The translations under genes were made by a program, and so were the position numbers. From assembly GCF_007752345.1 (NCBI RefSeq), contig NZ_CP036299.1, positions 248,001-312,000 of the forward strand: 64,000 nt of DNA. The letters are read 5' to 3'. Shown here piece after piece: positions 1-64,000 of the stretch (positions are counted from its first letter, which is position 1; each line of letters starts with the position of its first letter). The notes below the pieces were generated by a model. The model saw only the letters and a program-made list of their open reading frames with translations. It searched no databases and was not told the origin of the DNA. This stretch comes from Planctopirus ephydatiae (GTDB taxonomy: Bacteria > Planctomycetota > Planctomycetia > Planctomycetales > Planctomycetaceae).

Positions 1-43
1 TTCTCTACAAAAGTGAGTGGTTGGATTTCATTTCATAGCACTG

Positions 44-1108
44 CTAATCCCCCAGAAACTGGGTGTAGAGTGTGCGGGCGAGGGTGGGGTCTTCGGTGCC
101 TTCGATATAGGCGCGGCGGTCTCTAAAGATGGTGAGTTCGCAGTTGTGGCCGGTGGGTTTGAAGCGGAGTAAATAGGGGTTTGGTCGCACATCGCCCAGG
201 GGAGCCAGTTGATTGGCCAGCAGGTTGAGATCGAGCGGGCGGGGATGGGCTGGGCTGATTTGTACGGCATTGCGGCCGCAAAGCACCGTTGTTTGTGACG
301 TCTGCTGGCCACTGAGCCACAGCCGCTCGCCTTGCTGGCAGGCCCGGCAATCGTTCGTTTCGCGTAAACGTGATAGATCCATCGCGCGGATCTGCCCGCT
401 CCAGGCATCGACGAGTTTTAGTTGTGAGCCGAGAACTTCTCTCTCGCCCAGAAGGATCTGTATTGCCATCATGGCCTGGAGGGAAGCGACGAGATGGACA
501 GCTGGCCCTGCGACACCGACGGCATCGCATGTGGCGGGGGTGGTGGCTGACGAGGACGTTTGCCCGGAAGCGTCGTCATCGACCGGGTTGACGAGGCAGC
601 GAAAGCAGGGTGTGTGAGTCGGATGAAAGGCCATGGCCTGGCCACTGGTGCCGACACAGCCTCCATGCACCCAGGGGAGGTTTCGTTCGAGAGCGGCATC
701 ATTGAGGAGGAGGCGGAGTTCGAAGTTGTCGGCTCCATCGATGACCAGATCGACGCCTGCCAGTAGTTCGAGAATGTTCTCCGGGCGGATGTCGGCCACG
801 ATGGGTTCGAGTGTGATTTCGTGATTGATTTCGCCCAGGCGGCGGGCCGCTGCGATCACTTTGGGAATCCGCTCGCGGGCGTCGGCTTCGTCGTAGAGAG
901 ATTGCCGCTGGAGGTTCGTGAGATCGACAAAATCGCGATCCACCAGGCGTAACGTTCCCACGCCAGCGCGTGCCAGGAGTTCGGCAGCACAGCTCCCTAA
1001 GGCCCCCATACCCAGTATGGCGACCACCGCGCTGGAAATGCGTTCCTGGCCAGACAATCCAAACTGCGGCAGCAGCGTCTGACGGTGATAGCGGCTGAGA
1101 TTCTGCAT
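44..1108 (-). CDS. ThiF/MoeB/HesA-family E1-like adenylyltransferase
   Basis: This is a 354-residue E1-like enzyme. The family adenylates the C-terminal glycine of a ubiquitin-like sulfur carrier (ThiS, MoaD) for sulfur transfer in the cytoplasm. The nucleotide-binding loop GMGALGS is at residues 33-39, followed by VDRDFVDLTNLQRQ (about 56-69) and VIDGADNFELR (about 121-131), all typical of the fold. Two CxxC pairs, PCFRCL and DCRACQ, would bind the structural zinc. The last 75 or so residues are a small divergent domain, not a rhodanese domain. No thiS, thiG, moaD or moaE gene is next to it, so thiamine versus molybdopterin function cannot be decided. The gene is complete and its 3' end lies 43 bases from the window edge. 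Confidence 0.92.
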   Translation of the reverse strand: MQNLSRYHRQTLLPQFGLSGQERISSAVVAILGMGALGSCAAELLARAGVGTLRLVDRDFVDLTNLQRQSLYDEADARERIPKVIAAARRLGEINHEITLEPIVADIRPENILELLAGVDLVIDGADNFELRLLLNDAALERNLPWVHGGCVGTSGQAMAFHPTHTPCFRCLVNPVDDDASGQTSSSATTPATCDAVGVAGPAVHLVASLQAMMAIQILLGEREVLGSQLKLVDAWSGQIRAMDLSRLRETNDCRACQQGERLWLSGQQTSQTTVLCGRNAVQISPAHPRPLDLNLLANQLAPLGDVRPNPYLLRFKPTGHNCELTIFRDRRAYIEGTEDPTLARTLYTQFLGD

Positions 1109-1354
1109 GCCGCTATTGTGCCAGTTTCGGACAGCCCGTTGTACGCGTCATGAGAAGATTTTTCATGAGCAGAGTATCCGGGGTCTTTGCCCCCATGAAT
1201 TCAACAGACAGCAATGACACTCTTCGATCAAAAGCCTGAACAGGCGTGAACAAAAAGAGATCATTTTCGATGGAGAAGCGCCCACTGGATGACTATACTG
1301 AACACATGAACATTTTGGCTTGCGCACCAGAACTGGATTGGGTGGAGGGGCTGC

Positions 1355-1840
1355 GTGTCCACTTCTTCGTTCAGTATGGTTTCAGAAGGGTCGATGAAGA
1401 TGTCTGCAGTGAATGTGTCGGGGGAGAAGGTGGAGTTGCCGCGAGATTCAACCACGTCGTTCTGGCAGGAGGTCGAAAGGCACTATGCCGCAGATGATCA
1501 CATGAGGTGGAAACTCTTGGCATTACTGGCGTTACGGGAGAACTGCGGTTGGACAGTTGAGCAACTGGGGCGGGCGACGGGCCACCCGCGAGGTCATGTT
1601 TCCCGCTGCCTGAGCAAGGTCAAGAAGGAGTTGCAGCAGCGGTTCCAGGCGGATGCCCAGATGTCGAAACGATTTGCAGTTGATGAATGTGACATCAAGT
1701 TGAGTGAACAGGAGCAAGCCGCCATTGAGAATGAGCGTTTGGAAATGGAGAGTCAGGCGATCAGCAGGGACACTCCCCGGAGACAAAGAGCTGTTTTGCG
1801 TCCCCAGGCGGTCATGAACAGAAAACATCGCAACCTGTAG
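1355..1840 (+). CDS. Small HTH protein, sigma-region-4-like
   Basis: 161 residues. The middle part (MRWKLLALLALRENCGWT, then VEQLGRATGHPRGHVSRCLS) looks like a sigma-70 region 4 or MarR-like helix-turn-helix: a short helical lead-in, a predicted turn, and a recognition helix ending in CLSKVKKEL. The rest is charged and low in complexity, with no enzymatic motif. I chose GTG at 1355 because GGAGG sits six bases upstream; ATG at 1394 or 1400 would give a shorter protein without loss of the HTH. The ParB-like gene follows 109 bases downstream in the same direction, so the two may form a pair. The DNA target and role are unknown. Confidence 0.65.
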   Translation: MSTSSFSMVSEGSMKMSAVNVSGEKVELPRDSTTSFWQEVERHYAADDHMRWKLLALLALRENCGWTVEQLGRATGHPRGHVSRCLSKVKKELQQRFQADAQMSKRFAVDECDIKLSEQEQAAIENERLEMESQAISRDTPRRQRAVLRPQAVMNRKHRNL

Positions 1841-1949
1841 TGAGCCTGGTGTGACGATGGTACTCAACAGGTGGCGAGCTGCTGAGTAATACGGCTCATC
1901 TGTGGGATCAATTCTTCATTTCAAGGGTGTATAGCTTCAGGAGTCTGGG

Positions 1950-2621
1950 ATGCAGATTGAAGAACTTCCCATCGGGCGGTTAAAGCCAGCACCCTACAAC
2001 CCTCGTAAAGTGTTGAAAGCGGGTGATCGCGGCTACGAAAAGCTGGTGCGCTCGCTGGCCGAGTTTTCGCTGGTGCAACCGGTGATCTGGAATCGCCAGA
2101 CGGGCCATATTGTGGGTGGTCACCAGCGTGTGGAGATCCTGCGGGCGCAGGGGGCCACCACAGTGCCCTGTGTGATCGTCGATCTTTCGCTGGCTCGTGA
2201 GCAGGCTCTGAATGTGGCGCTTAACAATCGAGAAGTGGGGAGCGATTGGGATATTCCCCGGCTTTCGGGGCTGCTGGCTGAGTTGAATGATCTCCCGGAT
2301 TTTGATGCCACGCTCAGTGGTTTTGATCCTCGGGAGTTGCGGGAAATCACGCTGGTGACTCCCTTTTCGACCGTGGAAGAGGTTGCCAATGAGGGTCAAA
2401 AGACTTCCCAAACCAAAAAGTCTGCGCTCGGAGAAGCTGCGCTGGCTGCTTCCTGGCCTTCAAAGGATAGCTCTTCCAATGTATCGGCATCTCACAGCGA
2501 GGGTCAGTCGGTCGTGATCGTGACGCTGGAGGTAAATCCCGCTCAATGGGAAGAAGTCCGCTCCCGCCTCGACGAACTGCTGCAGCAAATTCCATTGCCG
2601 ATTCATGTGCGGTGGAGTTGA
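1950..2621 (+). CDS. ParB/Srx-fold nuclease-domain protein
   Basis: 223 residues with an N-terminal ParB-like (ParBc) domain over about residues 1-115. Visible motifs are PAPYNPRK near residue 15, VIWNRQTGHIVGGHQRVEI (the ParB box with its GGH-R core, here GGHQR) and the NVALNNREVGSDWD segment common in phage and plasmid ParBc proteins. There is no central HTH of chromosomal ParB and no ParA neighbour, so chromosome segregation is unlikely. The C-terminal 90 residues are Ser/Ala-rich and then end in a short folded segment (VVIVTLEVNPAQWEEVRS). AGGAG lies six bases before the ATG. Such single-domain proteins often sit beside phage-type methylases or terminases, but none is present here. Confidence 0.8.
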   Translation: MQIEELPIGRLKPAPYNPRKVLKAGDRGYEKLVRSLAEFSLVQPVIWNRQTGHIVGGHQRVEILRAQGATTVPCVIVDLSLAREQALNVALNNREVGSDWDIPRLSGLLAELNDLPDFDATLSGFDPRELREITLVTPFSTVEEVANEGQKTSQTKKSALGEAALAASWPSKDSSSNVSASHSEGQSVVIVTLEVNPAQWEEVRSRLDELLQQIPLPIHVRWS

Positions 2622-2780
2622 TTGACATCTCGGATTGCTACGATTGCCTGCGCTCATAATCGCGATTATTGCGACAGATCGGAACTTCCAGAGATTTTAA
2701 CGATACCAGATCGTCGTGCCGTGTGTTTCTCTTATAGCCTACAGATGCCATCAGATCATTGATGATCCTGCAGGAAGAGA

Positions 2781-4811
2781 ATGATCAAACGTGGTGTCAC
2801 TCGGGGCGGGAAAATGAACACGACCGATGCATTCGTGAAAATTTATCGAGTTTCTCCTCAGCTTCCGCAAAGCTGCTCAGGGTTCAATCACACTCTCAGA
2901 TTTGTGAGTTTATTGTCACTGGCAGTCTGTCTCTCAGTTCTGAGCGACAGGGTATCTGCCGCCGATAAACCCCGGGTGATTTCACCTGCCGAAAAACCTG
3001 CGATTTCTCAAATCAGCCGGCAAATCGACTCGCTCTTGCAGCAGGAGTTCGACAAAAAGGGGATTGCGCCATCGGCGATTTGCAGCGACGAAGATTTCCT
3101 CCGCCGGGCGACGATGGATATCGCAGGCCGTCTGCCCACTCCGGAAGAGATTCGCGAGTTTGTCGCTAACAGCGATGCTGACAAGCGGGCCGAGGTGGTG
3201 CAGTCGCTCCTTGCTGAGCCAGCCTATGCCTCTAACTGGGCTCGCTACTGGCGCGATGTCATCTTCATGAATGCCACCAATGCCCGGGCCCGGTTTGCGG
3301 TGAAACCTTTTGAAGACTGGATGACAGCCGAACTCAATCGCAATGCCAGCTGGGATGAGATTGTGACACAACTCATCACCGCGACTGGCGATGTCTACGA
3401 GAATGGCGCGACGTCTCTTTTCTTTGCCCATGATGCCGAGCCTGAAGAAGTGGCTTCGGAAATCTCGCGGATTTTCATGGGGGTGCAGATGTCATGTGCC
3501 AATTGCCACGATCATCCTTCGGATATCTGGAAGCGGCGGCAATTTCACGAACTGGCTGCCTTCCTCCCGCGGGTGAATTTGAAGCAAGACCTCCAGGCCA
3601 TGCCACCCAAGTTTGAGCTGGCTTCGGTTCAGCCCAATGAACGTCGCGGGAACGATTACCTCAAAGAAAATCCCGAGATGATCTTTCAGGCACTCGATCG
3701 CAATCGCGACCGCAAAATCAGCGAAGAAGAGTCCAAAGGGGGGCGTGGGCAGTTCGCCCGTGTCTTTCCCCGATTGATCGAATACGGCGACACCAACAAA
3801 GACGGCATGATCTCACTGGCGGAAATCAAGTCTGTGCAGGTTCCTGAGCGGCCTGGTCAGGGGAGCATTGAATACTACATGCCCAACCTGGATCGACCTG
3901 CCGAAAAGGGAACGCTGATTCATCCCAAATTTTTCGTCAACGGTCGTGCCCCCGGCAAAGAGCTGGACGATCAGGAACGACGCCAGGCTTTAGCGGGTTT
4001 TGTGACCGCACCTCAGAACGAATGGTTTTCGAAAGCGGTCGTGAACCGTGTCTGGCACGAAATGCTTGGTTCCACCTTCTACATGCCAGTCGACGACATG
4101 GGCCCATCGCGAAGTGCAGTCCATCCCCAGGCGATTGAAGCTCTGGCCAAAGCATTCACCGAATCGGGCTACGATCTCAAATGGCTCGTCGGCACAATTG
4201 CCAGTACCAGCGCCTATCAGCGATCTTTGCGGAACAGTTCCAGCAGCCAGCCGGAAGTTCCCTTTGCGGCGGCTCAGCCCAGTCGGTGGCGGGCTGATCA
4301 ACTCTTTTCCGCGATGTCGTCGGCTCTGGGCATGCCTGAAGAAACACGGATGTCACAGGCTCCCGGGATGATGGGACGACTCGCCATGCGGAATTCGCCA
4401 CGCACACAGTTCACTCAGCTGTTTGGATTCGATCCTTCCATTCCGCGGGAAGATCTGACTGGCACGATCCCTCAGTCTTTGATGCTGATGAACAGTCCCA
4501 CGATGAACAGGGCTGTCGAGCAGCAGATTCGCAGTGCCATCACCGGTGATGATACGCCTCTGGAACGTGGCTTTGCCGCCATGGCCCTGAATCGTTTTGG
4601 CAATAATCCACCGGCAGGCCGCAATTCGACGATCACTCTCAATCGTGCTGCGGTGGAAGAACTCTACCTGAAGACGTTGGCTCGCAAGCCGACAGAAGCC
4701 GAATTCAAAATGATGCGGGCCTATGTCGATGAGCATGGCAACAACCCCGAGGCGGCTGTCGATCTCCTCTGGGCACTGATTAACTCGACTGAGTTTTTAT
4801 CGCGTCGCTAA
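2781..4811 (+). CDS. DUF1549/DUF1553 secreted protein with two EF-hands
   Basis: 676 residues, exported: a hydrophobic stretch near residues 38-58 ends at a likely VSA-AD signal peptidase site. DUF1549 covers roughly residues 70-270 and contains the haem-like CANCH motif (C239, C242, H243) followed by DHP, a family signature. DUF1553 covers the C-terminal half. Between them are two canonical EF-hand loops, DRNRDRKISEEE (306-317) and DTNKDGMISLAE (337-348), with acidic residues at loop positions 1, 5 and 12. This family is greatly expanded in planctomycetes and nearly always sits before a DUF1501 gene, as here. The biochemical role is not established. ATG at 2781 follows AGGAAGAGA; ATG at 2814 is an alternative. 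Confidence 0.9.
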   Translation: MIKRGVTRGGKMNTTDAFVKIYRVSPQLPQSCSGFNHTLRFVSLLSLAVCLSVLSDRVSAADKPRVISPAEKPAISQISRQIDSLLQQEFDKKGIAPSAICSDEDFLRRATMDIAGRLPTPEEIREFVANSDADKRAEVVQSLLAEPAYASNWARYWRDVIFMNATNARARFAVKPFEDWMTAELNRNASWDEIVTQLITATGDVYENGATSLFFAHDAEPEEVASEISRIFMGVQMSCANCHDHPSDIWKRRQFHELAAFLPRVNLKQDLQAMPPKFELASVQPNERRGNDYLKENPEMIFQALDRNRDRKISEEESKGGRGQFARVFPRLIEYGDTNKDGMISLAEIKSVQVPERPGQGSIEYYMPNLDRPAEKGTLIHPKFFVNGRAPGKELDDQERRQALAGFVTAPQNEWFSKAVVNRVWHEMLGSTFYMPVDDMGPSRSAVHPQAIEALAKAFTESGYDLKWLVGTIASTSAYQRSLRNSSSSQPEVPFAAAQPSRWRADQLFSAMSSALGMPEETRMSQAPGMMGRLAMRNSPRTQFTQLFGFDPSIPREDLTGTIPQSLMLMNSPTMNRAVEQQIRSAITGDDTPLERGFAAMALNRFGNNPPAGRNSTITLNRAAVEELYLKTLARKPTEAEFKMMRAYVDEHGNNPEAAVDLLWALINSTEFLSRR

Positions 4812-4961
4812 ATAGATAGTCATCTTCGATAGCAATCGATAACCGTCGCTATCCATGAAATCAACGGCTTCGAAAAATCCCGTTGAGCCCAGGCGACGAT
4901 GCGAATTCAAATATCACGACAAAGTAATCAACTTTCGCTCTCAGCATGTAGGAACTCGAAC

Positions 4962-6254
4962 ATGTCTCCTGTCATTCACGATCTTGTTCAGCTTTCCCGC
5001 CATCAGCTTTCCCGTCGACGGCTGCTGCAGACCAGTGCTGCCGGCATGGGAGTCATGGCAGCCGGGGGTTTGCTGCCAGCCTGTCTGTCGGCTCAGGCGG
5101 CTGATCTGCAGCAGAAGAAGCGTTCGATCATTGTCCTCTGGATGCAGGGAGCACCCAGCCAGTTCGAGACCTTCGATCCCAAGCCTGGTACGGAAACAGG
5201 CGGCCCTACGAAGTCAATCTCGACAGCCACGGCGGGAATTCAGATTGCCTCGACCTTCCCACAAGTTGCCAAGATGATGAACGAGATTGCCTTGATCCGT
5301 TCACTCACCAATAAAGAAGGGAATCATCAGCGGGCGACTTACCAGTTGCATACAGGCTACATTCCCACCGGTTCGGTCAAGCATCCTTCACTCGGGGCGA
5401 ATATCTCCCGGCAGATTGCTCCTGCCGGGCAGGATCTGCCATCGCTGGTCACCATCGGGAATGCGATTGCCGGGATTGGTGCCGGGTATCTGGGAATCAA
5501 CTACGAGCCTCTGCACCTCAATCAGGCCGGTAAGATTCCCGACAACGTCGCCATTGGAACCAGCACCGAACGTTTTGATCGACGGCTGGGTTTATTGGGT
5601 CAGATGGATCAGCAGTTTGCCGAACGTGGTGGAGCTTCTGTGGTGCAGACACACCGCGATCTCTACTCAAAGGCATCAGGGATGGCTCAGTCGAAGGATC
5701 TGAAGGTCTTCGACCTCGATGAAGAACCAGCCGCTCTCAAGGAGGCTTATGGCGATACCAACTTTGGTCGCGGCTGCCTCCTGGCCCGCAGGCTCGTCGA
5801 AGCAGGTGTTACCTATATCGAAGTACGCGTGGGTAATTGGGATACCCATGCCGATAACTTTGATGCGACGACCCGGTTAGCGGGTGAAGTGGATCCGGCG
5901 GCTGCGACTTTGATTAAAGACCTCAAAGACCGTGGCCTGCTCGATTCGACACTCGTGGTCTGGATGGGTGAGTTTGGCCGCACTCCCAAGATTAATGCCC
6001 GCACTGGTCGCGATCACTTCCCCAAAGCGTTTAACGGCTTCCTCGCGGGAGCTGGTGTTCGCGGTGGCCAGGTGATTGGACGCACCAACGAAGATGGCAC
6101 AGAGATCGAAGATCGACCTGTGACTGTGGGAGATCTTTTTACATCGATCTGTGCGGCGATGAAGGTCAATCCCAAGGATGAAACGATGAGCCCCCAGGGC
6201 CGTCCGCTCAAGGTCATTGAATCGGGCGAGATCATCAAAGGACTCTTCGCCTGA
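4962..6254 (+). CDS. DUF1501 protein with Tat-type signal
   Basis: 430 residues. The N-terminus has a twin-arginine signal (LSRRRLLQTSAAGMG, then a hydrophobic run ending near SAQA), so the folded protein is probably exported by Tat. The family belongs to the alkaline-phosphatase/sulfatase fold; visible motifs are WMQGAPSQFETFDPKPG near the start of the mature part, VGNWDTHADNF, and WMGEFGRTPKIN followed by GRDHFP, which hold the likely metal ligands. It lies 150 bases after the DUF1549/1553 gene in the same direction, the usual planctomycete pair, and the two probably act together in the periplasm. ATG at 4962 is preceded by TAGGAA; an in-frame ATG at 4899 would add 21 residues before the Tat motif. 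Confidence 0.9.
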   Translation: MSPVIHDLVQLSRHQLSRRRLLQTSAAGMGVMAAGGLLPACLSAQAADLQQKKRSIIVLWMQGAPSQFETFDPKPGTETGGPTKSISTATAGIQIASTFPQVAKMMNEIALIRSLTNKEGNHQRATYQLHTGYIPTGSVKHPSLGANISRQIAPAGQDLPSLVTIGNAIAGIGAGYLGINYEPLHLNQAGKIPDNVAIGTSTERFDRRLGLLGQMDQQFAERGGASVVQTHRDLYSKASGMAQSKDLKVFDLDEEPAALKEAYGDTNFGRGCLLARRLVEAGVTYIEVRVGNWDTHADNFDATTRLAGEVDPAAATLIKDLKDRGLLDSTLVVWMGEFGRTPKINARTGRDHFPKAFNGFLAGAGVRGGQVIGRTNEDGTEIEDRPVTVGDLFTSICAAMKVNPKDETMSPQGRPLKVIESGEIIKGLFA

Positions 6255-6394
6255 TGGCGGTTCGCCTATTGCTATTGCGAAAGGTATGGCCTTGAAACGT
6301 TTGAGAGGCAGGTGCTGCACGCCACCAGATCAAAACGCGGCGTAACGGCATGGTTTCGGACTTTCTGGCTGACATATGCATGGCCTCAAGAATC

Positions 6395-6426
6395 GTGCCA
6401 TGCTTGCAGCTCTGAGCAAGCATGTT
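6395..6426 (+). repeat. REP-like hairpin, copy A
   Basis: GTGC, stem CATGCTTGC (6399-6407), loop AGCTCTGA, stem GCAAGCATG (6416-6424). Compared with copies B and C, two stem positions differ on both arms so that pairing is kept. Confidence 0.75.
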
Positions 6427-6465
6427 CCTTTGATTTGTCGGTCCAAAACTCAAATGCAAGACCGG

Positions 6466-6495
6466 CATGCTCACTCCGAGTCGTGAGCATGGCAC
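6466..6495 (-). repeat. REP-like hairpin, copy B
   Basis: Read on the minus strand: GTGC, CATGCTCAC, loop GACTCGGA, GTGAGCATG. The arms on the plus strand are 6466-6474 and 6483-6491. It is inverted relative to copy A, 39 bases away, giving a BIME/REPIN-like pair. Confidence 0.75.
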
Positions 6496-6679
6496 AAAGA
6501 TTTGCATGGCCTTGATCCTTATCGGTTTCTTCTTTGCAGGCGGCACATCAGGAGTTAGGCTTCATGAGATCTGCGTAATCCCACGGAAACATCTGGCTCG
6601 TTTCCTTCCTTTGTATGCGGCAGTCACTTGGTTTGGCTACAATATGGCCATGTGATGAATCTCCCGCAGGAAGACAAAC

Positions 6680-7120
6680 ATGGCCGAGCCCAAGCTGATT
6701 CTCATTATCGACGACGACCGCGAAATTGCGGCTACTTTACAGGCTGTGCTGCAGCATGCAGGTCACCGGGTGACGTTGGCTCCCAATGGTATGGAAGGTC
6801 AGAGGCTCATCGAATCGCTCTCACCGGACCTGGTGATTACTGACATGATGATGCCTCGTATGGGTGGCTTTCCGGTGCTGGAGTTCATCCGCACGCTCGC
6901 GAAAAAGCCCCGCGTCATCATGATCACTGCCAACGAAGGAGGCCGGCACAAGGCGTATGCCGAGATGCTGGGGGTCGATGATTACCTGCGAAAACCCTTC
7001 CCGATGGAAGCGCTGGTCGAATCAGTGAACCGCATCTTCTCGCCCCCGGCCGATGCAGGGACTGGTTCTGCTGGTGAAGATGCCGCCCCAAAGAAAACCA
7101 CCCGGCGGAAAAGTTCATGA
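6680..7120 (+). CDS. Single-domain response regulator (CheY-like)
   Basis: 146 residues. This is a receiver domain with the complete active site: acidic cluster IIDDD (D11-D13), phosphoacceptor D55 in VITDMMMP, T83 in MITANEG and K105 in YLRKPFP. There is no output domain; the last 30 residues are a Pro/Ala/Lys/Arg-rich tail (ending KKTTRRKSS) that may bind nucleic acid or act as a linker. No histidine kinase is adjacent, so the partner is unknown. AGGAAG precedes the ATG. A small hairpin lies just after the stop. Confidence 0.93.
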
Positions 7121-7125
7121 GCTTG

Positions 7126-7141
7126 GCCAGCAGATGCTGGC
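7126..7141. terminator. Short hairpin after the receiver gene
   Basis: GCCAGC and GCTGGC form a perfect 6-bp stem around a 4-base loop (AGAT), five bases after the stop of the response regulator and before the convergent lipoprotein gene. There is no T-run, so an intrinsic terminator is only a possibility. Confidence 0.3.
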
Positions 7142-7213
7142 TATCGCTCAAAGCAGTCAATGAACGCACACATCATGACCGATTGCACTTCATCTTTGCG
7201 ACGGGTGGAGTGC

Positions 7214-7627
7214 CTACTTTTCCCCGGTGGGAATGTCGAGATCGATCGTATTTGGCCCCTCGGCCACTGTTTTCTTAAGAGGTGACGAAACTTCGGACCG
7301 ATAGGCAGCCGGAACCGTTCCTGCAACCTGCTGATTCGTAGAAACCTCTCCCTCGGCCACGACCAACCGCTCGAAATACACCGTGTATTCTGCAGGCCGC
7401 AATGGGTCAGGAAGTTGATAACTTCCATCGACATCCACTGCTGACATCGAACCCTGGCCGATCATCGAATTGATGAAATAGACAGCCAGTCTCTCCGTCG
7501 GAGGGCCGCCTCCAATCATGATTTTTCCCTGGACTGTGCCGGTCGGGGGCTTGGCCGGCCCGCAACCGGAAATGGTCACAATGATCAGTCCGACAAACAT
7601 CTGGAAAACGATGGTACGAAGTCGCAT
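7214..7627 (-). CDS. Small lipoprotein of a pseudopilin module (copy 1)
   Basis: 137 residues from ATG at 7627. The N-terminus is a lipoprotein signal (MRLRTIVFQMF followed by a hydrophobic stretch and lipobox TISGC), so the mature protein is lipid-anchored through that cysteine. The rest reads as a single beta-sandwich of the carboxypeptidase-regulatory or transthyretin-like type: TGTVQGKIMIGGGPP, then VDVDGSYQLPDPLRPAEYTVYF. It lies 133 bases after the DUF1559 gene on the same strand, an arrangement repeated at 9.1-10.5 kb. An upstream ATG at 7774 would add 49 residues overlapping the DUF1559 gene and is rejected because it hides the signal peptide. The function is unknown. Confidence 0.75.
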   Translation of the reverse strand: MRLRTIVFQMFVGLIIVTISGCGPAKPPTGTVQGKIMIGGGPPTERLAVYFINSMIGQGSMSAVDVDGSYQLPDPLRPAEYTVYFERLVVAEGEVSTNQQVAGTVPAAYRSEVSSPLKKTVAEGPNTIDLDIPTGEK

Positions 7628-7760
7628 ATCAAACACAGGAGTCCTGTCTTTTCGGTTTTGCGAGTGCAATTCAGGAATGTCTGGCATCCTGCCGCGGCTA
7701 GAACGGATGTTCTCGATGGCCAATGACCTCCACACGTCGCCAGAGAGATCGGAAACGAAC

Positions 7761-8762
7761 TTAGAACTCGCCAATCACCTGACCGTCATCGCGAATGCAG
7801 AGCATCTTGAGCATCTGAAAATCGATATTGTCCGAAACGAATCGAACCGCACCATCACCCAGCAGCACATGCACACCACCCGTGTGGAAGGATGTCAGCA
7901 TGGTGTTGTTGCGGTAGATCAGATCGTTCCCGGCATCGAAGATTCTCGAATTCGGCGGATGACGCACACAGGTCGTCCCGGTCTGCCAGTGATCCGTACA
8001 TGTCGTGTCTGTGATGGTCGACTGATTGCGTGCACCGAACCATCCGCCGAAATAATTGGATGTCCGGTTCGATCCACCAGTAAAGCCCGATTGTTCGGCA
8101 ATCACGATAGTGTTGCTGGTTCCATCGGTCGCATTGCGAATCCCGGTGGCCTGATTCATTCGCAGCATGCCCTGATTGCAACTCCACCCCTGCCCGCAAT
8201 CGCGATGACCAGTCGTCGCAGGCGTCCAGGCAAAGTTCGGAGCAGCACCCATGATCCCTACGTACTGAATCCCCATGCCGTTCCCCTGATTGTTGAACGT
8301 CTGGGAGGCACCGCTGTTGCTGGTGTATGTCTGAGGGAAGATCTCCAGTGAACTCGAGGGGCACAGATACCCCGAAAATACAAAGTTCCTCAATCGCTCA
8401 TTGCCACCCGAGTACGCCAGAGCAGGGTCGGTTCCTGCAGAAAAGTTCCCTGTGGAGAAGTTCAGGCTGTTGAATAAAGGAGCCTGATCCATGTAAGGCA
8501 AAAGGGCGACACGCCAGTTTGTACCATTCTTCACACCCGCCTGAACGTAGATGTCACCGCCGCGAGTACCCATCGGGAAGACGCCCGCCACATCATGATA
8601 GTTATGGAGCGCCAGACCCATCTGCTTCAAATTGTTGCGGCACTGGGTTCTTCGTGCGGCTTCGCGAGCCTGTTGCACGGCTGGCAACAGCAGGGCAATC
8701 AAAATGGCAATGATCGCAATCACCACCAGCAGTTCAATCAGCGTGAATCCACGGCGAGACAT
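7761..8762 (-). CDS. DUF1559 protein with type IV pilin-like N-terminus (copy 1)
   Basis: 333 residues. [18 protein letters not shown] is a prepilin/pseudopilin N-terminus: cleavage after G by a prepilin peptidase, then E5 and a hydrophobic helix. [20 protein letters not shown] and [10 protein letters not shown]-type residues follow, as in all DUF1559 proteins, and the C-terminus has the H-x-GG family motif ([20 protein letters not shown]). These proteins are expanded to dozens per genome in planctomycetes, with unknown function, perhaps as minor pseudopilins or surface fibres. ATG at 8762 has GGAG seven bases upstream; ATG at 8768 would be only one base from it. It is the first gene of copy 1 of a two-gene module. 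Confidence 0.93.
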
Positions 8763-9061
8763 AGTCATACTCCATGAGTAGAATAGATGAGGACACTAAT
8801 TATTGAAGCAAAACCTGTACCTCGCTTTGGTTCAATTGATTTGAATTGATACAACGCACAAAAACGGCCGTTTCAATCGATTTGATTGACCATACGCCCA
8901 TCAGAAGCTGGGGTTTTATGAACAGTTGTTTCGGTGGAGAGGTCGTTTGCATGGCATCTCAATGCATCAAAACAAAGCAGAGAGTCTCAACGTTTTGGCG
9001 TTGCCAATCCATCCGATAGGGATCGAAGTTGGTGACATCTGGTTCAACGACCATCATAAGA
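8763..9061. promoter_or_regulatory. AT-rich leader between the two pseudopilin modules
   Basis: This 299-base gap holds no credible gene. The part next to the DUF1559 start is AT-rich and contains the perfect 12-base palindrome AAACGGCCGTTT at 8862-8873, flanked on both sides by similar TCAATTGATTTGA / TCAATCGATTTGA stretches. It probably contains the promoter of the 8762 gene; I cannot assign -35 and -10 boxes with confidence. Confidence 0.4.
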
Positions 9062-9475
9062 TCATTCCGGCTTCAGATGAAAATCCTGCGTGGAGGATGC
9101 CGCTGGTATCGTGACCTTGAGCTCGCTTTTGACGTTGTATCTGGCGGGAACGAACTCTTCCCTCATCAGCACCTTTTGGCCGTTAACCAGCTCCGAAGAA
9201 TATCGACCGGGAATTTCTCGCTGGCCATAAATCTCCACCAGTTTTTCACCGGGGGGAACTTTCAATTGGTAGTTGCCGTATTCGATTCTCCCGGAAGCAG
9301 ACTTTCCACCACCGGTGGCCGGATGAAAGGTGATCTGGCCTTCCAGCACGGGCTGCTCATTGACAGTCACGGTTCCCGTCACTTCAGATTCCGGCACCGA
9401 ACTCGTACAACCCGCGACCCCGAGGAGCACGCCAGCGAGAACCAAAGACTTCCATGCGGGAATAAAAACTGACAT
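9062..9475 (-). CDS. Small lipoprotein of a pseudopilin module (copy 2)
   Basis: 137 residues from ATG at 9475. The signal peptide ends in lipobox GVAGC, so the protein is lipid-anchored. The mature part opens with VTGTVTVNEQPVLEGQITFHP, a pattern very common in small planctomycete lipoproteins beside DUF1559 genes, and continues as a short beta-sandwich with GNYQLKVPPGEKLVEIYG. It has the same size, topology and position relative to its DUF1559 gene as the 7214-7627 protein but diverges in sequence, so the two modules are not a recent exact duplication. The function is unknown. Confidence 0.8.
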   Translation of the reverse strand: MSVFIPAWKSLVLAGVLLGVAGCTSSVPESEVTGTVTVNEQPVLEGQITFHPATGGGKSASGRIEYGNYQLKVPPGEKLVEIYGQREIPGRYSSELVNGQKVLMREEFVPARYNVKSELKVTIPAASSTQDFHLKPE

Positions 9476-9582
9476 CAAAAGCGCGCCTCATTGAAGACGA
9501 TCAACACCAGGTCAACTTGAACAAAGCTGGAGGTGGCTGCAGGAGACAGCCACCTCCGCTGTTTCAGACGATGGAGCAGGTC

Positions 9583-10506
9583 TTAGAACTCACCCAACGT
9601 CTCGCCACCGGCGCGTGTTCCCAAATTCTGAAACATCACTCGATCAATGTTGTCCGAGATAAATCGAACGGCACCATCCGCCATCAGTACGTGAGCACCA
9701 CCGGTGTGCTGGCTGCGCGTGTAATTCTCGGAGTTAGTCCCACCTCCGTGAGAAACGCAAGGAGCGCGGGTATTGGTGGTCGACTTACAGGTGTGAGCAC
9801 GATCCACAACTGTTGTATTCGGAGGGTTCGCAGTCGAAAATCCATATGAACCCCAGTTGGCACCACCCCAGTACCAGCCGGCATCACCCCAGGCATCACC
9901 GGTGTTGCCCGAACGAATCAGGCATTCAGCTGCCATAATCGTGTTCGACGTTCCATCAGTCACATCTCGCATTTTGACACTCGAAATGTTCCAGAACATC
10001 CCGTTGAGAACTGCCGTCGCAGAAATGGGATTACCCATCGGCAGGCTGTTATTCCCTGCACAGACGACGTAGTTCCCGTGGAAACCAATCTGCGCACCGT
10101 TTCCCGAAAAAGCTCCACCGTTTGGATCTGATGGGCACATCAGGGCCGGGATCTTGACCTGCTTGATCGCATTCGAAACATCCTGCACATTGCGGATGTT
10201 GTTAATCACATTGTAGGTGTTGAACAATGGCGCCTGATCCAGTTCGGGAAGAATCTGCTGCATCCAGCAATCGCGATTGAGCACAGTTGAATTAAGATCG
10301 GTCGAACGCACCCCGTAAGGAAAGGTGCTGGCCCTGTCGTGGTAATTGTGAAGTGCCAGCCCCAATTGCTTCAGATTGTTGCGACACTGTGTTCTGCGGG
10401 CCGACTCCCGGGCCTGCTGCACAGCCGGCAACAGCAGCGCAATCAAGATCGCAATAATCGCAATCACTACCAGCAATTCAATCAAAGTAAATCCACGCCG
10501 ACGCAT
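9583..10506 (-). CDS. DUF1559 protein with type IV pilin-like N-terminus (copy 2)
   Basis: 307 residues from ATG at 10506, where GGAG lies seven bases upstream; the ATG at 10530 would add eight residues before the conserved [11 protein letters not shown] start. The N-terminal 60 residues are almost identical to the 8762 paralogue (pilin helix, then [20 protein letters not shown]), while the middle differs. The C-terminus carries [20 protein letters not shown]. Processing by a prepilin peptidase and membrane or surface location are inferred from the family. It is followed after 107 bases by its lipoprotein partner. Confidence 0.93.
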
Positions 10507-10928
10507 TGGCCATCTCCACGAAAAACACAAGGATGAAATATAATCAGCTGTTTAAGCAGCAAGTTTCATACCCTCGGGAAATGCGGAACATTGAATTGAT
10601 TACAGGCACGACTCCTGGTTCACAGGTTCCTGCGGGTTGATAACATGCACTGCGAGCCGCCATTCACTACTCAAGTTCTTAACAGAATGCTGATTAAGCA
10701 GAGTCGGTGGTTGCTCGAAATAGCGGCACTCCCCCGATGGCATTCGTGGCAGTTCAGTGCGCTGCAGCCGAGTGACAGAGTCAATTCTCTGCACAAAAAA
10801 CGACGACATGGCTCGGGCAAGCAGGCGTGAACTTACTCGATCATCAGTGATTTGTGGCCAGTGCAAACACGGAGAGTTTGACCTGCCCAAACATCCGAGG
10901 GGAATCTCTCGGATATCCAGCGGCAGAT
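10507..10928. other. Gene-free stretch with a terminator-like hairpin
   Basis: No ORF here has coding character. Next to the 10929 stop is a hairpin, ATCCGAG (10893-10899) and CTCGGAT (10908-10914), 7 bp with an 8-base loop. It lies 14 bases downstream of the minus-strand gene and is followed on that strand by GTTTGG, a weak terminator candidate. The other end should hold the promoter of the 10506 gene. Confidence 0.4.
10893..10914 (-). terminator. Hairpin downstream of the redoxin-like gene
   Basis: A perfect 7-bp stem with an 8-base loop 14 bases after the stop of the minus-strand gene; the T-rich tail is weak (GTTTGG). Confidence 0.3.
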
Positions 10929-11534
10929 CTATGTCCCACTCTTGAGCTGTTCCACCCTAAGCGCCTCGATCTTGCGGAGCAGGGCATTGACGTCGGCTTC
11001 CTCCCGAGTGCAGGTTCCCTGCCAGCGCAGGCGGCTCTCGCGATCAAACAGCAGCACCTGGGTCGCCCCTTCAGCGGCGCCATACTGGGTTTTGAGAATG
11101 TTCTCAAAGTCGAGCCACACGGGGAAGTCGGGCGAGCCCTTTTTGAACTGCTTGATGATCACTGGCCGCAACGGTTCGGGAATCTTGTCTCCCAATAGCG
11201 CCACGGGAATCACAAAAACTTCCGGCGATGGGCCGCGGGCACCGGCGACTGGCCGGACGGGAGCCTTGGCACTTTCTGCCGGCGGCAAACCTTCCGCCGT
11301 CGGATGAAACGCCAGATGCAACTCCGTTCCCAACTCTTTGGAGTTCTTCATCGCCTTACGGTCGCCGTAGATCAGCACCGTTACGCCATCTCCCGCAGCA
11401 CCGACGGCATGCTTCTCGCCGAATTGATCAACCAGCATGGGGAGATCCTCAGCCCGGCCCGGCATGATCATCCCACACCACAACCCCAGGCACAGCAGAA
11501 CCATGATCTTGTTGCGAGAGACTGAACTTCTCAT
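10929..11534 (-). CDS. Secreted redoxin-like protein lacking a CxxC
   Basis: 201 residues from ATG at 11534. A signal peptide (MRSSVSRNKIMVLLCLGLW, then cleavage near GRAED) directs export. The mature part starts with MLVDQFGEKH, followed by GVTVLIYGDRKAMKNSKELG and, near the end, TQVLLFDRESRLRWQG. This order of strands and the final LLFDRESRLRW segment resemble YtfJ/thioredoxin-like folds, but no CxxC is present: the only cysteine in the mature part is in GTCTREE. A redox enzyme is therefore not supported; a binding or degenerate role is possible. An upstream start at 11681 would run through a repeat hairpin and is rejected. Confidence 0.65.
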   Translation of the reverse strand: MRSSVSRNKIMVLLCLGLWCGMIMPGRAEDLPMLVDQFGEKHAVGAAGDGVTVLIYGDRKAMKNSKELGTELHLAFHPTAEGLPPAESAKAPVRPVAGARGPSPEVFVIPVALLGDKIPEPLRPVIIKQFKKGSPDFPVWLDFENILKTQYGAAEGATQVLLFDRESRLRWQGTCTREEADVNALLRKIEALRVEQLKSGT

Positions 11535-11952
11535 GGCCGATTCTCTTGAACGAGTTCTTCCCGAAGGATGTCTGATGGCGTCAGTGGAATGCACCAGCTC
11601 TTCCACCTTCTCCCGCGTCTTCGTGGGAGAAGGCCGGGATGAGGGTCTAATCTTCCCTATGCCCAACTCCCAACTACCCACCCACGAAGTGCGAGTACTT
11701 CACGTGACTTGGGGCGGTTGGTCGTCCGCTATCGTCAAATGTTGTAGTGCAGCCTTGCCTGAAACGACAATGGCAACTCGCGATGACTGCCGTCTCCGAG
11801 TCGCGTCTGAATGCTTTCTGCTGTCGATTTGAGCGATGAAATTGGCCCCGCAGTTGGTCGGAAGCTGCTGTCACGATAAACTTTGCTGTTGAAAACCAGC
11901 GAGCCAATTGTTCAGAGTTCAGGACAGAATCGAGATCAGGGCGGAATACCGA
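11535..11952. other. Gene-free stretch with a repeat hairpin, upstream of mfd
   Basis: No supported gene. It contains the CCTTCTCCC-type hairpin at 11606-11633 and, just before it, GGAATGCACCAGCTC (11586-11600), which recurs exactly at 23596-23610 in another gene-free stretch. Promoters for the divergent redoxin-like gene and mfd must lie here; I see no clear boxes. Confidence 0.4.
11606..11646 (-). repeat. CCTTCTCCC-type hairpin repeat, copy 1
   Basis: CCTTCTCCC (11606-11614) pairs perfectly with GGGAGAAGG (11625-11633) around a 10-base loop and is followed by CCGGGATGAGGGT. The reverse complement of the element matches the copy at 16755-16790, including the flanking CTCATCCCGG. Similar hairpins are scattered between genes in many bacteria. 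Confidence 0.65.
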
Positions 11953-14900
11953 GTGAGCGATAGTCCCTCTCTGCAGTCCTTAGTCCCCAGGCTTCGTCAG
12001 CACCCTGGTATACAGGCCATTCTCGAAAGTCTGAGGCAAGGCAACAGTGGCACCGTCGATGGTGCCTGGGGATCAAGTTGCGCACTCACCACCGCCTGTG
12101 TGGCAACGTCCACATCCGGCCCCGTCATTGCCATCCTGCCCCGAGCGCGCGATCTCGAAGATTTCGCTGGCGATCTCACCAGCTTTCTGGGCCAATCACC
12201 ACTGGTATTCCCTGCCTGGGAATCGCTCCCCAGCGAACAATCGACCAGCGACCCGATTCATGGCGAACGGCTGCGTCTGCTCAAACAACTCGAAAGCGAA
12301 GCTCCTCCCCGGCTCGTTCTGACATCGATTGCCGCCACCTTACAACCCGTTCCCGCCCGGCAATCGCGCCAGAAGTCGATGCGACTTTTTCGAGTGGGAG
12401 ATGAACTCCCGCTCGAATCGACATCTGAATGGCTGATTTCTTTAGGCTTCGAGCGCGTGCTTTCGATCGAAACCCGTGGCGAGTTCAGCATTCACGGCGG
12501 TATTGTCGATCTCTGGACGGCCGATCTCGAACATCCGATTCGTATCGAACTCTTTGGTGACGAGATCGAATCGATCCGCACGTTTGATGTCGAATCTCAG
12601 CGAAAACTGGCAGATCTGGATGAGATCGAAGTGAGTGTCCTCGATCTGCGGCGCCTGCCTCAGGAGCAGATGCCCACATCGCTTGACGATCCTTTTCCGA
12701 CCGAGCATTTCTCCGGCAGCTGGCCGAAAAACACGGTTGTCGTCCTCGTCGATCATGCCGATATCCGTCACGAAGCCCAGGCGTATCTCGAACGATTGGG
12801 TGACCGTCGCGGTATGTTTTCGAGCGAATCGTCTTTGCAGAAGATGCTGCAGTTCCCCTCGCTGAATATCGCACCATTGCTTGCCGATGGTTTTGACACG
12901 ACCTGTCATCTGCAGGTTGAATCGGTCGAGAGGCTCACCGGCCCCAAAACCGAAGCCTTACGAGAACTCTGCACCATTCTGCAGCCCGATGAGCATGTCC
13001 TCCTGGCTTGTCATAATGCCGCCGCCATCGAACGCATGCAGGAACTGCTGGATGGTCTCGAGGAAGCACAAAAACCCCGCATCCGCTTGTGCGAAGGAAC
13101 GATTACCCGTGGCTTTCGTCTCACATGGGAGCGTTTGGTTGTCCTTTCCGATCATGAACTTTTTGGCCGGGTCGAAGTCCGGCGGACTGCCACTCGCACC
13201 AGGCTGGAAACACGCGCCATCGACAGCTTCCTCGACCTCAACGAGGGAGATCTGGTCGTGCATCTGTCGCATGGCATCGGGCGATTTCTCGGGATGCAGA
13301 TTCTTGCCAAAGGGGAACAGTCCGAAGAGCATATGCACCTCGAATTCAAGGATGGTGCCAAACTCTTTGTCCCTGTTGCGCTGATACATCTGGTGCAGAA
13401 GTATGTTGGCGGGCAGAAAACGGCTCCCGAACTTTCCAAGCTGGGCGGAACGGCCTGGGCTCAGAAGAAAAAACGCGTCGCGGAAGCTGTCACCGATATG
13501 GCGGCTGATATGCTCCGCCTGCAGGCCGAACGGGAATTGCAGCCGGGCATTGCCTTTCCCCCGGACAGCCACTGGATGGAAGAGTTCGAGGCCTCGTTTC
13601 CTTACATTGAAACGATCGATCAGTCGAAGGCCATTCTCGATATCAAGCGCGATATGGAACGCCCCCGGCCTATGGAAAGGCTCATTTGCGGCGATGTCGG
13701 CTTTGGTAAAACCGAAGTCGCCATGCGTGCTGCTTTCAAAGCAGTCGATGGTGGCAAGCAGGTCGCCGTCCTGGTCCCCACGACAGTCCTGGCAGAACAG
13801 CATTATCGCAGCTTCAGCAGCCGCTTTGCCGAGTTCCCGATCAACATTGGTCAGCTATCCCGCTTCCGCACGAAGACCGAGCAAAAGCTGACACTCAGTG
13901 GGTTGATGGATGGCTCGGTGGATCTCGTCATTGGGACGCATCGACTGGTTCAATCCGATGTCCATTTCAAAGATCTCGGCCTGCTGATCATTGATGAAGA
14001 GCAGCGCTTTGGTGTTGAAGCCAAAGAGCGGCTCAAAAAGCTGCGCACGCAGACCGATATTCTCACGTTAAGCGCAACACCTATCCCGCGAACATTGCAC
14101 CTCTCGCTCATTGGTGTGCGCGATATCTCGAATCTCGAAACTCCACCACAAGATCGCATGGCGATTGAAACCCGCATCTGCCGGTTTGATCCCACACTCA
14201 TCCGTCAGGCGATCGTTCGCGAACTCAATCGCGGCGGGCAGATCTACTTCGTCCACAATCGCGTTTACAACATTCAGACCATGGCCGAACGTATTCGTTC
14301 GATTGTTCCCGAAGCGCAGGTGGGTGTCGTGCATGGCCAGATGAACGAACACGAAATGGAAGAGGCGATGCTCGGATTCGTCCGTGGCGATCTTGATGTG
14401 CTTGTGGCGACAACAATTATCGAAAGTGGCCTCGATATCCCTAATGCGAACACCATTTTCATCAATCAGGCCGAACATTATGGCCTTGCGGAAATGCACC
14501 AGCTTCGCGGCCGTGTGGGTCGATACAAACACCGCGCCTATTGCTACCTGATGGTCGAAGAAGGGAAGATCCTCTCACCTCAAGCCACCAAACGGCTCAA
14601 GGCGATTGAAGAATTCAGCGAGCTGGGTGCTGGTTTTAAAATCTCGATGCGCGATCTCGAAATCCGCGGGGCCGGGAACATCCTCGGGACGGAACAGAGC
14701 GGGCATATCGCCATCGTGGGTTATGAACTTTACTGCCAGCTTCTGGAAAATGCCGTCAGGGCTTTGAAGCGGGAACCTCTCAAAGAACATCGGCATGTCG
14801 ATGTCGATCTCCCGATTTCGGCATTCATCCCCAGTGAATACGTTCCGCCGGGCCGCTTGAAAATCGAGATGTATCGGAAACTGTCGCAGGTCGTTTCCAT

Positions 14901-15264
14901 CGAGGAACTGCGTCAGTACGAAACCGAGATCAAGGATCGCTTTGGCCCGGTTCCCAAGCCTGCCCAGCGGATGATCGACCTGCGGGAAATTCAGCTCCTG
15001 GCCAGCCGGTGGTCGATTGATCGAATTCACCTCGAAGGGGGCTATTGTGTCTTCAGTTATCGCCTCCCTCGCAAAATTGAAAAGCTGGCGCAGGAAACTC
15101 CTTTCACACTCCGGGTCGTCGATGACCGTCAGGCGCATCTCGTTCTTCCCCGTGGCTACGAGACTGGCCTCAAGCTGCTCAGGCTCATTCGCAAAGTCCT
15201 CGATCCCGCAGGGGAATTTGCTCCCCGCAAAGGAGAAGACACGGCTCAGGTTGCCGCCGAGTAA
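11953..15264 (+). CDS. mfd: Transcription-repair coupling factor Mfd
   Basis: 1103 residues from GTG at 11953 (AGGGCGG upstream); a TTG at 11908 would add 15. Mfd removes RNA polymerase stalled at DNA damage and recruits UvrA to the lesion. Seen in order: UvrB-like N-terminal module ([17 protein letters not shown] region), the CarD-like RNA-polymerase interaction domain ([17 protein letters not shown], residues about 430-500), the SF2 motor with Walker [21 protein letters not shown] box, SATPIPRTL, then QLRGRVGRY and the C-terminal TRCF domain ([19 protein letters not shown]). The length is close to the family norm. It is alone in its transcription unit apart from the propeller gene 97 bases downstream. 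Confidence 0.97.
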
Positions 15265-15361
15265 CGACTGGAAAACGTCGCCAGGTCAACCGGCTCTGTC
15301 TTTAATCACCAGCATGCGATAGTTTGGAATCAAATTGACGATCACATGGAGCAGGCAAAAC

Positions 15362-16426
15362 ATGATGAACACATCGCGAAATCACAGCAGGCACTGGGTA
15401 TTCCTCCCGGCCATGATCTGCCTCACCAGTCTGAGTCTTGTGCATGAGGCGATGGCTCAGCCCGCCAGTGAAGCGACATTTCTCTCCAATCAGCGGCAGG
15501 TGAGCTTCGGCTTACCACGCGCTGGTGAAGGGTACTTCTCACCCGATGGCCAGTGGATTGTCTATCAGGCCTATCCCGTCGGCTATCCGTTCTATCAGAT
15601 CTATGTGCAGAAGCTCGACGAAAAGACCCCCAGGCTTTTAAGTACCGGGCGCGGCCGCACCACCTGTGCGTACTTTACCCCCGATCAGAAGCGGATTCTC
15701 TTTGCTTCGGCTCATACCGATCCAGCCATCGACCTCACGGAAAAGAAGGCCCGCGAAGAAGCGGCTCAAGGGGGCCGCCGCCGCTATCAATGGGATTTCG
15801 ACCCTCACATGGATCTCTACACCATCAACTTTGATGGCACCGGCATGCAGCGATTGACCGATACTCCCGGTTACGATGCCGAAGGAAGCTATTCAGCTGA
15901 TGGAAAACAGATTGTCTTTACTTCCAACCGCGATGGCGACGCCGATCTGTACCTGATGGATGCCGATGGCTCGAATGTCCGCCAGTTGACCAATACGCCC
16001 GGCTATGATGGCGGCCCGTTCTTTTCACCCGATGGCCAGTGGGTCATCTTCCGCAGTGACCGCGAAAAGGAGCACATGCTCCAGCTCTATGCGATTTCGG
16101 TCGATGGCAAGCACGAAGTGCAGCTCACCAAAAACCTTGATGAGGTCAACTGGTGCCCCTATTTCCATCCCGATGGCAAGTCGCTCATCTGGTCGCGAGC
16201 CGACTACTCGAAAGGCCCCGCCAGTGCCAAGTTCAAACTCTGGTGGATGCCGATTGAAACCACCAGCACCACCTTCACGGCGGGCACTCCCCGGCAAATC
16301 ACATTCGGCGATGCGACCGATGTCCTCCCCGTCTTCAGCCCCGATGGAAAACAACTCCTCTGGACCTCCACCCGCGGCTCCGACGCCACCAGCCAACTCT
16401 GGCTCGCCGACTGGAAAACCCCCTGA
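15362..16426 (+). CDS. Exported TolB-like beta-propeller protein
   Basis: 354 residues from ATG at 15362, with AGG six bases upstream. The signal peptide ends near AMAQP. At least five PD40/TolB-type blades can be read from the repeated F-SPDG-x-x-I/L-x-W/F pattern: YFSPDGQWIVYQA, YFTPDQKRILFAS, SYSADGKQIVFTSNRDG, FFSPDGQWVIFRSDRE, YFHPDGKSLIWSRAD and VFSPDGKQLLWTSTRG. TolB itself works with Pal in the envelope, but no tol/pal gene is nearby, and planctomycetes have many such propellers, so the role is probably scaffold or sensor in the periplasm. Confidence 0.85.
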   Translation: MMNTSRNHSRHWVFLPAMICLTSLSLVHEAMAQPASEATFLSNQRQVSFGLPRAGEGYFSPDGQWIVYQAYPVGYPFYQIYVQKLDEKTPRLLSTGRGRTTCAYFTPDQKRILFASAHTDPAIDLTEKKAREEAAQGGRRRYQWDFDPHMDLYTINFDGTGMQRLTDTPGYDAEGSYSADGKQIVFTSNRDGDADLYLMDADGSNVRQLTNTPGYDGGPFFSPDGQWVIFRSDREKEHMLQLYAISVDGKHEVQLTKNLDEVNWCPYFHPDGKSLIWSRADYSKGPASAKFKLWWMPIETTSTTFTAGTPRQITFGDATDVLPVFSPDGKQLLWTSTRGSDATSQLWLADWKTP

Positions 16427-16570
16427 TCATCCAACGCCCTGCGATTTCATATGCCGCAATCATCCGCAAGGGCCACGCAGCCGTAGGATCCGCTGTGCGG
16501 ACCATGTTCCGCCCACCACCACCACCCCGCTCACGCCCTCGGGAAGTCTTCTTGGTGGAAAGCAGGGTGG

Positions 16571-16609
16571 CCCAGACGTGGCTTTGCACGTCTGGGTGAC
16601 GATCGTCAC
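16571..16609. repeat. CTTTG-loop hairpin joined to a 14-base palindrome
   Basis: CCCAGACGTG and CACGTCTGGG form a perfect 10-bp stem with loop GCTTTG, immediately followed by the perfect palindrome GTGACGATCGTCAC. The loop and the top of the stem (CGTG-R-CTTTG-CACG) recur in the hairpin at 37790-37819, whose lower stem is different but equally perfect. Confidence 0.6.
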
Positions 16610-16754
16610 AAGAAAGACTCTGCGAAACTCGGCTTCGTGTCCATGACTCCCTGGCTTTGTTTCGCAGGAGCGATGATTGCTCTTGGACGAAAGCTGAGAC
16701 CATCGTGCGATGAAGTCACTCGTTAATCGCACACCAAATACATTCGCACTCGCA

Positions 16755-16790
16755 CTCATCCCGGCCTTCTCTCGTCGGAACGGGAGAAGG
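16755..16790 (+). repeat. CCTTCTCCC-type hairpin repeat, copy 2
   Basis: CCTTCTCTC (16765-16773) pairs with GGGAGAAGG (16782-16790) with one G-U-type wobble, preceded by CTCATCCCGG. It begins about 30 bases after the leuS stop on the minus strand and could serve as its terminator. Confidence 0.6.
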
Positions 16791-16819
16791 GGGTCAGAAT
16801 GCTCGTGTGTTTAGTGGCG

Positions 16820-19630
16820 TTACTTCACCACGAAATTCATCAGCCGGCCCGGCACATAGACCTTCTTCACAATCGTCTTCCCTTCCAGCTGACTGCTCAC
16901 GTGCGGGTCACTTGCGGCTGCCGCTTCCACGACTTCCGCTGTGGCATCCTTGGCAATCACAATCTTGCCGCGAACTTTGCCATTCACCTGCACGGGGATC
17001 TCGATCGTCGCTTCTTCCAGCAACGACTCATCGAACTGTGGCCAGGGCTCATAAGCCAGCGATTTCTCATGCCCCAGCACTTGCCACAACTCTTCTGCCA
17101 GATGTGGCGCCATGGGCGAGATGAGCAGCACGAACTTTTCCATCGCGATTTTGGGTCGCACGTCAGCAGCAGTGAACTCGTTCACAAACTCCATCATGCG
17201 GCTGATGGCCGTATTGAACGACAGCCGCTCGATATCGTCTGTCACCGCCTTGATCGTCTTGTGCAAGATCCGATTCTGTGCAGGGGTCGGCTCGACATCC
17301 TGCACCTTCGAGTTCAGCACGACCTGGTCGAGTTGATCATCGACAATCAGTCGCCACACGCGCCCCAGAAAGCGATAGATCCCTTCGACACCCGACATGC
17401 TCCACGGCTTGGTCGCTTCCAGCGGCCCCATGAACATCTCATACAACCGCAGCGAATCCGCTCCGTATTCTTTCACCACCTGATCAGGATTGATCACGTT
17501 CTTTCGCGACTTCGACATCTTGAACGAGCGGGCATCGACCACAATCTGCGGATCGTTCTTGAGGACAAAACTGTCCCCCTGCTTCTCGACATCTTCAGCG
17601 GTCAGCTTCACTGTGGTGACAGCACTTCCCTGAGCATCGAGCAATCGCCCAACATCCACACCCTTCGCAGAAACGAACTCGCCCGTGGCATTCTTGAAGC
17701 CGACAAACTCCATCTCGCCCAGAATCATCCCCTGATTCACCAGCCGCTGGAATGGCTCCGCGTGGGTCACATGCCCGCGATCAAAGAGCACCTTGTGCCA
17801 GAATCGCGAATAGAGCAGATGCAGCACCGCATGCTCCGCACCACCAATGTAGAGATCGACCGGCAGCCAGTACTTCTCCTTCTCTGGATCAATGAACCGC
17901 TCGCTGTTCTTGTTGTCGCAGAAGCGGAGGTAGTACCAGCAGCTCCCCGCCCACTGAGGCATGCTGTTCGTTTCCCGCTTCAGCTTCGTGCCGTCTTCGG
18001 CGGTGGCGTAGAGCCACTCCGCAGGGGCTTTCGAAAGCAGCGGTTCAGGCGTGCCGGTCGGCTTGAAGTCTTCCATCTCGGGGAGCTTCACCGGCAGCTC
18101 ACTCGCACTGACGGCCCGCACCATTCCAGTGGCCTCGCCCTGGGCATCCAATTCGTGCCAGATGGGAAACGGCTCGCCCCAGTAACGCTGACGACTGAAG
18201 AGCCAGTCGCGAAGACGATAGTTGACCGCCTTCTTGGCGACTCCCTTGGCCGCCAGATCAGCGACGATCTGCGCCTTCACCTCGTCTGTCGTGAGGCCTG
18301 AGTACGGCCCGGAATTGACCGCAATCCCGGCACCCGTGAAGCCAATCAAGCCTTCACCAGGTGCCTCGGGCGGAGAAACCACCGGAATTACCGGAATACC
18401 AAACAAGGTGGCAAATTCTAAATCGCGCTCGTCATGTGCGGGGACGGCCATGATCGCGCCGGTGCCGTAGCTCATGAGGACATAGTCAGCAATCCAGACC
18501 GGGATTTTCTCACCATTGACGGGATTAATCGCATAGCCGCCGGTGAAGACGCCCGATTTCTCCTTGGCGAGATCGGTCCGGTCGAGGTCGCTCTTGAGAG
18601 AGGTCTTCTGGCGGTAAGCCGCCACATCGGCCACTCGATCTTCCCTGGTGATCGCATCGACCAGCGGATGCTCAGGGGCCAGCACCATGTAAGTTGCCCC
18701 GAAGAGCGTATCGGGCCGGGTGGTATAGACCCGGAGCGTTTCCTCACCAGCGGCCGATTTCCCGCGCCAGCTGGCCGGATCAATCACAAAATCAACCTCG
18801 GCCCCTTCGCTGCGACCAATCCAGTTCCTTTGCAGCAGCTTGATCGACTCGGGCCAGTTGACCTGATCAAGTTCCCCAATCAGACGCTCGGCATAAGCCG
18901 TAATCCGCAGCATCCACTGCTTGAGGTTCCGCCGCTCGACGGGATGGTTGCCGCGGTCGCTCTTGCCGTCGGCAGTCACCTCTTCATTGGCGAGCACAGT
19001 TCCTAAAGCGGGGCACCAGTTGACAGGGGCTTCATGAATGTAGGCCAGACGATGTGCATCCTGATACTTGCGGACAGCCGGCTCTCCCTGGGTCTTCACT
19101 TCTGCAGGGATGGGCAGTTCGCTGATCGGGCGGCCGCGACCGGTTCGCACCTGGCCATCCGGCCCTGTCCACTCGCAGGTTTCGTCATACCAGGTGTCAA
19201 AGAGCTGGAGGAAGATCCACTGTGTCCAGCGGACGTAATCCGGATCGGTCGTCGCGAGTTCGCGTTCCCAGTCGTAGCTGAAGCCCAGGCTTTTGAGCTG
19301 CCGCTTGAAGGTGGCAATGTTTTTTTCGGTCGTAATCCGGGGATGCGTCCCCGTCTCGACGGCATACTGCTCAGCCGGCAGACCAAACGCATCCCAGCCC
19401 ATGGGGTGGAGCACATTTTTCCCCCGCATGCGGGCAAACCGGCAGGTGATATCGGTCGCTGTGTATCCTTCGGGATGTCCCACATGCAGACCATCTCCCG
19501 AAGGATAAGGGAACATGTCGAGGACATACATTTTGGGCTTTGAAACATCCATTTCCGTACGGAAAGTGGCGTGCTGGTCCCAATAGGCCTGCCATTTGGG
19601 TTCAATGCGGGCGGCGTCATAACGAGGCAT
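16820..19630 (-). CDS. leuS: Leucyl-tRNA synthetase
   Basis: 936 residues, normal for bacterial LeuRS. This class I synthetase charges tRNA-Leu. Visible are the HIGH-type motif HVGH at residues 49-52 within [17 protein letters not shown], the CP1 editing domain with [19 protein letters not shown] and [15 protein letters not shown], the [19 protein letters not shown] segment, the KMSKS loop ([10 protein letters not shown], about residue 704) and the C-terminal anticodon-binding and tail domain ending in the family's [13 protein letters not shown]-like strand. It is transcribed alone. The start ATG has no clear Shine-Dalgarno. A 500-residue ORF on the other strand is an antisense shadow. Confidence 0.98.
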
Positions 19631-20074
19631 AATGAATCAAACCAGCTGAAAGAGGGTGAATCAATGATCACAAAGTCCTGAACCAGAGCCACCAGTTTAG
19701 ACCCCGCCAACCATTCCTGCCACGAACCCACCCTCCCTCGACTTAACTTCACCATTTTCCCGCTTCGCGCCCTGATTACGTCACACCTTTGTTGAGTGTC
19801 GGGTAGCTTCGTGCCATGCTCACGGCTCGGAGTGAGCATGCCATACCTATTAAGTCATCTTGTTCCAGAAGAAGTCAGAAAACACGCGGGCTCAACGCTA
19901 CATGCATGTTGCGCTTTTCGTGCCATCAGCCCGCCTTCCAGCCCAGATTCCTGAGCGATTGTCACTTCCATCCCGCCGATCAGATCTGATCAGGGAGAGC
20001 GTCAACTGGTCATCATCCGGGAAAGCACCGGATCGAACAGTTGCCATCCAATTCTCGAAAAAGGAGCCCGTTCC
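19631..20074. other. Divergent gene-free stretch with a REP-like hairpin
   Basis: 444 bases between leuS (minus) and the DUF1223 gene (plus). It holds the REP-like hairpin at 19811-19842. Promoters for both genes should be here; I see no convincing boxes and no gene. Confidence 0.4.
19811..19842 (+). repeat. REP-like hairpin, copy C
   Basis: GTGC followed by CATGCTCAC (19815-19823), loop GGCTCGGA, and GTGAGCATG (19832-19840): a perfect 9-bp stem with an 8-base loop. It matches the copies at 6395-6426 and 6466-6495 in outline, flank and loop. Confidence 0.75.
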
Positions 20075-20908
20075 ATGGGCCGGTTTCATCATCAGAAAAA
20101 ACTGTTACTGCTCCTGCTGTTCAGCATCGGGGCCTGGATATCACTGCGATTTTCAACCATGCCACCAGCCGCTGCCCAAGGGTTGCCATCGCGAAATTTT
20201 GCCGTGGTCGAACTCTTTACTTCGGAAGGTTGCAGCAGTTGCCCGCCCGCCGATGAAGTTCTTTCAGGGTTCGTTTCGCAGAATCCCTCACGTTCTTCCG
20301 GCGAGGTCATCGCACTCGGCTTTCATGTCGATTACTGGGATCGACTTGGCTGGAAAGATCCGTTTTCGAGTGCGGCAGCCACCCGCCGCCAGCATGCTTA
20401 CGCTTCTCAGTTTGGCAATGACCAAGTCTACACCCCGCAATTGGTGGTCAACGGTGCGATTGGCTTCGTGGGCTCGAAGAAAACTCTGGCTGAAAAAGCT
20501 GTCGAAAGAGCTCTCACGTTATCACCACAAGTTCACCTGGCCATCGAGCGGGCACCCTCGACTTCATCCTCACCAAAATCATTGATCGTCACGACGAAAT
20601 TGTCCAAGGCGCCTGGCGAGGCCATGGCTGAGAAGTATCAGGTTCTGCTGGCTTTGGTCCAGAAATCAGCGACAACCAACGTCAAGCAGGGCGAAAACAG
20701 CGGTCTTCAACTCCGGCACGTCAACGTCGTCCGGGACTTTGACGTTCAGGAGGCGAAGCAATCATCCGTCTCGAACCAGTCGATCCAGAATTCATGGCAG
20801 TTTCGGCTTCCTGTGGGCGTTTCGGTTCAGAATCTGGAATTGGTCGCAGTCGCTTATGACGCACAGAGCCATCAGGCCGTCGGCGCGACACGTCTGGCTG
20901 TTCAGTGA
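20075..20908 (+). CDS. DUF1223 thioredoxin-fold exported protein
   Basis: 277 residues. A signal peptide or N-terminal anchor (KKLLLLLLFSIGAWISL) precedes the family signature VVELFTSEGCSSCPPAD near residue 45, whose CSSC is the thioredoxin-type dicysteine. HVDYWDRLGWKDPFSS and VYTPQLVVNGAIGFVGS follow, both diagnostic of DUF1223. Members are periplasmic proteins of unknown substrate, probably thiol-linked. The second half is a divergent beta domain. AAGGAG lies eight bases upstream of the ATG. It ends 198 bases before the epimerase gene. Confidence 0.9.
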   Translation: MGRFHHQKKLLLLLLFSIGAWISLRFSTMPPAAAQGLPSRNFAVVELFTSEGCSSCPPADEVLSGFVSQNPSRSSGEVIALGFHVDYWDRLGWKDPFSSAAATRRQHAYASQFGNDQVYTPQLVVNGAIGFVGSKKTLAEKAVERALTLSPQVHLAIERAPSTSSSPKSLIVTTKLSKAPGEAMAEKYQVLLALVQKSATTNVKQGENSGLQLRHVNVVRDFDVQEAKQSSVSNQSIQNSWQFRLPVGVSVQNLELVAVAYDAQSHQAVGATRLAVQ

Positions 20909-21106
20909 AGGCTTTCGGGGGAACTCTCTTCAGTCGCTGCTCACAGCCAGCCTTTCATCAACCGCACCCAGCCTGCTCTTCCACCAGCTTTCCCCCTTTC
21001 TCCCTTCCCGCCTTCTTCCCTTCCAAAACAACCTCTCTTGACAGTTTTGCCGCTTTTCCTTGGACTTCACACTCATGGATCGAGTTGACGAAGTTCGGAG
21101 AACAGC

Positions 21107-22120
21107 ATGAAGTATCTCGTGACCGGGGCCGCTGGCTTTATTGGCTTTCATACCACAAAGAAACTCATCGCCCGGGGCGATACCGTCGTCGGGCTCGACA
21201 ACCTCAACGATTACTACCAGGTCAGCCTCAAGCACGACCGGCTGGCCCAGCTCAAAAATCTGCCGGGCTTCGCATTCGAGCAGATTGAACTGGCCGACCG
21301 ACCAGCCATGAAAGCTCTCTTCGAACGCCACCAGTTCGATGTGGTCATACATCTGGCAGCTCAAGCCGGTGTCCGCTATTCGCTCACCAATCCTCAAGCG
21401 TACATCGACAGCAATCTCGTCGGCTTCTGCGAGATTCTCGAAGGCTGTCGGCATTCCGGCGTGAAACATCTCGCCTATGCGTCGTCATCCTCGGTTTATG
21501 GCGGCAACACCAAAATGCCCTTCTCGATTCACGACAACGTCGATCATCCCGTCAGCCTCTATGCCGCCACCAAAAAAGCCAACGAGCTGATGGCACACAC
21601 GTACAGCCACCTCTTCCGGCTCCCCACCACCGGCCTCCGATTCTTCACCGTCTACGGCCCCTGGGGAAGACCCGATATGGCCATGTGGATTTTTACCAAG
21701 GCCATTCTCGAAGGTCGCCCCATCGATGTCTTCAACGAAGGGAAAATGCGGCGAGACTTCACCTTCATTGACGATATCGTCGAAGGGGTCGTCCGTGTCG
21801 CCGACAACATTCCGGTTCCAAACACCAGTTGGCAGAGCGATCATCCCGATCCCGCCACCAGTTCCGCCCCCTATCGCGTTTACAATATTGGCAACAATCG
21901 CCCTGAAGATCTGATGGAAATGATTGGGATTCTCGAATCCTGCCTCGGGAAAAAAGCCGAAAAACGACTCCTACCCATGCAGCCGGGCGATGTCCCCGCC
22001 ACCTATGCCGATGTCGATGATCTCGTCCAAGATGTCGGTTTCAAACCCGCAACTCCACTCGCCACAGGGATCCAGCGATTCGTCGACTGGTACCGCTCCT
22101 ACCATAAAATTCCTGCGTAG
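21107..22120 (+). CDS. UDP-glucuronate 4-epimerase (SDR family)
   Basis: 337 residues. An extended short-chain dehydrogenase that interconverts UDP-glucuronate and UDP-galacturonate in the cytoplasm. Seen are the NAD loop [12 protein letters not shown] (residues 5-16), [17 protein letters not shown], which is typical of the GlcA-epimerase branch, the SSSSVYGGN strand with its catalytic serine, YAATKKANE with the catalytic Tyr and Lys, and [19 protein letters not shown] precedes the ATG by six bases. The UDP-glucose dehydrogenase gene follows 102 bases later, so the two enzymes run in sequence: UDP-Glc to UDP-GlcA to UDP-GalA for surface polysaccharide. Confidence 0.93.
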
Positions 22121-22222
22121 AACCATTTCCACTCTGGCGTTCCCTTCGAAAGACAGGATACTTCGAACGGGCAATAGGGTTCTTCGACGATTACTGCAGA
22201 GCGAATTGAGAAAGTCTTTCCC

Positions 22223-23533
22223 ATGAAGCTGGTGGTTGTAGGGACAGGTTACGTCGGTCTGGTGACGGGCACCTGCTTCGCCGAAAGTGGTAACGAAGTC
22301 ACCTGTGTCGATATCGATGCGGGCAAAATCGAGCGGCTCAAGCAGGGGATCATTCCCATCTACGAGCCTGGCTTGACCGAACTCGTCTTGAGAAACTCAC
22401 AGGCCGGTCGTTTGAAGTTCACCACCGATCTCGTCTCTGTCGCCCCGGAAGCCAAATGCCTCTTCATTGCGGTCGGAACTCCCCAGGGAGACGATGGTTC
22501 GGCCAATCTGACAGCTCTCTGGAAAGTGGTCGATCAGATCGCGCCGCATGTGGCCCGCGATGCCGTCGTGGTCATTAAAAGTACTGTCCCTGTCGGCACC
22601 AATCGCCAGACCTGGGAACGGTTGAAAGAAAAGGCCGGTCGCGAGATCGATGTCTGCTCGAACCCGGAGTTTCTGAAAGAAGGCTGCGCGATCGACGACT
22701 TTACCCGGCCAGATCGTGTCGTGGTGGGCGTCACCAGACCACCCGTTGCTAATGTGCTGCACGAGCTCTATCAGCCGTTCCTGCGAACCGAAAATCCGTT
22801 TCTGGTCATGGGGCTGGAAAGTGCAGAAATGACGAAGTACGTCGCCAACTGCATGCTTGCCACCAAAATCAGCTTTATCAATGAGATGGCCAATCTGTGT
22901 GAAGCCGTCAATGCGAACGTGAACGATGTTCGCCGGGGGATTGGCCACGACCAGCGGATTGGCTTTCAATTTCTCTTCCCAGGGGTTGGCTACGGCGGTT
23001 CCTGCTTCCCGAAAGATGTTCGTGCCCTCATTGCTGTGGCCAGTCGCTTTGGCCTTCCCTCAAAAATGCTGCATGCTGTCGATGAAGTGAACAACCTCCA
23101 GAAGGAAGTTCTCTTCTCCAAAATCCATCAGCGATTTGGTGGTGATCTGGCCGGTAAAACCATCGCGATCTGGGGGCTGTCGTTCAAACCCCGCACTGAC
23201 GATATCCGCGAAGCACCGGCACTCGTCCTGATCGATCAACTGCTCGCTCAGGGAGCCACGATCAAGGTGCACGACCCCGTCGCCCATGAAAACGTCGAAG
23301 CCATCTACAAAGACCGGCTCACTTACTGCAAGCATCACTACGATACTCTCGATAACGCCGATGCACTGGCGATTGTGACGGAATGGCAGCAGTTCCGAAA
23401 TCCCGACTTTGACTACATCAAGCACAAGCTCAAACAGCCCATCATTTTCGATGGCCGCAATCTGTACGATCCCAAACTGATGGCCGAAAGAGGCTTCGAA
23501 TACTCGGGCATCGGCTTAAAAGCCGCCCAATAA
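22223..23533 (+). CDS. ugd: UDP-glucose 6-dehydrogenase
   Basis: 436 residues, normal for the family. It oxidises UDP-glucose twice with NAD to UDP-glucuronate. The Rossmann loop [17 protein letters not shown] is at the start, [10 protein letters not shown]-like residues follow, [14 protein letters not shown] marks the substrate loop, and the catalytic cysteine C261 lies in YGGSCFPKD. The C-terminal NAD/sugar-binding domain contains [17 protein letters not shown]. It forms a likely operon with the epimerase upstream and supplies its substrate. Confidence 0.97.
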
Positions 23534-23577
23534 CCCGCCTCGCGTGGTTGGACGATCATGATGTAGTCGTCACGTAG

Positions 23578-23605
23578 GGTGCATGCAATTCCGACGGAAT
23601 GCACC
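23578..23605. repeat. Hairpin between convergent ugd and protease genes
   Basis: GGTGCAT (23578-23584) and ATGCACC (23599-23605) form a 7-bp stem; the loop holds the palindrome TTCCGACGGAA. The adjacent GGAATGCACCAGCTC (23596-23610) is identical to 11586-11600. It may act as a bidirectional terminator; there is no T-run. Confidence 0.45.
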
Positions 23606-23678
23606 AGCTCCACGCTACTCTGGACGCAAGCCGTCATTCATGCACAGCTTGCACCCACATCACGAACCACGTTGTCGT

Positions 23679-24875
23679 TTAAGGAGTTCGCTCACCCAGG
23701 GGATCAGTCGTCGTGAGTGTCAGTGGCACCTCGATTTCCTGACCATCGCGAACAATCGTCAGACGAACGACATCGCCCGGCTTTTTATCTTCGACGTAAC
23801 CGAGAAAATCATCAGCCGTCGAAATCTTGCGGCCATCAACGGCCATAATTCGGTCGGCAGCGGCACGATCGATAGATTCACTGATGAATGGCCCACGCCG
23901 GGCGCGAACGACTTTCGGGCCTCGTAACCCCGCACGTTCCGCTGGCCCGCCAGGCTTCATTTGAGCAATCAGCAGACCTTTCTCTGTCTCAAAGACTTTG
24001 GTGATCCCCACTTCAGGCCGCACCACTTTCCCATAAGCGAGCAATTGCGGCACCACCCGCGTGACCAGATTCACAGGAATGGCAAACCCTACACCGGCAC
24101 TTTGACCCGATGTCGTGGCAATGGCGGTGTTAATCCCGATCAGCTTTCCGTGGGCATCGAGCAAGGGCCCGCCGCTGTTTCCGGGATTGATGGCGGCATC
24201 GATCTGGATGATCGAGCGGATCGTGCGATTGCCATGAATCTGCAGAGATCGATTGAGATTCGAAATAATCCCTGTGGTTAAGGTTCGTTCGAGACCAAAG
24301 GGGTTCCCCAGGGCAAAGACCCGCATGCCGGCTCGAAGTTTTCGCGAATCGCCAAATTCCACGGGATACAGCTGATCTTCTGGAGCTTCGAGCTTCAGGA
24401 TGGCAATATCGTTGACAGGATCAGCTCCCACGATGGTGGCATCGAATGATTCGCCCGAATAGAGCGTTACACTGATCTGCGTCGCCCCTTCCACAACGTG
24501 ATTATTGGTCAGCACATGGCCTGCTTTATCAATGATCGAACCAGAACCACTCCCTTCGGATTGCAGCTCTAGCAGCGAAAACCGGCCCGACTGCACTGCT
24601 TTCGTCGTAATGTTCACCACACTGCGGTTGGCTGCCTGATAGACCGCAATATTCACCGCTTCTTCCGGCGTCAGACCATCCGCCATATAGATGGGCTTGA
24701 CCTTCGGTTGATTGGCTTCATCTTCTTCGCTGTAAGGGGTCGATTTGAAGCGGGCACCGCGGTCCTGGGCCACAGCCAGACCGTGGGCCTCGAAAGTGGA
24801 TGGTTGCAGCCACCAGGCAGTGAGCATGCTCGCAGCCAGGGCCGAAATGAAACTTGCCAATATCACTCTGGTCAT
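23679..24875 (-). CDS. HtrA/DegP-like serine protease with one PDZ domain
   Basis: 398 residues from ATG at 24875, where GGGAG lies eight bases upstream; a start at 25061 would add 62 residues before the membrane segment. An N-terminal anchor or signal (MTRVILASFISALAASML) places it in the periplasm. The trypsin-like domain carries the triad in VLTNNHVVEG (His), VNDIAILKLE (Asp) and INPGNSGGPLLD (Ser). A single PDZ domain follows (LLIAQMKPGGPAERAGLRG and IMAVDGRKISTADDFLGYV). The family degrades or refolds misfolded envelope proteins. It is divergent from the GTPase gene with a shared 311-base gap. Confidence 0.94.
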   Translation of the reverse strand: MTRVILASFISALAASMLTAWWLQPSTFEAHGLAVAQDRGARFKSTPYSEEDEANQPKVKPIYMADGLTPEEAVNIAVYQAANRSVVNITTKAVQSGRFSLLELQSEGSGSGSIIDKAGHVLTNNHVVEGATQISVTLYSGESFDATIVGADPVNDIAILKLEAPEDQLYPVEFGDSRKLRAGMRVFALGNPFGLERTLTTGIISNLNRSLQIHGNRTIRSIIQIDAAINPGNSGGPLLDAHGKLIGINTAIATTSGQSAGVGFAIPVNLVTRVVPQLLAYGKVVRPEVGITKVFETEKGLLIAQMKPGGPAERAGLRGPKVVRARRGPFISESIDRAAADRIMAVDGRKISTADDFLGYVEDKKPGDVVRLTIVRDGQEIEVPLTLTTTDPLGERTP

Positions 24876-25048
24876 CACGAAGTCTCCCAACCGAATACGA
24901 ACCTGTCTTCTATAAAAGATTTCGACGAGACCAACAAGACGGGTCGGGAGCATCGCAGCGGCTGTAGCCAGCTTTCCAAATCGATTTTCGCAAGAACCCC
25001 ATTCAGAATTCGAGTGCCGAATGGACTGGGAAAATGGTCTGCATGCGG

Positions 25049-25108
25049 CGACAATAACCAAGTCACGACAATAATCAGGTGACGATTGTCAAGTGCTGCA
25101 AAATTGTC
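25049..25108. promoter_or_regulatory. Array of four ATTGTC/GACAAT sites between divergent genes
   Basis: GACAAT occurs at 25050-25055 and 25067-25072, inside two tandem 17-base repeats (25049-25065 and 25066-25082, 14 of 17 identical). Its inverse ATTGTC occurs at 25085-25090 and 25103-25108. Start-to-start spacing is 17, 18 and 18 bases. The array lies about 80-140 bases upstream of the GTPase start and 175-230 upstream of the protease start, as expected for an operator controlling one or both. Confidence 0.5.
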
Positions 25109-25186
25109 TATCAGGGCCCTGGGCTGAGATCTTGGCCAGGCATGGGCCTTGGAAATTGATTGACCCTCGCTAGGACGAAGTCATTG

Positions 25187-27043
25187 ATGCCGACTGATCA
25201 GACACTCCGGCCTGTTGTCAGGCAGTCGCAGATCGAGAGCCTGCTGGCTGATTTGAGCCGCTGGGCCCAGGCCAGTGCGACTTCGAGCGTGGTTCGCGAA
25301 CAGCAAAGGCTTTTGGGCAGCCTGCTGGTCGCTGCTCCCGAACTGGTCGCACGAATTCAGTCACCACTTTTGATCGCCACCTTTGGCGGTACCGGTGTGG
25401 GCAAGAGTACTCTTGTCAATGCGCTGGTCGGTGCAGAAATCACGCGGGCAGGTGTCACCCGGCCCACGACATGTGTCCCGACACTGGTGATCCATCAGGA
25501 GACTTCGCTCTCATCCTTAGGGTTTTCGACACCCAGGTCATCCGCCTCGCCTCGAGAGACATCCGCACCCGAGTTCCACGTTCAACAACTCGATCTGCCG
25601 ATTCTCAAACAGTTTGCTCTGCTTGATTTTCCCGATGTCGATGTGGATGAAGTCGCCATTGAAGGGAGCAATCTCGCCAGAGTCCGCGAACTCCTCCCGT
25701 TATGCGATGTCCTCCTCGTCGTCAGTACTCAGGAGAAGTATCGCCAGGCCAGATTGCAGACCGAATTGCGCGCTGCAGCCTCGCATGCGCGAGTTCTTTT
25801 CGTGCAGACATTTGCCGATCGCGATGACGACATTCGTGAAGACTGGCGCAAGGATCTTGTTCGCGATTTTGAACTGGTCGAGATCTTCTTTGTCGATTCG
25901 AAAAAGGCTCTCGAAGAGAGCCGACGCGGCATGCGACCAGCCGGCGAGTTTGGTCAATTGATGGCGACACTCGAGCAGGAATCGATCGACGGCCTGCGTC
26001 CACTCTTAAGGCATAACAACCTCATTGACCTGATTGAGAATACGCTCTCGCAGGCCAGAAGTGCATTAGCAGCCCATCGTCCACTCGTGCAGCGTGTTTC
26101 TGATCGTCTGGAGGCTGAAGATCGAAAACTGACTGCGAAACTTTCCGAGCGGCTCAAGACCGAACTCGAGAGCGAGCAGCAGCCGTGGGAAGAACGCCTG
26201 ATCTCGGCTGTGGCCGAAACATGGACGATCAGTCCACTCAGTGCTCTGTTGCGATTTCGAGCCCGCTGGAGCACTTTTTTAGGTTCGTATGCCCTGTTGA
26301 GATCGCGCACTGTCGTGCAGGCGACGATTGCCGGGAGCCTGCAGGCGGTCGACTGGCTGCAAAGATCGCAGCGGGATAGTCAGGCCCGCGCGGCTCTGGA
26401 TCAACTGGGAACCTCGGTACTGACGGAGGCCGACTTGAGAAACCTGGCCTCGATCGTGCAGGGAGATGCCTCACAGGCCGGGTTTGATCCGATTGACTGG
26501 TCGACCGACCAGCGCCGGCAGGAAGCTGGTCAGTTGCAGCTCACCATGTGTCTGAAGGCGCGGGAACTGGTCGATCAACTCGTGCAGAAACTGGTCAAAT
26601 CCAATGCCAGCCCGGTTGTCCGCTGGGGCTACGAAATTCTGTTGTGCCTCTTCCCGGCCTGGCTGTTGTGGCGCATCTGTTACAACTTCTTTTACGAGGC
26701 CTTCTGGCTGGGCAAGCCTCATCTCGAAACGAGCTTTTACTTCCCCGCAGCACTCCTCCTCGTCGGCTGGTGTGCGCTGTGGGTCTGGCTGATCACCCGT
26801 CGGCTGAAGCGGGGCCTGCAGCACGAAATTCGAGCCTTAGCCAGCGATCTCGCCAGGCAGCAGATTCCGGGCGGTCTCTTTATCCAGCTTCGAGAACGGG
26901 TCGATCAGTTCGAGCAGTTCGAACGAGAAGTGCAGAACCTGCACGAGCGCGCCCGCGTGATTCAGAAAGATCTCCGCAACAGACCAACCCACCTCGGCTT
27001 CTCCCGGCATCAAAGGCTTCTCGAAACATCGAAAACCCCATAA
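25187..27043 (+). CDS. Membrane-anchored dynamin/Era-like GTPase
   Basis: 618 residues from ATG at 25187 (AGGA upstream; a TTG at 25160 would add nine). The P-loop GGTGVGKST is at residues 67-75, followed by a switch-I-like GVTRPTTCVPT and a G3-like LLDFPDVDVDE where DxPG would be expected. The NKxD position is degenerate: the best candidate is VQTFADRDDD. After a long helical region with LEAEDRKLTAKLSERLKTELE, two hydrophobic segments (WGYEILLCLFPAWLLWRICY and FPAALLLVGWCALWVWLI, near residues 480-550) anchor it to membrane, and a coiled-coil-like tail closes it. The architecture recalls bacterial dynamin-like or YcjX/YeeP-type GTPases. The specific role is unknown. Confidence 0.75.
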   Translation: MPTDQTLRPVVRQSQIESLLADLSRWAQASATSSVVREQQRLLGSLLVAAPELVARIQSPLLIATFGGTGVGKSTLVNALVGAEITRAGVTRPTTCVPTLVIHQETSLSSLGFSTPRSSASPRETSAPEFHVQQLDLPILKQFALLDFPDVDVDEVAIEGSNLARVRELLPLCDVLLVVSTQEKYRQARLQTELRAAASHARVLFVQTFADRDDDIREDWRKDLVRDFELVEIFFVDSKKALEESRRGMRPAGEFGQLMATLEQESIDGLRPLLRHNNLIDLIENTLSQARSALAAHRPLVQRVSDRLEAEDRKLTAKLSERLKTELESEQQPWEERLISAVAETWTISPLSALLRFRARWSTFLGSYALLRSRTVVQATIAGSLQAVDWLQRSQRDSQARAALDQLGTSVLTEADLRNLASIVQGDASQAGFDPIDWSTDQRRQEAGQLQLTMCLKARELVDQLVQKLVKSNASPVVRWGYEILLCLFPAWLLWRICYNFFYEAFWLGKPHLETSFYFPAALLLVGWCALWVWLITRRLKRGLQHEIRALASDLARQQIPGGLFIQLRERVDQFEQFEREVQNLHERARVIQKDLRNRPTHLGFSRHQRLLETSKTP

Positions 27044-27118
27044 TGCAGCCGCTTTTTGCCCCCACATTGTCAACTGTGCATATCGCCCGGAATCGGTGTG
27101 CCTCGTCAGGGAATGCTT

Positions 27119-30070
27119 TTAACCACTTCCACCAGCGGACGTGGCCTGGTTGACGTCGAGCTTGCCTGTGGTGGGGTTAAACTCGATGCGTTTAGCTGTT
27201 TGAGGAACGCCGCCTCCAGGGCCTTCGCGCCAGATGGTCGCTTCGCGATTCCCCACGGCCTTGAGAATGAACAGTCCCTTCGACTGATCGTAGCTCACCT
27301 GATCGGCCCGGGCATGAAAGCCGTTGCCTTCGAGGATCGTGTTGCCATTGGCGAACAGTTCCATCCATGGTTTCTGGCTGGCATTCGCTGCACTCTCCAG
27401 TGGCTGACGCTGGATAAGTTCCAGGCTGTCGCAACGCATCGAGCCAGCGTTTTTGGTCAGTTGATCGGGATGAATCGTGGCGACAGAGGTTTCGACGGGC
27501 CCGTGAACCACCTGAACTCGATCATGGAAGGTCGTGCCGCGTGATTCGATATTCCCGATCATTTTGCCATTGAAGTCGACGCTTGTGTAATCCCACGGGC
27601 TCTGGTCCGCTGTGAGTGGCCGGTTGGCGCGGGCGGATGTGGCAGAAGCTTGCTGGATCGTCGATTCCGGCTCCCGGCGCCAGATCTGCAGCTTCCCTTT
27701 GCCAATCGCACTGGCGGCACCAGTCGCTGGTTCCAGCCTTAACTGCCAGACATTGGCCCGGCGAATCTGCGTGAGCAGGCCCTGCTTACGTTCGTAACTT
27801 TCCAGACGCACACCATCTTTACACAGGATTACCGCCAGATCGGTCTTCGGTTGCTGGCCTTGCTGCTGTGCGAACAGGATGCGCTGCGTCAGTTCGACTT
27901 CCATCTGCTGACAGTTCATCCGGTGGTTATTGATCGCCTCGGGAGTGTGGCTCGCAAAACTGGCGAAGATGTTTCCATCGAAGGAGGCTCTACGGCCATC
28001 GAAGATCATTTTTTCCTGCCACGAGATATCCAGAATTTCGGGCTGCGCCATCAGTTGACCCGAAGTATCTTTTTCGATGGGTAACTGAATGTTTCCTGCC
28101 CCATCGACCCAGGCCAGATTCTCGGTGCGATCGAGGTGCACGGCTGGCCCGCGAATGAGCATGCCACTATCACGAATCTCTGCGGGAGAGCCGTAAACGT
28201 GCACGACTTGCCGGGCTTCGCCTTCGTTTTTGAGATGAAGCTTCTGTCCGCGCAGATCGAGAGGTGGCTTGTTATCGATGCGTGCCTGGCTGAGCTGAAA
28301 ATCTTTTTCTGTCCAGACATCGCTCACCATGGGCTCGCCCGTTTTCAGATCAGGCTTCATGAGCACCTTCAAATGGCCGGCTTTCATGCGAAATGGCTTC
28401 GTGTTCGCAGCCGATGATGGATTGCCCGACGCGGGAAGCATCCCTTCGGAACTGTTACCGGCAGACTTTTGGCCTTCTGGCTTTTTTTCACCTGGCTGAC
28501 GATTGAAGTCGCCCTCGAAATCGACCAGCAACGTCTCGGCTTCGGCTTCGAGTTGAGGGGAAAGCATGGCGACGTTCTTTTCCGCCAGGAGACGGCGGGG
28601 CTGAATATTCAAAGCGTCCGGCTGTAAATTGCCACTCTGCAGGCTCGCCACTGAAGGCGCGGGCCTGCCGGGAGCCAGGCTGAGAGGTGTGACCCAGACA
28701 CGGATCTGGTCGGCACCCAGGGCGGTTTTCTGGCCCGGCTGTCGGAAGGACGCCTGATTATTCAGTTCGATGACATCGAGCCGGGTTTCGGGATCGGCAA
28801 ATTTTCTGAGGTGAGTTTTCCAGCCGGCGGCGTATTGAATGAGTTGTGTCGCTGGATCGCGAGTTTCGAGTACGCCTGGCCCTGCGCAGAGAATGTCGCC
28901 AATGGTGTCGGCCTCGCCAATGGCGATCTGAACGCCGGGCGACTGCAATCGATTCTCGCCATGCCAGAGCTGGACCCCTTTGGGATCACTCATCACAAGT
29001 ATGCGATCGACGGCATTGTAAACGAGAGAAGTCATCTCGCCCTTGAAGTTCTGCTGAGTCGAAACGGTGCGGACGAGTCGTCCTTCGGCTTTCAATGAAG
29101 CAAAACGCAAATCAGTACGGATCCTGCGGAACTCGGCCTCTTCGGGCTTCGCTGTGGGAGGAGCAGGGACGTTCGCCACGTCCTCCGGCTTTCGAGGAAC
29201 AAATCCGAGAGTCAGCCGTTCGCAGCGCAGCCAGTCTGTCTGTCCGGCCACGGGTTCGCGATAAACAAGCACGTCGTCTTTCTGAGCACGCTCGGCTTCG
29301 AAGATGGCCACTTCATCTTCGACCAGATACTCAAAGCTGCCTGCCGTTTTGATGTGCAGAGGAAGTGGTTCCTGCTTGTTCTTGAGCACCACTTCCATCT
29401 TGACATTCCGCCGGAGCCTGACACTTTTGAGACCGATAATGGCGGGTCGATCGGAGTGCATGGTGTATTCAGCGGGGATCAGCTCAGCCTGCAATTGACC
29501 GGCAGTCCCACGATGAGGCCCCAGAGCAAACGAAACCGGGTGATCGCTGTACATGCGAGCTGCCGATTCCGACAGATAAAAGTTGCGCCCTTTGATCATC
29601 AGCCCTTCCGGGCCAGCCACAGAGACTTCGCCCTCCAGCGCACCGGCGATAATACGCCCCGGGTTTGGTGAGCGGACATCGAATTGCGAGGCAAACTTAA
29701 GGAGTGCCGATTCTGCGACGAGCGTGGTGATCTGCGTTTTCCCTTTACGCTCATTCACCACTACCATGGCAAGCGGACGAAAGCGAATTTCGCCTCGATT
29801 TCCTTCCGGCATCCACTCGTTGGCATACAGGTAGGTATGATCCGAACGAATCTGATACTGAGAATCGATCGCCCAGGTGACATGCGGCAGATGTTCGCGG
29901 GCAATGCGTACGTTCTCGGCACTGCTGGAGAGACGTTCGTGGGGTTCAGCGACCGCTATGGTGACCTGTCTCTCGGGACGAGCCAGGAGCCAGCCACTCG
30001 CCACGCGATAGGCCATAAAGAGGCCTAACAGGCCCGATACGACAGTCCCTGTCAGCATCAGTCGCTTCAT
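27119..30070 (-). CDS. Giant OstA/LptA-like envelope protein
   Basis: 983 residues. An N-terminal membrane anchor (residues 1-29, MLTGTVVSGLLGLFMAY) is followed by an LptC-like region and then several stretches of short beta-strands of the OstA/LptA kind: SLVYNAVDRILVMSDPKGV, LRGQKLHLKNEGEARQVVHV, GPAVHLDRTENLAWVDGAG and, near the C-terminus, LFANGNTILEGNGFHARADQ with VSYDQSKGLFILKAVGNREA. The latter is the clearest OstA signature. LptC and LptA are normally about 190 residues each, so this is a fused, extended version. Its ATG overlaps the kdsD stop by four bases. I infer a role in moving lipopolysaccharide across the periplasm; the domain count needs a structure model. Confidence 0.7.
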   Translation of the reverse strand: MKRLMLTGTVVSGLLGLFMAYRVASGWLLARPERQVTIAVAEPHERLSSSAENVRIAREHLPHVTWAIDSQYQIRSDHTYLYANEWMPEGNRGEIRFRPLAMVVVNERKGKTQITTLVAESALLKFASQFDVRSPNPGRIIAGALEGEVSVAGPEGLMIKGRNFYLSESAARMYSDHPVSFALGPHRGTAGQLQAELIPAEYTMHSDRPAIIGLKSVRLRRNVKMEVVLKNKQEPLPLHIKTAGSFEYLVEDEVAIFEAERAQKDDVLVYREPVAGQTDWLRCERLTLGFVPRKPEDVANVPAPPTAKPEEAEFRRIRTDLRFASLKAEGRLVRTVSTQQNFKGEMTSLVYNAVDRILVMSDPKGVQLWHGENRLQSPGVQIAIGEADTIGDILCAGPGVLETRDPATQLIQYAAGWKTHLRKFADPETRLDVIELNNQASFRQPGQKTALGADQIRVWVTPLSLAPGRPAPSVASLQSGNLQPDALNIQPRRLLAEKNVAMLSPQLEAEAETLLVDFEGDFNRQPGEKKPEGQKSAGNSSEGMLPASGNPSSAANTKPFRMKAGHLKVLMKPDLKTGEPMVSDVWTEKDFQLSQARIDNKPPLDLRGQKLHLKNEGEARQVVHVYGSPAEIRDSGMLIRGPAVHLDRTENLAWVDGAGNIQLPIEKDTSGQLMAQPEILDISWQEKMIFDGRRASFDGNIFASFASHTPEAINNHRMNCQQMEVELTQRILFAQQQGQQPKTDLAVILCKDGVRLESYERKQGLLTQIRRANVWQLRLEPATGAASAIGKGKLQIWRREPESTIQQASATSARANRPLTADQSPWDYTSVDFNGKMIGNIESRGTTFHDRVQVVHGPVETSVATIHPDQLTKNAGSMRCDSLELIQRQPLESAANASQKPWMELFANGNTILEGNGFHARADQVSYDQSKGLFILKAVGNREATIWREGPGGGVPQTAKRIEFNPTTGKLDVNQATSAGGSG

Positions 30071-31242
30071 GCGGAGGGCTTTGTATCCGGGGAATGTCCC
30101 GCAGTCCTGGCGGGAAAGGTGATGGTATGAGGCAATGCGGAATCTCTGGGTAAATGCTCCCGCCCCGCCCCTGAAGGATCGACAGGAGCTGCCGTTTCCA
30201 AAGGCGTCAGGCCAATCATGTCGGTGATATCAACCAGTCCGACAGGATGTCCTGATTCATCGACAACAGGGAATTCACTCAGGCGGCGTTCGGCAAACAG
30301 CTGCAGCACTTCTTCCAGCAGCATGGTGGGTGAAATTGTCGTAGGGCGGCTTGTCATCACGTTACGAATGGGGGCATCGAGTTGCTCATCAAGCTTCTGT
30401 TCGAGCAGTCGGGCAAGATCGCTATCGGTGAAAATGCCTGTCAGCAGGCCCTCTTCATCGACGAGCATGACGGCCCCAGTCCGTCGCCCGGGTCTGGATT
30501 GCCCGATAAAGACATTCCGCACCGAGGTTGTTTCGAGAGCAATACGGACATCCTGTGCTTTTCGCATGACTTCACTGACGACCGTCAAGCGGCGGCCCAA
30601 GGTCCCGGCAGGGTGCAATCGGGCAAAATCGCGAGCCGAAAAAGATCGACGTTTACAAGTGACAAACGCGAGTGCATCGCCAATCGCCAGCATGGCGGTT
30701 GTCGAGGTCGAAGGGGCCAGTCCCTGGACACCACACTCATGCAGGCGACCCATGGTGACGACCACTTGCGAGGCCCGGCCCAGAGTACTGACGGGCGAGG
30801 CGGTGACACTGACCACGGGAATGCCCCGTTCTTCAAAAATCGGCAGCAAGGCGAGCAGTTCTGCGGTCTCACCACTGTTGGAAAAGGCCAGGATCACATC
30901 GTCTGGCCCCACACAGCCCAGGTCGCCATGCAAGGCTTCTGTGGGATGGAGAAAATAAGCGCGCGAGCCCGTCGAGCACAACGTGGCGGTGATCTTCTGG
31001 CCAATGAGGCCCGCTTTACCAATCCCGGTGACAATCACGGCCCCGCGAGTATTCGAAAGGTATTCGACAGCCGCACAGAACGAAGCATCGAGCCGACGGG
31101 AAAGATCGAGCAGCGCCTGCCCTTCCGTGCGGAGAATCTCCCGGCCTTCGCGCAGCTCATCGAGTGGAGTGATCATGGCAGTATCATCGGCATGGCGCGC
31201 GGGCTCGAAGGCCGACGCGGCGGCAGCAGGTCGCGCACTCAT
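30067..31242 (-). CDS. kdsD: Arabinose-5-phosphate isomerase KdsD/KpsF (SIS + CBS)
   Basis: 391 residues from ATG at 31242, with GGAGG seven bases upstream. The enzyme converts ribulose-5-phosphate to arabinose-5-phosphate, the first step to KDO of lipopolysaccharide. The SIS domain has VIVTGIGKAGLIGQKITATL, FLHPTEALHGDLGCV, SNSGETAELLALLP and RDFARLHPAGTLGRRL, all typical. Two CBS domains follow (VMLVDEEGLLTGIFTDSDLA and FPVVDESGHPVGLVDITDM). The C-terminus has an extra 45-residue Pro-rich tail beyond the usual end. It overlaps the start of the OstA-like gene, indicating translational coupling of KDO supply with LPS transport. Confidence 0.93.
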   Translation of the reverse strand: MSARPAAAASAFEPARHADDTAMITPLDELREGREILRTEGQALLDLSRRLDASFCAAVEYLSNTRGAVIVTGIGKAGLIGQKITATLCSTGSRAYFLHPTEALHGDLGCVGPDDVILAFSNSGETAELLALLPIFEERGIPVVSVTASPVSTLGRASQVVVTMGRLHECGVQGLAPSTSTTAMLAIGDALAFVTCKRRSFSARDFARLHPAGTLGRRLTVVSEVMRKAQDVRIALETTSVRNVFIGQSRPGRRTGAVMLVDEEGLLTGIFTDSDLARLLEQKLDEQLDAPIRNVMTSRPTTISPTMLLEEVLQLFAERRLSEFPVVDESGHPVGLVDITDMIGLTPLETAAPVDPSGAGREHLPRDSALPHTITFPARTAGHSPDTKPSA

Positions 31243-31520
31243 GACTGATCCTCCATGAACAGACCAGAACTTTCTTCCCGACATGCGTTCAATCCCTGAG
31301 CAGCGGGATGGGAAAGATAGACGGCAATCGATTTTCGGTCAATCCGCATCGGGCAGAACTGCAGCGGCCTATAAATGCACATAAGTTAAACATAGAAAAG
31401 ATGTTGTGTTGACTTAAGCAAATTGTCTAAATCGCATCAGTTTCACAGGGTTGCTGAACGACGTGATCAAATTTTCAGATCACTCGCCCTTCATCTTTTC
31501 AGCTTCTGGTGCGCGAGAAG

Positions 31521-32777
31521 TTAGCGCTGCAGGCTCTGGCCAAGGACGGAAAGTGCTCGAATATGGCGTGCCGCTTCGCGATGGCCCAGCCTGGGTGTCA
31601 TCGCAGCGATCTCTGCCTGATGGATCGCTTCCAGTGCCTGATCGACCTGTTGAGCATCATTCTGCAAACGGCTCGACAGGCGGCGTTTGCGACCGGAAGC
31701 TTCCTGCAGTCGATATTCCGTGAGCCAGTATCTTAAATATTGAAATAACACGAACTGACAATCCGCCGATCGCCAGAGAATTCGCCCCAGTGCACTCGTG
31801 TGTTCGACGATTTCCCGCTGAGACGTTTCTTCGAGAACAACCGTAGGCCCGAACCGGCAACTGTTCCACCAGCCATAGAGCATGAACAGCAGCAGAATCT
31901 GTACGGAAATCGAACGCAGTGGTGGCTGAAACAAGACACCCATCATCTGGGGTGTCGCCCGGGTATTGAGAGATTCATCAAAAGCGATGACCACATCGTC
32001 GAGGCTTTGCCCCGGCCCGGCCGCTTCGCGAATCAGTTCATAAGCCAAAGCGCTGTTATCGCCATAGGTCAGAAGCTGGTTGGAAAAGATCCACGGGCTG
32101 GCAACAAAAAGAGCCGACCCTCGCCCCGCGTTCACCATGACAGCCTGAGGCGAGCCATCCTGAGAAACAAGCACTTTTCCGCCGGGAGTCGATGTCACTT
32201 CCCCTTCCGGCCACCACAGAAACCGGCCTCCTAAGGGGAGGTTCAGCTGGGGTGGAATGCGGTCATCAGCCGGGCCTTGTTCGGGCGTGATTTCACCTTC
32301 GAATGGGCCTAACGAGTCGACTTCACCCGGAGGAGGCGCATAGACCAGGCGACCTCCCATGTTGACCCACGAATAGAGGCTGTTCCACTCGGCTTCATTC
32401 GGAATTCGCGGCGGGTTCAAAATCAACAATTGTGTGCCATCGGGGTCAACCAGTTCCATCAGTCGATCCAGCGGTGCATCGTTGCGATAGACAAAAGCAT
32501 CCTGTTCGAGAATCTCGTACAAAGCTTTGAAACCATCGGCAGAAGTACTGTAACTCGTCGCAGTGCGAGGAGCAGGGATCGGGGGAAAGTAAAAGTGCAT
32601 TCCCAGCACAACGGCTGCCAACGAACCCCAGATCAGACTGGGAATCAACCATGGCTGCTGCTTCCACGCGGGATTTCGAGTCCCCTTTGTCAAAGGGGGA
32701 GCAGTTGCCGACCGGTTCTGAGGATTCATTGTCCCCGGGGGAGCACCTGCCGATCGATTTGCAGAAAATCGACTCAT
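31521..32777 (-). CDS. DUF4350 membrane protein
   Basis: 418 residues. A Pro/Asn-rich N-terminus leads into one membrane segment (LIPSLIWGSLAAVVLGMHFY, about residues 44-63), then the DUF4350 domain (YSTSADGFKALYEILEQ, LLILNPPRIPNEAEWNSLYS, WVNMGGRLVYAPPPGEVDS) that resembles an extracytoplasmic class I glutamine-amidotransferase-like fold. A second membrane segment (LRSISVQILLLFMLYGWW) precedes a cytoplasmic tail. It is the last gene of a four-gene chain and its ATG overlaps the stop of the DUF4129 gene. In other genomes the next genes are MoxR and DUF58; here the chain ends. Confidence 0.85.
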   Translation of the reverse strand: MSRFSANRSAGAPPGTMNPQNRSATAPPLTKGTRNPAWKQQPWLIPSLIWGSLAAVVLGMHFYFPPIPAPRTATSYSTSADGFKALYEILEQDAFVYRNDAPLDRLMELVDPDGTQLLILNPPRIPNEAEWNSLYSWVNMGGRLVYAPPPGEVDSLGPFEGEITPEQGPADDRIPPQLNLPLGGRFLWWPEGEVTSTPGGKVLVSQDGSPQAVMVNAGRGSALFVASPWIFSNQLLTYGDNSALAYELIREAAGPGQSLDDVVIAFDESLNTRATPQMMGVLFQPPLRSISVQILLLFMLYGWWNSCRFGPTVVLEETSQREIVEHTSALGRILWRSADCQFVLFQYLRYWLTEYRLQEASGRKRRLSSRLQNDAQQVDQALEAIHQAEIAAMTPRLGHREAARHIRALSVLGQSLQR

Positions 32778-34690
32778 GAGAGATCTCCTGTGCGGAGAGC
32801 TGCCGGGAGTGATTCATTGCGAATCAGCGGTTCAAAAGTGCTGGCGTAAGCGGTGCGGGCGGCCAGCCAAGCCTCGGCGGTGTGAGGTTGCCTGCCAAAT
32901 TCGAGTGGTTCAAAAACTCGCACAATGGCTGAGAATCCGTGCGAAAGATCGGTTTCAAATCCCATCGCCCGCTGATAGTCGCGGAGAGTCAAACCCCGCC
33001 GATAACGCACCAGGCCCGATCGTTCGGCGAAACTCATCCCGCTGAGAAGTAATTGGGCAATCGCATCGCGATAACGACCCAGCCCTGCCAGTTCGTCAGC
33101 CCGGGCCAGGTAGATATCAGCCGGGATGAGGCCAGGCTCAGAAAGAATTTCACCTTCTTCAAGGGCTGTCGTATTCGCGTCGGTGAACTCCAGTTCTCGG
33201 GAACGTAGGGAGGCCATAATCGACATGACAATTGCGACAATGATGGCCACGATGACGACAGCCACAATCAGATAGGCCAGAAAAGTTCCGACGGCCCCCA
33301 ACCCGAGCAGAGAGCTCAGATCCAGTGAGGGTGCATTCATCCCGGAGGAAGGTGTGGCTGGTTCCGCTGGAGCAGAACCTTGGGATGAGGAAGGTTGGCT
33401 CTGTGAACTTGATGGCCCACTCCCCTTGGAACTGGAACGTGATTTCGATCGCTGGACCTTTTTTTCTGTACCATCGCCAGAACCCTTCTTTGAAGATCGC
33501 ATGGAACCTGGCAAGGTGCGGGAACTGCTGGCATCGCTACTGGACGAACGCGATCGAGGTGGCAATAACGATTCCCGCGCCTGTTCAACGCCTTCAACAT
33601 CGTCGGCATTGAAGTGTTCGAAGTAACGGTACTCCGGTTGTTCGAGTGTTTTCCGCGCCTGAGGAACAACGGGGTGACTGGGAACTTGAGCTGTATCGGC
33701 AGCGCGGGCCGATAGCGGTGCATTTCCCAGTATCAGCGAAAGCAATCCCAACGTCGCCAGAGCCAACAGGCCCACGCGTAAAGGCCTGGGCGTCGATTTC
33801 CTGCGAATGTCGTGAGCCGCCTGATTCATTGCCAGTTCGAGATCCCAGCAGTCTTCACGGACACGTAGATTGATATATTCACCCACCCAGGCGAGACGTC
33901 CCAGCGAAAAAGCCGCCAGTACACACAACGTGGCTGCAAAGAGCAGTCGCGGATCGGTCGTGAGAAACAACGTCGAGATTTCCCAATACTCTTCGGGGAC
34001 AGCATCGACCGCTGCTAAGCCCTGATTCATTTTCAGCAGCGGCCCCAGGCAGAACGAGGCACCAAACCAGACTTCCGCCAGGACATCTGCAGAGATCAGG
34101 AGCACGATCGACAGACAGAAGATCCAGATTCCCAGACCGAAGGCATTGACCACGAGATCGGAATGGTGGGAGCTGATCAGCTTCTTCAAATGGTGTTCGT
34201 GTCCACTTTTCCGGCGCGATCGCAACGCATGATTTTCGGGCTGAAAAGTGAAATGGACAGCAGCCACCAGGCTGCCAATACCACACATCAAAAGACCCGC
34301 CAGTGCCACCATCCGGCGGAGAATCGACATGACGATGACCTTGAAACGGACTTGCCCTAAGGCTTCTCGATAGGTGGTGGCATTTCCCATCAGTAAAGCC
34401 GTCATGGTGGTGGCAATGACGACACCCAATGGGCCCGAAACCAGTACCCACAGAACCGGGGCGCACCACGCCAGGCGATAATCAATCATCGAGAACCCGG
34501 CAATTGCACAGGCCGTGGGCAAGGCGATTGCCAGGTAGGTCAGAAGCAAACCTTTCCACTGCCAGCGGAGAGCATGGAAGGCCAGATCGATCGAGTTCAG
34601 CAGTGAGAGGCCTCGCAGATCGACCTGAGGGACAGCGGCTGTCTCTCGTCGATCCGAGGTGGTTGCATCAAGGGTTGGATTCTGGTTCAT
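32774..34690 (-). CDS. Multi-pass membrane protein with C-terminal DUF4129
   Basis: 638 residues from ATG at 34690, which overlaps the stop of the SpoIIM gene as ATGA. Residues about 30-340 hold six or more hydrophobic segments (for example LLLTYLAIALPTACAIAGF). A low-complexity Ser/Lys/Arg/Gly region follows (RSKSRSSSKGSGPSSSQSQ), then one more membrane helix (LIVAVVIVAIIVAIVMSIM) and the DUF4129 domain (ELAGLGRYRDAIAQLLLSGM, RRGLTLRDYQRA). DUF4129 proteins cluster with transglutaminase, MoxR and DUF58 genes. I infer a membrane complex with its three neighbours; no enzymatic motif is seen. Confidence 0.85.
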   Translation of the reverse strand: MNQNPTLDATTSDRRETAAVPQVDLRGLSLLNSIDLAFHALRWQWKGLLLTYLAIALPTACAIAGFSMIDYRLAWCAPVLWVLVSGPLGVVIATTMTALLMGNATTYREALGQVRFKVIVMSILRRMVALAGLLMCGIGSLVAAVHFTFQPENHALRSRRKSGHEHHLKKLISSHHSDLVVNAFGLGIWIFCLSIVLLISADVLAEVWFGASFCLGPLLKMNQGLAAVDAVPEEYWEISTLFLTTDPRLLFAATLCVLAAFSLGRLAWVGEYINLRVREDCWDLELAMNQAAHDIRRKSTPRPLRVGLLALATLGLLSLILGNAPLSARAADTAQVPSHPVVPQARKTLEQPEYRYFEHFNADDVEGVEQARESLLPPRSRSSSSDASSSRTLPGSMRSSKKGSGDGTEKKVQRSKSRSSSKGSGPSSSQSQPSSSQGSAPAEPATPSSGMNAPSLDLSSLLGLGAVGTFLAYLIVAVVIVAIIVAIVMSIMASLRSRELEFTDANTTALEEGEILSEPGLIPADIYLARADELAGLGRYRDAIAQLLLSGMSFAERSGLVRYRRGLTLRDYQRAMGFETDLSHGFSAIVRVFEPLEFGRQPHTAEAWLAARTAYASTFEPLIRNESLPAALRTGDLS

Positions 34691-35685
34691 GCGCGCTGCC
34701 TGCCTGACCAGCCCAAATACATGGCGACGCTGAACCACAGAAACCCACCCACCAGAAATTTGTACTCCGATGGAATCGGGGCCGGTGACCAGAAGGCTTC
34801 AATGAGTGCCGCCACCACCAGCATGAAGGCTGCTCCAACGGCCAGTTGCCCGGCATCTCTCCCTCGCAGACGCAATGCCGACCAGCGTGACAACTGGCCC
34901 GGATGAAGTGCTGCATCTCCCACGAGCAGCCCGGCCCCACCAGCAATCGCAATGGCTGTTAATTCGAATGAGCCGTGCGAAACGACAAAGCCCAGAAATC
35001 GATCGGCATGACCGAGAGACAGGACATAACCAGCCGTGGCTCCAATCGAAATGCCATTAAAGAGCAGCGTATAGATCGTCCCAATACCCAGGAGAATCCC
35101 GCGGGCAAAACATTGCAGGGCAATCCCGACGTTATGCTGGACATAGAAACCCGCCATCGAAGCGCGCTCGTTGCCATAATCGTTCCACGAATCAAACGAG
35201 AAGGCCGATTCGTCGATAGAGGCTGAATCTTCGCTGGAGTACATCATGTCGTACTGATCGAGAGCTTCCTGCGACATGAAACGCGCTGCCAGTGCGGGCT
35301 CATTCTGAATCAGAATCCAACTGATGATCAGCGGCCCAAAGAACAAAAGTGCGGCCAGCAGTTGATAGCCCCACCAGGTGCGGAAGATGCGGGGAAATTC
35401 CATGAACAGAAACTGACCTATGGTATGCCACGTTCCCGCGCGAGGGGCGTGGAAATAATCATGCCCCCTAGCCAGCAGCCGGTTCAGATATTCTTCGAGA
35501 TCGAGGCCCCAGTCGCGTGTCCGCACCTGTTCGAGATCGTGGGCGACTTCGCGCAGTTGGCGCGAAAAGGCCAGGACTTCCTCAGAGGAGAGCCGCCGCT
35601 GGTTGACGCTTTCGACACGTCTGAGCGATTTTTCGAAGTTTTGCCAGGCGGGCTTTCGCTGGGCCAGAAAAGTGGCTCGCTTCAC
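34687..35685 (-). CDS. SpoIIM-family (DUF95) membrane protein
   Basis: 332 residues. The soluble N-terminal part (KPAWQNFEKSLRRVE, then LSSEEVLAFSRQLREVAHDL) is typical of non-spore SpoIIM proteins. Five or so membrane segments follow: FPRIFRTWWGYQLLAALLFF, GILLGIGTIYTLLFNGISIG, FVVSHGSFELTAIAIAGGAG, plus two at the C-terminus. The HGSFELTAI motif with its polar residues inside the membrane is the family signature. In SpoIIM of endospore formers the protein is part of the DMP peptidoglycan-remodelling complex; in planctomycetes the role is unknown. Its ATG overlaps the stop of the RDD gene. Confidence 0.9.
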   Translation of the reverse strand: MKRATFLAQRKPAWQNFEKSLRRVESVNQRRLSSEEVLAFSRQLREVAHDLEQVRTRDWGLDLEEYLNRLLARGHDYFHAPRAGTWHTIGQFLFMEFPRIFRTWWGYQLLAALLFFGPLIISWILIQNEPALAARFMSQEALDQYDMMYSSEDSASIDESAFSFDSWNDYGNERASMAGFYVQHNVGIALQCFARGILLGIGTIYTLLFNGISIGATAGYVLSLGHADRFLGFVVSHGSFELTAIAIAGGAGLLVGDAALHPGQLSRWSALRLRGRDAGQLAVGAAFMLVVAALIEAFWSPAPIPSEYKFLVGGFLWFSVAMYLGWSGRQRA

Positions 35686-36521
35686 ATGAGCCTCGCTTTC
35701 GCCGGCGTGATGACGGCCGCTTTCTCATCTCGTGCAGTTTGGAAAGTGGCACAGACCCGGGCCAGAAAGGCCATCGGGAACTTGCGTACCTGTTCGCGGT
35801 CACCTGTGAATTCCATCCGCTCTGCCAGAGTATCCGCCAGTTCGGAAGCCAACTGATGCCCCCGCTGATAAGTCAGTTTGGAACGTCGCCCGAGAAACTC
35901 GGCAATCGTCGACAATTGCGCCTGAGTGGGGATAAAGCCGTTCGATTCGTACCGGGTGATCGGGGCAATATGGTCGAGGATCATCGGTTGTTTCGGCAGG
36001 ACAATCGGGTGAACCTGCACGACCATTGTTCCCGCAGCGAGATCGCCCAGCCTTTGAAACTTCTGGGTCATCGACATCGCCAGAAGCCCGGGGCCATAGA
36101 AAGGGAGAATCCCGAGCCAGGCCACATCCTCAAAGACCATGGCAATAGGCAGCATGTCGGCCACACGCAAAAGATTCCGCAGGACAGCCCCCCAGAAGGT
36201 GAGTGGTGCGCCCGAGGTATGAATCACCCGGATCCCTACCAGCCATTTACCCATCGAATAGCCATTCCAGAAGCCTTCCTGAACGATGTAGTACAGCCAC
36301 TCGATAAAGAAGAGTGCCAGCAGGATGCCACCAATCGTGAATCCCGGCAGGATGGCAGCAATCAGGCAGGCACCAATCAGGAGTGCCGTGATGAGCAACA
36401 CGCGGAAAAGGCAGTCGATAGCATAGGCCGCACTGCGCAGGGCAGGACCTGCCAGTTGGTAGGCGAGCCGGACATTTTCCGGCGTCTCGAGACGAACATT
36501 CAAACTGACTTCAGCAGCCAC
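35682..36521 (-). CDS. RDD-family membrane protein
   Basis: 279 residues from GTG at 36521, which has GGGAG seven bases upstream; the ATG at 36542 would overlap that site and add seven residues. The RDD domain (PALRSAAYAIDCLFRVLL; Arg and Asp of the motif are seen) comprises several membrane segments, with the conserved WNGYSMGKWLVGIRVIHTSG and LTFWGAVLRNLLRVADMLP. The last 100 residues are soluble and helical. RDD proteins may carry small solutes or ions, but no substrate can be given. It is the first gene of the RDD-SpoIIM-DUF4129-DUF4350 chain. Confidence 0.9.
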   Translation of the reverse strand: MAAEVSLNVRLETPENVRLAYQLAGPALRSAAYAIDCLFRVLLITALLIGACLIAAILPGFTIGGILLALFFIEWLYYIVQEGFWNGYSMGKWLVGIRVIHTSGAPLTFWGAVLRNLLRVADMLPIAMVFEDVAWLGILPFYGPGLLAMSMTQKFQRLGDLAAGTMVVQVHPIVLPKQPMILDHIAPITRYESNGFIPTQAQLSTIAEFLGRRSKLTYQRGHQLASELADTLAERMEFTGDREQVRKFPMAFLARVCATFQTARDEKAAVITPAKARLM

Positions 36522-36656
36522 ACAGATTCTCCCGGGAAACATGACCGCGGATGAATCGTATCAGGGAGATCTGGTCAGAAGATAGCGGCGGGCTGAGCTT
36601 CACAGCACATTTGTGAGCGAACGATGGAAAGTTCAATTTCGAACACATCAAAACGC

Positions 36657-36700
36657 CGAAGCGTCGTCCCCCGCCTGCGAACTCGGGGGACGACGCTTCT
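36657..36700 (-). terminator. Strong 16-bp hairpin followed by TTTT
   Basis: GAAGCGTCGTCCCCCG (36658-36673) and its exact complement (36684-36699) form a 16-bp stem with a 10-base loop. It lies 35 bases after the stop of the minus-strand Pro-rich gene and is followed on that strand by GGCGTTTTG. Best read as its terminator, insulating the RDD operon; a dispersed hairpin repeat is the alternative. Confidence 0.55.
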
Positions 36701-36734
36701 CTCACAGGAACAGGCACTTGATTCGACAAGAAAA

Positions 36735-37544
36735 TCAACGGGGTGTTGACGCAGGTTTTTCGTTGGAGATTCGAGCGGGAATTGTTTCCCAATCGTCTCG
36801 TACGGCAGTTCGTGGTGCGGGGACAGTGATTGTTGGAAGTTCAGTGATCTGAGAATCAGCCTTTGACGGCTGAACTGTGATCGGGCCGGTTTTTTCAGGA
36901 AGGATGTTCATGACCGGGAGATCGAGAACAGCCGAGGAGCGCACAGGTGTGGTAGGAATGGGGCCCGACTTGGGATTGCGGACAATCCGTGGTTCGGGCG
37001 GCAGCACGGGCTGCCACTCGGGTGGTGGATTGAATGAAGACGTTGAGGGTGAGGATGTTCCCACAGGCCGCGTGGTGATTTTCGCTGCAGGTGAGGGAGG
37101 AATCAGTGTGAGATCAACAGGTAACGGAGCAATCGCAGCAGGACCACCAGGCTGTGCCTGAGGAAGCGGTAACTGCGGATTCAGATCGGTCGATTGAGAA
37201 CGAACATCTGGCAGCCTCGGCTGGTGGTACTCCGGGGGGAGAACTGCTGGCGAGGATTGAAATTGAGGCGTGAATCTTCCTGCCGATGGCCACTCACTCA
37301 CGGACTGGCAATCGCAGCCGGGTGCTTGAGCCTCGGTTGTGGGAAACATGGAAGACGAATGAGAGTAGGCAGGAGTTTGTGAGTGATTGTGAGGCGCGGC
37401 GAGCGAACAGGAGGGGCAGGCCATTTGAGAACGTGTCCACCAGTTCCGCGTGAGCTGAGCCTGGGCCGACTCGGGCAGGCCACACACCACACTGCAAGCT
37501 GCAAGAGCCAGCAGGCTGAATGCGCGATAACCCGAGCGGGACAT
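36735..37544 (-). CDS. Secreted Pro/Ser-rich protein of unknown function
   Basis: 269 residues from ATG at 37544 (GGA eight bases upstream). The signal peptide MSRSGYRAFSLLALAACSVV ends near SAQAQ. The mature part begins with a small cysteine cluster (ACPSCSLA, then APGCDCQS), followed by a long low-complexity region rich in Pro, Ser, Gln and Thr without recognisable fold. An ORF start at 37733 would add 63 residues with no signal peptide at the front and is rejected. Its products are probably disordered and periplasmic or surface exposed. Confidence 0.6.
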   Translation of the reverse strand: MSRSGYRAFSLLALAACSVVCGLPESAQAQLTRNWWTRSQMACPSCSLAAPHNHSQTPAYSHSSSMFPTTEAQAPGCDCQSVSEWPSAGRFTPQFQSSPAVLPPEYHQPRLPDVRSQSTDLNPQLPLPQAQPGGPAAIAPLPVDLTLIPPSPAAKITTRPVGTSSPSTSSFNPPPEWQPVLPPEPRIVRNPKSGPIPTTPVRSSAVLDLPVMNILPEKTGPITVQPSKADSQITELPTITVPAPRTAVRDDWETIPARISNEKPASTPR

Positions 37545-37789
37545 GATATGTTCCAAAATGGATTTTCTCAGGAAGACTTTCCCGCCAACGCGAGCAATTC
37601 TTCCACTGCAAGATGGAATCGACGGTTTCAGAAAGAAACTTGAGAAAAACTTGAATATTTTTCTGAGGGGCCTCAAATCCGCCCAAATCACTACCCGTGC
37701 ATGATTTACGCGTCGAGTTTGATCCAGTGTCAATCACATCCACGAAGGGGGGCACATCGTCTCGCGAATGAACGCGCATGGCGCGGCTT

Positions 37790-37819
37790 CTGGTTGTCGT
37801 GACTTTGCACGACAACCAG
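37790..37819. repeat. CTTTG-loop hairpin, 12-bp stem
   Basis: CTGGTTGTCGTG and CACGACAACCAG form a perfect 12-bp stem around ACTTTG. The top five bases of each arm and the loop match the hairpin at 16571-16596 while the lower stem is wholly different. Confidence 0.6.
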
Positions 37820-37912
37820 TTTGGAAGGAGATGGGCAGAAGTTGGCCGGGCCACCCTCGAGTGACGATGACATCAAGCCGTTCGTATGAGACAGACACAT
37901 TCACCAGGTGTC

Positions 37913-37938
37913 GATCAAACCTCTGGATCAAACCTCTG
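37913..37938. repeat. Tandem 13-base duplication
   Basis: GATCAAACCTCTG is present twice back to back in the leader between the Pro-rich gene and speD. It may be a slippage product or a pair of binding sites. Confidence 0.5.
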
Positions 37939-38268
37939 AGAGTCGCGCGATTGTGTCGATTGCAGGGGTGATCCCGAGGGTTTTACTGTCGGAAAAGTCT
38001 GTGCGACTTGACCTTTCGCTCAGTGACCCCCATAATTTTAACCCCCCGCACGTGGGCTGGGCTTTACGCCCGCCAAATCTCTGAGAATCTGCATGTTCCC
38101 GCGGAAGCCTCGCTCTGGCACTGGTCATCGAGATGGGAGCCATCATGACGGCTGGAGCCGCAAGTTTCTGACGGGTGGGTTGTCCGTGTCCGAGTCAGTT
38201 TGAGGTTTTATGTCCTAGCGACGCCACATGGTGGGCATCGGCCAACAGATGCCAAAAGGAGGGTATTG

Positions 38269-38697
38269 ATGGAACACTTGGGTCAGCACGTGATTATCGA
38301 ATTGTGGGGCTGCAACAGCGGGATCGACGACGCCGATCTGATGAAGCAAGCCATGTTGGACGCCGTCAAAGCTGCTCGAGCCACGCTCTTGTATATTGAC
38401 GTTCACAAGTTCGACCCCCAGGGAGTGACGGGAGTTGCTGTTCTGACGGAATCCCACCTTTCGGTTCATAGCTGGCCTGAGCATGGCTACCTGGCAGCCG
38501 ATGTCTTTACCTGCGGCCAGACCACGCGGCCTGTCGCTGCCGCCGAAGTTCTCTGTGAATACTTCCAACCCAGTCAGGTCGATGTTCAGGAAGTCATCCG
38601 GGGAGTGCGTCCGGAAACCGGGGCCAAGCCATCGCTCCGCCGTCGCAAACTCAACTATCAACCCGAGCACAATTCTCTGACAGCCACCATCAACTGA
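38269..38697 (+). CDS. speD: S-adenosylmethionine decarboxylase proenzyme
   Basis: 142 residues from ATG at 38269, which has AAGGAGG six bases upstream; a start at 38200 is rejected. The prokaryotic class 1B enzyme makes decarboxylated SAM, the aminopropyl donor for spermidine. The proenzyme cleaves itself between E61 and S62 in LTESHLSVHSWPE, turning the serine into the pyruvoyl cofactor; H67 and C82 match the family's processing and catalytic residues. Residues after 120 form a basic tail (PSLRRRKLNYQ). No speE or other polyamine gene is in the window. The gene has an unusually long 724-base upstream gap. Confidence 0.95.
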   Translation: MEHLGQHVIIELWGCNSGIDDADLMKQAMLDAVKAARATLLYIDVHKFDPQGVTGVAVLTESHLSVHSWPEHGYLAADVFTCGQTTRPVAAAEVLCEYFQPSQVDVQEVIRGVRPETGAKPSLRRRKLNYQPEHNSLTATIN

Positions 38698-38943
38698 TCC
38701 CTTTGACCTCTCGAAGGTATCAGGAACTCGAAATTCGAATCGACCCGGGATCATTAAGGTTCCGGGTCTTTTTGCTGGCTGGAACGTGGTTTCTTGAGTG
38801 GCTGGTTTTCCTCGAAAGACGGGTTTCGCTACGGTATGACAGTCAATTGCAGCGACTGTCCGCTGCTATTCATCGTCAGACCAGGTGCGTCTGCCGTCAG
38901 TCCAGTGATCGTGGCGATCACATTTCAGGGAGTTGGACCCAAG

Positions 38944-39444
38944 ATGAAAAGTTCTCTGCTGAGATTTGCCTTTCAGGAAATTGCCTTCCGGGCCATGGCT
39001 GTCGTTTTGACAATGAGCATTACAGGAGTCGCTATGAGTGCTGAGACCGAAGTTCCACTTCCCAAGCTGCCAGCCGGTGCCGGGGCCGTCGATGCCAATG
39101 CCCCCAAGACCTTCACGACCACCAAATCAGGTCTCAAGTACCGCGTTCTCCGCGAAGGCAAAGGAGCCAAGCCCAAAGCCACCAACGCTGTTGAAGTTCA
39201 CTATCACGGCTGGCTCGACAATGGCAAAGTCTTCGACAGCAGCTACGACCGCAAAGAATCCATCTCCTTCGGACTCAACCAGGTCATCCCCGGCTGGACC
39301 GAAGGGATGCAGCTCGTCGGTGAAGGGGGCATGATCGAACTCGAAATCCCCTCCGAACTCGGCTACGGCGCTCGCGGTGCCGGTGGCGTCATCCCCCCCA
39401 ACGCCAAACTCCACTTCCTCGTCGAAACTCTCAAAGTCAAATAA
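38944..39444 (+). CDS. FKBP-type peptidyl-prolyl isomerase, exported
   Basis: 166 residues from ATG at 38944 (GGA six bases upstream); the ORF is open further 5' but the added residues lack coding character. The N-terminal hydrophobic stretch (RAMAVVLTMSITGVAMSAE) is a signal peptide. The FKBP domain has VEVHYHGWLDNGKVFDSSYD, VIPGWTEGMQLVGEGG and IPSELGYGARGAGGVIPPNA followed by LHFLVETLKVK, with all the residues of the FK506 pocket. It probably helps protein folding in the periplasm. It ends convergently with the M3 peptidase. Confidence 0.95.
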   Translation: MKSSLLRFAFQEIAFRAMAVVLTMSITGVAMSAETEVPLPKLPAGAGAVDANAPKTFTTTKSGLKYRVLREGKGAKPKATNAVEVHYHGWLDNGKVFDSSYDRKESISFGLNQVIPGWTEGMQLVGEGGMIELEIPSELGYGARGAGGVIPPNAKLHFLVETLKVK

Positions 39445-39904
39445 CCCCCCTTGCGGGCCCCTTACGGGGTTTGGGGCAGCGAATGAAGGCTCGACGTTCA
39501 TCTACGTTCGGGTCTTCCGCTGCCAGAGAGTTTATAGGACTTTCAATGGGGATGATTTGCGTCGGATGGCTGGGGTCAAACGTCCTCGTTTGCCCCCAGA
39601 TTGTTTGATACTGGTTGTTCAAAGCCATTTTGATGAAGAGTTGTGAGGAAGTTCACAAATGCATCTGTGCTGTTGAACTCGATTGACCAGAGGCCGGATG
39701 ATAACATCCGGCCTGCGGCCCCCTTGTATGTTTTACAGAGGGAGTCATCGTGTCTACGATCAAGAAATCGGGTTTGGCATCGCAGAGCGAACGCAGCGAT
39801 GCCAAACCGCCAGTCGCGAGTTCGTACCACCCTGGGCCGAAAAGGCCGCGGGAGAGCAAGAAACCGGCTCTCCGATGAGGACATGGGCAAGGGTTCTCGA
39901 ACCA
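39445..39904. other. Convergent gene-free stretch with hairpins
   Basis: It begins with the nested C/G hairpin just after the FKBP stop (CCCC-TTAC-GGGG at 39458-39469, followed by TTT). It also contains a perfect 10-bp hairpin, AGGCCGGATG and CATCCGGCCT (39691-39700 and 39705-39714) with loop ATAA. No gene is supported. Confidence 0.45.
39691..39714. terminator. Perfect 10-bp hairpin with a 4-base loop
   Basis: AGGCCGGATG, loop ATAA, CATCCGGCCT. It lies between convergent genes, about 190 bases downstream of the M3 peptidase stop; no T-run. Terminator or dispersed repeat. Confidence 0.35.
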
Positions 39905-42004
39905 TCACACTTTCGTCAGACCCATGTGTCTCAGAAGAGCTTCAGGGCTGGGTTCGCGACCACGGAAATCGCGGAAGACTTCCATCGGATGTCGGCTGCC
40001 ACCCATCGACAGCACCGTATTGCGGAAGCGGCGGCCCACCTGTTCAATCGCCTTCTCATCATCAAGACCCGCCTCTTCAAAGGCACTGAAGGCATCGGCA
40101 GAGAGAACCTCGGCCCATTTGTAGCTGTAGTATCCCGCAGCATAGCCGCCCGAAAAAATATGCTGGAATGAGCACAACGAGCGGTCTTCCGGGATGAGGG
40201 GAATCACTGCACAGGTCTGGCTGATGCGGCGCTGCACATCAAAAGGGGATTCGTTTCCTGCAGGGTCGTAATCGTGGTGCAACTCGAGATCCGTCAGACC
40301 AAAGAGAAGCTGCCTGAGCATCATCGACCCGGCGCGATAAGTGCGGGCTGCGACGATCTTGTTGAAAAGATCTTCTGGCAATGGTGCCCCGGTCTCGTAG
40401 TGACGAGTCATCCCCATCAGCACTGGCTTGTGATAGCACCAGTTCTCCATGAACTGACTGGGGAGTTCGACAGCATCCCATTCGACGCCGTTGATTCCCG
40501 AGGCATCGGGATGATCGATAATGGTCAGCATGTGCTGAAGACCGTGACCAAACTCGTGGAACAACGTTTCCACTTCACGAAAGGTCATGAGGGCTGGCCG
40601 CTCACCGACAGGCGGGGTTTGATTGCACACGAGATACGCGACAGGAAGCTGAAGTTCATCACCAACCTTTTGCCTTAAGAGGCAGGTATCCATCCAGGCA
40701 CCGGCCCGCTTGTTTTCGGGCCGCGAGTAAGGGTCGAGAAAGAACGCGGCCATTTTCTGGCCCGTCTCATCCAGCACGTGGTAAAAGCGGACATCGCTGC
40801 ACCAGACGCTGACGGGTTCTTTCGCCTGCTCAATCGTGACACCAAAGAGTCGATGAATCAGCCCGAACAATCCTTCAAGAACACGTTCGAACGGGAAGTA
40901 GGGACGAATCTGCTCGTCGGTGAACGAATACCGGCTTTCGCGCAGCCGTTCGGCCCAAAAGGGAACATCCCAGGGTTTGATCTCATCGGTATCGCCGCTG
41001 GAGACTTTGAACGCCTTCAGATCGGCGAGATCCTGCTGTGCTGCTCCCCAGCTCGTATCGCGTAGTTCATGCAGCATGTGGCGAATGGCATCCACACTGG
41101 GAGCCATCTTGCGCATCAGGCTGACTTCCGCAAACGAGTTCTTGCCCAGCAGGTGCGCCTTCTCTTTGCGCAAGCTCAGCAGTTCCCGCATGATCGGTTC
41201 GTTGTTGTGTTCACCCTGGGAAGCGAGAGTGATGAATGCCCGATAGAGGTTTTCGCGCAAGTCGCGTCTTTTCGCGTGCTCCATGAAAGGGCCATAGACC
41301 GGGAAATCGAGCGTGATGCGCCAGGGGCCCTGCTCCGCGGTCGCTTTGGTTGCACTTTCCGGATGAGCACGATTCCACGACTGGGCCGTCAGATGTCTGA
41401 GTGTGGGAGTGAACCCGGCGATTTCCTCCTCCGTGGTAAGATCGAGTGAGAAAGCTTTGATTTCATCGAGACAGTTGTTCATGAACTGTGTGGAAAGGAC
41501 AGCCAGTCTTTCTTCAATCTCGCCAAACCGCTTTCGCGCGTCGCCTTGCAGACCAATCCCTGCCAGTTCGGCATCTTTGATGCGATCCTTAATGATTCGC
41601 TTCTGGGCTGGCGAAAGTCTCTCCCACTCCGGCGACTGCTCCAGAGTCACCAGGGCTTTATAAATCGGCTCGCTCTGCCTGACCCGCAGGCTGTAGCGCA
41701 CGACTTCAGGATTGACCTCTTCATAGGCAGCGCGCAGTTCGGGGCTGTTGCGAACACCCAAGAGATGACCCACGGGGCCCCAGCTCCAGGTGAAGGGACG
41801 TTCCATCTCTTCGACGGGGGACATAATGCCAGCCCATGTTGGCTGCAGATGGGATTCGATGGCATCCAGTTTTTTGAGAGCGGTCTCGACGGTCGCACGC
41901 ACAGCCGGGACAACATGGGAGGCTTCGATACGGGCAAAATCTGGTAACCCGCTGGTTGCCAGAAGAGGGTTATCGAGAAGTTCCGCCATGGGGCCAATCT
42001 CCAT
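39905..42004 (-). CDS. prlC: M3-family oligopeptidase (oligopeptidase A-like)
   Basis: 699 residues from ATG at 42004 (AGG five bases upstream; the TTG at 42007 and ATG at 41989 are alternatives). A cytoplasmic zinc metallopeptidase that cuts short peptides and signal-peptide remnants. The zinc motif HEFGHGLQHML lies near residue 481, preceded by TFREVETLFHEFGH. The C-terminal SGGYAAGYYSYKWAEVLSAD segment and RFRNTVLSMGGSRHPMEVFR are typical of OpdA/PrlC. The length is normal. It is divergent from the secretin gene with a 403-base gap. Confidence 0.95.
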   Translation of the reverse strand: MEIGPMAELLDNPLLATSGLPDFARIEASHVVPAVRATVETALKKLDAIESHLQPTWAGIMSPVEEMERPFTWSWGPVGHLLGVRNSPELRAAYEEVNPEVVRYSLRVRQSEPIYKALVTLEQSPEWERLSPAQKRIIKDRIKDAELAGIGLQGDARKRFGEIEERLAVLSTQFMNNCLDEIKAFSLDLTTEEEIAGFTPTLRHLTAQSWNRAHPESATKATAEQGPWRITLDFPVYGPFMEHAKRRDLRENLYRAFITLASQGEHNNEPIMRELLSLRKEKAHLLGKNSFAEVSLMRKMAPSVDAIRHMLHELRDTSWGAAQQDLADLKAFKVSSGDTDEIKPWDVPFWAERLRESRYSFTDEQIRPYFPFERVLEGLFGLIHRLFGVTIEQAKEPVSVWCSDVRFYHVLDETGQKMAAFFLDPYSRPENKRAGAWMDTCLLRQKVGDELQLPVAYLVCNQTPPVGERPALMTFREVETLFHEFGHGLQHMLTIIDHPDASGINGVEWDAVELPSQFMENWCYHKPVLMGMTRHYETGAPLPEDLFNKIVAARTYRAGSMMLRQLLFGLTDLELHHDYDPAGNESPFDVQRRISQTCAVIPLIPEDRSLCSFQHIFSGGYAAGYYSYKWAEVLSADAFSAFEEAGLDDEKAIEQVGRRFRNTVLSMGGSRHPMEVFRDFRGREPSPEALLRHMGLTKV

Positions 42005-42407
42005 CAAGACCTATGGATGTTTTCTGTTGATCGAGTCGTTGATTGTCAGCTTAACATACCGGGTGGCAACTGTCTCATGCCGGGAAGGACTTGCAGAACT
42101 TGAGGGTGCTGGACAAGTCCTGATCGGAATCCGGTGGCAGATTCTGCTGCTGCCGATTCTAAAGTCAAAATGTTGGAAAAATCGACGTTTCGACCTCTCT
42201 GGGAGTACCTCTCGGCAGGAGTTGCCGAAGAGTGGCGAAATCGTTCGCTCAGACATCTTCCCAACCTGAATTCCGGGGAAACAAAGCGACCTTTCTTTCA
42301 TACCTGATGGTTTATTTTTCCGAATACTCAACTGGATGTACGCCATCTCTGATCGTGCATCTTCCCACCGGCAATACCTGCCACACCTCCTTTCCTATGG
42401 TAGTCAC
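42005..42407. other. Divergent gene-free stretch before the secretin gene
   Basis: 403 bases containing the promoters of the M3 peptidase and the secretin. AT-rich patches occur around 42020-42055 and 42300-42330, but I cannot assign boxes. No gene or repeat is supported. Confidence 0.35.
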
Positions 42408-45400
42408 ATGCTGACATCAATCCCTCCCGGATTGCGGGCTGTAAGAACATTATTTCCACAGACTCAGAAAAGTGTCTGGTGGGGTTGTGCTCAGTTGCTG
42501 CTGTGTACGGCCTGCACACTGCTCAGCCCGAGCGAGATGGTCTACGGCCGCGAGCCGATTGTGCCATTAACGAATGGCCAGCAGAAGGTCTCGCCTCACC
42601 ATACGAACTCTGGTTATGGGGTGAATGCTCCTGCTGTCGGAGATCAGCAGGATTCCGGCCCTCGAGTGAAGCTCAACCACTGGGGTTCAAACTGGCAGAA
42701 AGTCTTCGAACAACTGGCCGAAGAATCACAGTCTGAGTTGATCATGGAGCGTGTCCCCACGGGTCGCTTTACACGCATAGATAAGCAGGAATACTCGCGG
42801 GCTGATGCCATTCGCATTCTCAACAAAGAGATCGAACCTCTCGGCTTTCGACTGATTGAAAAAGGGAAATTCATCGTCCTGATGGATTTGCCCAGCATTC
42901 GTCCCAAGTATCAGCCGGTCGAATTGCATACATCGCCTTATACGCCTGCCCAGCAGCTTCAGGCGCAGCAAAGCCAGAGTGCTTACGGGCCACCATTACA
43001 GACCCCCGGCATGCAGCCAGCCAGACCTGTCACACCTCCTCCCTCTGGCCCTTACGCTCAAGTTCCTCCCGGGATGAGTGCGCAGCATCCATTGTCTGCA
43101 CCCTATGAAGCAGCTCCCACATTACATCCGGGACAGATTCAGCAGATCAGTGGTCAGCAAATTGCCGGTCTGCCGAGCCAGTCACCTGTGGCCCCTCTTC
43201 CCGCTGCTCAAACACCACAAAACTTCATGCCCCAGAACGTCGTAACCCAGAACGTCATGACACTGGGACACGAAGTACCTGCTGCGGCCAATACCCATCC
43301 GCTATCGCAACCTGTGGCACCAGCTGCGGGTCATCCCCTCGCAGCCAGTGAGATCAAGCCTGTCCCACAGCCAGTAGCCAAACCACCCGTGGCGATTGCC
43401 TTCAAACCCCGGCAGCACAAAGCGGCTGAATTGGCAAAAGTGCTGTATCGCTCGCACAAAGATAATGCCCGGCTGGTGGATGCCGGTCGTGCTGGCAAGC
43501 CGGCGTTCTCTGTCTCCAGGCTTCCCGGTAAAAGTAAAACTGCCATTGAATTCATGGTCTCGATTGATGATGAGCGCGATCAGCTCTACATCGATGGTTC
43601 CGAAGCGGTGGCCCGCGGAGTGGTCGATCTGTTGACTTCGCTCGACACCAGGGGCGATTGGCCGAGCGATGCGAAGATCGTTCCGACGACTCCTCAGGCA
43701 GCGATCATGCTGGCACAGTATCAGCCCGATCTGGAAAAGATGCGCCGGCAGAATCGACTCACGGTCGCTCAAGCAGGCAATACTCCCGCTGCCAATCCCC
43801 AGCGGGAAAATGATGATTCCTTTGCACCTGCCCCCGCTCAAGCTAAACCTGAGGCATCACAGCCACCCCGTGGCAACTCCGCGATTTCCGATGTCGTGAC
43901 CAATCTCAAAGGTGATGTGAACATCGAAGCGATTGGGGATCTGGGTGTACTGATTCTGCGTGGTAATGAAGCCGACGTGGAACAGGTGATGAAAGTGATT
44001 CGAGAGCTCGAAGCTCTCAGTGAGAATACCGCTCCCCAGTTGCATGTGCTCTACCTGAGTCACACCGATTCACCCGCCATGAGCGAACTGCTGACGCTTG
44101 TATTTGACAGTCTCGCCAAGTTCCCTGGCCGGGCAACACAACCCCGCCAGAACGTGGCGATTATTCCTGTCGATACCCCCAATGCATTGATCATTGTGGC
44201 ACCTAAGACCGATCTCGATTCGATTCTGGAACTGGCAGAAGAACTCGATCAGCCGACAGATCCCGAATCGGAGTTTGAAGTCTTCAGTCTGAAGACCGCA
44301 GTCGCTTCACAAGTGGTGACCAATATCACCGCCTTCTATGCCACCAGAGTGGGTTTAGGTGCCCGCGTGCTCGCGATTGCCGATCCTCGTTCAAACTCGG
44401 TGATTGTGCGGGCTCGTCCGCGTGATCTGGATCAGGTGAAGGCGCTGATCGCCAAGGTCGATCGCGACGAAATGGCTGCTGTCAACCAGGTGAAGATCAT
44501 TCCCTTGAAGAACGCCGTTGCTGTCGAACTCTCGACTGTGATCAATGCGGCTATTCAAAGTGTCCTTTCGCCTCCATCGAACCAGGCGGCTAACCAGGGG
44601 GGTGCCAACAGTGGTCTGGGTGGCAACCAGGTCGCCGAAGATTTCCGTCAGGTCAGGCCCGCGATTCTGTCGTTCCTCGCGGGTGATAAGAAAGCCCTGC
44701 GTTCCGGGATGCTGGCCGACATTCGCATTACGCCCGATACGCGTATGAACAGTCTGATTCTTTCAGCCCCTGAGCAAAGCATCCCTCTGCTGGAAGAACT
44801 GATTCGTCAGCTCGATCAACCCACAGCAGCAGTGGCCGAGATCAAGGTGTTTACGCTTACCAATGCTGATGCCTCACAACTGGTGACACAGTTGCAGCAA
44901 CTCTTCTCACCCAGTGGAAACCAGCAGGGGGGCGGCAACAACGCGTTGCGACAGCAACTGGGGCTGGCTGTGGCAGGAGCTGACGACGCATCGAGCAATC
45001 TGATTCCACTGCGGTTCAGTGTTGATACCCGTACCAACAGTATTACTGCGATTGGCGGGGCAGAAGCCCTGCGCGTGGTGGAAGCCATCCTGCTCAGGCT
45101 CGATGAATCCGATCTGCGGGAACGTAAGAACGTCGTCTTCAAGCTTAAGAACAGCCCGGCACTGGCTGTTTCGACGGCAGTGACACAGTTTGTGAATTCA
45201 CAACTACAGCTCTCACAGCAGAACCCGAACTTGGTCAGTTCTGTCGAACAGCTCGAACGCGAAGTGGTCGTCGTCCCCGAAACTGGCACCAACAGTCTCC
45301 TCATCAGTGCCACACCCAGGTACTACGATGAGATCACTCGACTGGTCATGGAACTTGATCAGGCACCACGACAGGTGATCATTCAGGCTCTGATTGTCGA

Positions 45401-46745
45401 AGTCACACTCGATAACGTCGATGAGTTTGGTGTCGAACTGGGGCTGCAGGACTCCGTGCTCTTCGACCGCAGCGTGGTCGACGACCTGGTGACTCTGACA
45501 GAAACCACCACTTCGCCAAACGGTACTCAAACCACCACACAGCGTGTTGTGTCGCAAACAGCAGCTCCCGGCTTCCTGTTCAATAATCCGAATACACCTC
45601 TGGGAAACAACACCACGATTGACCCCTCTCGAGTGGGTTCACAGGGCTTGTCGAGCTTCTCACTGGGACGTGTGAATAACGACCTGGGTTATGGTGGTCT
45701 GGTCCTTTCCGCAGGATCGGAATCGATCAACGTACTGATTCGTGCCCTGGCTTCACGTCGCCGATTGCAGGTATTGTCGCGACCACAGATTCGTACTCTG
45801 GATAATCAGCAGGCCCAGATTCAGGTGGGTCAGCAGGTGCCGATTGTCGACGGTGTGCAGATTGGCGCTACAGGATTGGCGAACCCTCAGATTCGACAGG
45901 ATCAGGCGGGCATTATTCTGACAGTCACACCACGAATCTCACCCGATGGGACAATCGTGATGGAACTCATCGCCGAAAAAAGCCAGTTCCGTGGCAACGG
46001 AGTCCCCATCTTTACTGATGCCACCAACGGCAACGTGATTGAATCCCCGATCAAGGATATCAGTGCCGCTCGAACTGCCATCAGTGTTCCCAATGGCCAG
46101 ACAGTTGTCATGGGGGGGATGATTACTGCGACCGACGAAACCAGCGAACGCAAAGTCCCCTTTATTGGCGATATTCCCATCGTGGGGCATCTGTTCCGAT
46201 ATGACAGCAAGAGTCATGTTCGTACCGAACTGCTGATTTTCCTGACACCTCGCGTGATCTCTTCGGATGCAGATTCGGAGTTCATCAAGGATGTGGAAAT
46301 GGGCCGACTGCACTTTATTGAGTGTGAAGCCGAAGAAATCCACGGACCCTTGCGAGCGATCAATGCTCCTGTGATGGGCGAACCCGACTGGACGAACCAG
46401 CTCCCGCCGAGTGTGCCACCTGTCAATCCAATGCCACCATCACCTGGCCTGCAAAATCCACCGGGGAACCCGGCTCCACAACTCTTGCCACAACCCCCGA
46501 TCCCGGACGTTCCCGGGCAGACCAGAAAACAGTTGAAAGACCCGTCGATCCAACAGGCGAGTGCGACTGATGAGATGCAGCCCGATCCTTATGGCCATCT
46601 CCCAGACTCAGGCGTCATCCAGATCACTCGCCCTTCAGTGGCTGAATCATCCAAGGGTTCATCTCCTTCCAGAAAAGGTGAACCCACCAAGGTCCAGGAT
46701 AAGTCGGCCGCACCTCCCAGAAAGTGGTATTCACTCCGTCGATGA
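42408..46745 (+). CDS. Very long GspD/PilQ-type secretin with extra N domains
   Basis: 1445 residues from ATG at 42408; an ATG at 42336 would add 24. A signal-like segment (WWGCAQLLLCTACTLLS) starts it. In order I read: an STN/N0-like domain (about 90-167), a Pro/Gln-rich linker, a degenerate N domain (about 328-416), another linker, then five secretin N-type domains (about 544-620, 623-695, 695-805, 810-901 and 908-987), each with the pattern of a first strand, TNSLI-type strand and a helix ending in LD. The secretin core spans about 988-1298 with VLSRPQIRTLDNQQAQIQVG, VPFIGDIPIVGHLFRYDS and ELLIFLTPRVIS. A Pro-rich tail ends it. It should form an outer-membrane pore. Confidence 0.93.
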   Translation: MLTSIPPGLRAVRTLFPQTQKSVWWGCAQLLLCTACTLLSPSEMVYGREPIVPLTNGQQKVSPHHTNSGYGVNAPAVGDQQDSGPRVKLNHWGSNWQKVFEQLAEESQSELIMERVPTGRFTRIDKQEYSRADAIRILNKEIEPLGFRLIEKGKFIVLMDLPSIRPKYQPVELHTSPYTPAQQLQAQQSQSAYGPPLQTPGMQPARPVTPPPSGPYAQVPPGMSAQHPLSAPYEAAPTLHPGQIQQISGQQIAGLPSQSPVAPLPAAQTPQNFMPQNVVTQNVMTLGHEVPAAANTHPLSQPVAPAAGHPLAASEIKPVPQPVAKPPVAIAFKPRQHKAAELAKVLYRSHKDNARLVDAGRAGKPAFSVSRLPGKSKTAIEFMVSIDDERDQLYIDGSEAVARGVVDLLTSLDTRGDWPSDAKIVPTTPQAAIMLAQYQPDLEKMRRQNRLTVAQAGNTPAANPQRENDDSFAPAPAQAKPEASQPPRGNSAISDVVTNLKGDVNIEAIGDLGVLILRGNEADVEQVMKVIRELEALSENTAPQLHVLYLSHTDSPAMSELLTLVFDSLAKFPGRATQPRQNVAIIPVDTPNALIIVAPKTDLDSILELAEELDQPTDPESEFEVFSLKTAVASQVVTNITAFYATRVGLGARVLAIADPRSNSVIVRARPRDLDQVKALIAKVDRDEMAAVNQVKIIPLKNAVAVELSTVINAAIQSVLSPPSNQAANQGGANSGLGGNQVAEDFRQVRPAILSFLAGDKKALRSGMLADIRITPDTRMNSLILSAPEQSIPLLEELIRQLDQPTAAVAEIKVFTLTNADASQLVTQLQQLFSPSGNQQGGGNNALRQQLGLAVAGADDASSNLIPLRFSVDTRTNSITAIGGAEALRVVEAILLRLDESDLRERKNVVFKLKNSPALAVSTAVTQFVNSQLQLSQQNPNLVSSVEQLEREVVVVPETGTNSLLISATPRYYDEITRLVMELDQAPRQVIIQALIVEVTLDNVDEFGVELGLQDSVLFDRSVVDDLVTLTETTTSPNGTQTTTQRVVSQTAAPGFLFNNPNTPLGNNTTIDPSRVGSQGLSSFSLGRVNNDLGYGGLVLSAGSESINVLIRALASRRRLQVLSRPQIRTLDNQQAQIQVGQQVPIVDGVQIGATGLANPQIRQDQAGIILTVTPRISPDGTIVMELIAEKSQFRGNGVPIFTDATNGNVIESPIKDISAARTAISVPNGQTVVMGGMITATDETSERKVPFIGDIPIVGHLFRYDSKSHVRTELLIFLTPRVISSDADSEFIKDVEMGRLHFIECEAEEIHGPLRAINAPVMGEPDWTNQLPPSVPPVNPMPPSPGLQNPPGNPAPQLLPQPPIPDVPGQTRKQLKDPSIQQASATDEMQPDPYGHLPDSGVIQITRPSVAESSKGSSPSRKGEPTKVQDKSAAPPRKWYSLRR

Positions 46746-46823
46746 GCCCTGTCTCGCTTGCCCGATCTTTTCCCCTTCGCCTAGCCCGGATGCCAACCAA
46801 TGTTTGTTCACTCTGAAATCTGC

Positions 46824-47852
46824 ATGAGATTGCTGGCAGTCATCCTGCTGACGCATTCGCTCTCGGGGTGTGCCACTTTGCTGACAACTGGCTGGCCTCA
46901 ACAGGCCGAAAAGGTCGACTTCTCCAGTTCGAAGCGGCCCATTGGCCAGATTGTGTGCCTGTGGAACCCTGCGGAAGGACGTGACCCGGAAGGAAAACCT
47001 TGCCGGGGGTTTGCAGGCCAGGTGATGTTCATGGAAGCCCGGTCGGCAGTCCCACTGGCTGTTCGAGGAGAGATTCGCGTCTATGTCTTCGACAATATTG
47101 GCACGACCGAAGAGCAGATGAAGCCCGTTCATCAGTTTGATTTCGACGCCGATGTCTGGAACATGCATCGCCAGTCCAACACGTTGGGCCCGGCATACAA
47201 TGTCTTCATCCCCTACATGCGTAAAGGCAATCATGCCGCCGTCTGCAGTGTGAGGTTGCGATACATTCCCGAAGGTGGCAATGCTCCACTCTTTTCGGAC
47301 ATGATTTCCGTGCGGATGGAAGGGAGTCAGCCAGCCATGGCTTCGGCGGCCATGAATGTCGAACGCTTTGTGGGCCCAGCGGGAGTTGCCAACGACAAGT
47401 CGCGGCAAATGCTGACTCAAGGTTCGATGGTTGCCCAAGACAATGCGAGTGGTCCGGCTTCGGAATCGGGCAAGGGAGCCATGCGAGCGACGACCATCCC
47501 AATTGAAACGCTGCAGCAGCAGGCCTCTCGCGAGTCGATCACCCGGCAACTGGCCTCTCAGCAGACAGTGGCAACATCAACAGCGCCCCATGCTCCGTAT
47601 TCAACCGCTGAGAATCCAGTCCCGCAGCAGACCTCTACGAATGCTGCCACAACAGCTTCTTCGAGAAGAATTCGACCGGCAGCAGCCAACGTGGCACAGT
47701 CAGCAAATACCAGCGACAGTGGCATCGCCCGCGTCAGCTTCGAAGAGACGACGGTCGAGCCAACTGGCGTGAGCCATGCTGTCTACCACGAGACAATCCA
47801 CCCACTGGCCGATGCACCCGCCGGAGAGCGCCCACATCCTCTGGCTGATTGA
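46824..47852 (+). CDS. Lipoprotein next to the secretin
   Basis: 342 residues from ATG at 46824; the ATG at 46800 would extend the signal n-region by eight. The lipobox LSGC follows a short hydrophobic run, so the protein is lipid-anchored. The first 200 residues form an apparently folded domain (IGQIVCLWNPAEGRDPEGKP, GFAGQVMFMEARSAVPLAVR, GEIRVYVFDNIG), while the rest is low-complexity, rich in Ser, Thr, Ala and Gln. It starts 78 bases after the secretin stop in the same direction, so it may be a pilotin or partner of the secretin. I do not recognise the family. Confidence 0.7.
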   Translation: MRLLAVILLTHSLSGCATLLTTGWPQQAEKVDFSSSKRPIGQIVCLWNPAEGRDPEGKPCRGFAGQVMFMEARSAVPLAVRGEIRVYVFDNIGTTEEQMKPVHQFDFDADVWNMHRQSNTLGPAYNVFIPYMRKGNHAAVCSVRLRYIPEGGNAPLFSDMISVRMEGSQPAMASAAMNVERFVGPAGVANDKSRQMLTQGSMVAQDNASGPASESGKGAMRATTIPIETLQQQASRESITRQLASQQTVATSTAPHAPYSTAENPVPQQTSTNAATTASSRRIRPAAANVAQSANTSDSGIARVSFEETTVEPTGVSHAVYHETIHPLADAPAGERPHPLAD

Positions 47853-48121
47853 CACTCATCAGAAAATGCTGACTTCCAGATATGCATAGATGCAAATTCA
47901 TCTCGCTATTCGATCTGCCGCAGGATGGGCTTAGTTCAGGTTTTCAAGATTGCGGTGTGAATGATTCACTGGCAACTCTTCTTCAGAAATGTCAGCATCT
48001 GGCTAAGTCTCATTCCAGTTGCCATCACGATCCCGATAGTCGAAAAGATCTGGCGACTGACAACAGTTCCTGAAGGACAGCCAGATCGAAAAAACGGTCT
48101 TAAGTCAGGGGTTTGCCACGG
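47853..48121. other. Gap before the TerC gene
   Basis: 269 bases without a gene; the TerC Shine-Dalgarno AGGGG is at its 3' end. Nothing else is recognised. Confidence 0.3.
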
Positions 48122-48874
48122 ATGTTCTCGACCGAACTGATCATTGCCTTCTTCACGTTGACTTTGCTCGAGATCGTGCTCGGGATCGACAACATTATTT
48201 TCATCGCGATTCTGGCGGGGAAGCTCCCTAAAGATAAGCAGAATTTTGCTCGTCAACTGGGGATCAGTCTGGCGGTTGTTTCGCGGATTGGCCTGCTCTT
48301 TTCACTCAGTTGGGTTTTGAAGCTCAAAGAGCCGCTTTTCACCATCCTCGAAACCAGTATTTCGGGAAAAGACCTCGTTCTGATTACTGGTGGCTTGTTC
48401 CTGATTGGTAAAGCGACTTACGAAATTCATCACAAAGTGACCGTGGTGCACGAAGCGCACAAAGATGGGAAAGCTCCCGCTTCGCTCTTCTGGATGCTGG
48501 CCCAGGTGATTGCGATCGACGTCGTCTTCAGTCTTGATTCTGTCATTACCGCTGTGGGTATTACCGAGAACATCCCCGTCATTGTGGCAGCTGTGATCGT
48601 GAGCGTGATTGTGATGCTGATCTTTTCCGGAGCGATTGTGCGCTTTGTTGATGACCACCCGGCGATCAAGCTGCTGGCGCTCTCCTTCCTGCTGCTGATC
48701 GGTGTGCTGCTCGTGGGCGAAGGCTTCCATCACAAGATCCCCAAAGGCTACGTCTACTTCGCGATGGCCTTCTCACTCGGGATCGAACTGCTGCAGATGT
48801 GGCAGGAATCAAACGTGCGCAAAGCCCAACACACCACCAAACCATCCTCAGAAGCAACGACATCCGGCCATTAA
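48122..48874 (+). CDS. TerC-family integral membrane protein
   Basis: 250 residues from ATG at 48122 (AGGGG ten bases upstream). Seven or so membrane helices; the first holds the family acidic motif LEIVLGIDNIIFIAILAG and a later one the second motif IAIDVVFSLDSVITAVG, whose aspartates likely bind metal ions. Members are linked to tellurite resistance and to manganese export or metal loading of secreted proteins. No ter operon is present, so the metal-homeostasis reading is preferred. The C-terminus has a short soluble tail. Confidence 0.93.
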   Translation: MFSTELIIAFFTLTLLEIVLGIDNIIFIAILAGKLPKDKQNFARQLGISLAVVSRIGLLFSLSWVLKLKEPLFTILETSISGKDLVLITGGLFLIGKATYEIHHKVTVVHEAHKDGKAPASLFWMLAQVIAIDVVFSLDSVITAVGITENIPVIVAAVIVSVIVMLIFSGAIVRFVDDHPAIKLLALSFLLLIGVLLVGEGFHHKIPKGYVYFAMAFSLGIELLQMWQESNVRKAQHTTKPSSEATTSGH

Positions 48875-48958
48875 TTGAATGTCACGAATCAGACAGACGT
48901 TGTGGTTCAATTCGATGTGAAATCCTAAGATGATCTACTTGCAATACCTGACAATGAG

Positions 48959-49459
48959 TCATCCCGGTAGAGATTCTCGCGTACTCTTAAGCGTGAGATC
49001 TTTTTTCATGAGGGCATGGGGTAACGTGACACCAACTCGTGTGGCGATTCGTCGTTCAACAACGACGAAGTTTTTCCGCAGAAAGAATGGTTCAGCGGTC
49101 AGACTCACGAGTGAGTGAATGGTGGTCATCTCTTTGGAATGAGCGAGCTTTTCAATGTGCTGCAACATGCCACTGGCGACTCTTTGTCCTTTGGCCCAGG
49201 GGGCTACATAAAAGTGATCGATCAGGCCATCGGGCTGTAAGTCAGCATACCCCGCGATCCTGTCATGCAGCATAGCCACAAATGGTTGCCGGGCTTCCAT
49301 CCGGGCACAGAATGTGACTTTGTCAGCTGCACTCAATGCCCAGGCCATTCGCTGCTCAAGCGAGTAATTGCCAGCAGTCAACTCCATGACAGCAGCCACG
49401 AACAGATCTTGCAGTTGATCGATTTCATGGAACTGGCATGGACGAAATTCGATTGCCAT
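48959..49459 (-). CDS. GNAT N-acetyltransferase
   Basis: 166 residues from ATG at 49459; the open frame to 49708 has no coding character before MAIEFRPCQF. GNAT features: IEFRPCQFHEIDQLQDLFV at the start, ARMEARQPFVAMLHDRIAGY (strands 2-4), IDHFYVAPWAKGQRVASGML (the acetyl-CoA loop region with the Q-x-x-G/A pattern) and SLTAEPFFLRKNFVVVERR near the end. It transfers acetyl from acetyl-CoA to an unknown amine; the gene is divergent from flgE. Confidence 0.85.
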   Translation of the reverse strand: MAIEFRPCQFHEIDQLQDLFVAAVMELTAGNYSLEQRMAWALSAADKVTFCARMEARQPFVAMLHDRIAGYADLQPDGLIDHFYVAPWAKGQRVASGMLQHIEKLAHSKEMTTIHSLVSLTAEPFFLRKNFVVVERRIATRVGVTLPHALMKKDLTLKSTRESLPG

Positions 49460-49833
49460 TGGATTCAACTCACCTTTGCCACTCCAGCCCTTGAAGTCAG
49501 CCATATTTTTACTTGATGGCTGTTCCATGTTCATGCTGTTTTGGGAATGAAGTGCGCTTGCCGGCATTTTCTGCCGGTGCGAGTGACGTTGAATCGATGC
49601 CTGGCCTGGGAAATTTTGAGGATTATCCCGAATAGTCCAGAAGGCATGGTCGTACCGCCCGCCGGTTGGATCGAGGAGGCGATTCTGTATCGCCTGGCCG
49701 ACTGACAAGAACCGATATGCTCACAGATGCACGACGTCGTCAAGTGTTGTGCATCTGTGGTGGCTCAGGAAGAGCCTGCCAGAATTCGCGGTGGAAGCCA
49801 CCCGTCAGGGAGACTTTCAGGAAAGGGCCAGGG
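49460..49833. other. Divergent gene-free stretch before flgE
   Basis: 374 bases. It holds a short CCGGCA-TTTTC-TGCCGG hairpin near 49562-49580. No gene is supported. A flagellar sigma-28 promoter might be expected for flgE, but I see no good match to its consensus. Confidence 0.35.
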
Positions 49834-51522
49834 ATGGGTCTGACTTCTGCTCTGAATACGTCATTGAACGGCCTTTCTCTCAATGAAGTGACCATTGACG
49901 TACTTGGCAACAATATTGCCAATGCCGGTACGAATGGCTTTAAAGCTTCGACCGTTCGCTTTCAGACCCAGTTGGCCCGCACGCTGTCGATTGGTTCACG
50001 ACCGACTGCCACTGATGGGGGAAGTAATCCTCGACAGGTGGGCCTCGGGGCGACGACTTCCGCCATCAGCAAAGACTTTACTCAGGGCAGCCTTTCGAAC
50101 AGTACCAGTGCCTCGGATCTGGCGATTCAAGGGGAAGGCTTCTTTGTGATGGATGGTTCCAGCGGGAGGACTTACACCCGCAACGGGAACTTTCTTCGCA
50201 GCAGTGACAGTTATCTCGTCAACGATCAGGGCCAGTTTGTTCAAGGCTATGGTATTGACAATGAATTCAATATTGTCACCACCCAATTATCGCCTTTGCG
50301 GATTCCTCTGGGTGAGTTGAACGTCGCCCAGCGCACCTCACAAATTACCATGGGGGGAGCACTTTTCCCCGCGGGAGACTTATCGACTCAAGGCTCTCTC
50401 GTGAACAGTGAAGTCCTCACAGACAGCGTGACAGGACTCCCCGCGACAGGCACCGCTTTACTGAGTAACGTGGAGAATGCGGGGGGAGCCAACTATTTCA
50501 ATGTCGGAGACACTTTAACCTTTGCACCTCGCAAAGGTGGGCGGGTGGTCGAAGCGCAAACGTTCGCAGTGACTGCCACATCGACCCTGGCCGACTACGT
50601 CAACTTCATGAATAACACCCTTGGCATTCAAAGTGGTGCGGGGATACCCAACGATGCCACCACTGGCGGGCAACCGGGAGTGACTCTCACCGGTGGTCAA
50701 ATTCAGGTCGTGGGCAATACGGGAACTCAGAATGATATCAGCATTACTGCGGGAGACCTCAAGAGTAACGGTGCTGTCGTTCCCTTGAGCTTTACCCAGT
50801 CGGAATCGAGCAACGGTGAGAGTGCTGCGACTGAATTCATCGTCTACGACTCTCTGGGACAAACCGTCAATGTGCGCATGACCTCGGTTTTGGAAAGCCG
50901 TGGGCCGGGAGCGACGACCTTCCGTTACTTCCTGGAAAGTGCGGATGACAGTCGACCGGGAGTTGCGATTGGCACAGGACTGATCACCTTCGACAGTGAA
51001 GGGAAAATCACGGGTGACACGACGCAGATGTTCACACTCGAGCGCTCGGATACAGCGGCTGTCAGCCCCATGCAGATTGAAATAGATCTTTCTCAGATCA
51101 GCGGGATCTCGTCGGCACAATCGGGCAGTGCTTTGAACCTTTCCAGTCAGAATGGTTCCAAACCAGGGACGTTGCAGAGTTATGTGATTGATGATCAAGG
51201 ATTGATCAACGGGATCTTTGACAACGGCTTGATCCGTTCACTTGGCCAGGTGGTACTGGCCCGATTTGCCAACTCGGATGGTTTGCTCGAAGGGGGTGGC
51301 ACGGCGTTTCGTGAGGGTGTGAGTTCTGGCGTGCCTCAGATTGTGACACCTGGCTCATTCGGAGCGGGGACGATTGCTTCAGGAAAGATCGAGCTCTCGA
51401 ATACTGATATCGGCCGTAACCTGGTCGATCTGATCGTGGCTTCGACCAATTATCGTGGGAATGCACGAGTGATTTCTTCAGTCCAGGATCTGACCAACGA
51501 GTTGCTGCTGTTGGGTCGATAA
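49834..51522 (+). CDS. flgE: Flagellar hook protein FlgE
   Basis: 562 residues from ATG at 49834 (AGGG-type site directly upstream). The N-terminal rod motif is intact (GLTSALNTSLNGLSLNEVTI, then VLGNNIANAGTNGFKAST), the FlgE D2-type middle and large inserted domains follow, and the C-terminal basal-body motif is GKIELSNTDIGRNLVDLIVA with ASTNYRGNARVISSVQDLTN. It forms the curved hook between rod and filament. The length is larger than the 400 or so of enteric FlgE, owing to the middle domains. No other flagellar gene is adjacent, consistent with scattered flagellar genes in planctomycetes, whose swarmer cells are motile. Confidence 0.94.
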   Translation: MGLTSALNTSLNGLSLNEVTIDVLGNNIANAGTNGFKASTVRFQTQLARTLSIGSRPTATDGGSNPRQVGLGATTSAISKDFTQGSLSNSTSASDLAIQGEGFFVMDGSSGRTYTRNGNFLRSSDSYLVNDQGQFVQGYGIDNEFNIVTTQLSPLRIPLGELNVAQRTSQITMGGALFPAGDLSTQGSLVNSEVLTDSVTGLPATGTALLSNVENAGGANYFNVGDTLTFAPRKGGRVVEAQTFAVTATSTLADYVNFMNNTLGIQSGAGIPNDATTGGQPGVTLTGGQIQVVGNTGTQNDISITAGDLKSNGAVVPLSFTQSESSNGESAATEFIVYDSLGQTVNVRMTSVLESRGPGATTFRYFLESADDSRPGVAIGTGLITFDSEGKITGDTTQMFTLERSDTAAVSPMQIEIDLSQISGISSAQSGSALNLSSQNGSKPGTLQSYVIDDQGLINGIFDNGLIRSLGQVVLARFANSDGLLEGGGTAFREGVSSGVPQIVTPGSFGAGTIASGKIELSNTDIGRNLVDLIVASTNYRGNARVISSVQDLTNELLLLGR

Positions 51523-52091
51523 CCTGCAAGTTCCTGAACTCTTGAGGGGCTGATCCTCGCCTTAACGAAGACGATGTTCATCTCCTCGGGAAGATTTTCT
51601 GGCTTCCTCTTCTCTTCTCTATAAGAACTTTATGTTCTCGCAGAATAATTCGTAGAAGCGACCGTCTGATTGTGGATTGTGAATAACTTTTTGGTGGCAA
51701 CCACAATTGAAACCATCACTTAGGTTGATTTACTCACAATCTGCCACTGTTGAGAAGCCATGGAGAAAGTGTCAACAAACTCGCTGAAACCAGTCCCAGA
51801 GCGAGGCACTTATCAAGGTCGCTCCCTGTGGGACACTTGAGCCTGTGGGAAACGCGAAGAGTTACTGCTGACTTTCCGATATGAATCGTCCAACGATCAT
51901 CGAGTTATCGACGGTACTTCAGGAAATCTGAGTGTTTTGTGCCGATTTCCTGTGAGTTGATCGATTCTTTCTGGTGGAACGAATAGTCTCATAAAGCGTG
52001 TTGGTCAAGAGGATTTGACGAGCGTCCCTTCATGGAGGTTGATCGGACATCCAGAAGATTCACAGTGGCGAACGGCAGGTAGTGACGCAAT
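51523..52091. other. Long gene-free stretch with hairpins
   Basis: 569 bases after flgE. CAGGAAATC (51920-51928) and GATTTCCTG (51944-51952) form a 9-bp stem. A second dyad pairs ATTGTGG (51669-51675) with CCACAAT (51701-51707), and a DnaA-box-like TGTGAATAA lies at 51678-51686. No ORF has coding character. A small RNA is possible but not shown. Confidence 0.35.
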
Positions 52092-53090
52092 ATGTCGGCT
52101 GGATATCTCATTACGTTGGGAGATGATCTCAAGCGGGGATTGGCGACGTTTCCTGTCGAGCTGGCACAAAGACATGCCCGCTTCATTGAGAGTCGTCAAC
52201 AGGACGATGGAGGCTTTGGTGGTCGAGTGGAAGCCCTCGATGGGACACCACTGGCAGCTGATGAAGCGACCTCCGACCTTTACTACGCTGCCTTTGCCGT
52301 GAGATCACTCGTCGCACTGGGGCAGCTTGCTCCTCAGGTGGCACAGCGTGCGGGAAACTGGATGGGCCAGGCCTGGTCACCCCGCCTCAATGTGATCGAT
52401 CTCGTGAGTTGGCTCTATCTGAGTGTGGTGCTCCAGATCGAACAGGGGATCGAAACGGTCTCGGTTCAAGCGGCCAACTCATCTGTGTCATCAGAGGACG
52501 TGCTGGAAGCGGTTCACAGGCTCGAAGAACTTCGCCGGCCCGATGGTGGATATGCCAAATCGATGGAAGGTGTATCGAGTAGTACCTATCACAGCTTTCT
52601 GGCAGCACTGGCTTATGAACTGGTCGGTCAGTCGCCCCCGGAGATCGCTCGACTGATGAGCTTTGTGAAGTCGCGCCAGCGGGATGATGGCGGGTTTGTC
52701 GAAATTGGCCCCATGAAGCGCAGTGGCACGAACCCTACGGCTGCTGCTGTCGCCTTGCTCAAGATGTATGGCGAGATCACACCGGCACTCAAAAGTGATG
52801 TGGCGGGCTATCTGAGTGATGTGAAAGCCAGTGATGGGGGTTATCTGGCGAACAGCCGCATCCCTTTCCCGGATGGATTATCAACCTTCACAGCGCTGGT
52901 GACATGTCGCACGTTGGACATTGAATCTCCCAGTCCGTGGAGGAGAGTCGGCGCTTTCATGAAAAGTATTGAAGTTCCTACGGGAGGATTTCTGGCCGCT
53001 GGCTGGGATCGCGAAGCCGACGTCGAATACACTTTCTACGGATTAGGGATTCGCGCACTCATTGGGCTGGAAGCGAAAGCCGCTTCCTGA
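52092..53090 (+). CDS. Prenyltransferase/squalene-oxidase-repeat protein
   Basis: 332 residues forming an alpha-alpha barrel of the protein-prenyltransferase beta-subunit / terpene cyclase type. Repeats are recognised by the DGG-F/Y core: SRQQDDGGFGGRV, LRRPDGGYAKSM, SRQRDDGGFVEIG, KASDGGYLANSR and EVPTGGFLAAGW, each followed by a helix pair. The closest fold match is geranylgeranyl transferase type 2 beta, but bacteria have no such protein prenylation, so the substrate is unknown. Its stop is 11 bases before the dus gene, so the two may be cotranscribed. Confidence 0.8.
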   Translation: MSAGYLITLGDDLKRGLATFPVELAQRHARFIESRQQDDGGFGGRVEALDGTPLAADEATSDLYYAAFAVRSLVALGQLAPQVAQRAGNWMGQAWSPRLNVIDLVSWLYLSVVLQIEQGIETVSVQAANSSVSSEDVLEAVHRLEELRRPDGGYAKSMEGVSSSTYHSFLAALAYELVGQSPPEIARLMSFVKSRQRDDGGFVEIGPMKRSGTNPTAAAVALLKMYGEITPALKSDVAGYLSDVKASDGGYLANSRIPFPDGLSTFTALVTCRTLDIESPSPWRRVGAFMKSIEVPTGGFLAAGWDREADVEYTFYGLGIRALIGLEAKAAS

Positions 53091-53101
53091 AGGTTTGTGG
53101 C

Positions 53102-54070
53102 ATGCGTATTGGGAATATCAGTCTGGCTCATGGGCTGACGTTGGCTCCGATGGAGGAGCATACGAGTTTGCCTTTCCGGCTGATTTGCAAGCAGCAGGGG
53201 GCCAGCCTGGTTTGCAGTGAGCGGATCGATGCCAAAGATGTGGCCGAGCGGGATAAGCGCGCCATCAAGCTGCTGTCGACGACTTCGGCCGAGCGGCCGG
53301 CTGTCGGTCAGATCAGCGGGAATGATGCTGTTCAGATTGGTGAAGCCGCCCGGGTCATTGAAGAGCTGGGTTTTTCGATGGTCGATCTGAATTTTGAATG
53401 CCCGATCCGTCGTCTGGTGGGTCGTGGCGAAGGTGGTGCGCTGATGGGCCAGCCACAGAGGATTGCCGAGCTGGTAGCGGCAGCTCAGCAAGCGGTCTCG
53501 ATCCCGGTGACAGTTAAGTTGCGGACAGGCCCTAAGGCGGGCGCAGACACAGCTGTCGAGACGGCCCAGCGAGTTGAGCAGGCTGGTGGTGCGGCCATTG
53601 TTCTGCATGCCCGCAGTGTCGAGCAGGCTTATCTGGGTGGGCCGGACTGGCAGCATGTGACGCGTGTGAAGGAAGCTGTTTCGATTCCAGTGTTAGGAAG
53701 TGGTGGGGTGCGTACGCCTCAGGATGCCATCAGTTTTCTGGAATCGAGTGGAGCCGATGGCGTGGCGATTGGCCGGGGTTGCCTGGGAAACCCGTGGATC
53801 TTTCAGCAGGCCCGCACGCTGCTGTTTGGCAGCCGTGAGATTGTTGAGCCGAGTCCTGCCGAGCGAGGGAAAGTGCTGCTGGCTCTTGTCGAGCATGAGT
53901 TCGAGTTTTATTCAGCTCATCTGGCCCAGAAGCGACTGGCCCGGACGGCCTGCTACTTTGCGAAGTTCCTCCCGGATTTTGCGGAGTTCAAGAAGGAGAT
54001 CCACGCCATCAAGAATCTTGCTCAGTTTCGCACACTGGTGCGGGAATGGTTCCGGCCAGTGGCTCGGTAG
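53102..54070 (+). CDS. tRNA-dihydrouridine synthase (Dus family)
   Basis: 322 residues. An FMN enzyme that reduces uridine to dihydrouridine in tRNA D-loops. The start LTLAPMEEHTSLPFRLICKQ is the family's APM motif. The catalytic cysteine lies in NFECPIRRLVGRGEGGAL (normally NxGCP), VTVKLRTGP supplies the phosphate site, IVLHARSVEQAYLGGPDW is the HGR-type motif and VLGSGGVRTPQD plus GVAIGRGCLGNPWIF bind FMN. The DusB-like branch fits best. AAGG precedes the ATG by eight bases. It overlaps no neighbour but follows the barrel gene by 11 bases. Confidence 0.93.
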   Translation: MRIGNISLAHGLTLAPMEEHTSLPFRLICKQQGASLVCSERIDAKDVAERDKRAIKLLSTTSAERPAVGQISGNDAVQIGEAARVIEELGFSMVDLNFECPIRRLVGRGEGGALMGQPQRIAELVAAAQQAVSIPVTVKLRTGPKAGADTAVETAQRVEQAGGAAIVLHARSVEQAYLGGPDWQHVTRVKEAVSIPVLGSGGVRTPQDAISFLESSGADGVAIGRGCLGNPWIFQQARTLLFGSREIVEPSPAERGKVLLALVEHEFEFYSAHLAQKRLARTACYFAKFLPDFAEFKKEIHAIKNLAQFRTLVREWFRPVAR

Positions 54071-54154
54071 CCTCCTCTGCTTGACAGCCTGATTCGGTGC
54101 AACGCACACTGCAGATCGACGAAAACAGGTTTTCCAGTTCCTCAGGAGTCTCCC

Positions 54155-55393
54155 ATGTCAGCGGCACGGAAGCTGAAAGATTTTTCCCATCAGTTGACGA
54201 ACGGCTGGTTTCCTCTGGCTGTTTTGCTGCTGACATTCGCGCAGTTGATGTTTTCGATGGGAAAGCCGGCCGAGGCACAAGAGACCAAAGCGGCCGCATT
54301 GTTCCATGTATATTTTGGAACTTATACTTCGGGGACCAGTGAGGGGATTTATCGATCGACTTTCGATGCATCGACGGGCGCTCTTTCGACACCGGAATTG
54401 GTGGCTAAGGTGACGAATCCTTCGTTTCTGGCGATGCATCCGACGAAGCCTGTGATTTACTGTGTGAGTGAAGTGGCCGAATCGCTGCCAGGGAGTGAAG
54501 CGGGACGACCGACGGGGGCTGTGATTGCTTTTTCGCGGGAAGCGGCCAATGGTTCGCTGAAGGAACTGGGTTGGAAACCTTCTGGCGGAGCGGGGCCATG
54601 TCATCTTTCGGTCGATCTGGCGGGAAGTGCTTTGTTTGTCGCGAACTATGGCGGTGGCTCGGTGGCATCACTTCCTCTCAATGCAGAGGGTGTTCCCGAA
54701 AAGCCCTCGTCGGTCATGGTGCATGAAGGGTCGAGCATTAATAAACAGCGGCAACAGAAGCCGCATGCGCATTCGATCAATCTCGATCAGTCGAATCGCT
54801 ATGCCTTTGCGGCAGATCTGGGTTGCGACAAGATCTTTATCTATCAATTTGACCCGGCGACCCGCACGCTCAAGCCTCATGACATTCCTTCTGCACCGGT
54901 CGCGGCAGGTTCCGGGCCCAGGCACTTAGCGTTTCATCCCAATGGACGCTTCGCTTATGTGATTAATGAGCTCACTTCGACCATTACTGCTTTTAAGTAT
55001 GACTCGACCAAGGGAGATCTGGAACCAATTCAGACGGTCTCGACTCTACCTAAAGATGCGAACACACCTGGCAATTCGACGGCAGAGATTGTGGCCCATC
55101 CTTCGGGGAACTGGCTGGTGGGATCGAATCGCGGCCATGACAGTCTGGCACTCTTCAGTATTCGGCCAGAGACGGGCGAGTTGAAGCTGGTGGCCAATGT
55201 ACCTGCTGGTGGTAAGACACCCAGAAACTTTGCATTCGACCCGACGGGCCAATGGCTCATCGCGGCTCACCAGGGGAGCAACAGTGTGCAGGTCTTTGCG
55301 TTCAATGCCTCGACAGGGACACTAACCCCGCAGGGAGAACCTGTGGCGATTGGTGCTCCGGTCTGTGTGCGGTTTGTGCCAGTCAAGCCTTGA
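54155..55393 (+). CDS. Exported lactonase-family (YbhE-type) beta-propeller
   Basis: 412 residues from ATG at 54155, with AGGAG six bases upstream. A signal peptide (GWFPLAVLLLTFAQLMFSMG, then AEAQE) leads to a seven-bladed propeller of the 6-phosphogluconolactonase YbhE family: FHVYFGTYTSGTSEGIYRS, NPSFLAMHPTKPVIYCVSEV, AGPCHLSVDLAGSALFVANY, GSGPRHLAFHPNGRFAYVIN and KTPRNFAFDPTGQWLIAAHQ. The blade residues and ELTSTITAFKYD match the family. Its export argues against a pentose-phosphate role; the substrate is probably another lactone or none. Confidence 0.88.
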   Translation: MSAARKLKDFSHQLTNGWFPLAVLLLTFAQLMFSMGKPAEAQETKAAALFHVYFGTYTSGTSEGIYRSTFDASTGALSTPELVAKVTNPSFLAMHPTKPVIYCVSEVAESLPGSEAGRPTGAVIAFSREAANGSLKELGWKPSGGAGPCHLSVDLAGSALFVANYGGGSVASLPLNAEGVPEKPSSVMVHEGSSINKQRQQKPHAHSINLDQSNRYAFAADLGCDKIFIYQFDPATRTLKPHDIPSAPVAAGSGPRHLAFHPNGRFAYVINELTSTITAFKYDSTKGDLEPIQTVSTLPKDANTPGNSTAEIVAHPSGNWLVGSNRGHDSLALFSIRPETGELKLVANVPAGGKTPRNFAFDPTGQWLIAAHQGSNSVQVFAFNASTGTLTPQGEPVAIGAPVCVRFVPVKP

Positions 55394-55625
55394 TGCAGCA
55401 GGACCTCGCCCAGGGATCTCGTAATGGTCCAACGATCTTTGTCGGCTGGCCCTGTGTGGGGTTTGATTAAGAATTCAAACTCTCGCAGAATTTCGGCATA
55501 TTCTTGATGACTGAACGTCAGGGCACTCTTTAGGATGCTAGCCGTCGGTGCTTCACCGCCTGAGTCAGATTTCGGACTTTGGATGTTGAATCATCATCGC
55601 GCTCCCACTCTTTAAAGGTTCTCTC

Positions 55626-56414
55626 ATGACCCAGGCATGGCCGACCTATCCTGCTCCCCGCAAACTGGCACTGGTGGTCAGTTGTGTAGACTATCGTCTG
55701 CTGGATGACATCGTCAGTTACCTGCATCTGGACAATATGACGAACCGGTATTACCACTTCGCGATTGCCGGGACGGCGCTGAGTTTAGTGGAGAAGTTAC
55801 GAAGAGATGACTTTCAGCCACCTGAACCAGGCGATATCGAAAACTATGAGCGGGCCAATATCCAGTGTGAGACCGATTTGATGAAGTTGTTCGCTTCGTG
55901 GAAGCGGACATTCTTTGATCAGGTGAAAGCAGGATTGATTCTGACGAAACAGGGGATCTCGGATATCTATATTATTCAACACGAAAACTGTGGGGCCTTT
56001 CGGATTTATCTCGACAAAGACATAGAGACAAAGTGTTGCCAGAAGTCGGATAATTCTTCATGTACTTTCGACGCAGAGATCCGGATGCATCAATGGTATG
56101 CTGCATTGCTAAAGGAGCAATTGAGACGAGATTGGGAGTGTTTTATTAAGTTATTGTTAGAAGATCATTCACAGGACATCGTGCAATCTATTAATGAGTG
56201 TCGAGAGCTTGCCAAGAAAGATTGTGAAAAAGACTCCGAATCCAACAAGCCGGATAAAAAAGAGTTAAATGCACCGCCTGAAATTCATCTTCTGTATATG
56301 ACTCTTCGCGGAGAGGTGATTGACCTGGAAAAGTGGGAATCGAAGGATTCACCTGTGAAAGTCAAAGATAAGAAGAAATCCAAAAAGTCGAAAGACACAA
56401 AGAAGTCCGAGTAA
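55626..56414 (+). CDS. Divergent beta-carbonic-anhydrase-like protein
   Basis: 262 residues. The N-terminal half fits the beta-carbonic anhydrase pattern: C20-x-D22-x-R24 in VVSCVDYRL, an AIAG strand where RNAGN is normal, and H119-x-x-C122 in IIQHENCGAF. These match the three zinc ligands (Cys, His, Cys) and the Asp/Arg pair of the family. Between residues 60 and 105 is a family-atypical helical insertion with C81, and the C-terminal 60 residues are Lys/Asp/Ser-rich (KKKSKKSKDTKKSE). AAAGG precedes the ATG. Carbonic anhydrase activity is not proven. It lies just before an aldehyde dehydrogenase gene in the same direction. Confidence 0.55.
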   Translation: MTQAWPTYPAPRKLALVVSCVDYRLLDDIVSYLHLDNMTNRYYHFAIAGTALSLVEKLRRDDFQPPEPGDIENYERANIQCETDLMKLFASWKRTFFDQVKAGLILTKQGISDIYIIQHENCGAFRIYLDKDIETKCCQKSDNSSCTFDAEIRMHQWYAALLKEQLRRDWECFIKLLLEDHSQDIVQSINECRELAKKDCEKDSESNKPDKKELNAPPEIHLLYMTLRGEVIDLEKWESKDSPVKVKDKKKSKKSKDTKKSE

Positions 56415-56441
56415 TTATTTATCGAGTTGCTGGTTCATATC

Positions 56442-57884
56442 ATGTCATTTACTCCTGTCTGTTTGCCCTTATATATTGCTGGTGAGCCGCTGGTGACGAG
56501 CCAGCCGCTGGAGGTGCGGTATCCTTATGATGGATCGCTGACGGGAACTGTCTCAACGGCCCGGCATGAGCATCTGGAAGCAGCGATCCAGGCGGCTCTC
56601 AAAGGTCATGCGCCTTTGAGTCGGTATAGCCGGGAGCAGGTTTTGCGGCGTGCCAGCCTGATCTTTTCTCAGCGAACGGAAGAATTCGCCCGGTTGATGA
56701 CGCGGGAGACGGGTCTCGCGCTCAAAGATACTAGAGCCGAAGCGAGCCGCGTATGTGATGTGCTCCATGGTGCTTCGATGGCCGCCATGGAATGCGATGA
56801 TGCGACGTTCTGGGGCGATGTGACACCGCCGGGGAAAATACTGGGCAGCAGGAATCGCTCTGTCCATGTGATGCGTGAGCCTTTAAGGCTGGCGGCTGCG
56901 ATTACTCCCTTCAATCATCCGTTGACACAACTGGCTCATAAGGTGGCCCCGGCGATCGCCGCGGGAACGCCGATTGTCTTGAAACCTTCCGATAAGACCC
57001 CGCTGACGGCTGTACGATTTGCGGAAACGCTGTATGAAGCGGGTCTTCCGGGCTGGATGCTGAGTGTGCTCATTGGGCCGGTCGATACGGTGATCGAGCC
57101 GCTGATCACTGATCCTCGTGTGGAGGCGATTTCTTTCACAGGAAGTGTCGCTATCGGCAAGCGGATTGCGGGAATGGCCGGTTACAAACGCATCTGCCTG
57201 GAGTTGGGGGGCAACTCGGAACTCATTGTGTTGAAAGATGCCGACCTGACACTGGCGGCCAAGCTGGCTTGCGAAGGGAGCTATCGCAATTCGGGTCAGC
57301 GTTGCACTGCGGTGAAGCGTGTGCTGGCCGAAGCGAGTATCTATGAAGAACTCGCACAAAGAATTACTGAAGCCACCAAAGCCTTTATGAGTGGAGATCC
57401 CGAGGACTCGAAAACGGATGTCGGCACTTTAATTTCGGAATCAGCCGCTATTGGTATTGAAAAGAGTCTGCATGAGGCGATTGCTCGGGGTGCTGTTCTG
57501 CTTGCAGGAGGCCAGAGGAACGTCGCACTGCTGGTTCCGACAGTCCTGAAGGATGTGCCTCGGGATGTGCCTCTGGTTGTGGAAGAGACCTTCGGGCCCA
57601 TCACGCCGATCATTCCTGTAAGAGATCTGGCAGATGCTGTTCAATACGCCAACAGTAGCCGCTATGGCCTTTCGACGAGTGTCGTGACCGATTCGATGTC
57701 ACAGGCGATGACGGCGATTCGCGAACTGCATACCGGGATGGTGCATGTGAATGAAGTCCCTGGTTATCGGCTGGAGCAGGCTCCGTTCGGAGGGATTAAA
57801 GATTCCGGTCTGGGGATTAAAGAAGGGATTATTGAAGCGAAGAAGTTCTACTCGAATTCGAAGACTTACTCCTTGCCATGGTAG
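56442..57884 (+). CDS. NAD(P)-dependent aldehyde dehydrogenase
   Basis: 480 residues from ATG at 56442; the TTG at 56427 would add five. Oxidises an aldehyde to an acid. Motifs: AAITPFNHPLTQLAHKVAPA and KPSDKTPLTA at the cofactor site, SFTGSVAIGKRIA, the catalytic Glu in CLELGGNSELIV, the catalytic Cys in NSGQRCTAVKR, and EETFGPITPIIPV. The C-terminal EVPGYRLEQAPFGGIKDSG with final KTYSLPW is shared with phosphonoacetaldehyde dehydrogenase (PhnY) and lactaldehyde dehydrogenases. No other phosphonate gene is near. The gene starts 27 bases after the carbonic-anhydrase-like gene. Confidence 0.92.
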   Translation: MSFTPVCLPLYIAGEPLVTSQPLEVRYPYDGSLTGTVSTARHEHLEAAIQAALKGHAPLSRYSREQVLRRASLIFSQRTEEFARLMTRETGLALKDTRAEASRVCDVLHGASMAAMECDDATFWGDVTPPGKILGSRNRSVHVMREPLRLAAAITPFNHPLTQLAHKVAPAIAAGTPIVLKPSDKTPLTAVRFAETLYEAGLPGWMLSVLIGPVDTVIEPLITDPRVEAISFTGSVAIGKRIAGMAGYKRICLELGGNSELIVLKDADLTLAAKLACEGSYRNSGQRCTAVKRVLAEASIYEELAQRITEATKAFMSGDPEDSKTDVGTLISESAAIGIEKSLHEAIARGAVLLAGGQRNVALLVPTVLKDVPRDVPLVVEETFGPITPIIPVRDLADAVQYANSSRYGLSTSVVTDSMSQAMTAIRELHTGMVHVNEVPGYRLEQAPFGGIKDSGLGIKEGIIEAKKFYSNSKTYSLPW

Positions 57885-57995
57885 ACATATTGTCGATAGT
57901 GAGCATTCGAGCTAAGGATGTGTCGAGAATTAGACAATCTTTATCATTTCGGCGGATGATATTTTTGAAACGAACCAGAAAACAGTGGAACGATA

Positions 57996-59144
57996 ATGCC
58001 TGACCAGCAATGGGTGTTTGTTAATTCATTATCCCGAAAGCAAAGCTTGCAGATCGTCTGCCGGAAACAACTTCGGCTGTCGAACAACCGCTGGAATCTT
58101 CTTTTCTTGTTCTGTCTAGGCACGGCTGCTTCGCTGGCTTGGAGCTATCGCCCTACTGATAAACCTCAAGTTCTGACTCTGACCGAAATAGTTCTCAGCC
58201 CTGCGATTGGTCTTCTGTTCACCGGCTTTATGGTCTTCTGTAATGAGTTCACTTTGCGACAAAATGCTAAGCGTCTATGTATAGCTCTGCAAGGCTCTCA
58301 GGTGACTGTGACCAACACCTCGATCGGCTTCGAAAAAGACTCGACCAAGGCGGAAATCGATTGGAACGAATACTCCTCGCTTGAAAAAAACGAAGACTTG
58401 ATCATCTTGAAAACAGGACAAGGAGTCGAAGCGGTTTATCTGTTTCAAGAACATCTTCAGCCGGGATCTTCCTGGGAAGAACTCTCCTTGTTTCTGGGTG
58501 AAAAACTGATGGCAAAGCACGCTGTTGGCCCCGCACCTGTTGAAGATTACTCAATAAACCAGATTGCTGAACAACAGGGCCTGTCACATGATCCTGTTGG
58601 ATTCAAGGCTGAAACAGTAGAACCAGCACGGTGGGTGTTTAATGGTGTCTGCCCGGTTGAGGATGCCTGGGCTCAGTACCGAATCATCCTATTTTCCTAT
58701 CCGAAAATGCGGGATGTGCTGCTCTTGGGCCCACTCGGAGGGGCAATTGCCGGCTTTCTGCTGATAGCAGTCTTCTATAATAGTCTGGTGATGCCCACGG
58801 TCATTATCGGAGGTTTAGCGTGTTTATGGTATATATATGTATTACGGTCTTATCGAGCATGGAAACAATCGCTTATCGACAATCGACAATTGCTCGACTC
58901 GACACGCATTGAAGTGACAAATTCACAGATCCGTTCAATCGGTATCTCGAATATTGTGAGGTATGAATGGGAAGGATTTCAAAAGATTCTTCGGGGACAG
59001 GGGTTGATTGTTTTACCGCTCGTTTCCGGCGACCAGTATGTGTGTCTCTCCCGTCGTTGCATGAACGATTCTTCCCAGTGGCCTGAATTGCTGCAGTTTC
59101 TTGAAACGAGAATCTCGACCAGCGGAGCAACCAATACTCCTTAA
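57996..59144 (+). CDS. Membrane protein with duplicated YcxB-like halves
   Basis: 382 residues. Two similar halves are seen, each with two membrane helices and then a soluble beta domain. Half 1: NNRWNLLFLFCLGTAASLAW and helix 2, then SQVTVTNTSIGFEKDSTKAE, IDWNEYSSLEKNEDLIILKT. Half 2: LLLGPLGGAIAGFLLIAVFY and IIGGLACLWYIYVLRSY, then TRIEVTNSQIRSIGISNIVR, YEWEGFQKILRGQGLIVL. The matching order of strands shows an internal duplication. YcxB-like domains are of unknown function. The ATG follows GGAACGATA. No further neighbours form an obvious operon. Confidence 0.65.
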   Translation: MPDQQWVFVNSLSRKQSLQIVCRKQLRLSNNRWNLLFLFCLGTAASLAWSYRPTDKPQVLTLTEIVLSPAIGLLFTGFMVFCNEFTLRQNAKRLCIALQGSQVTVTNTSIGFEKDSTKAEIDWNEYSSLEKNEDLIILKTGQGVEAVYLFQEHLQPGSSWEELSLFLGEKLMAKHAVGPAPVEDYSINQIAEQQGLSHDPVGFKAETVEPARWVFNGVCPVEDAWAQYRIILFSYPKMRDVLLLGPLGGAIAGFLLIAVFYNSLVMPTVIIGGLACLWYIYVLRSYRAWKQSLIDNRQLLDSTRIEVTNSQIRSIGISNIVRYEWEGFQKILRGQGLIVLPLVSGDQYVCLSRRCMNDSSQWPELLQFLETRISTSGATNTP

Positions 59145-59340
59145 GGAATTCAGATTTCGAGTATCGAAAAATCTGGCTATCATCGTTGAGCAGGTAGCGA
59201 TTTCGAACAGAGGAATGAATCGCTTTCTTCTGAATTCGTTCGTATGGCACTTGAAACTCCTTTTCAGTCCAGTAGTTTTGTGAACACTTGGTGTATTGAA
59301 GCGATTCATTTTCTGGCCATAGAAGGCTGAGGAGTAAAAG

Positions 59341-59841
59341 GTGAAAATTCATCTGCATGTGAATGGCAAGAAGCAGGGGCCTTTCGAGTTAGAGGAAGTG
59401 AATTCGCAGATTGCGGAGGGAGTGCTTTTGCCGGGAGAGGTGAGTGCCTGGTACAAAGGCTGTGAAGACTGGATGCCTCTCGAGATGGTGCCTGGGATTG
59501 AGATTCCCGCAGGGATGAATGTTCCACCTGTTAAAAAGGGAGGAGCTTCTTCCGCAGAGAAAGGTGGGGACAGTACGGGTGGATTGATCCCCTACAAAAA
59601 TCCATCGGCACTCATCGCCTACTATCTCGGTATCTTTGGCCTGTTCCCACTCTTCGGTCTCGTCTTCTCGATACCGGCATTTATTCTGGGGATTGTGGGG
59701 TTGTATAAGCGCAGTCAGAACCCGGTGATTAAAGGGAGTGTCCACGCCTGGATTGGGATTGTCCTGGGGTTCATCGCCACGACATATAACGGACTGCTCG
59801 CGATTGGAGTCATTATCGCGATCAGTCAGAACAGATTTTAG
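59341..59841 (+). CDS. GYF-domain plus DUF4190 membrane protein
   Basis: 166 residues from GTG at 59341, with GAGGAG six bases upstream. The first 55 residues are a GYF_2 domain (IHLHVNGKKQGPFELEEVNS, then SAWYKGCEDWMPLEMVPG), which in eukaryotic homologues binds Pro-rich peptides. A linker follows, then two or three membrane helices of DUF4190 type (YYLGIFGLFPLFGLVFSIPA and IGIVLGFIATTYNGLLAIGV). The pairing is common in planctomycetes. The ligand is unknown; the Pro-rich secreted and membrane proteins elsewhere in the window are possible partners but there is no direct evidence. Confidence 0.8.
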   Translation: MKIHLHVNGKKQGPFELEEVNSQIAEGVLLPGEVSAWYKGCEDWMPLEMVPGIEIPAGMNVPPVKKGGASSAEKGGDSTGGLIPYKNPSALIAYYLGIFGLFPLFGLVFSIPAFILGIVGLYKRSQNPVIKGSVHAWIGIVLGFIATTYNGLLAIGVIIAISQNRF

Positions 59842-59949
59842 CCTGATGAGACACATAAGTTTGTACGAGCTGCGAGGCTTTGTATCGTTCGTGTCAACCG
59901 ACAGTGCCAGCGCAGGAAGCCGGGTATCTGTTGATTGAGGGAGATTTGT

Positions 59950-60957
59950 GTGCCTGAGTCACTAGCGAGATTTCATGCAGAACTCACTCTGGTGAATGGA
60001 TCGACGGGAGATCCTGTCCTGCTGATTGATTATCCGGATCGGGATGATGCAGTTCTGCTGGATGCTGGCGAGAATGGCTCTCTCTCTCTGGAGCAGCTGG
60101 CGGATCTTTCAGTGGTGCTGATTACGCATCATCATATCGATCATTTTGTGGGTCTGGATCGCATTATCCGTGCGAATATGGATCGAGACAAAACGTTAAG
60201 GATCTATGGCCCGCCGAAGACCATTGAGAAGGTGGCGGATCGCATTCGCAGCTATGAGTTTCAATTCTTTCCGTTTCAGAAGATCGTCATTGATATTTAT
60301 GAGATTCATGAAAGTGGCTTTCGTGTGGGTCGTCTCGACTGTGGCCGAAAGTTTCCACCGCCGGAGATTCGTGATGAGGCTCGAACGGGATGTGTGATTT
60401 TCGAGAATGAGACGATTCAGGTGGAGGCTGTCTTTGCGGAACATACAGTGCCGTGTCTGAGTTATGCAGTGATTGAGAAGGCGGGTTGGTTTTTGAATGT
60501 GGATGCACTCCGGAAAAGTCTATTGAAGCCGGGGAGTTGGATAGGGGATGTCCTGGGGCTTTTGCGTGAGGATGCTCCGAATGGAACTCAAGTTCTGATT
60601 GAAGGTGGGAGTTATCCACTGGCAACTTTGCGAGATAAGTTCTTTCTGAAGAGCCTGGGAGCCCGGCTCGCTTTTGTGACAGATACGCTCTGGAATGAAG
60701 CGTCTCGAGCGAGGTTAGTTTCGATTGCACAGCGGGCCAGTGTTCTTTATTGCGATTCGTTCTATGCCCAGGGGCAGTTATCGCAGGCACTGAAGTATCA
60801 CCATATGACGGCTTCTCAGGCAGGTGAATTGGCACGCCTGGCCAAAGCCGAGAAGCTGGTGCTGATCCATTTTGCCAAACGCTACACCGGTAAGTACGAG
60901 GTGCTGGTTGATGAAGCGCGCGAACATTTTGCCAAGGTGACGGCTCAGATCCCTTGA
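59950..60957 (+). CDS. RNase Z-like metallo-beta-lactamase-fold hydrolase
   Basis: 335 residues from GTG at 59950, with GAGGGAG six bases upstream; the TTG at 59935 would overlap the site. The zinc motif H-x-H-x-D-H is seen in LITHHHIDHFVGLDR, followed by LRIYGPPKTIEKVADRI as in RNase Z/ElaC, an aspartate region in LAFVTDTLWNEASRA (ligand Asp) and a final IHFAKRYTGK (ligand His). RNase Z trims tRNA 3' ends. The N-terminus lacks the usual FLGTGxxxP opening, so a different substrate is possible. It is in the same direction as its neighbours. Confidence 0.8.
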   Translation: MPESLARFHAELTLVNGSTGDPVLLIDYPDRDDAVLLDAGENGSLSLEQLADLSVVLITHHHIDHFVGLDRIIRANMDRDKTLRIYGPPKTIEKVADRIRSYEFQFFPFQKIVIDIYEIHESGFRVGRLDCGRKFPPPEIRDEARTGCVIFENETIQVEAVFAEHTVPCLSYAVIEKAGWFLNVDALRKSLLKPGSWIGDVLGLLREDAPNGTQVLIEGGSYPLATLRDKFFLKSLGARLAFVTDTLWNEASRARLVSIAQRASVLYCDSFYAQGQLSQALKYHHMTASQAGELARLAKAEKLVLIHFAKRYTGKYEVLVDEAREHFAKVTAQIP

Positions 60958-61013
60958 TCCAATCCGCAGCTTCTTGCGTATCGTATGCATTCGATTTTTC
61001 CTGAAGGCAGGCT

Positions 61014-62330
61014 ATGACCGAGTTGAATTCAGCATCTGATGACCTCGAACTGACGAATCACGCTCCGGAAGAGTTGCCAGATGATTCTCCGTCGGGTCGC
61101 TTACCTCTTATGGATGCAGCGACGGCATTAGCGATGCTCAAAGAGGGACAACCACTCGCCGATGTGCGGATTGAAAAGCTGACGTTACAGGGTGAGTTTA
61201 CGGCCCCGGTCATCTTCAAAAATGTGGTTCTCGATCGACTGACGATCAAGAAGGCGATATTTCATGAGGTTGTGGAGTTTGCCAAGTGCACGATCTATCG
61301 CGCCCGCTGCGAGAGAAAATCGACGTTTGAGAAATCGTTTTGCATGCACGCCTGCAAGTTGAAAGGCTGCATTTTCAGCGGGTTGACGATTCAAGGGTTG
61401 GCACGCTTTGATCTCAGCGAGTTTTTTGGCAAAGGGGATTTTAAGTATTGCGTGTTCCAGAAGGATGCGAAGTTCTGGGAAGTGACTTGTGATGGCTGGT
61501 TTGGATTTCAACATTGCGAATTTCATGGATTAGCCGATCTGCGCAGTATGTCGATTGGGCAGGGGCTCACCTTTAATCATTGTCTCTTCCAGAAGGATGT
61601 GCTGTTTCGCGGGATCAGCATTGAGAAGAAGCTCGATTTTGAGGTTTCGCACTTTGATGGGATGATTGACCTCTCGAAAGCCAAACTGCGCGACTTTGTT
61701 TATTTAGAGACGATCTCACAGGGTGTGCGGCAACAATTTGCTTTTGCCAATGCGGTGGTTGATCGGATGCTGATAAAGCCAAAGCAGATTGAGGGTCGCC
61801 TGGCATCGGAGAATTCTGGAAATCATGAACTGGCGATGCGTGAATATGGATTGCTGAAAGCGATCTTTCAGACGTTGCATCGATTTGATGAGGAGGACTG
61901 GGCCTACTATCGATTCAAGGTCAATCAAAGGAAGAGTAAATCACGCTCATGGCTCAAGCCCTGGACGAAGCTGGCACAGATTTGTGATCTGGTGTTTCTC
62001 GACTGGGGCTGCGGTTATGGGACCAATCCCGGCAGAGCCGTCACTTCGGCACTCCTGGCGATGCTGTTCTTCGCCGTTCTTTATGCCATTGGCTACCAGC
62101 ACTTCGAGATCGACAGCCCGCCTATTGCCGATCTGCCAGCCGATGGAATTATCAATCGCGTGGTTTACTCGTTAATGACGACCGTGAGTGTATTTACTTC
62201 TGGCTTTGGAGGAGATCAGTTTAATACTGCACATGGGTGGGTTTTGATACCACTCAATATCGAGGCTTTGCTAGGGACTTTACTCTGGGGTTTATTTGTG
62301 GTGGCCTTCAGTCGTAAAGTGATTCGATAA
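61014..62330 (+). CDS. Pentapeptide-repeat-like protein fused to an ion-channel module
   Basis: 438 residues. Residues about 50-245 form a right-handed beta-helix of pentapeptide-like repeats, with F/C at every fifth position (VEFAKCTIYRARCERKSTFE, KGCIFSGLTIQGLARFDLSE, GDFKYCVFQKDAKFWEV). A helical region follows (SGNHELAMREYGLLKAIFQT), then a two-helix channel module: helix 1 AVTSALLAMLFFAVLYAIGY, a pore helix and filter RVVYSLMTTVSVFTSGFGGD, and helix 2 ALLGTLLWGLFVVAFSRKV. The filter lacks TVGYG and reads TSGFGGD, so potassium selectivity is not assured. No regulatory gene is adjacent. The combination may make a sensor-gated channel. Confidence 0.75.
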   Translation: MTELNSASDDLELTNHAPEELPDDSPSGRLPLMDAATALAMLKEGQPLADVRIEKLTLQGEFTAPVIFKNVVLDRLTIKKAIFHEVVEFAKCTIYRARCERKSTFEKSFCMHACKLKGCIFSGLTIQGLARFDLSEFFGKGDFKYCVFQKDAKFWEVTCDGWFGFQHCEFHGLADLRSMSIGQGLTFNHCLFQKDVLFRGISIEKKLDFEVSHFDGMIDLSKAKLRDFVYLETISQGVRQQFAFANAVVDRMLIKPKQIEGRLASENSGNHELAMREYGLLKAIFQTLHRFDEEDWAYYRFKVNQRKSKSRSWLKPWTKLAQICDLVFLDWGCGYGTNPGRAVTSALLAMLFFAVLYAIGYQHFEIDSPPIADLPADGIINRVVYSLMTTVSVFTSGFGGDQFNTAHGWVLIPLNIEALLGTLLWGLFVVAFSRKVIR

Positions 62331-62380
62331 CTTCGCCATTGGGCCCTTTGATACGGATTCCAATAAACAATTGCGCGGCG

Positions 62381-62462
62381 GGTGGCTGGGGTTGAGTCTT
62401 CGAACCCCCAGCAATTTTCGGCATGAACTGGGGGTTCGCGAAGACGCTCAACCCCAGCTACC
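62381..62462. repeat. Large imperfect inverted repeat between convergent genes
   Basis: The left arm (62381-62411) and right arm (62428-62462) pair over some 31 positions. Segments GCTGGGGTTGAG, TCTTCG and AACCCCCAG on the left match their complements on the right, interrupted by two 2-base CG bulges in the right arm. The loop is 16 bases. It may terminate both the channel gene and the ABC ATPase gene or be a mobile repeat. Confidence 0.65.
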
Positions 62463-62499
62463 CCATACCAAGGAGTGCAGTTGAATTTTGGAAACCGAA

Positions 62500-63519
62500 T
62501 TAGTCCTCTTGATCGGCGGATTCGAAGGTTCTGCCGGTGACTTTGAGGAAGACTTCTTCGAGTGTGGGGCGGACGAGACCGATGGCGCGGAGTTCGGGGC
62601 CTAAGCTGGTGGCGAGTTGTTCGACGAGACCTGGCGAGATTTCTCCTTCGAGCCGGAATGAAGAGCCCATGCGGAGTGCGTTGCGGCCCGTTTTCTGAAG
62701 TAAGATTTCGGCAAACGTCTCGGGGTTGCGAGGTGTCATCGAGAGTGCATCCTGCCCGACGGATTGTGTGAGTTCATCGGGAGAGCCTTCGGCCACTTTC
62801 TGCCCCTGATCGAAGATCACGACGTGGTCGGCGAGTTCGGCTTCTTCCATCAGGTGCGTACTGACGAGGATGGAAATCCCCATTTGGCGGAGCCGGGCAA
62901 GTTCCTGCCACAGTTCACGCCGGCTGCCCGGATCGAGCCCGACACTGGGTTCATCGAGGAGGAGCAGGCGGGGATGGTGGAGCAGAGCTTTGGCCAGTTC
63001 GACACGACGCTTCCAGCCGCCGGAAAGTGTTTCGACCGTTTTAGGGAGCCAGTCTTTTAATCCCAGCGGTGTGCTGCATTCGAGAATACGCTGTTGCAGC
63101 TCGATGGAGCTGAGGCCGTAGAGCTTGCCCTGATGCCAGAGGTTTTCTTCGACAGTCAATCGGGTATCGAGGCTGGGGGATTGGAAGGTGACGCCAAAGA
63201 GTCGTCTGGCTCTCTGAGGTGAATGCGCGAGATCGACGCCGAAGATCTGGCCGGTTCCCTGTTGCCAGGGGAGCAGGGTGGCCAACAGCCTGAAGAGCGT
63301 CGATTTGCCACTGCCATTGGGCCCGAGCAGTGCGCATATCTGGCCTTCGTCCACGCGAAAAGAAACGTCCTTCAGTGCTAGAGGAGTTTCTTTCCGCGCG
63401 GGGTAGTGAAAGGAGACATGCTCGACGCAAATGGCGGCTGACAGGCAGGTTGGCGATGCACCCATAGATTTCGACTTTATCGGGGCGATGGCGTTGAGTT
63501 CATTTCTGTGTGAACTCAT
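62500..63519 (-). CDS. ABC-transporter ATP-binding protein
   Basis: 339 residues. A soluble ABC ATPase with Walker A LLGPNGSGKSTLFRLLA, the Q-loop region FGVTFQSPSLD, signature ETLSGGWKRRVELAKALL, Walker B LLLLDEPSVGLDPGSR and the switch His in LVSTHLMEEAELAD. The last 80 residues form the C-terminal domain found in drug- or polysaccharide-export ATPases of the NatA/CcmA class. No permease gene is in the window; it may lie upstream beyond the edge. Its ATG overlaps the stop of the DUF1080 gene upstream as ATGA. Confidence 0.92.
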   Translation of the reverse strand: MSSHRNELNAIAPIKSKSMGASPTCLSAAICVEHVSFHYPARKETPLALKDVSFRVDEGQICALLGPNGSGKSTLFRLLATLLPWQQGTGQIFGVDLAHSPQRARRLFGVTFQSPSLDTRLTVEENLWHQGKLYGLSSIELQQRILECSTPLGLKDWLPKTVETLSGGWKRRVELAKALLHHPRLLLLDEPSVGLDPGSRRELWQELARLRQMGISILVSTHLMEEAELADHVVIFDQGQKVAEGSPDELTQSVGQDALSMTPRNPETFAEILLQKTGRNALRMGSSFRLEGEISPGLVEQLATSLGPELRAIGLVRPTLEEVFLKVTGRTFESADQED

Positions 63520-64000
63520 TCGGCGGGGAGTTCGAGAAGTTCGACAGTTTTGAACTCCACGGGATGGCTTTCGGATTGTAGTGAGATGGTGCCAGAAGAG
63601 AGGAGTTTTTCGCCTCCACGAGCTTTGATGAGTTCTTTGGCGTGGGCATCTCGCTCATCGAGTTGAGGTTCGGTGTATTCGAGGACCGTCTTGCCATTGA
63701 CGACGTGGCGCATGAGTTTGCTGCCACGAACTTCGATTTCGGCTGTGACCCATTGATTGCCATCGTAAGTATCGGATGACGACGTGGTGCAGTGGGGTGT
63801 GAAGAGTTTGCCATTCATGACCACGTTTGTGCCGGGAGTGCAGAGATTGGCGGTGGTGCGTTTGCCTTTGCCCAATCCGCCGAGGAGCTGGACTTCGATG
63901 GAAGCGGGGAAGTCTTGATCTTTGCCGATCGTTTTGGGATCTTCGCCATGGAGCATGGCACCGCTGTTGCGGGTGGCCCAGCCGGGGCCACCTTTGCACT
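63516..64000 (-). CDS. DUF1080 (3-keto-disaccharide hydrolase-type) protein, partial
   Basis: Only the C-terminal 160 residues are in the window; the frame is open to base 64000 and the 5' end is missing. Visible parts, CKGGPGWATRNSGAMLHGED, IEVQLLGGLGKGKRTTANLC, NQWVTAEIEVRGSKLMRHVV and NGKTVLEYTEPQLDERDA, fit the jelly-roll DUF1080 fold common in planctomycetes, related to glycosidase-like proteins that may act on 3-keto sugars. The final GTISLQSESHPVEFKTVELL is typical. The stop overlaps the ABC ATPase start by four bases, so the two are translationally coupled. Confidence 0.85.
   Translation of the reverse strand, partial: CKGGPGWATRNSGAMLHGEDPKTIGKDQDFPASIEVQLLGGLGKGKRTTANLCTPGTNVVMNGKLFTPHCTTSSSDTYDGNQWVTAEIEVRGSKLMRHVVNGKTVLEYTEPQLDERDAHAKELIKARGGEKLLSSGTISLQSESHPVEFKTVELLELPAE

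Follow-up and report, generated by a model that had tools for sequence, protein, structure and literature searches.

The question raised by this locus is whether a single long planctomycete protein could take the place of both LptC and LptA in lipopolysaccharide (LPS) export. The locus lies within 64,000 nucleotides of Planctopirus ephydatiae DNA (contig NZ_CP036299.1, positions 248,001 to 312,000), the whole stretch that was analyzed and is referred to here as the window, and it comprises kdsD and a 983-codon open reading frame, the bridge gene, with an ATG start and no internal stops (Table 1). A preliminary description of this DNA pointed to an ATGA overlap between the two genes, and the coordinates agree, with the bridge gene starting at 30070 and kdsD ending at 30067; the longest kdsD reading frame reaches 31284, upstream of the start at 31242. 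The kdsD product combines a SIS domain with two CBS stretches and is of the KpsF/GutQ/KdsD type (NCBIfam TIGR00393, 245.5 bits, cut-off 203.7), and it also matches the narrower KdsD and GutQ equivalogs, both below their own cut-offs; by these assignments its predicted role is the first step of KDO supply. The bridge frame is not a chance open reading frame, because the family profile finds homologues in 282 of the 297 genomes of the window's class. Nine of the 15 genomes without a match belong to one family, whose other members match more weakly.

Table 1. Features of the kdsD-bridge gene locus (window coordinates)
Feature	Coordinates	Strand	Basis
kdsD/kpsF, arabinose-5-phosphate isomerase	30067..31242	(-)	SIS + CBS, TIGR00393
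kdsD stop/bridge-gene start overlap, ATGA	30067..30070	(-)	ORF coordinates
Bridge gene, 983-residue LptC-LptA-like single chain	27119..30070	(-)	ORF, family profile, and models
Putative inner-membrane signal anchor, residues 2-29	29984..30067	(-)	Predicted helix, hydrophobicity
First beta-taco unit, residues 72-292, LptC-like at 78-239	29195..29857	(-)	VIA superposition
Second unit, residues 321-518, LptA-like at 339-506	28517..29110	(-)	VIA superposition
Third unit, residues 560-727	27890..28393	(-)	Profile kinship to other units; no separate fold match quoted
Fourth, C-terminal LptA-like unit, residues 745-974	27149..27838	(-)	VIA; LptD_N E=0.18

Searches with the window protein alone give no NCBIfam match, only unrelated matches among PDB sequences (best E=0.36), and a PF03968 (LptD_N/LptA) match at residues 876-938 (E=0.18, 12.5 bits) that does not pass the gathering threshold of 20.4. 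Because its own Pfam score is below gathering, we place the protein with LptA through its family. PF03968 matches 35 of 41 family members at E<=0.5 (best 2.4e-11), and among nine members scanned singly, seven pass 20.4 bits, one falls below, and one has no match. Of the LptA, LptC, and OstA profiles initially proposed for a search, that of the LptA domain recognizes most of the family, but not the window protein by itself above cut-off. Compared with PDB sequences at E up to 1, the family profile has nine matches, seven to LptA (best E=5.2e-5, aligning to profile positions about 680-727) and two to LptD. Aligned with itself, the profile reveals internal repeats (best off-diagonal E=2.2e-14), with residues 560-740 repeating both 718-890 (E=1.6e-8) and 354-462 (E=8.8e-6). 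The Pfam LptC profile (PF06835) matches 7 of the 41 members, weakly (best 0.0025), and we do not claim this domain for the window's class, because the sole match located (nine of the 41 members checked, E<=0.1) is at 714-761 and not N-terminal. Judged by sequence, the class has diverged past single-sequence detection.

AlphaFold models are almost entirely beta following an N-terminal helix, and the 59 strands predicted in the whole-chain model, together with the profile repeats, agree with the many OstA-like strand groups initially proposed. The N-terminal anchor suggested at the same time is matched by the predicted helix, although its hydrophobicity is only moderate (best 19-residue Kyte-Doolittle mean, 1.42). 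In VIA superpositions, LptC 4b54_B aligns with the LptC-like part of the first unit (Z 10.9, rmsd 3.2, 121 aligned), as does LptC 6mit_C with that unit (Z 10.7, rmsd 3.8, 135 aligned), LptA 2r1a_C aligns with the second unit (Z 12.6, rmsd 3.5, 126 aligned), and LptA 2r1a_H aligns with residues 767-948 (Z 14.5, rmsd 1.8, 125 aligned). Two criteria, superposition on the beta-taco of solved LptA and a single N-terminal helix followed by an LptC-like beta-taco, are both met on these predicted models, the membrane insertion being inferred. As modeled, the N-terminal unit in the window's class is LptC-like by position and fold, not by Pfam. Foldseek with the whole model ranks LptD first by E-value (E=4.3e-10) and gives chains of LptC and of LptA a probability of 1.00. 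Seven of its 22 rows at E<=0.001 are Rhs/teneurin proteins (probability 0.25-0.69), and only four of seven rows at this threshold are Lpt proteins when the N-half model is used; we take the Rhs/teneurin rows, and the OspA and ApoB rows from VIA (Z about 6 to 8.2), to reflect a shared beta arrangement only. The N-half model has a pTM of 0.83. Because the whole-chain pTM is 0.58 and there are low-confidence stretches (residues 32-46, 298-312, 464-487, 524-556, and 803-821), a single continuous groove is not shown; structure prediction thus supports a series of beta-taco units of LptC and LptA type, but not their continuity.

The gene order supports a link to LPS export. Of 50 inspected genomes, which were picked by score or for diversity and not at random, 49 have kdsD upstream of the bridge gene, on the same strand and no more than 1 kb away; these 49 are all the inspected genomes of the window's class, and the exception (G172) belongs to another class. 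A kdsC motif is present between the two genes in 16 of the 50, and all 10 of the kdsC-position genes tested (4 from the class and 6 from other classes) pass the cut-off of NCBIfam TIGR01670 (KdsC subfamily). The planctomycete order kdsD-(kdsC)-bridge gene is shared with the E. coli operon kdsD-kdsC-lptC-lptA-lptB, and because kdsD(-kdsC) directly precedes it, the bridge gene occupies the lptC-lptA place. The connection between KDO synthesis and LPS export drawn in the preliminary description is thereby strengthened.

Other classes of the phylum provide fusions that are more readily recognized. Proteins encoded there after kdsD-kdsC carry Pfam LptC and up to four LptA stretches on one chain, with LptC within the first 225 residues in all eight fusions scanned, which span 559 to 1,019 amino acids (e.g., L115 with 664 and L124 with 793). 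These fusions align to the window family profile (99.1% probability, E=1.5e-18), and 12 of the 14 PDB matches of their own profile at E up to 1 are LptA, LptH, or LptC, the remaining two being carbonic anhydrases (E=0.12). They thus resemble the window protein in having kdsD-kdsC upstream, Lpt domains, and an alignable profile, but those scanned are mostly shorter and are still seen by Pfam LptC. We note that 6 of the 20 other-class loci fetched lack a recognized kdsD, and that the window-family profile has no match at three of the 20 (L118, L127, and L129).

The absence of LPS genes elsewhere in the genome would have spoken against this assignment, but LptB (above its equivalog cut-off), two LptF/LptG permeases, LpxC, and a KdtA-type KDO transferase are all present, together with a probable LptD. 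The last is a separate 1,025-residue gene, found in 16 of 16 genomes tested, that matches LptD by profile (E=0.0021) and for which PF03968 is the only match seen at E<=0.01; this sequence identification is weak, and it is the weakest among the Lpt partners. lptB is flanked by genes for a signal peptidase and an FtsW/RodA protein, and canonical LptA or LptC genes beside it can be rejected, as none of three neighbors scanned is Lpt-like.

It is conceivable, although improbable, that the LptA-like fusion is only part of the bridge, with a small LptC, additional LptA, or both encoded elsewhere and too diverged to detect. LptC and LptA diverge fast, and the negative searches are weak, because the profiles used would miss the bridge protein itself, so that another LptA or LptC could be missed likewise. 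Nonetheless, neither PF06835 nor PF13100 has a match in the complete genome at E up to 10 (the PF13100 control is weak, the E. coli control being likewise silent), and PF03968, apart from the bridge gene and the LptD candidate, finds only a site below cut-off in a frame of 7,852 codons. LptC also has no match at E<=0.01 in the 12 genomes of the class included in a draw across the phylum. Moreover, the first unit after the anchor superposes on LptC, and LptC is N-terminal in every other-class fusion scanned.

Beta-groove proteins are known in other transport systems, and a common fold proves no cargo. The protein could accordingly be a carrier of another lipid or glycolipid, like AsmA-like bridge proteins, with its kdsD neighborhood incidental, but this is a good deal less probable still, as LptA, LptC, and LptD are the nearest profiles and best superpositions, kdsD is so consistently upstream in the inspected genomes, and the gene in other classes is often preceded by kdsD-kdsC and carries a Pfam LptC domain. 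That the bridge protein is itself an outer-membrane LptD, with taco and barrel, is suggested only by the LptD structures at the top of the Foldseek list and is effectively ruled out, since good LptD superpositions span about 130-170 taco residues at 3.0-4.8 A (longer ones exceed 11 A rmsd), a different gene is the LptD candidate, and the protein begins with a predicted helix and superposes on LptA in its C-terminal part.

The bridge gene thus very probably encodes, on one polypeptide, what corresponds in planctomycetes to LptC and LptA, although no experiment bears on this, and the best reading is an LptC-LptA bridge made of one chain with an inner-membrane anchor, the membrane insertion being inferred. 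The N-terminal helix would anchor the protein beside LptB2FG, the first beta-taco unit would accept LPS as LptC does, and the next three or so LptA-like units would form a covalent groove of fixed length passing LPS towards the N-terminal taco of the outer-membrane LptD. Docking to LptFG and LptD, LPS binding, and essentiality of the bridge protein are all inferred. kdsD and the bridge gene are presumably co-transcribed, as inferred from their overlap, which would couple the supply of the bridge protein to that of KDO. The bridge length is estimated at about 14 nm (59 predicted strands, two sheets, 0.48 nm), and it is plausible by size, but inferred and not shown, that one protein spans the whole periplasm. 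A stronger proposal, which we regard as tentative and a little short of an even bet, is that the class has a fully covalent bridge of anchored LptC and roughly three LptA units that extends to LptD alone, without LptA oligomerization, its fixed length acting as a ruler for the membrane gap.

In the parts of the sources available, a planctomycete outer-membrane survey uses LptD, BamA, and TonB as markers, and the words LptA, LptB, LptC, and LptF are absent from its main text (PMC3422733); in Planctopirus limnophila, nearly all genes for lipid A synthesis are essential, according to a paper whose main text has no word starting with "Lpt" (PMC10632474). Among the matches listed from the open-licence literature, itself only partly accessible, we recognized no description of an LptC-LptA fusion in planctomycetes. 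The bridge family closes this gap and singles out a gene that can be tested in organisms amenable to genetics. Whether an LPS bridge must be put together from subunits or may be a single permanent chain also becomes testable in nature, as does whether bridge length sets periplasm width; if the covalent bridge is true, the Lpt system of the phylum, reported as "largely reduced", would be complete after all.

Diderm Firmicutes have two ∼200-residue OstA-domain proteins that are possible LptA and LptC (PMC5007114), and LptA and LptC are separate in the verrucomicrobium Methylacidiphilum (PMC10542722); as far as the available portions of these reports go, both are separate proteins, unlike the bridge protein. 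The LptD N-terminal domain (PF03968) shares a taco domain with it, as both profile and fold matches indicate, but the superposition is restricted to the taco, which in the bridge protein follows an N-terminal helix. In E. coli, LptC and LptA are encoded by two genes (576 and 558 bp) rather than one 983-residue chain of about four units, and lptB ends the same operon, whereas lptB of the window genome is not adjacent to the bridge gene. The likeness to E. coli LptC and LptA lies in the beta-taco fold, the order of anchor, LptC unit, and LptA unit, and the place after kdsD(-kdsC).

The 983-residue protein encoded behind kdsD is almost invisible to searches with a single sequence. In Pfam the one hit, an LptA-type domain toward the C-terminus, stays below threshold (E=0.18); NCBIfam gives no match, and nothing related is found in the PDB, so the protein is expected to remain "hypothetical" in ordinary annotation. 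We nonetheless read it as a single-chain LptC-LptA bridge. The ATGA overlap of its start with the end of kdsD, reported in the preliminary description, is confirmed by the coordinates of the two genes. Genes coding for DUF4350, DUF4129, SpoIIM-like, and RDD domains form a run nearby, and there is also a GTPase gene with a Dynamin_N match just under the Pfam cut-off (E=3e-5) and an MMR_HSR1 match just above its own.

Coordinates of the proposed bridge gene, its neighbors, and features elsewhere (G000:C1, contig of the window's genome; L115, L116, and L122, loci from other classes of Planctomycetota)
Feature	Position	Strand	Remark
Bridge gene	27119-30070	minus	ORF encoding 983 residues
kdsD	30067-31242		KpsF/GutQ/KdsD-type arabinose-5-phosphate isomerase
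DUF4350, DUF4129, SpoIIM-like, RDD gene run	31521-36542	minus	upstream of kdsD
Dynamin-like/P-loop GTPase	25160-27043	plus	627 residues, convergent with bridge gene
lptB	G000:C1:2197829-2198536		locus L053
Long open frame	G000:C1:1648682		locus L003, 7,852 codons
GDPD/HEAT gene	L115:6621-8405		3' of fusion gene
GDPD/HEAT gene	L116:6551-8485		3' of fusion gene
GDPD/HEAT gene	L122:1268-3286		3' of fusion gene

Searching with the bridge protein alone gives matches in 13 of 199 genomes drawn from the phylum, and a profile of 12 homologues finds the family in 282 of 297 genomes of the window's class; bridge profile matches are present in 255 of the 261 class genomes that are ≥90% complete and ≤5% contaminated. 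There is one match in most class genomes and two in others, and among the matches listed most are nearly full-length, with frames of about 1,000 codons. Nine of the 15 class genomes without a match to the 12-homologue profile belong to a single family, the rest of which gives weaker matches (E about 1e-8 to 1e-37), and another is a draft genome of the same genus with 88% completeness. A 41-row profile matches 38 of the 199 phylum genomes, the 12 class members in full and the other 26 only partly.

Fifty genomes picked by best score or diversity (49 from the class and one, G172, from another class) code for bridge proteins of 971 to 1,144 residues (median, 1,033); all but G172 (49 of 50) have kdsD on the same strand no more than 1 kb upstream, with a median gap of 68 bases. 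A KdsC-type motif is present between the two genes in 16 of the 50, and all 10 in-between genes scanned (four from the class, six from other classes) exceed the cut-off for NCBIfam TIGR01670, the KdsC phosphatase subfamily, with none reaching that of the narrower equivalog. The E. coli K-12 order is kdsD-kdsC-lptC-lptA-lptB; where it has lptC-lptA, the planctomycete class has one giant gene after kdsD(-kdsC), and the bridge gene thus occupies the lptC-lptA place.

The preliminary description had proposed many OstA-like strand groups following an N-terminal segment, and this is borne out by structure prediction and by profile repeats. AlphaFold2 predicts a helix at residues 2-29, a short helix at 51-60, and 59 strands (mean pLDDT 79.4, pTM 0.58), with the first half alone (residues 58-525) modeled at pLDDT 85.4 and pTM 0.83. 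In VIA superpositions on the predicted models, LptC (4b54_B) falls on residues 78-239 (Z 10.9, rmsd 3.2, 121 residues); LptA falls on residues 339-506 (2r1a_C; Z 12.6, rmsd 3.5, 126 residues) and 767-948 (2r1a_H; Z 14.5, rmsd 1.8, 125 residues). We note, however, that the unrelated all-beta proteins OspA and ApoB reach a Z of about 8.2, matching the weakest Lpt rows though below these superpositions, and that at E≤0.001 Foldseek returns Rhs/teneurin or other proteins, at low probability, in 7 of 22 rows for the whole model and 3 of 7 for the N-terminal half. Among 41 family members scanned singly, 35 have a Pfam LptD_N/LptA match at E≤0.5 (best, 2.4e-11) and seven a weak LptC match, and the nine matches of the 41-row profile to PDB sequences up to E=1 are seven LptA and two LptD proteins. 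Aligning the family profile with itself gives off-diagonal alignments down to E=2.2e-14 and therefore indicates internal repeats, which link residues 560-740 to neighboring stretches.

The other classes suggest where the window protein may have originated. Pfam LptC is matched at E≤0.01 in 52 of the 199 phylum genomes (43 over the cut-off), which include none of the 12 sampled from the class, and 45 of 53 LptC match rows lie in open frames of at least 500 codons (stop to stop, an upper bound on gene length). Of 20 other-class loci chosen from LptC and profile matches, 14 have kdsD and 17 give some match at E≤0.1 to the profile of the window family; L118, L127, and L129 give none. All eight candidate fusions scanned have LptC over the cut-off, and LptD_N is over its cut-off in four (two to four matched stretches each), below it in two, and absent in two. 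Unfused cases are also found: G028 has an LptC frame of 178 codons, and G018 has kdsD, a 348-residue LptC-bearing ORF, and then a separate 301-residue protein matching the bridge profile. A profile of seven of these other-class proteins finds LptC (E=1.9e-5) and LptA (E=5e-4) among solved structures and aligns with the window family over 521 columns (99.1% probability, E=1.5e-18), beginning near the N-terminal unit. From these sequence comparisons, and without a tree, we read the window protein as the putative longer and further diverged member of a series of LptC-LptA fusions that runs through the phylum. In some other-class genomes the fusion gene is followed by a gene for a GDPD phosphodiesterase with HEAT repeats.

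The proposed role in lipopolysaccharide (LPS) export presupposes LPS genes elsewhere in the genome (a single contig of 5.2 Mb, 100% complete), and these are present. Only one of the 42 ABC matches, LptB at 308.9 bits, exceeds the LptB cut-off of 240; the lptB gene is away from the other lpt genes found and is flanked by signal-peptidase and FtsW/RodA genes. There are two separate LptF/LptG permease genes, LpxC (as in all 16 genomes tested), and a match to PF04413, the N-terminal domain of the KDO transferase KdtA. A 1,025-residue LptD candidate, found in 16 of 16 genomes, scores 22.3 bits for the LptD_N domain, over the cut-off of 20.4, and the best match of its family profile is solved LptD (E=0.0021). 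The LptC family has no match in this genome at E up to 10, nor has OstA_2 (the controls for which were silent in E. coli), and the LptA domain is found only in the LptD candidate, over the cut-off, and below it in the bridge gene and one long frame (L003), where the LptD_N match is probably chance. Taken by themselves, these LptA and LptC negatives carry little weight, since profiles of this kind also miss, or come close to missing, the bridge protein.

We infer that the bridge protein is anchored beside LptB2FG, that its LptC-like unit takes up LPS, and that the LptA-like units after it form a covalent groove toward LptD, although an uninterrupted groove is not demonstrated. By our own estimate from the predicted model (59 strands in two sheets, spaced at 0.48 nm), the chain would be ∼14 nm long; whether this length together with the LptD taco could reach from one membrane to the other would depend on how wide the periplasm is.

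LptC, LptA, and the beta-taco bridge are already known parts, and in the literature searched we recognized no description of a bridge in which one chain of several units takes the place of both LptC and LptA. An HMM survey of Lpt genes reported that the Lpt system of Planctomycetes is largely reduced (PMC8871954). In Methylacidiphilum (Verrucomicrobia), LptA and LptC are reported to be separate proteins (PMC10542722), in contrast to the one chain inferred for the window's class.
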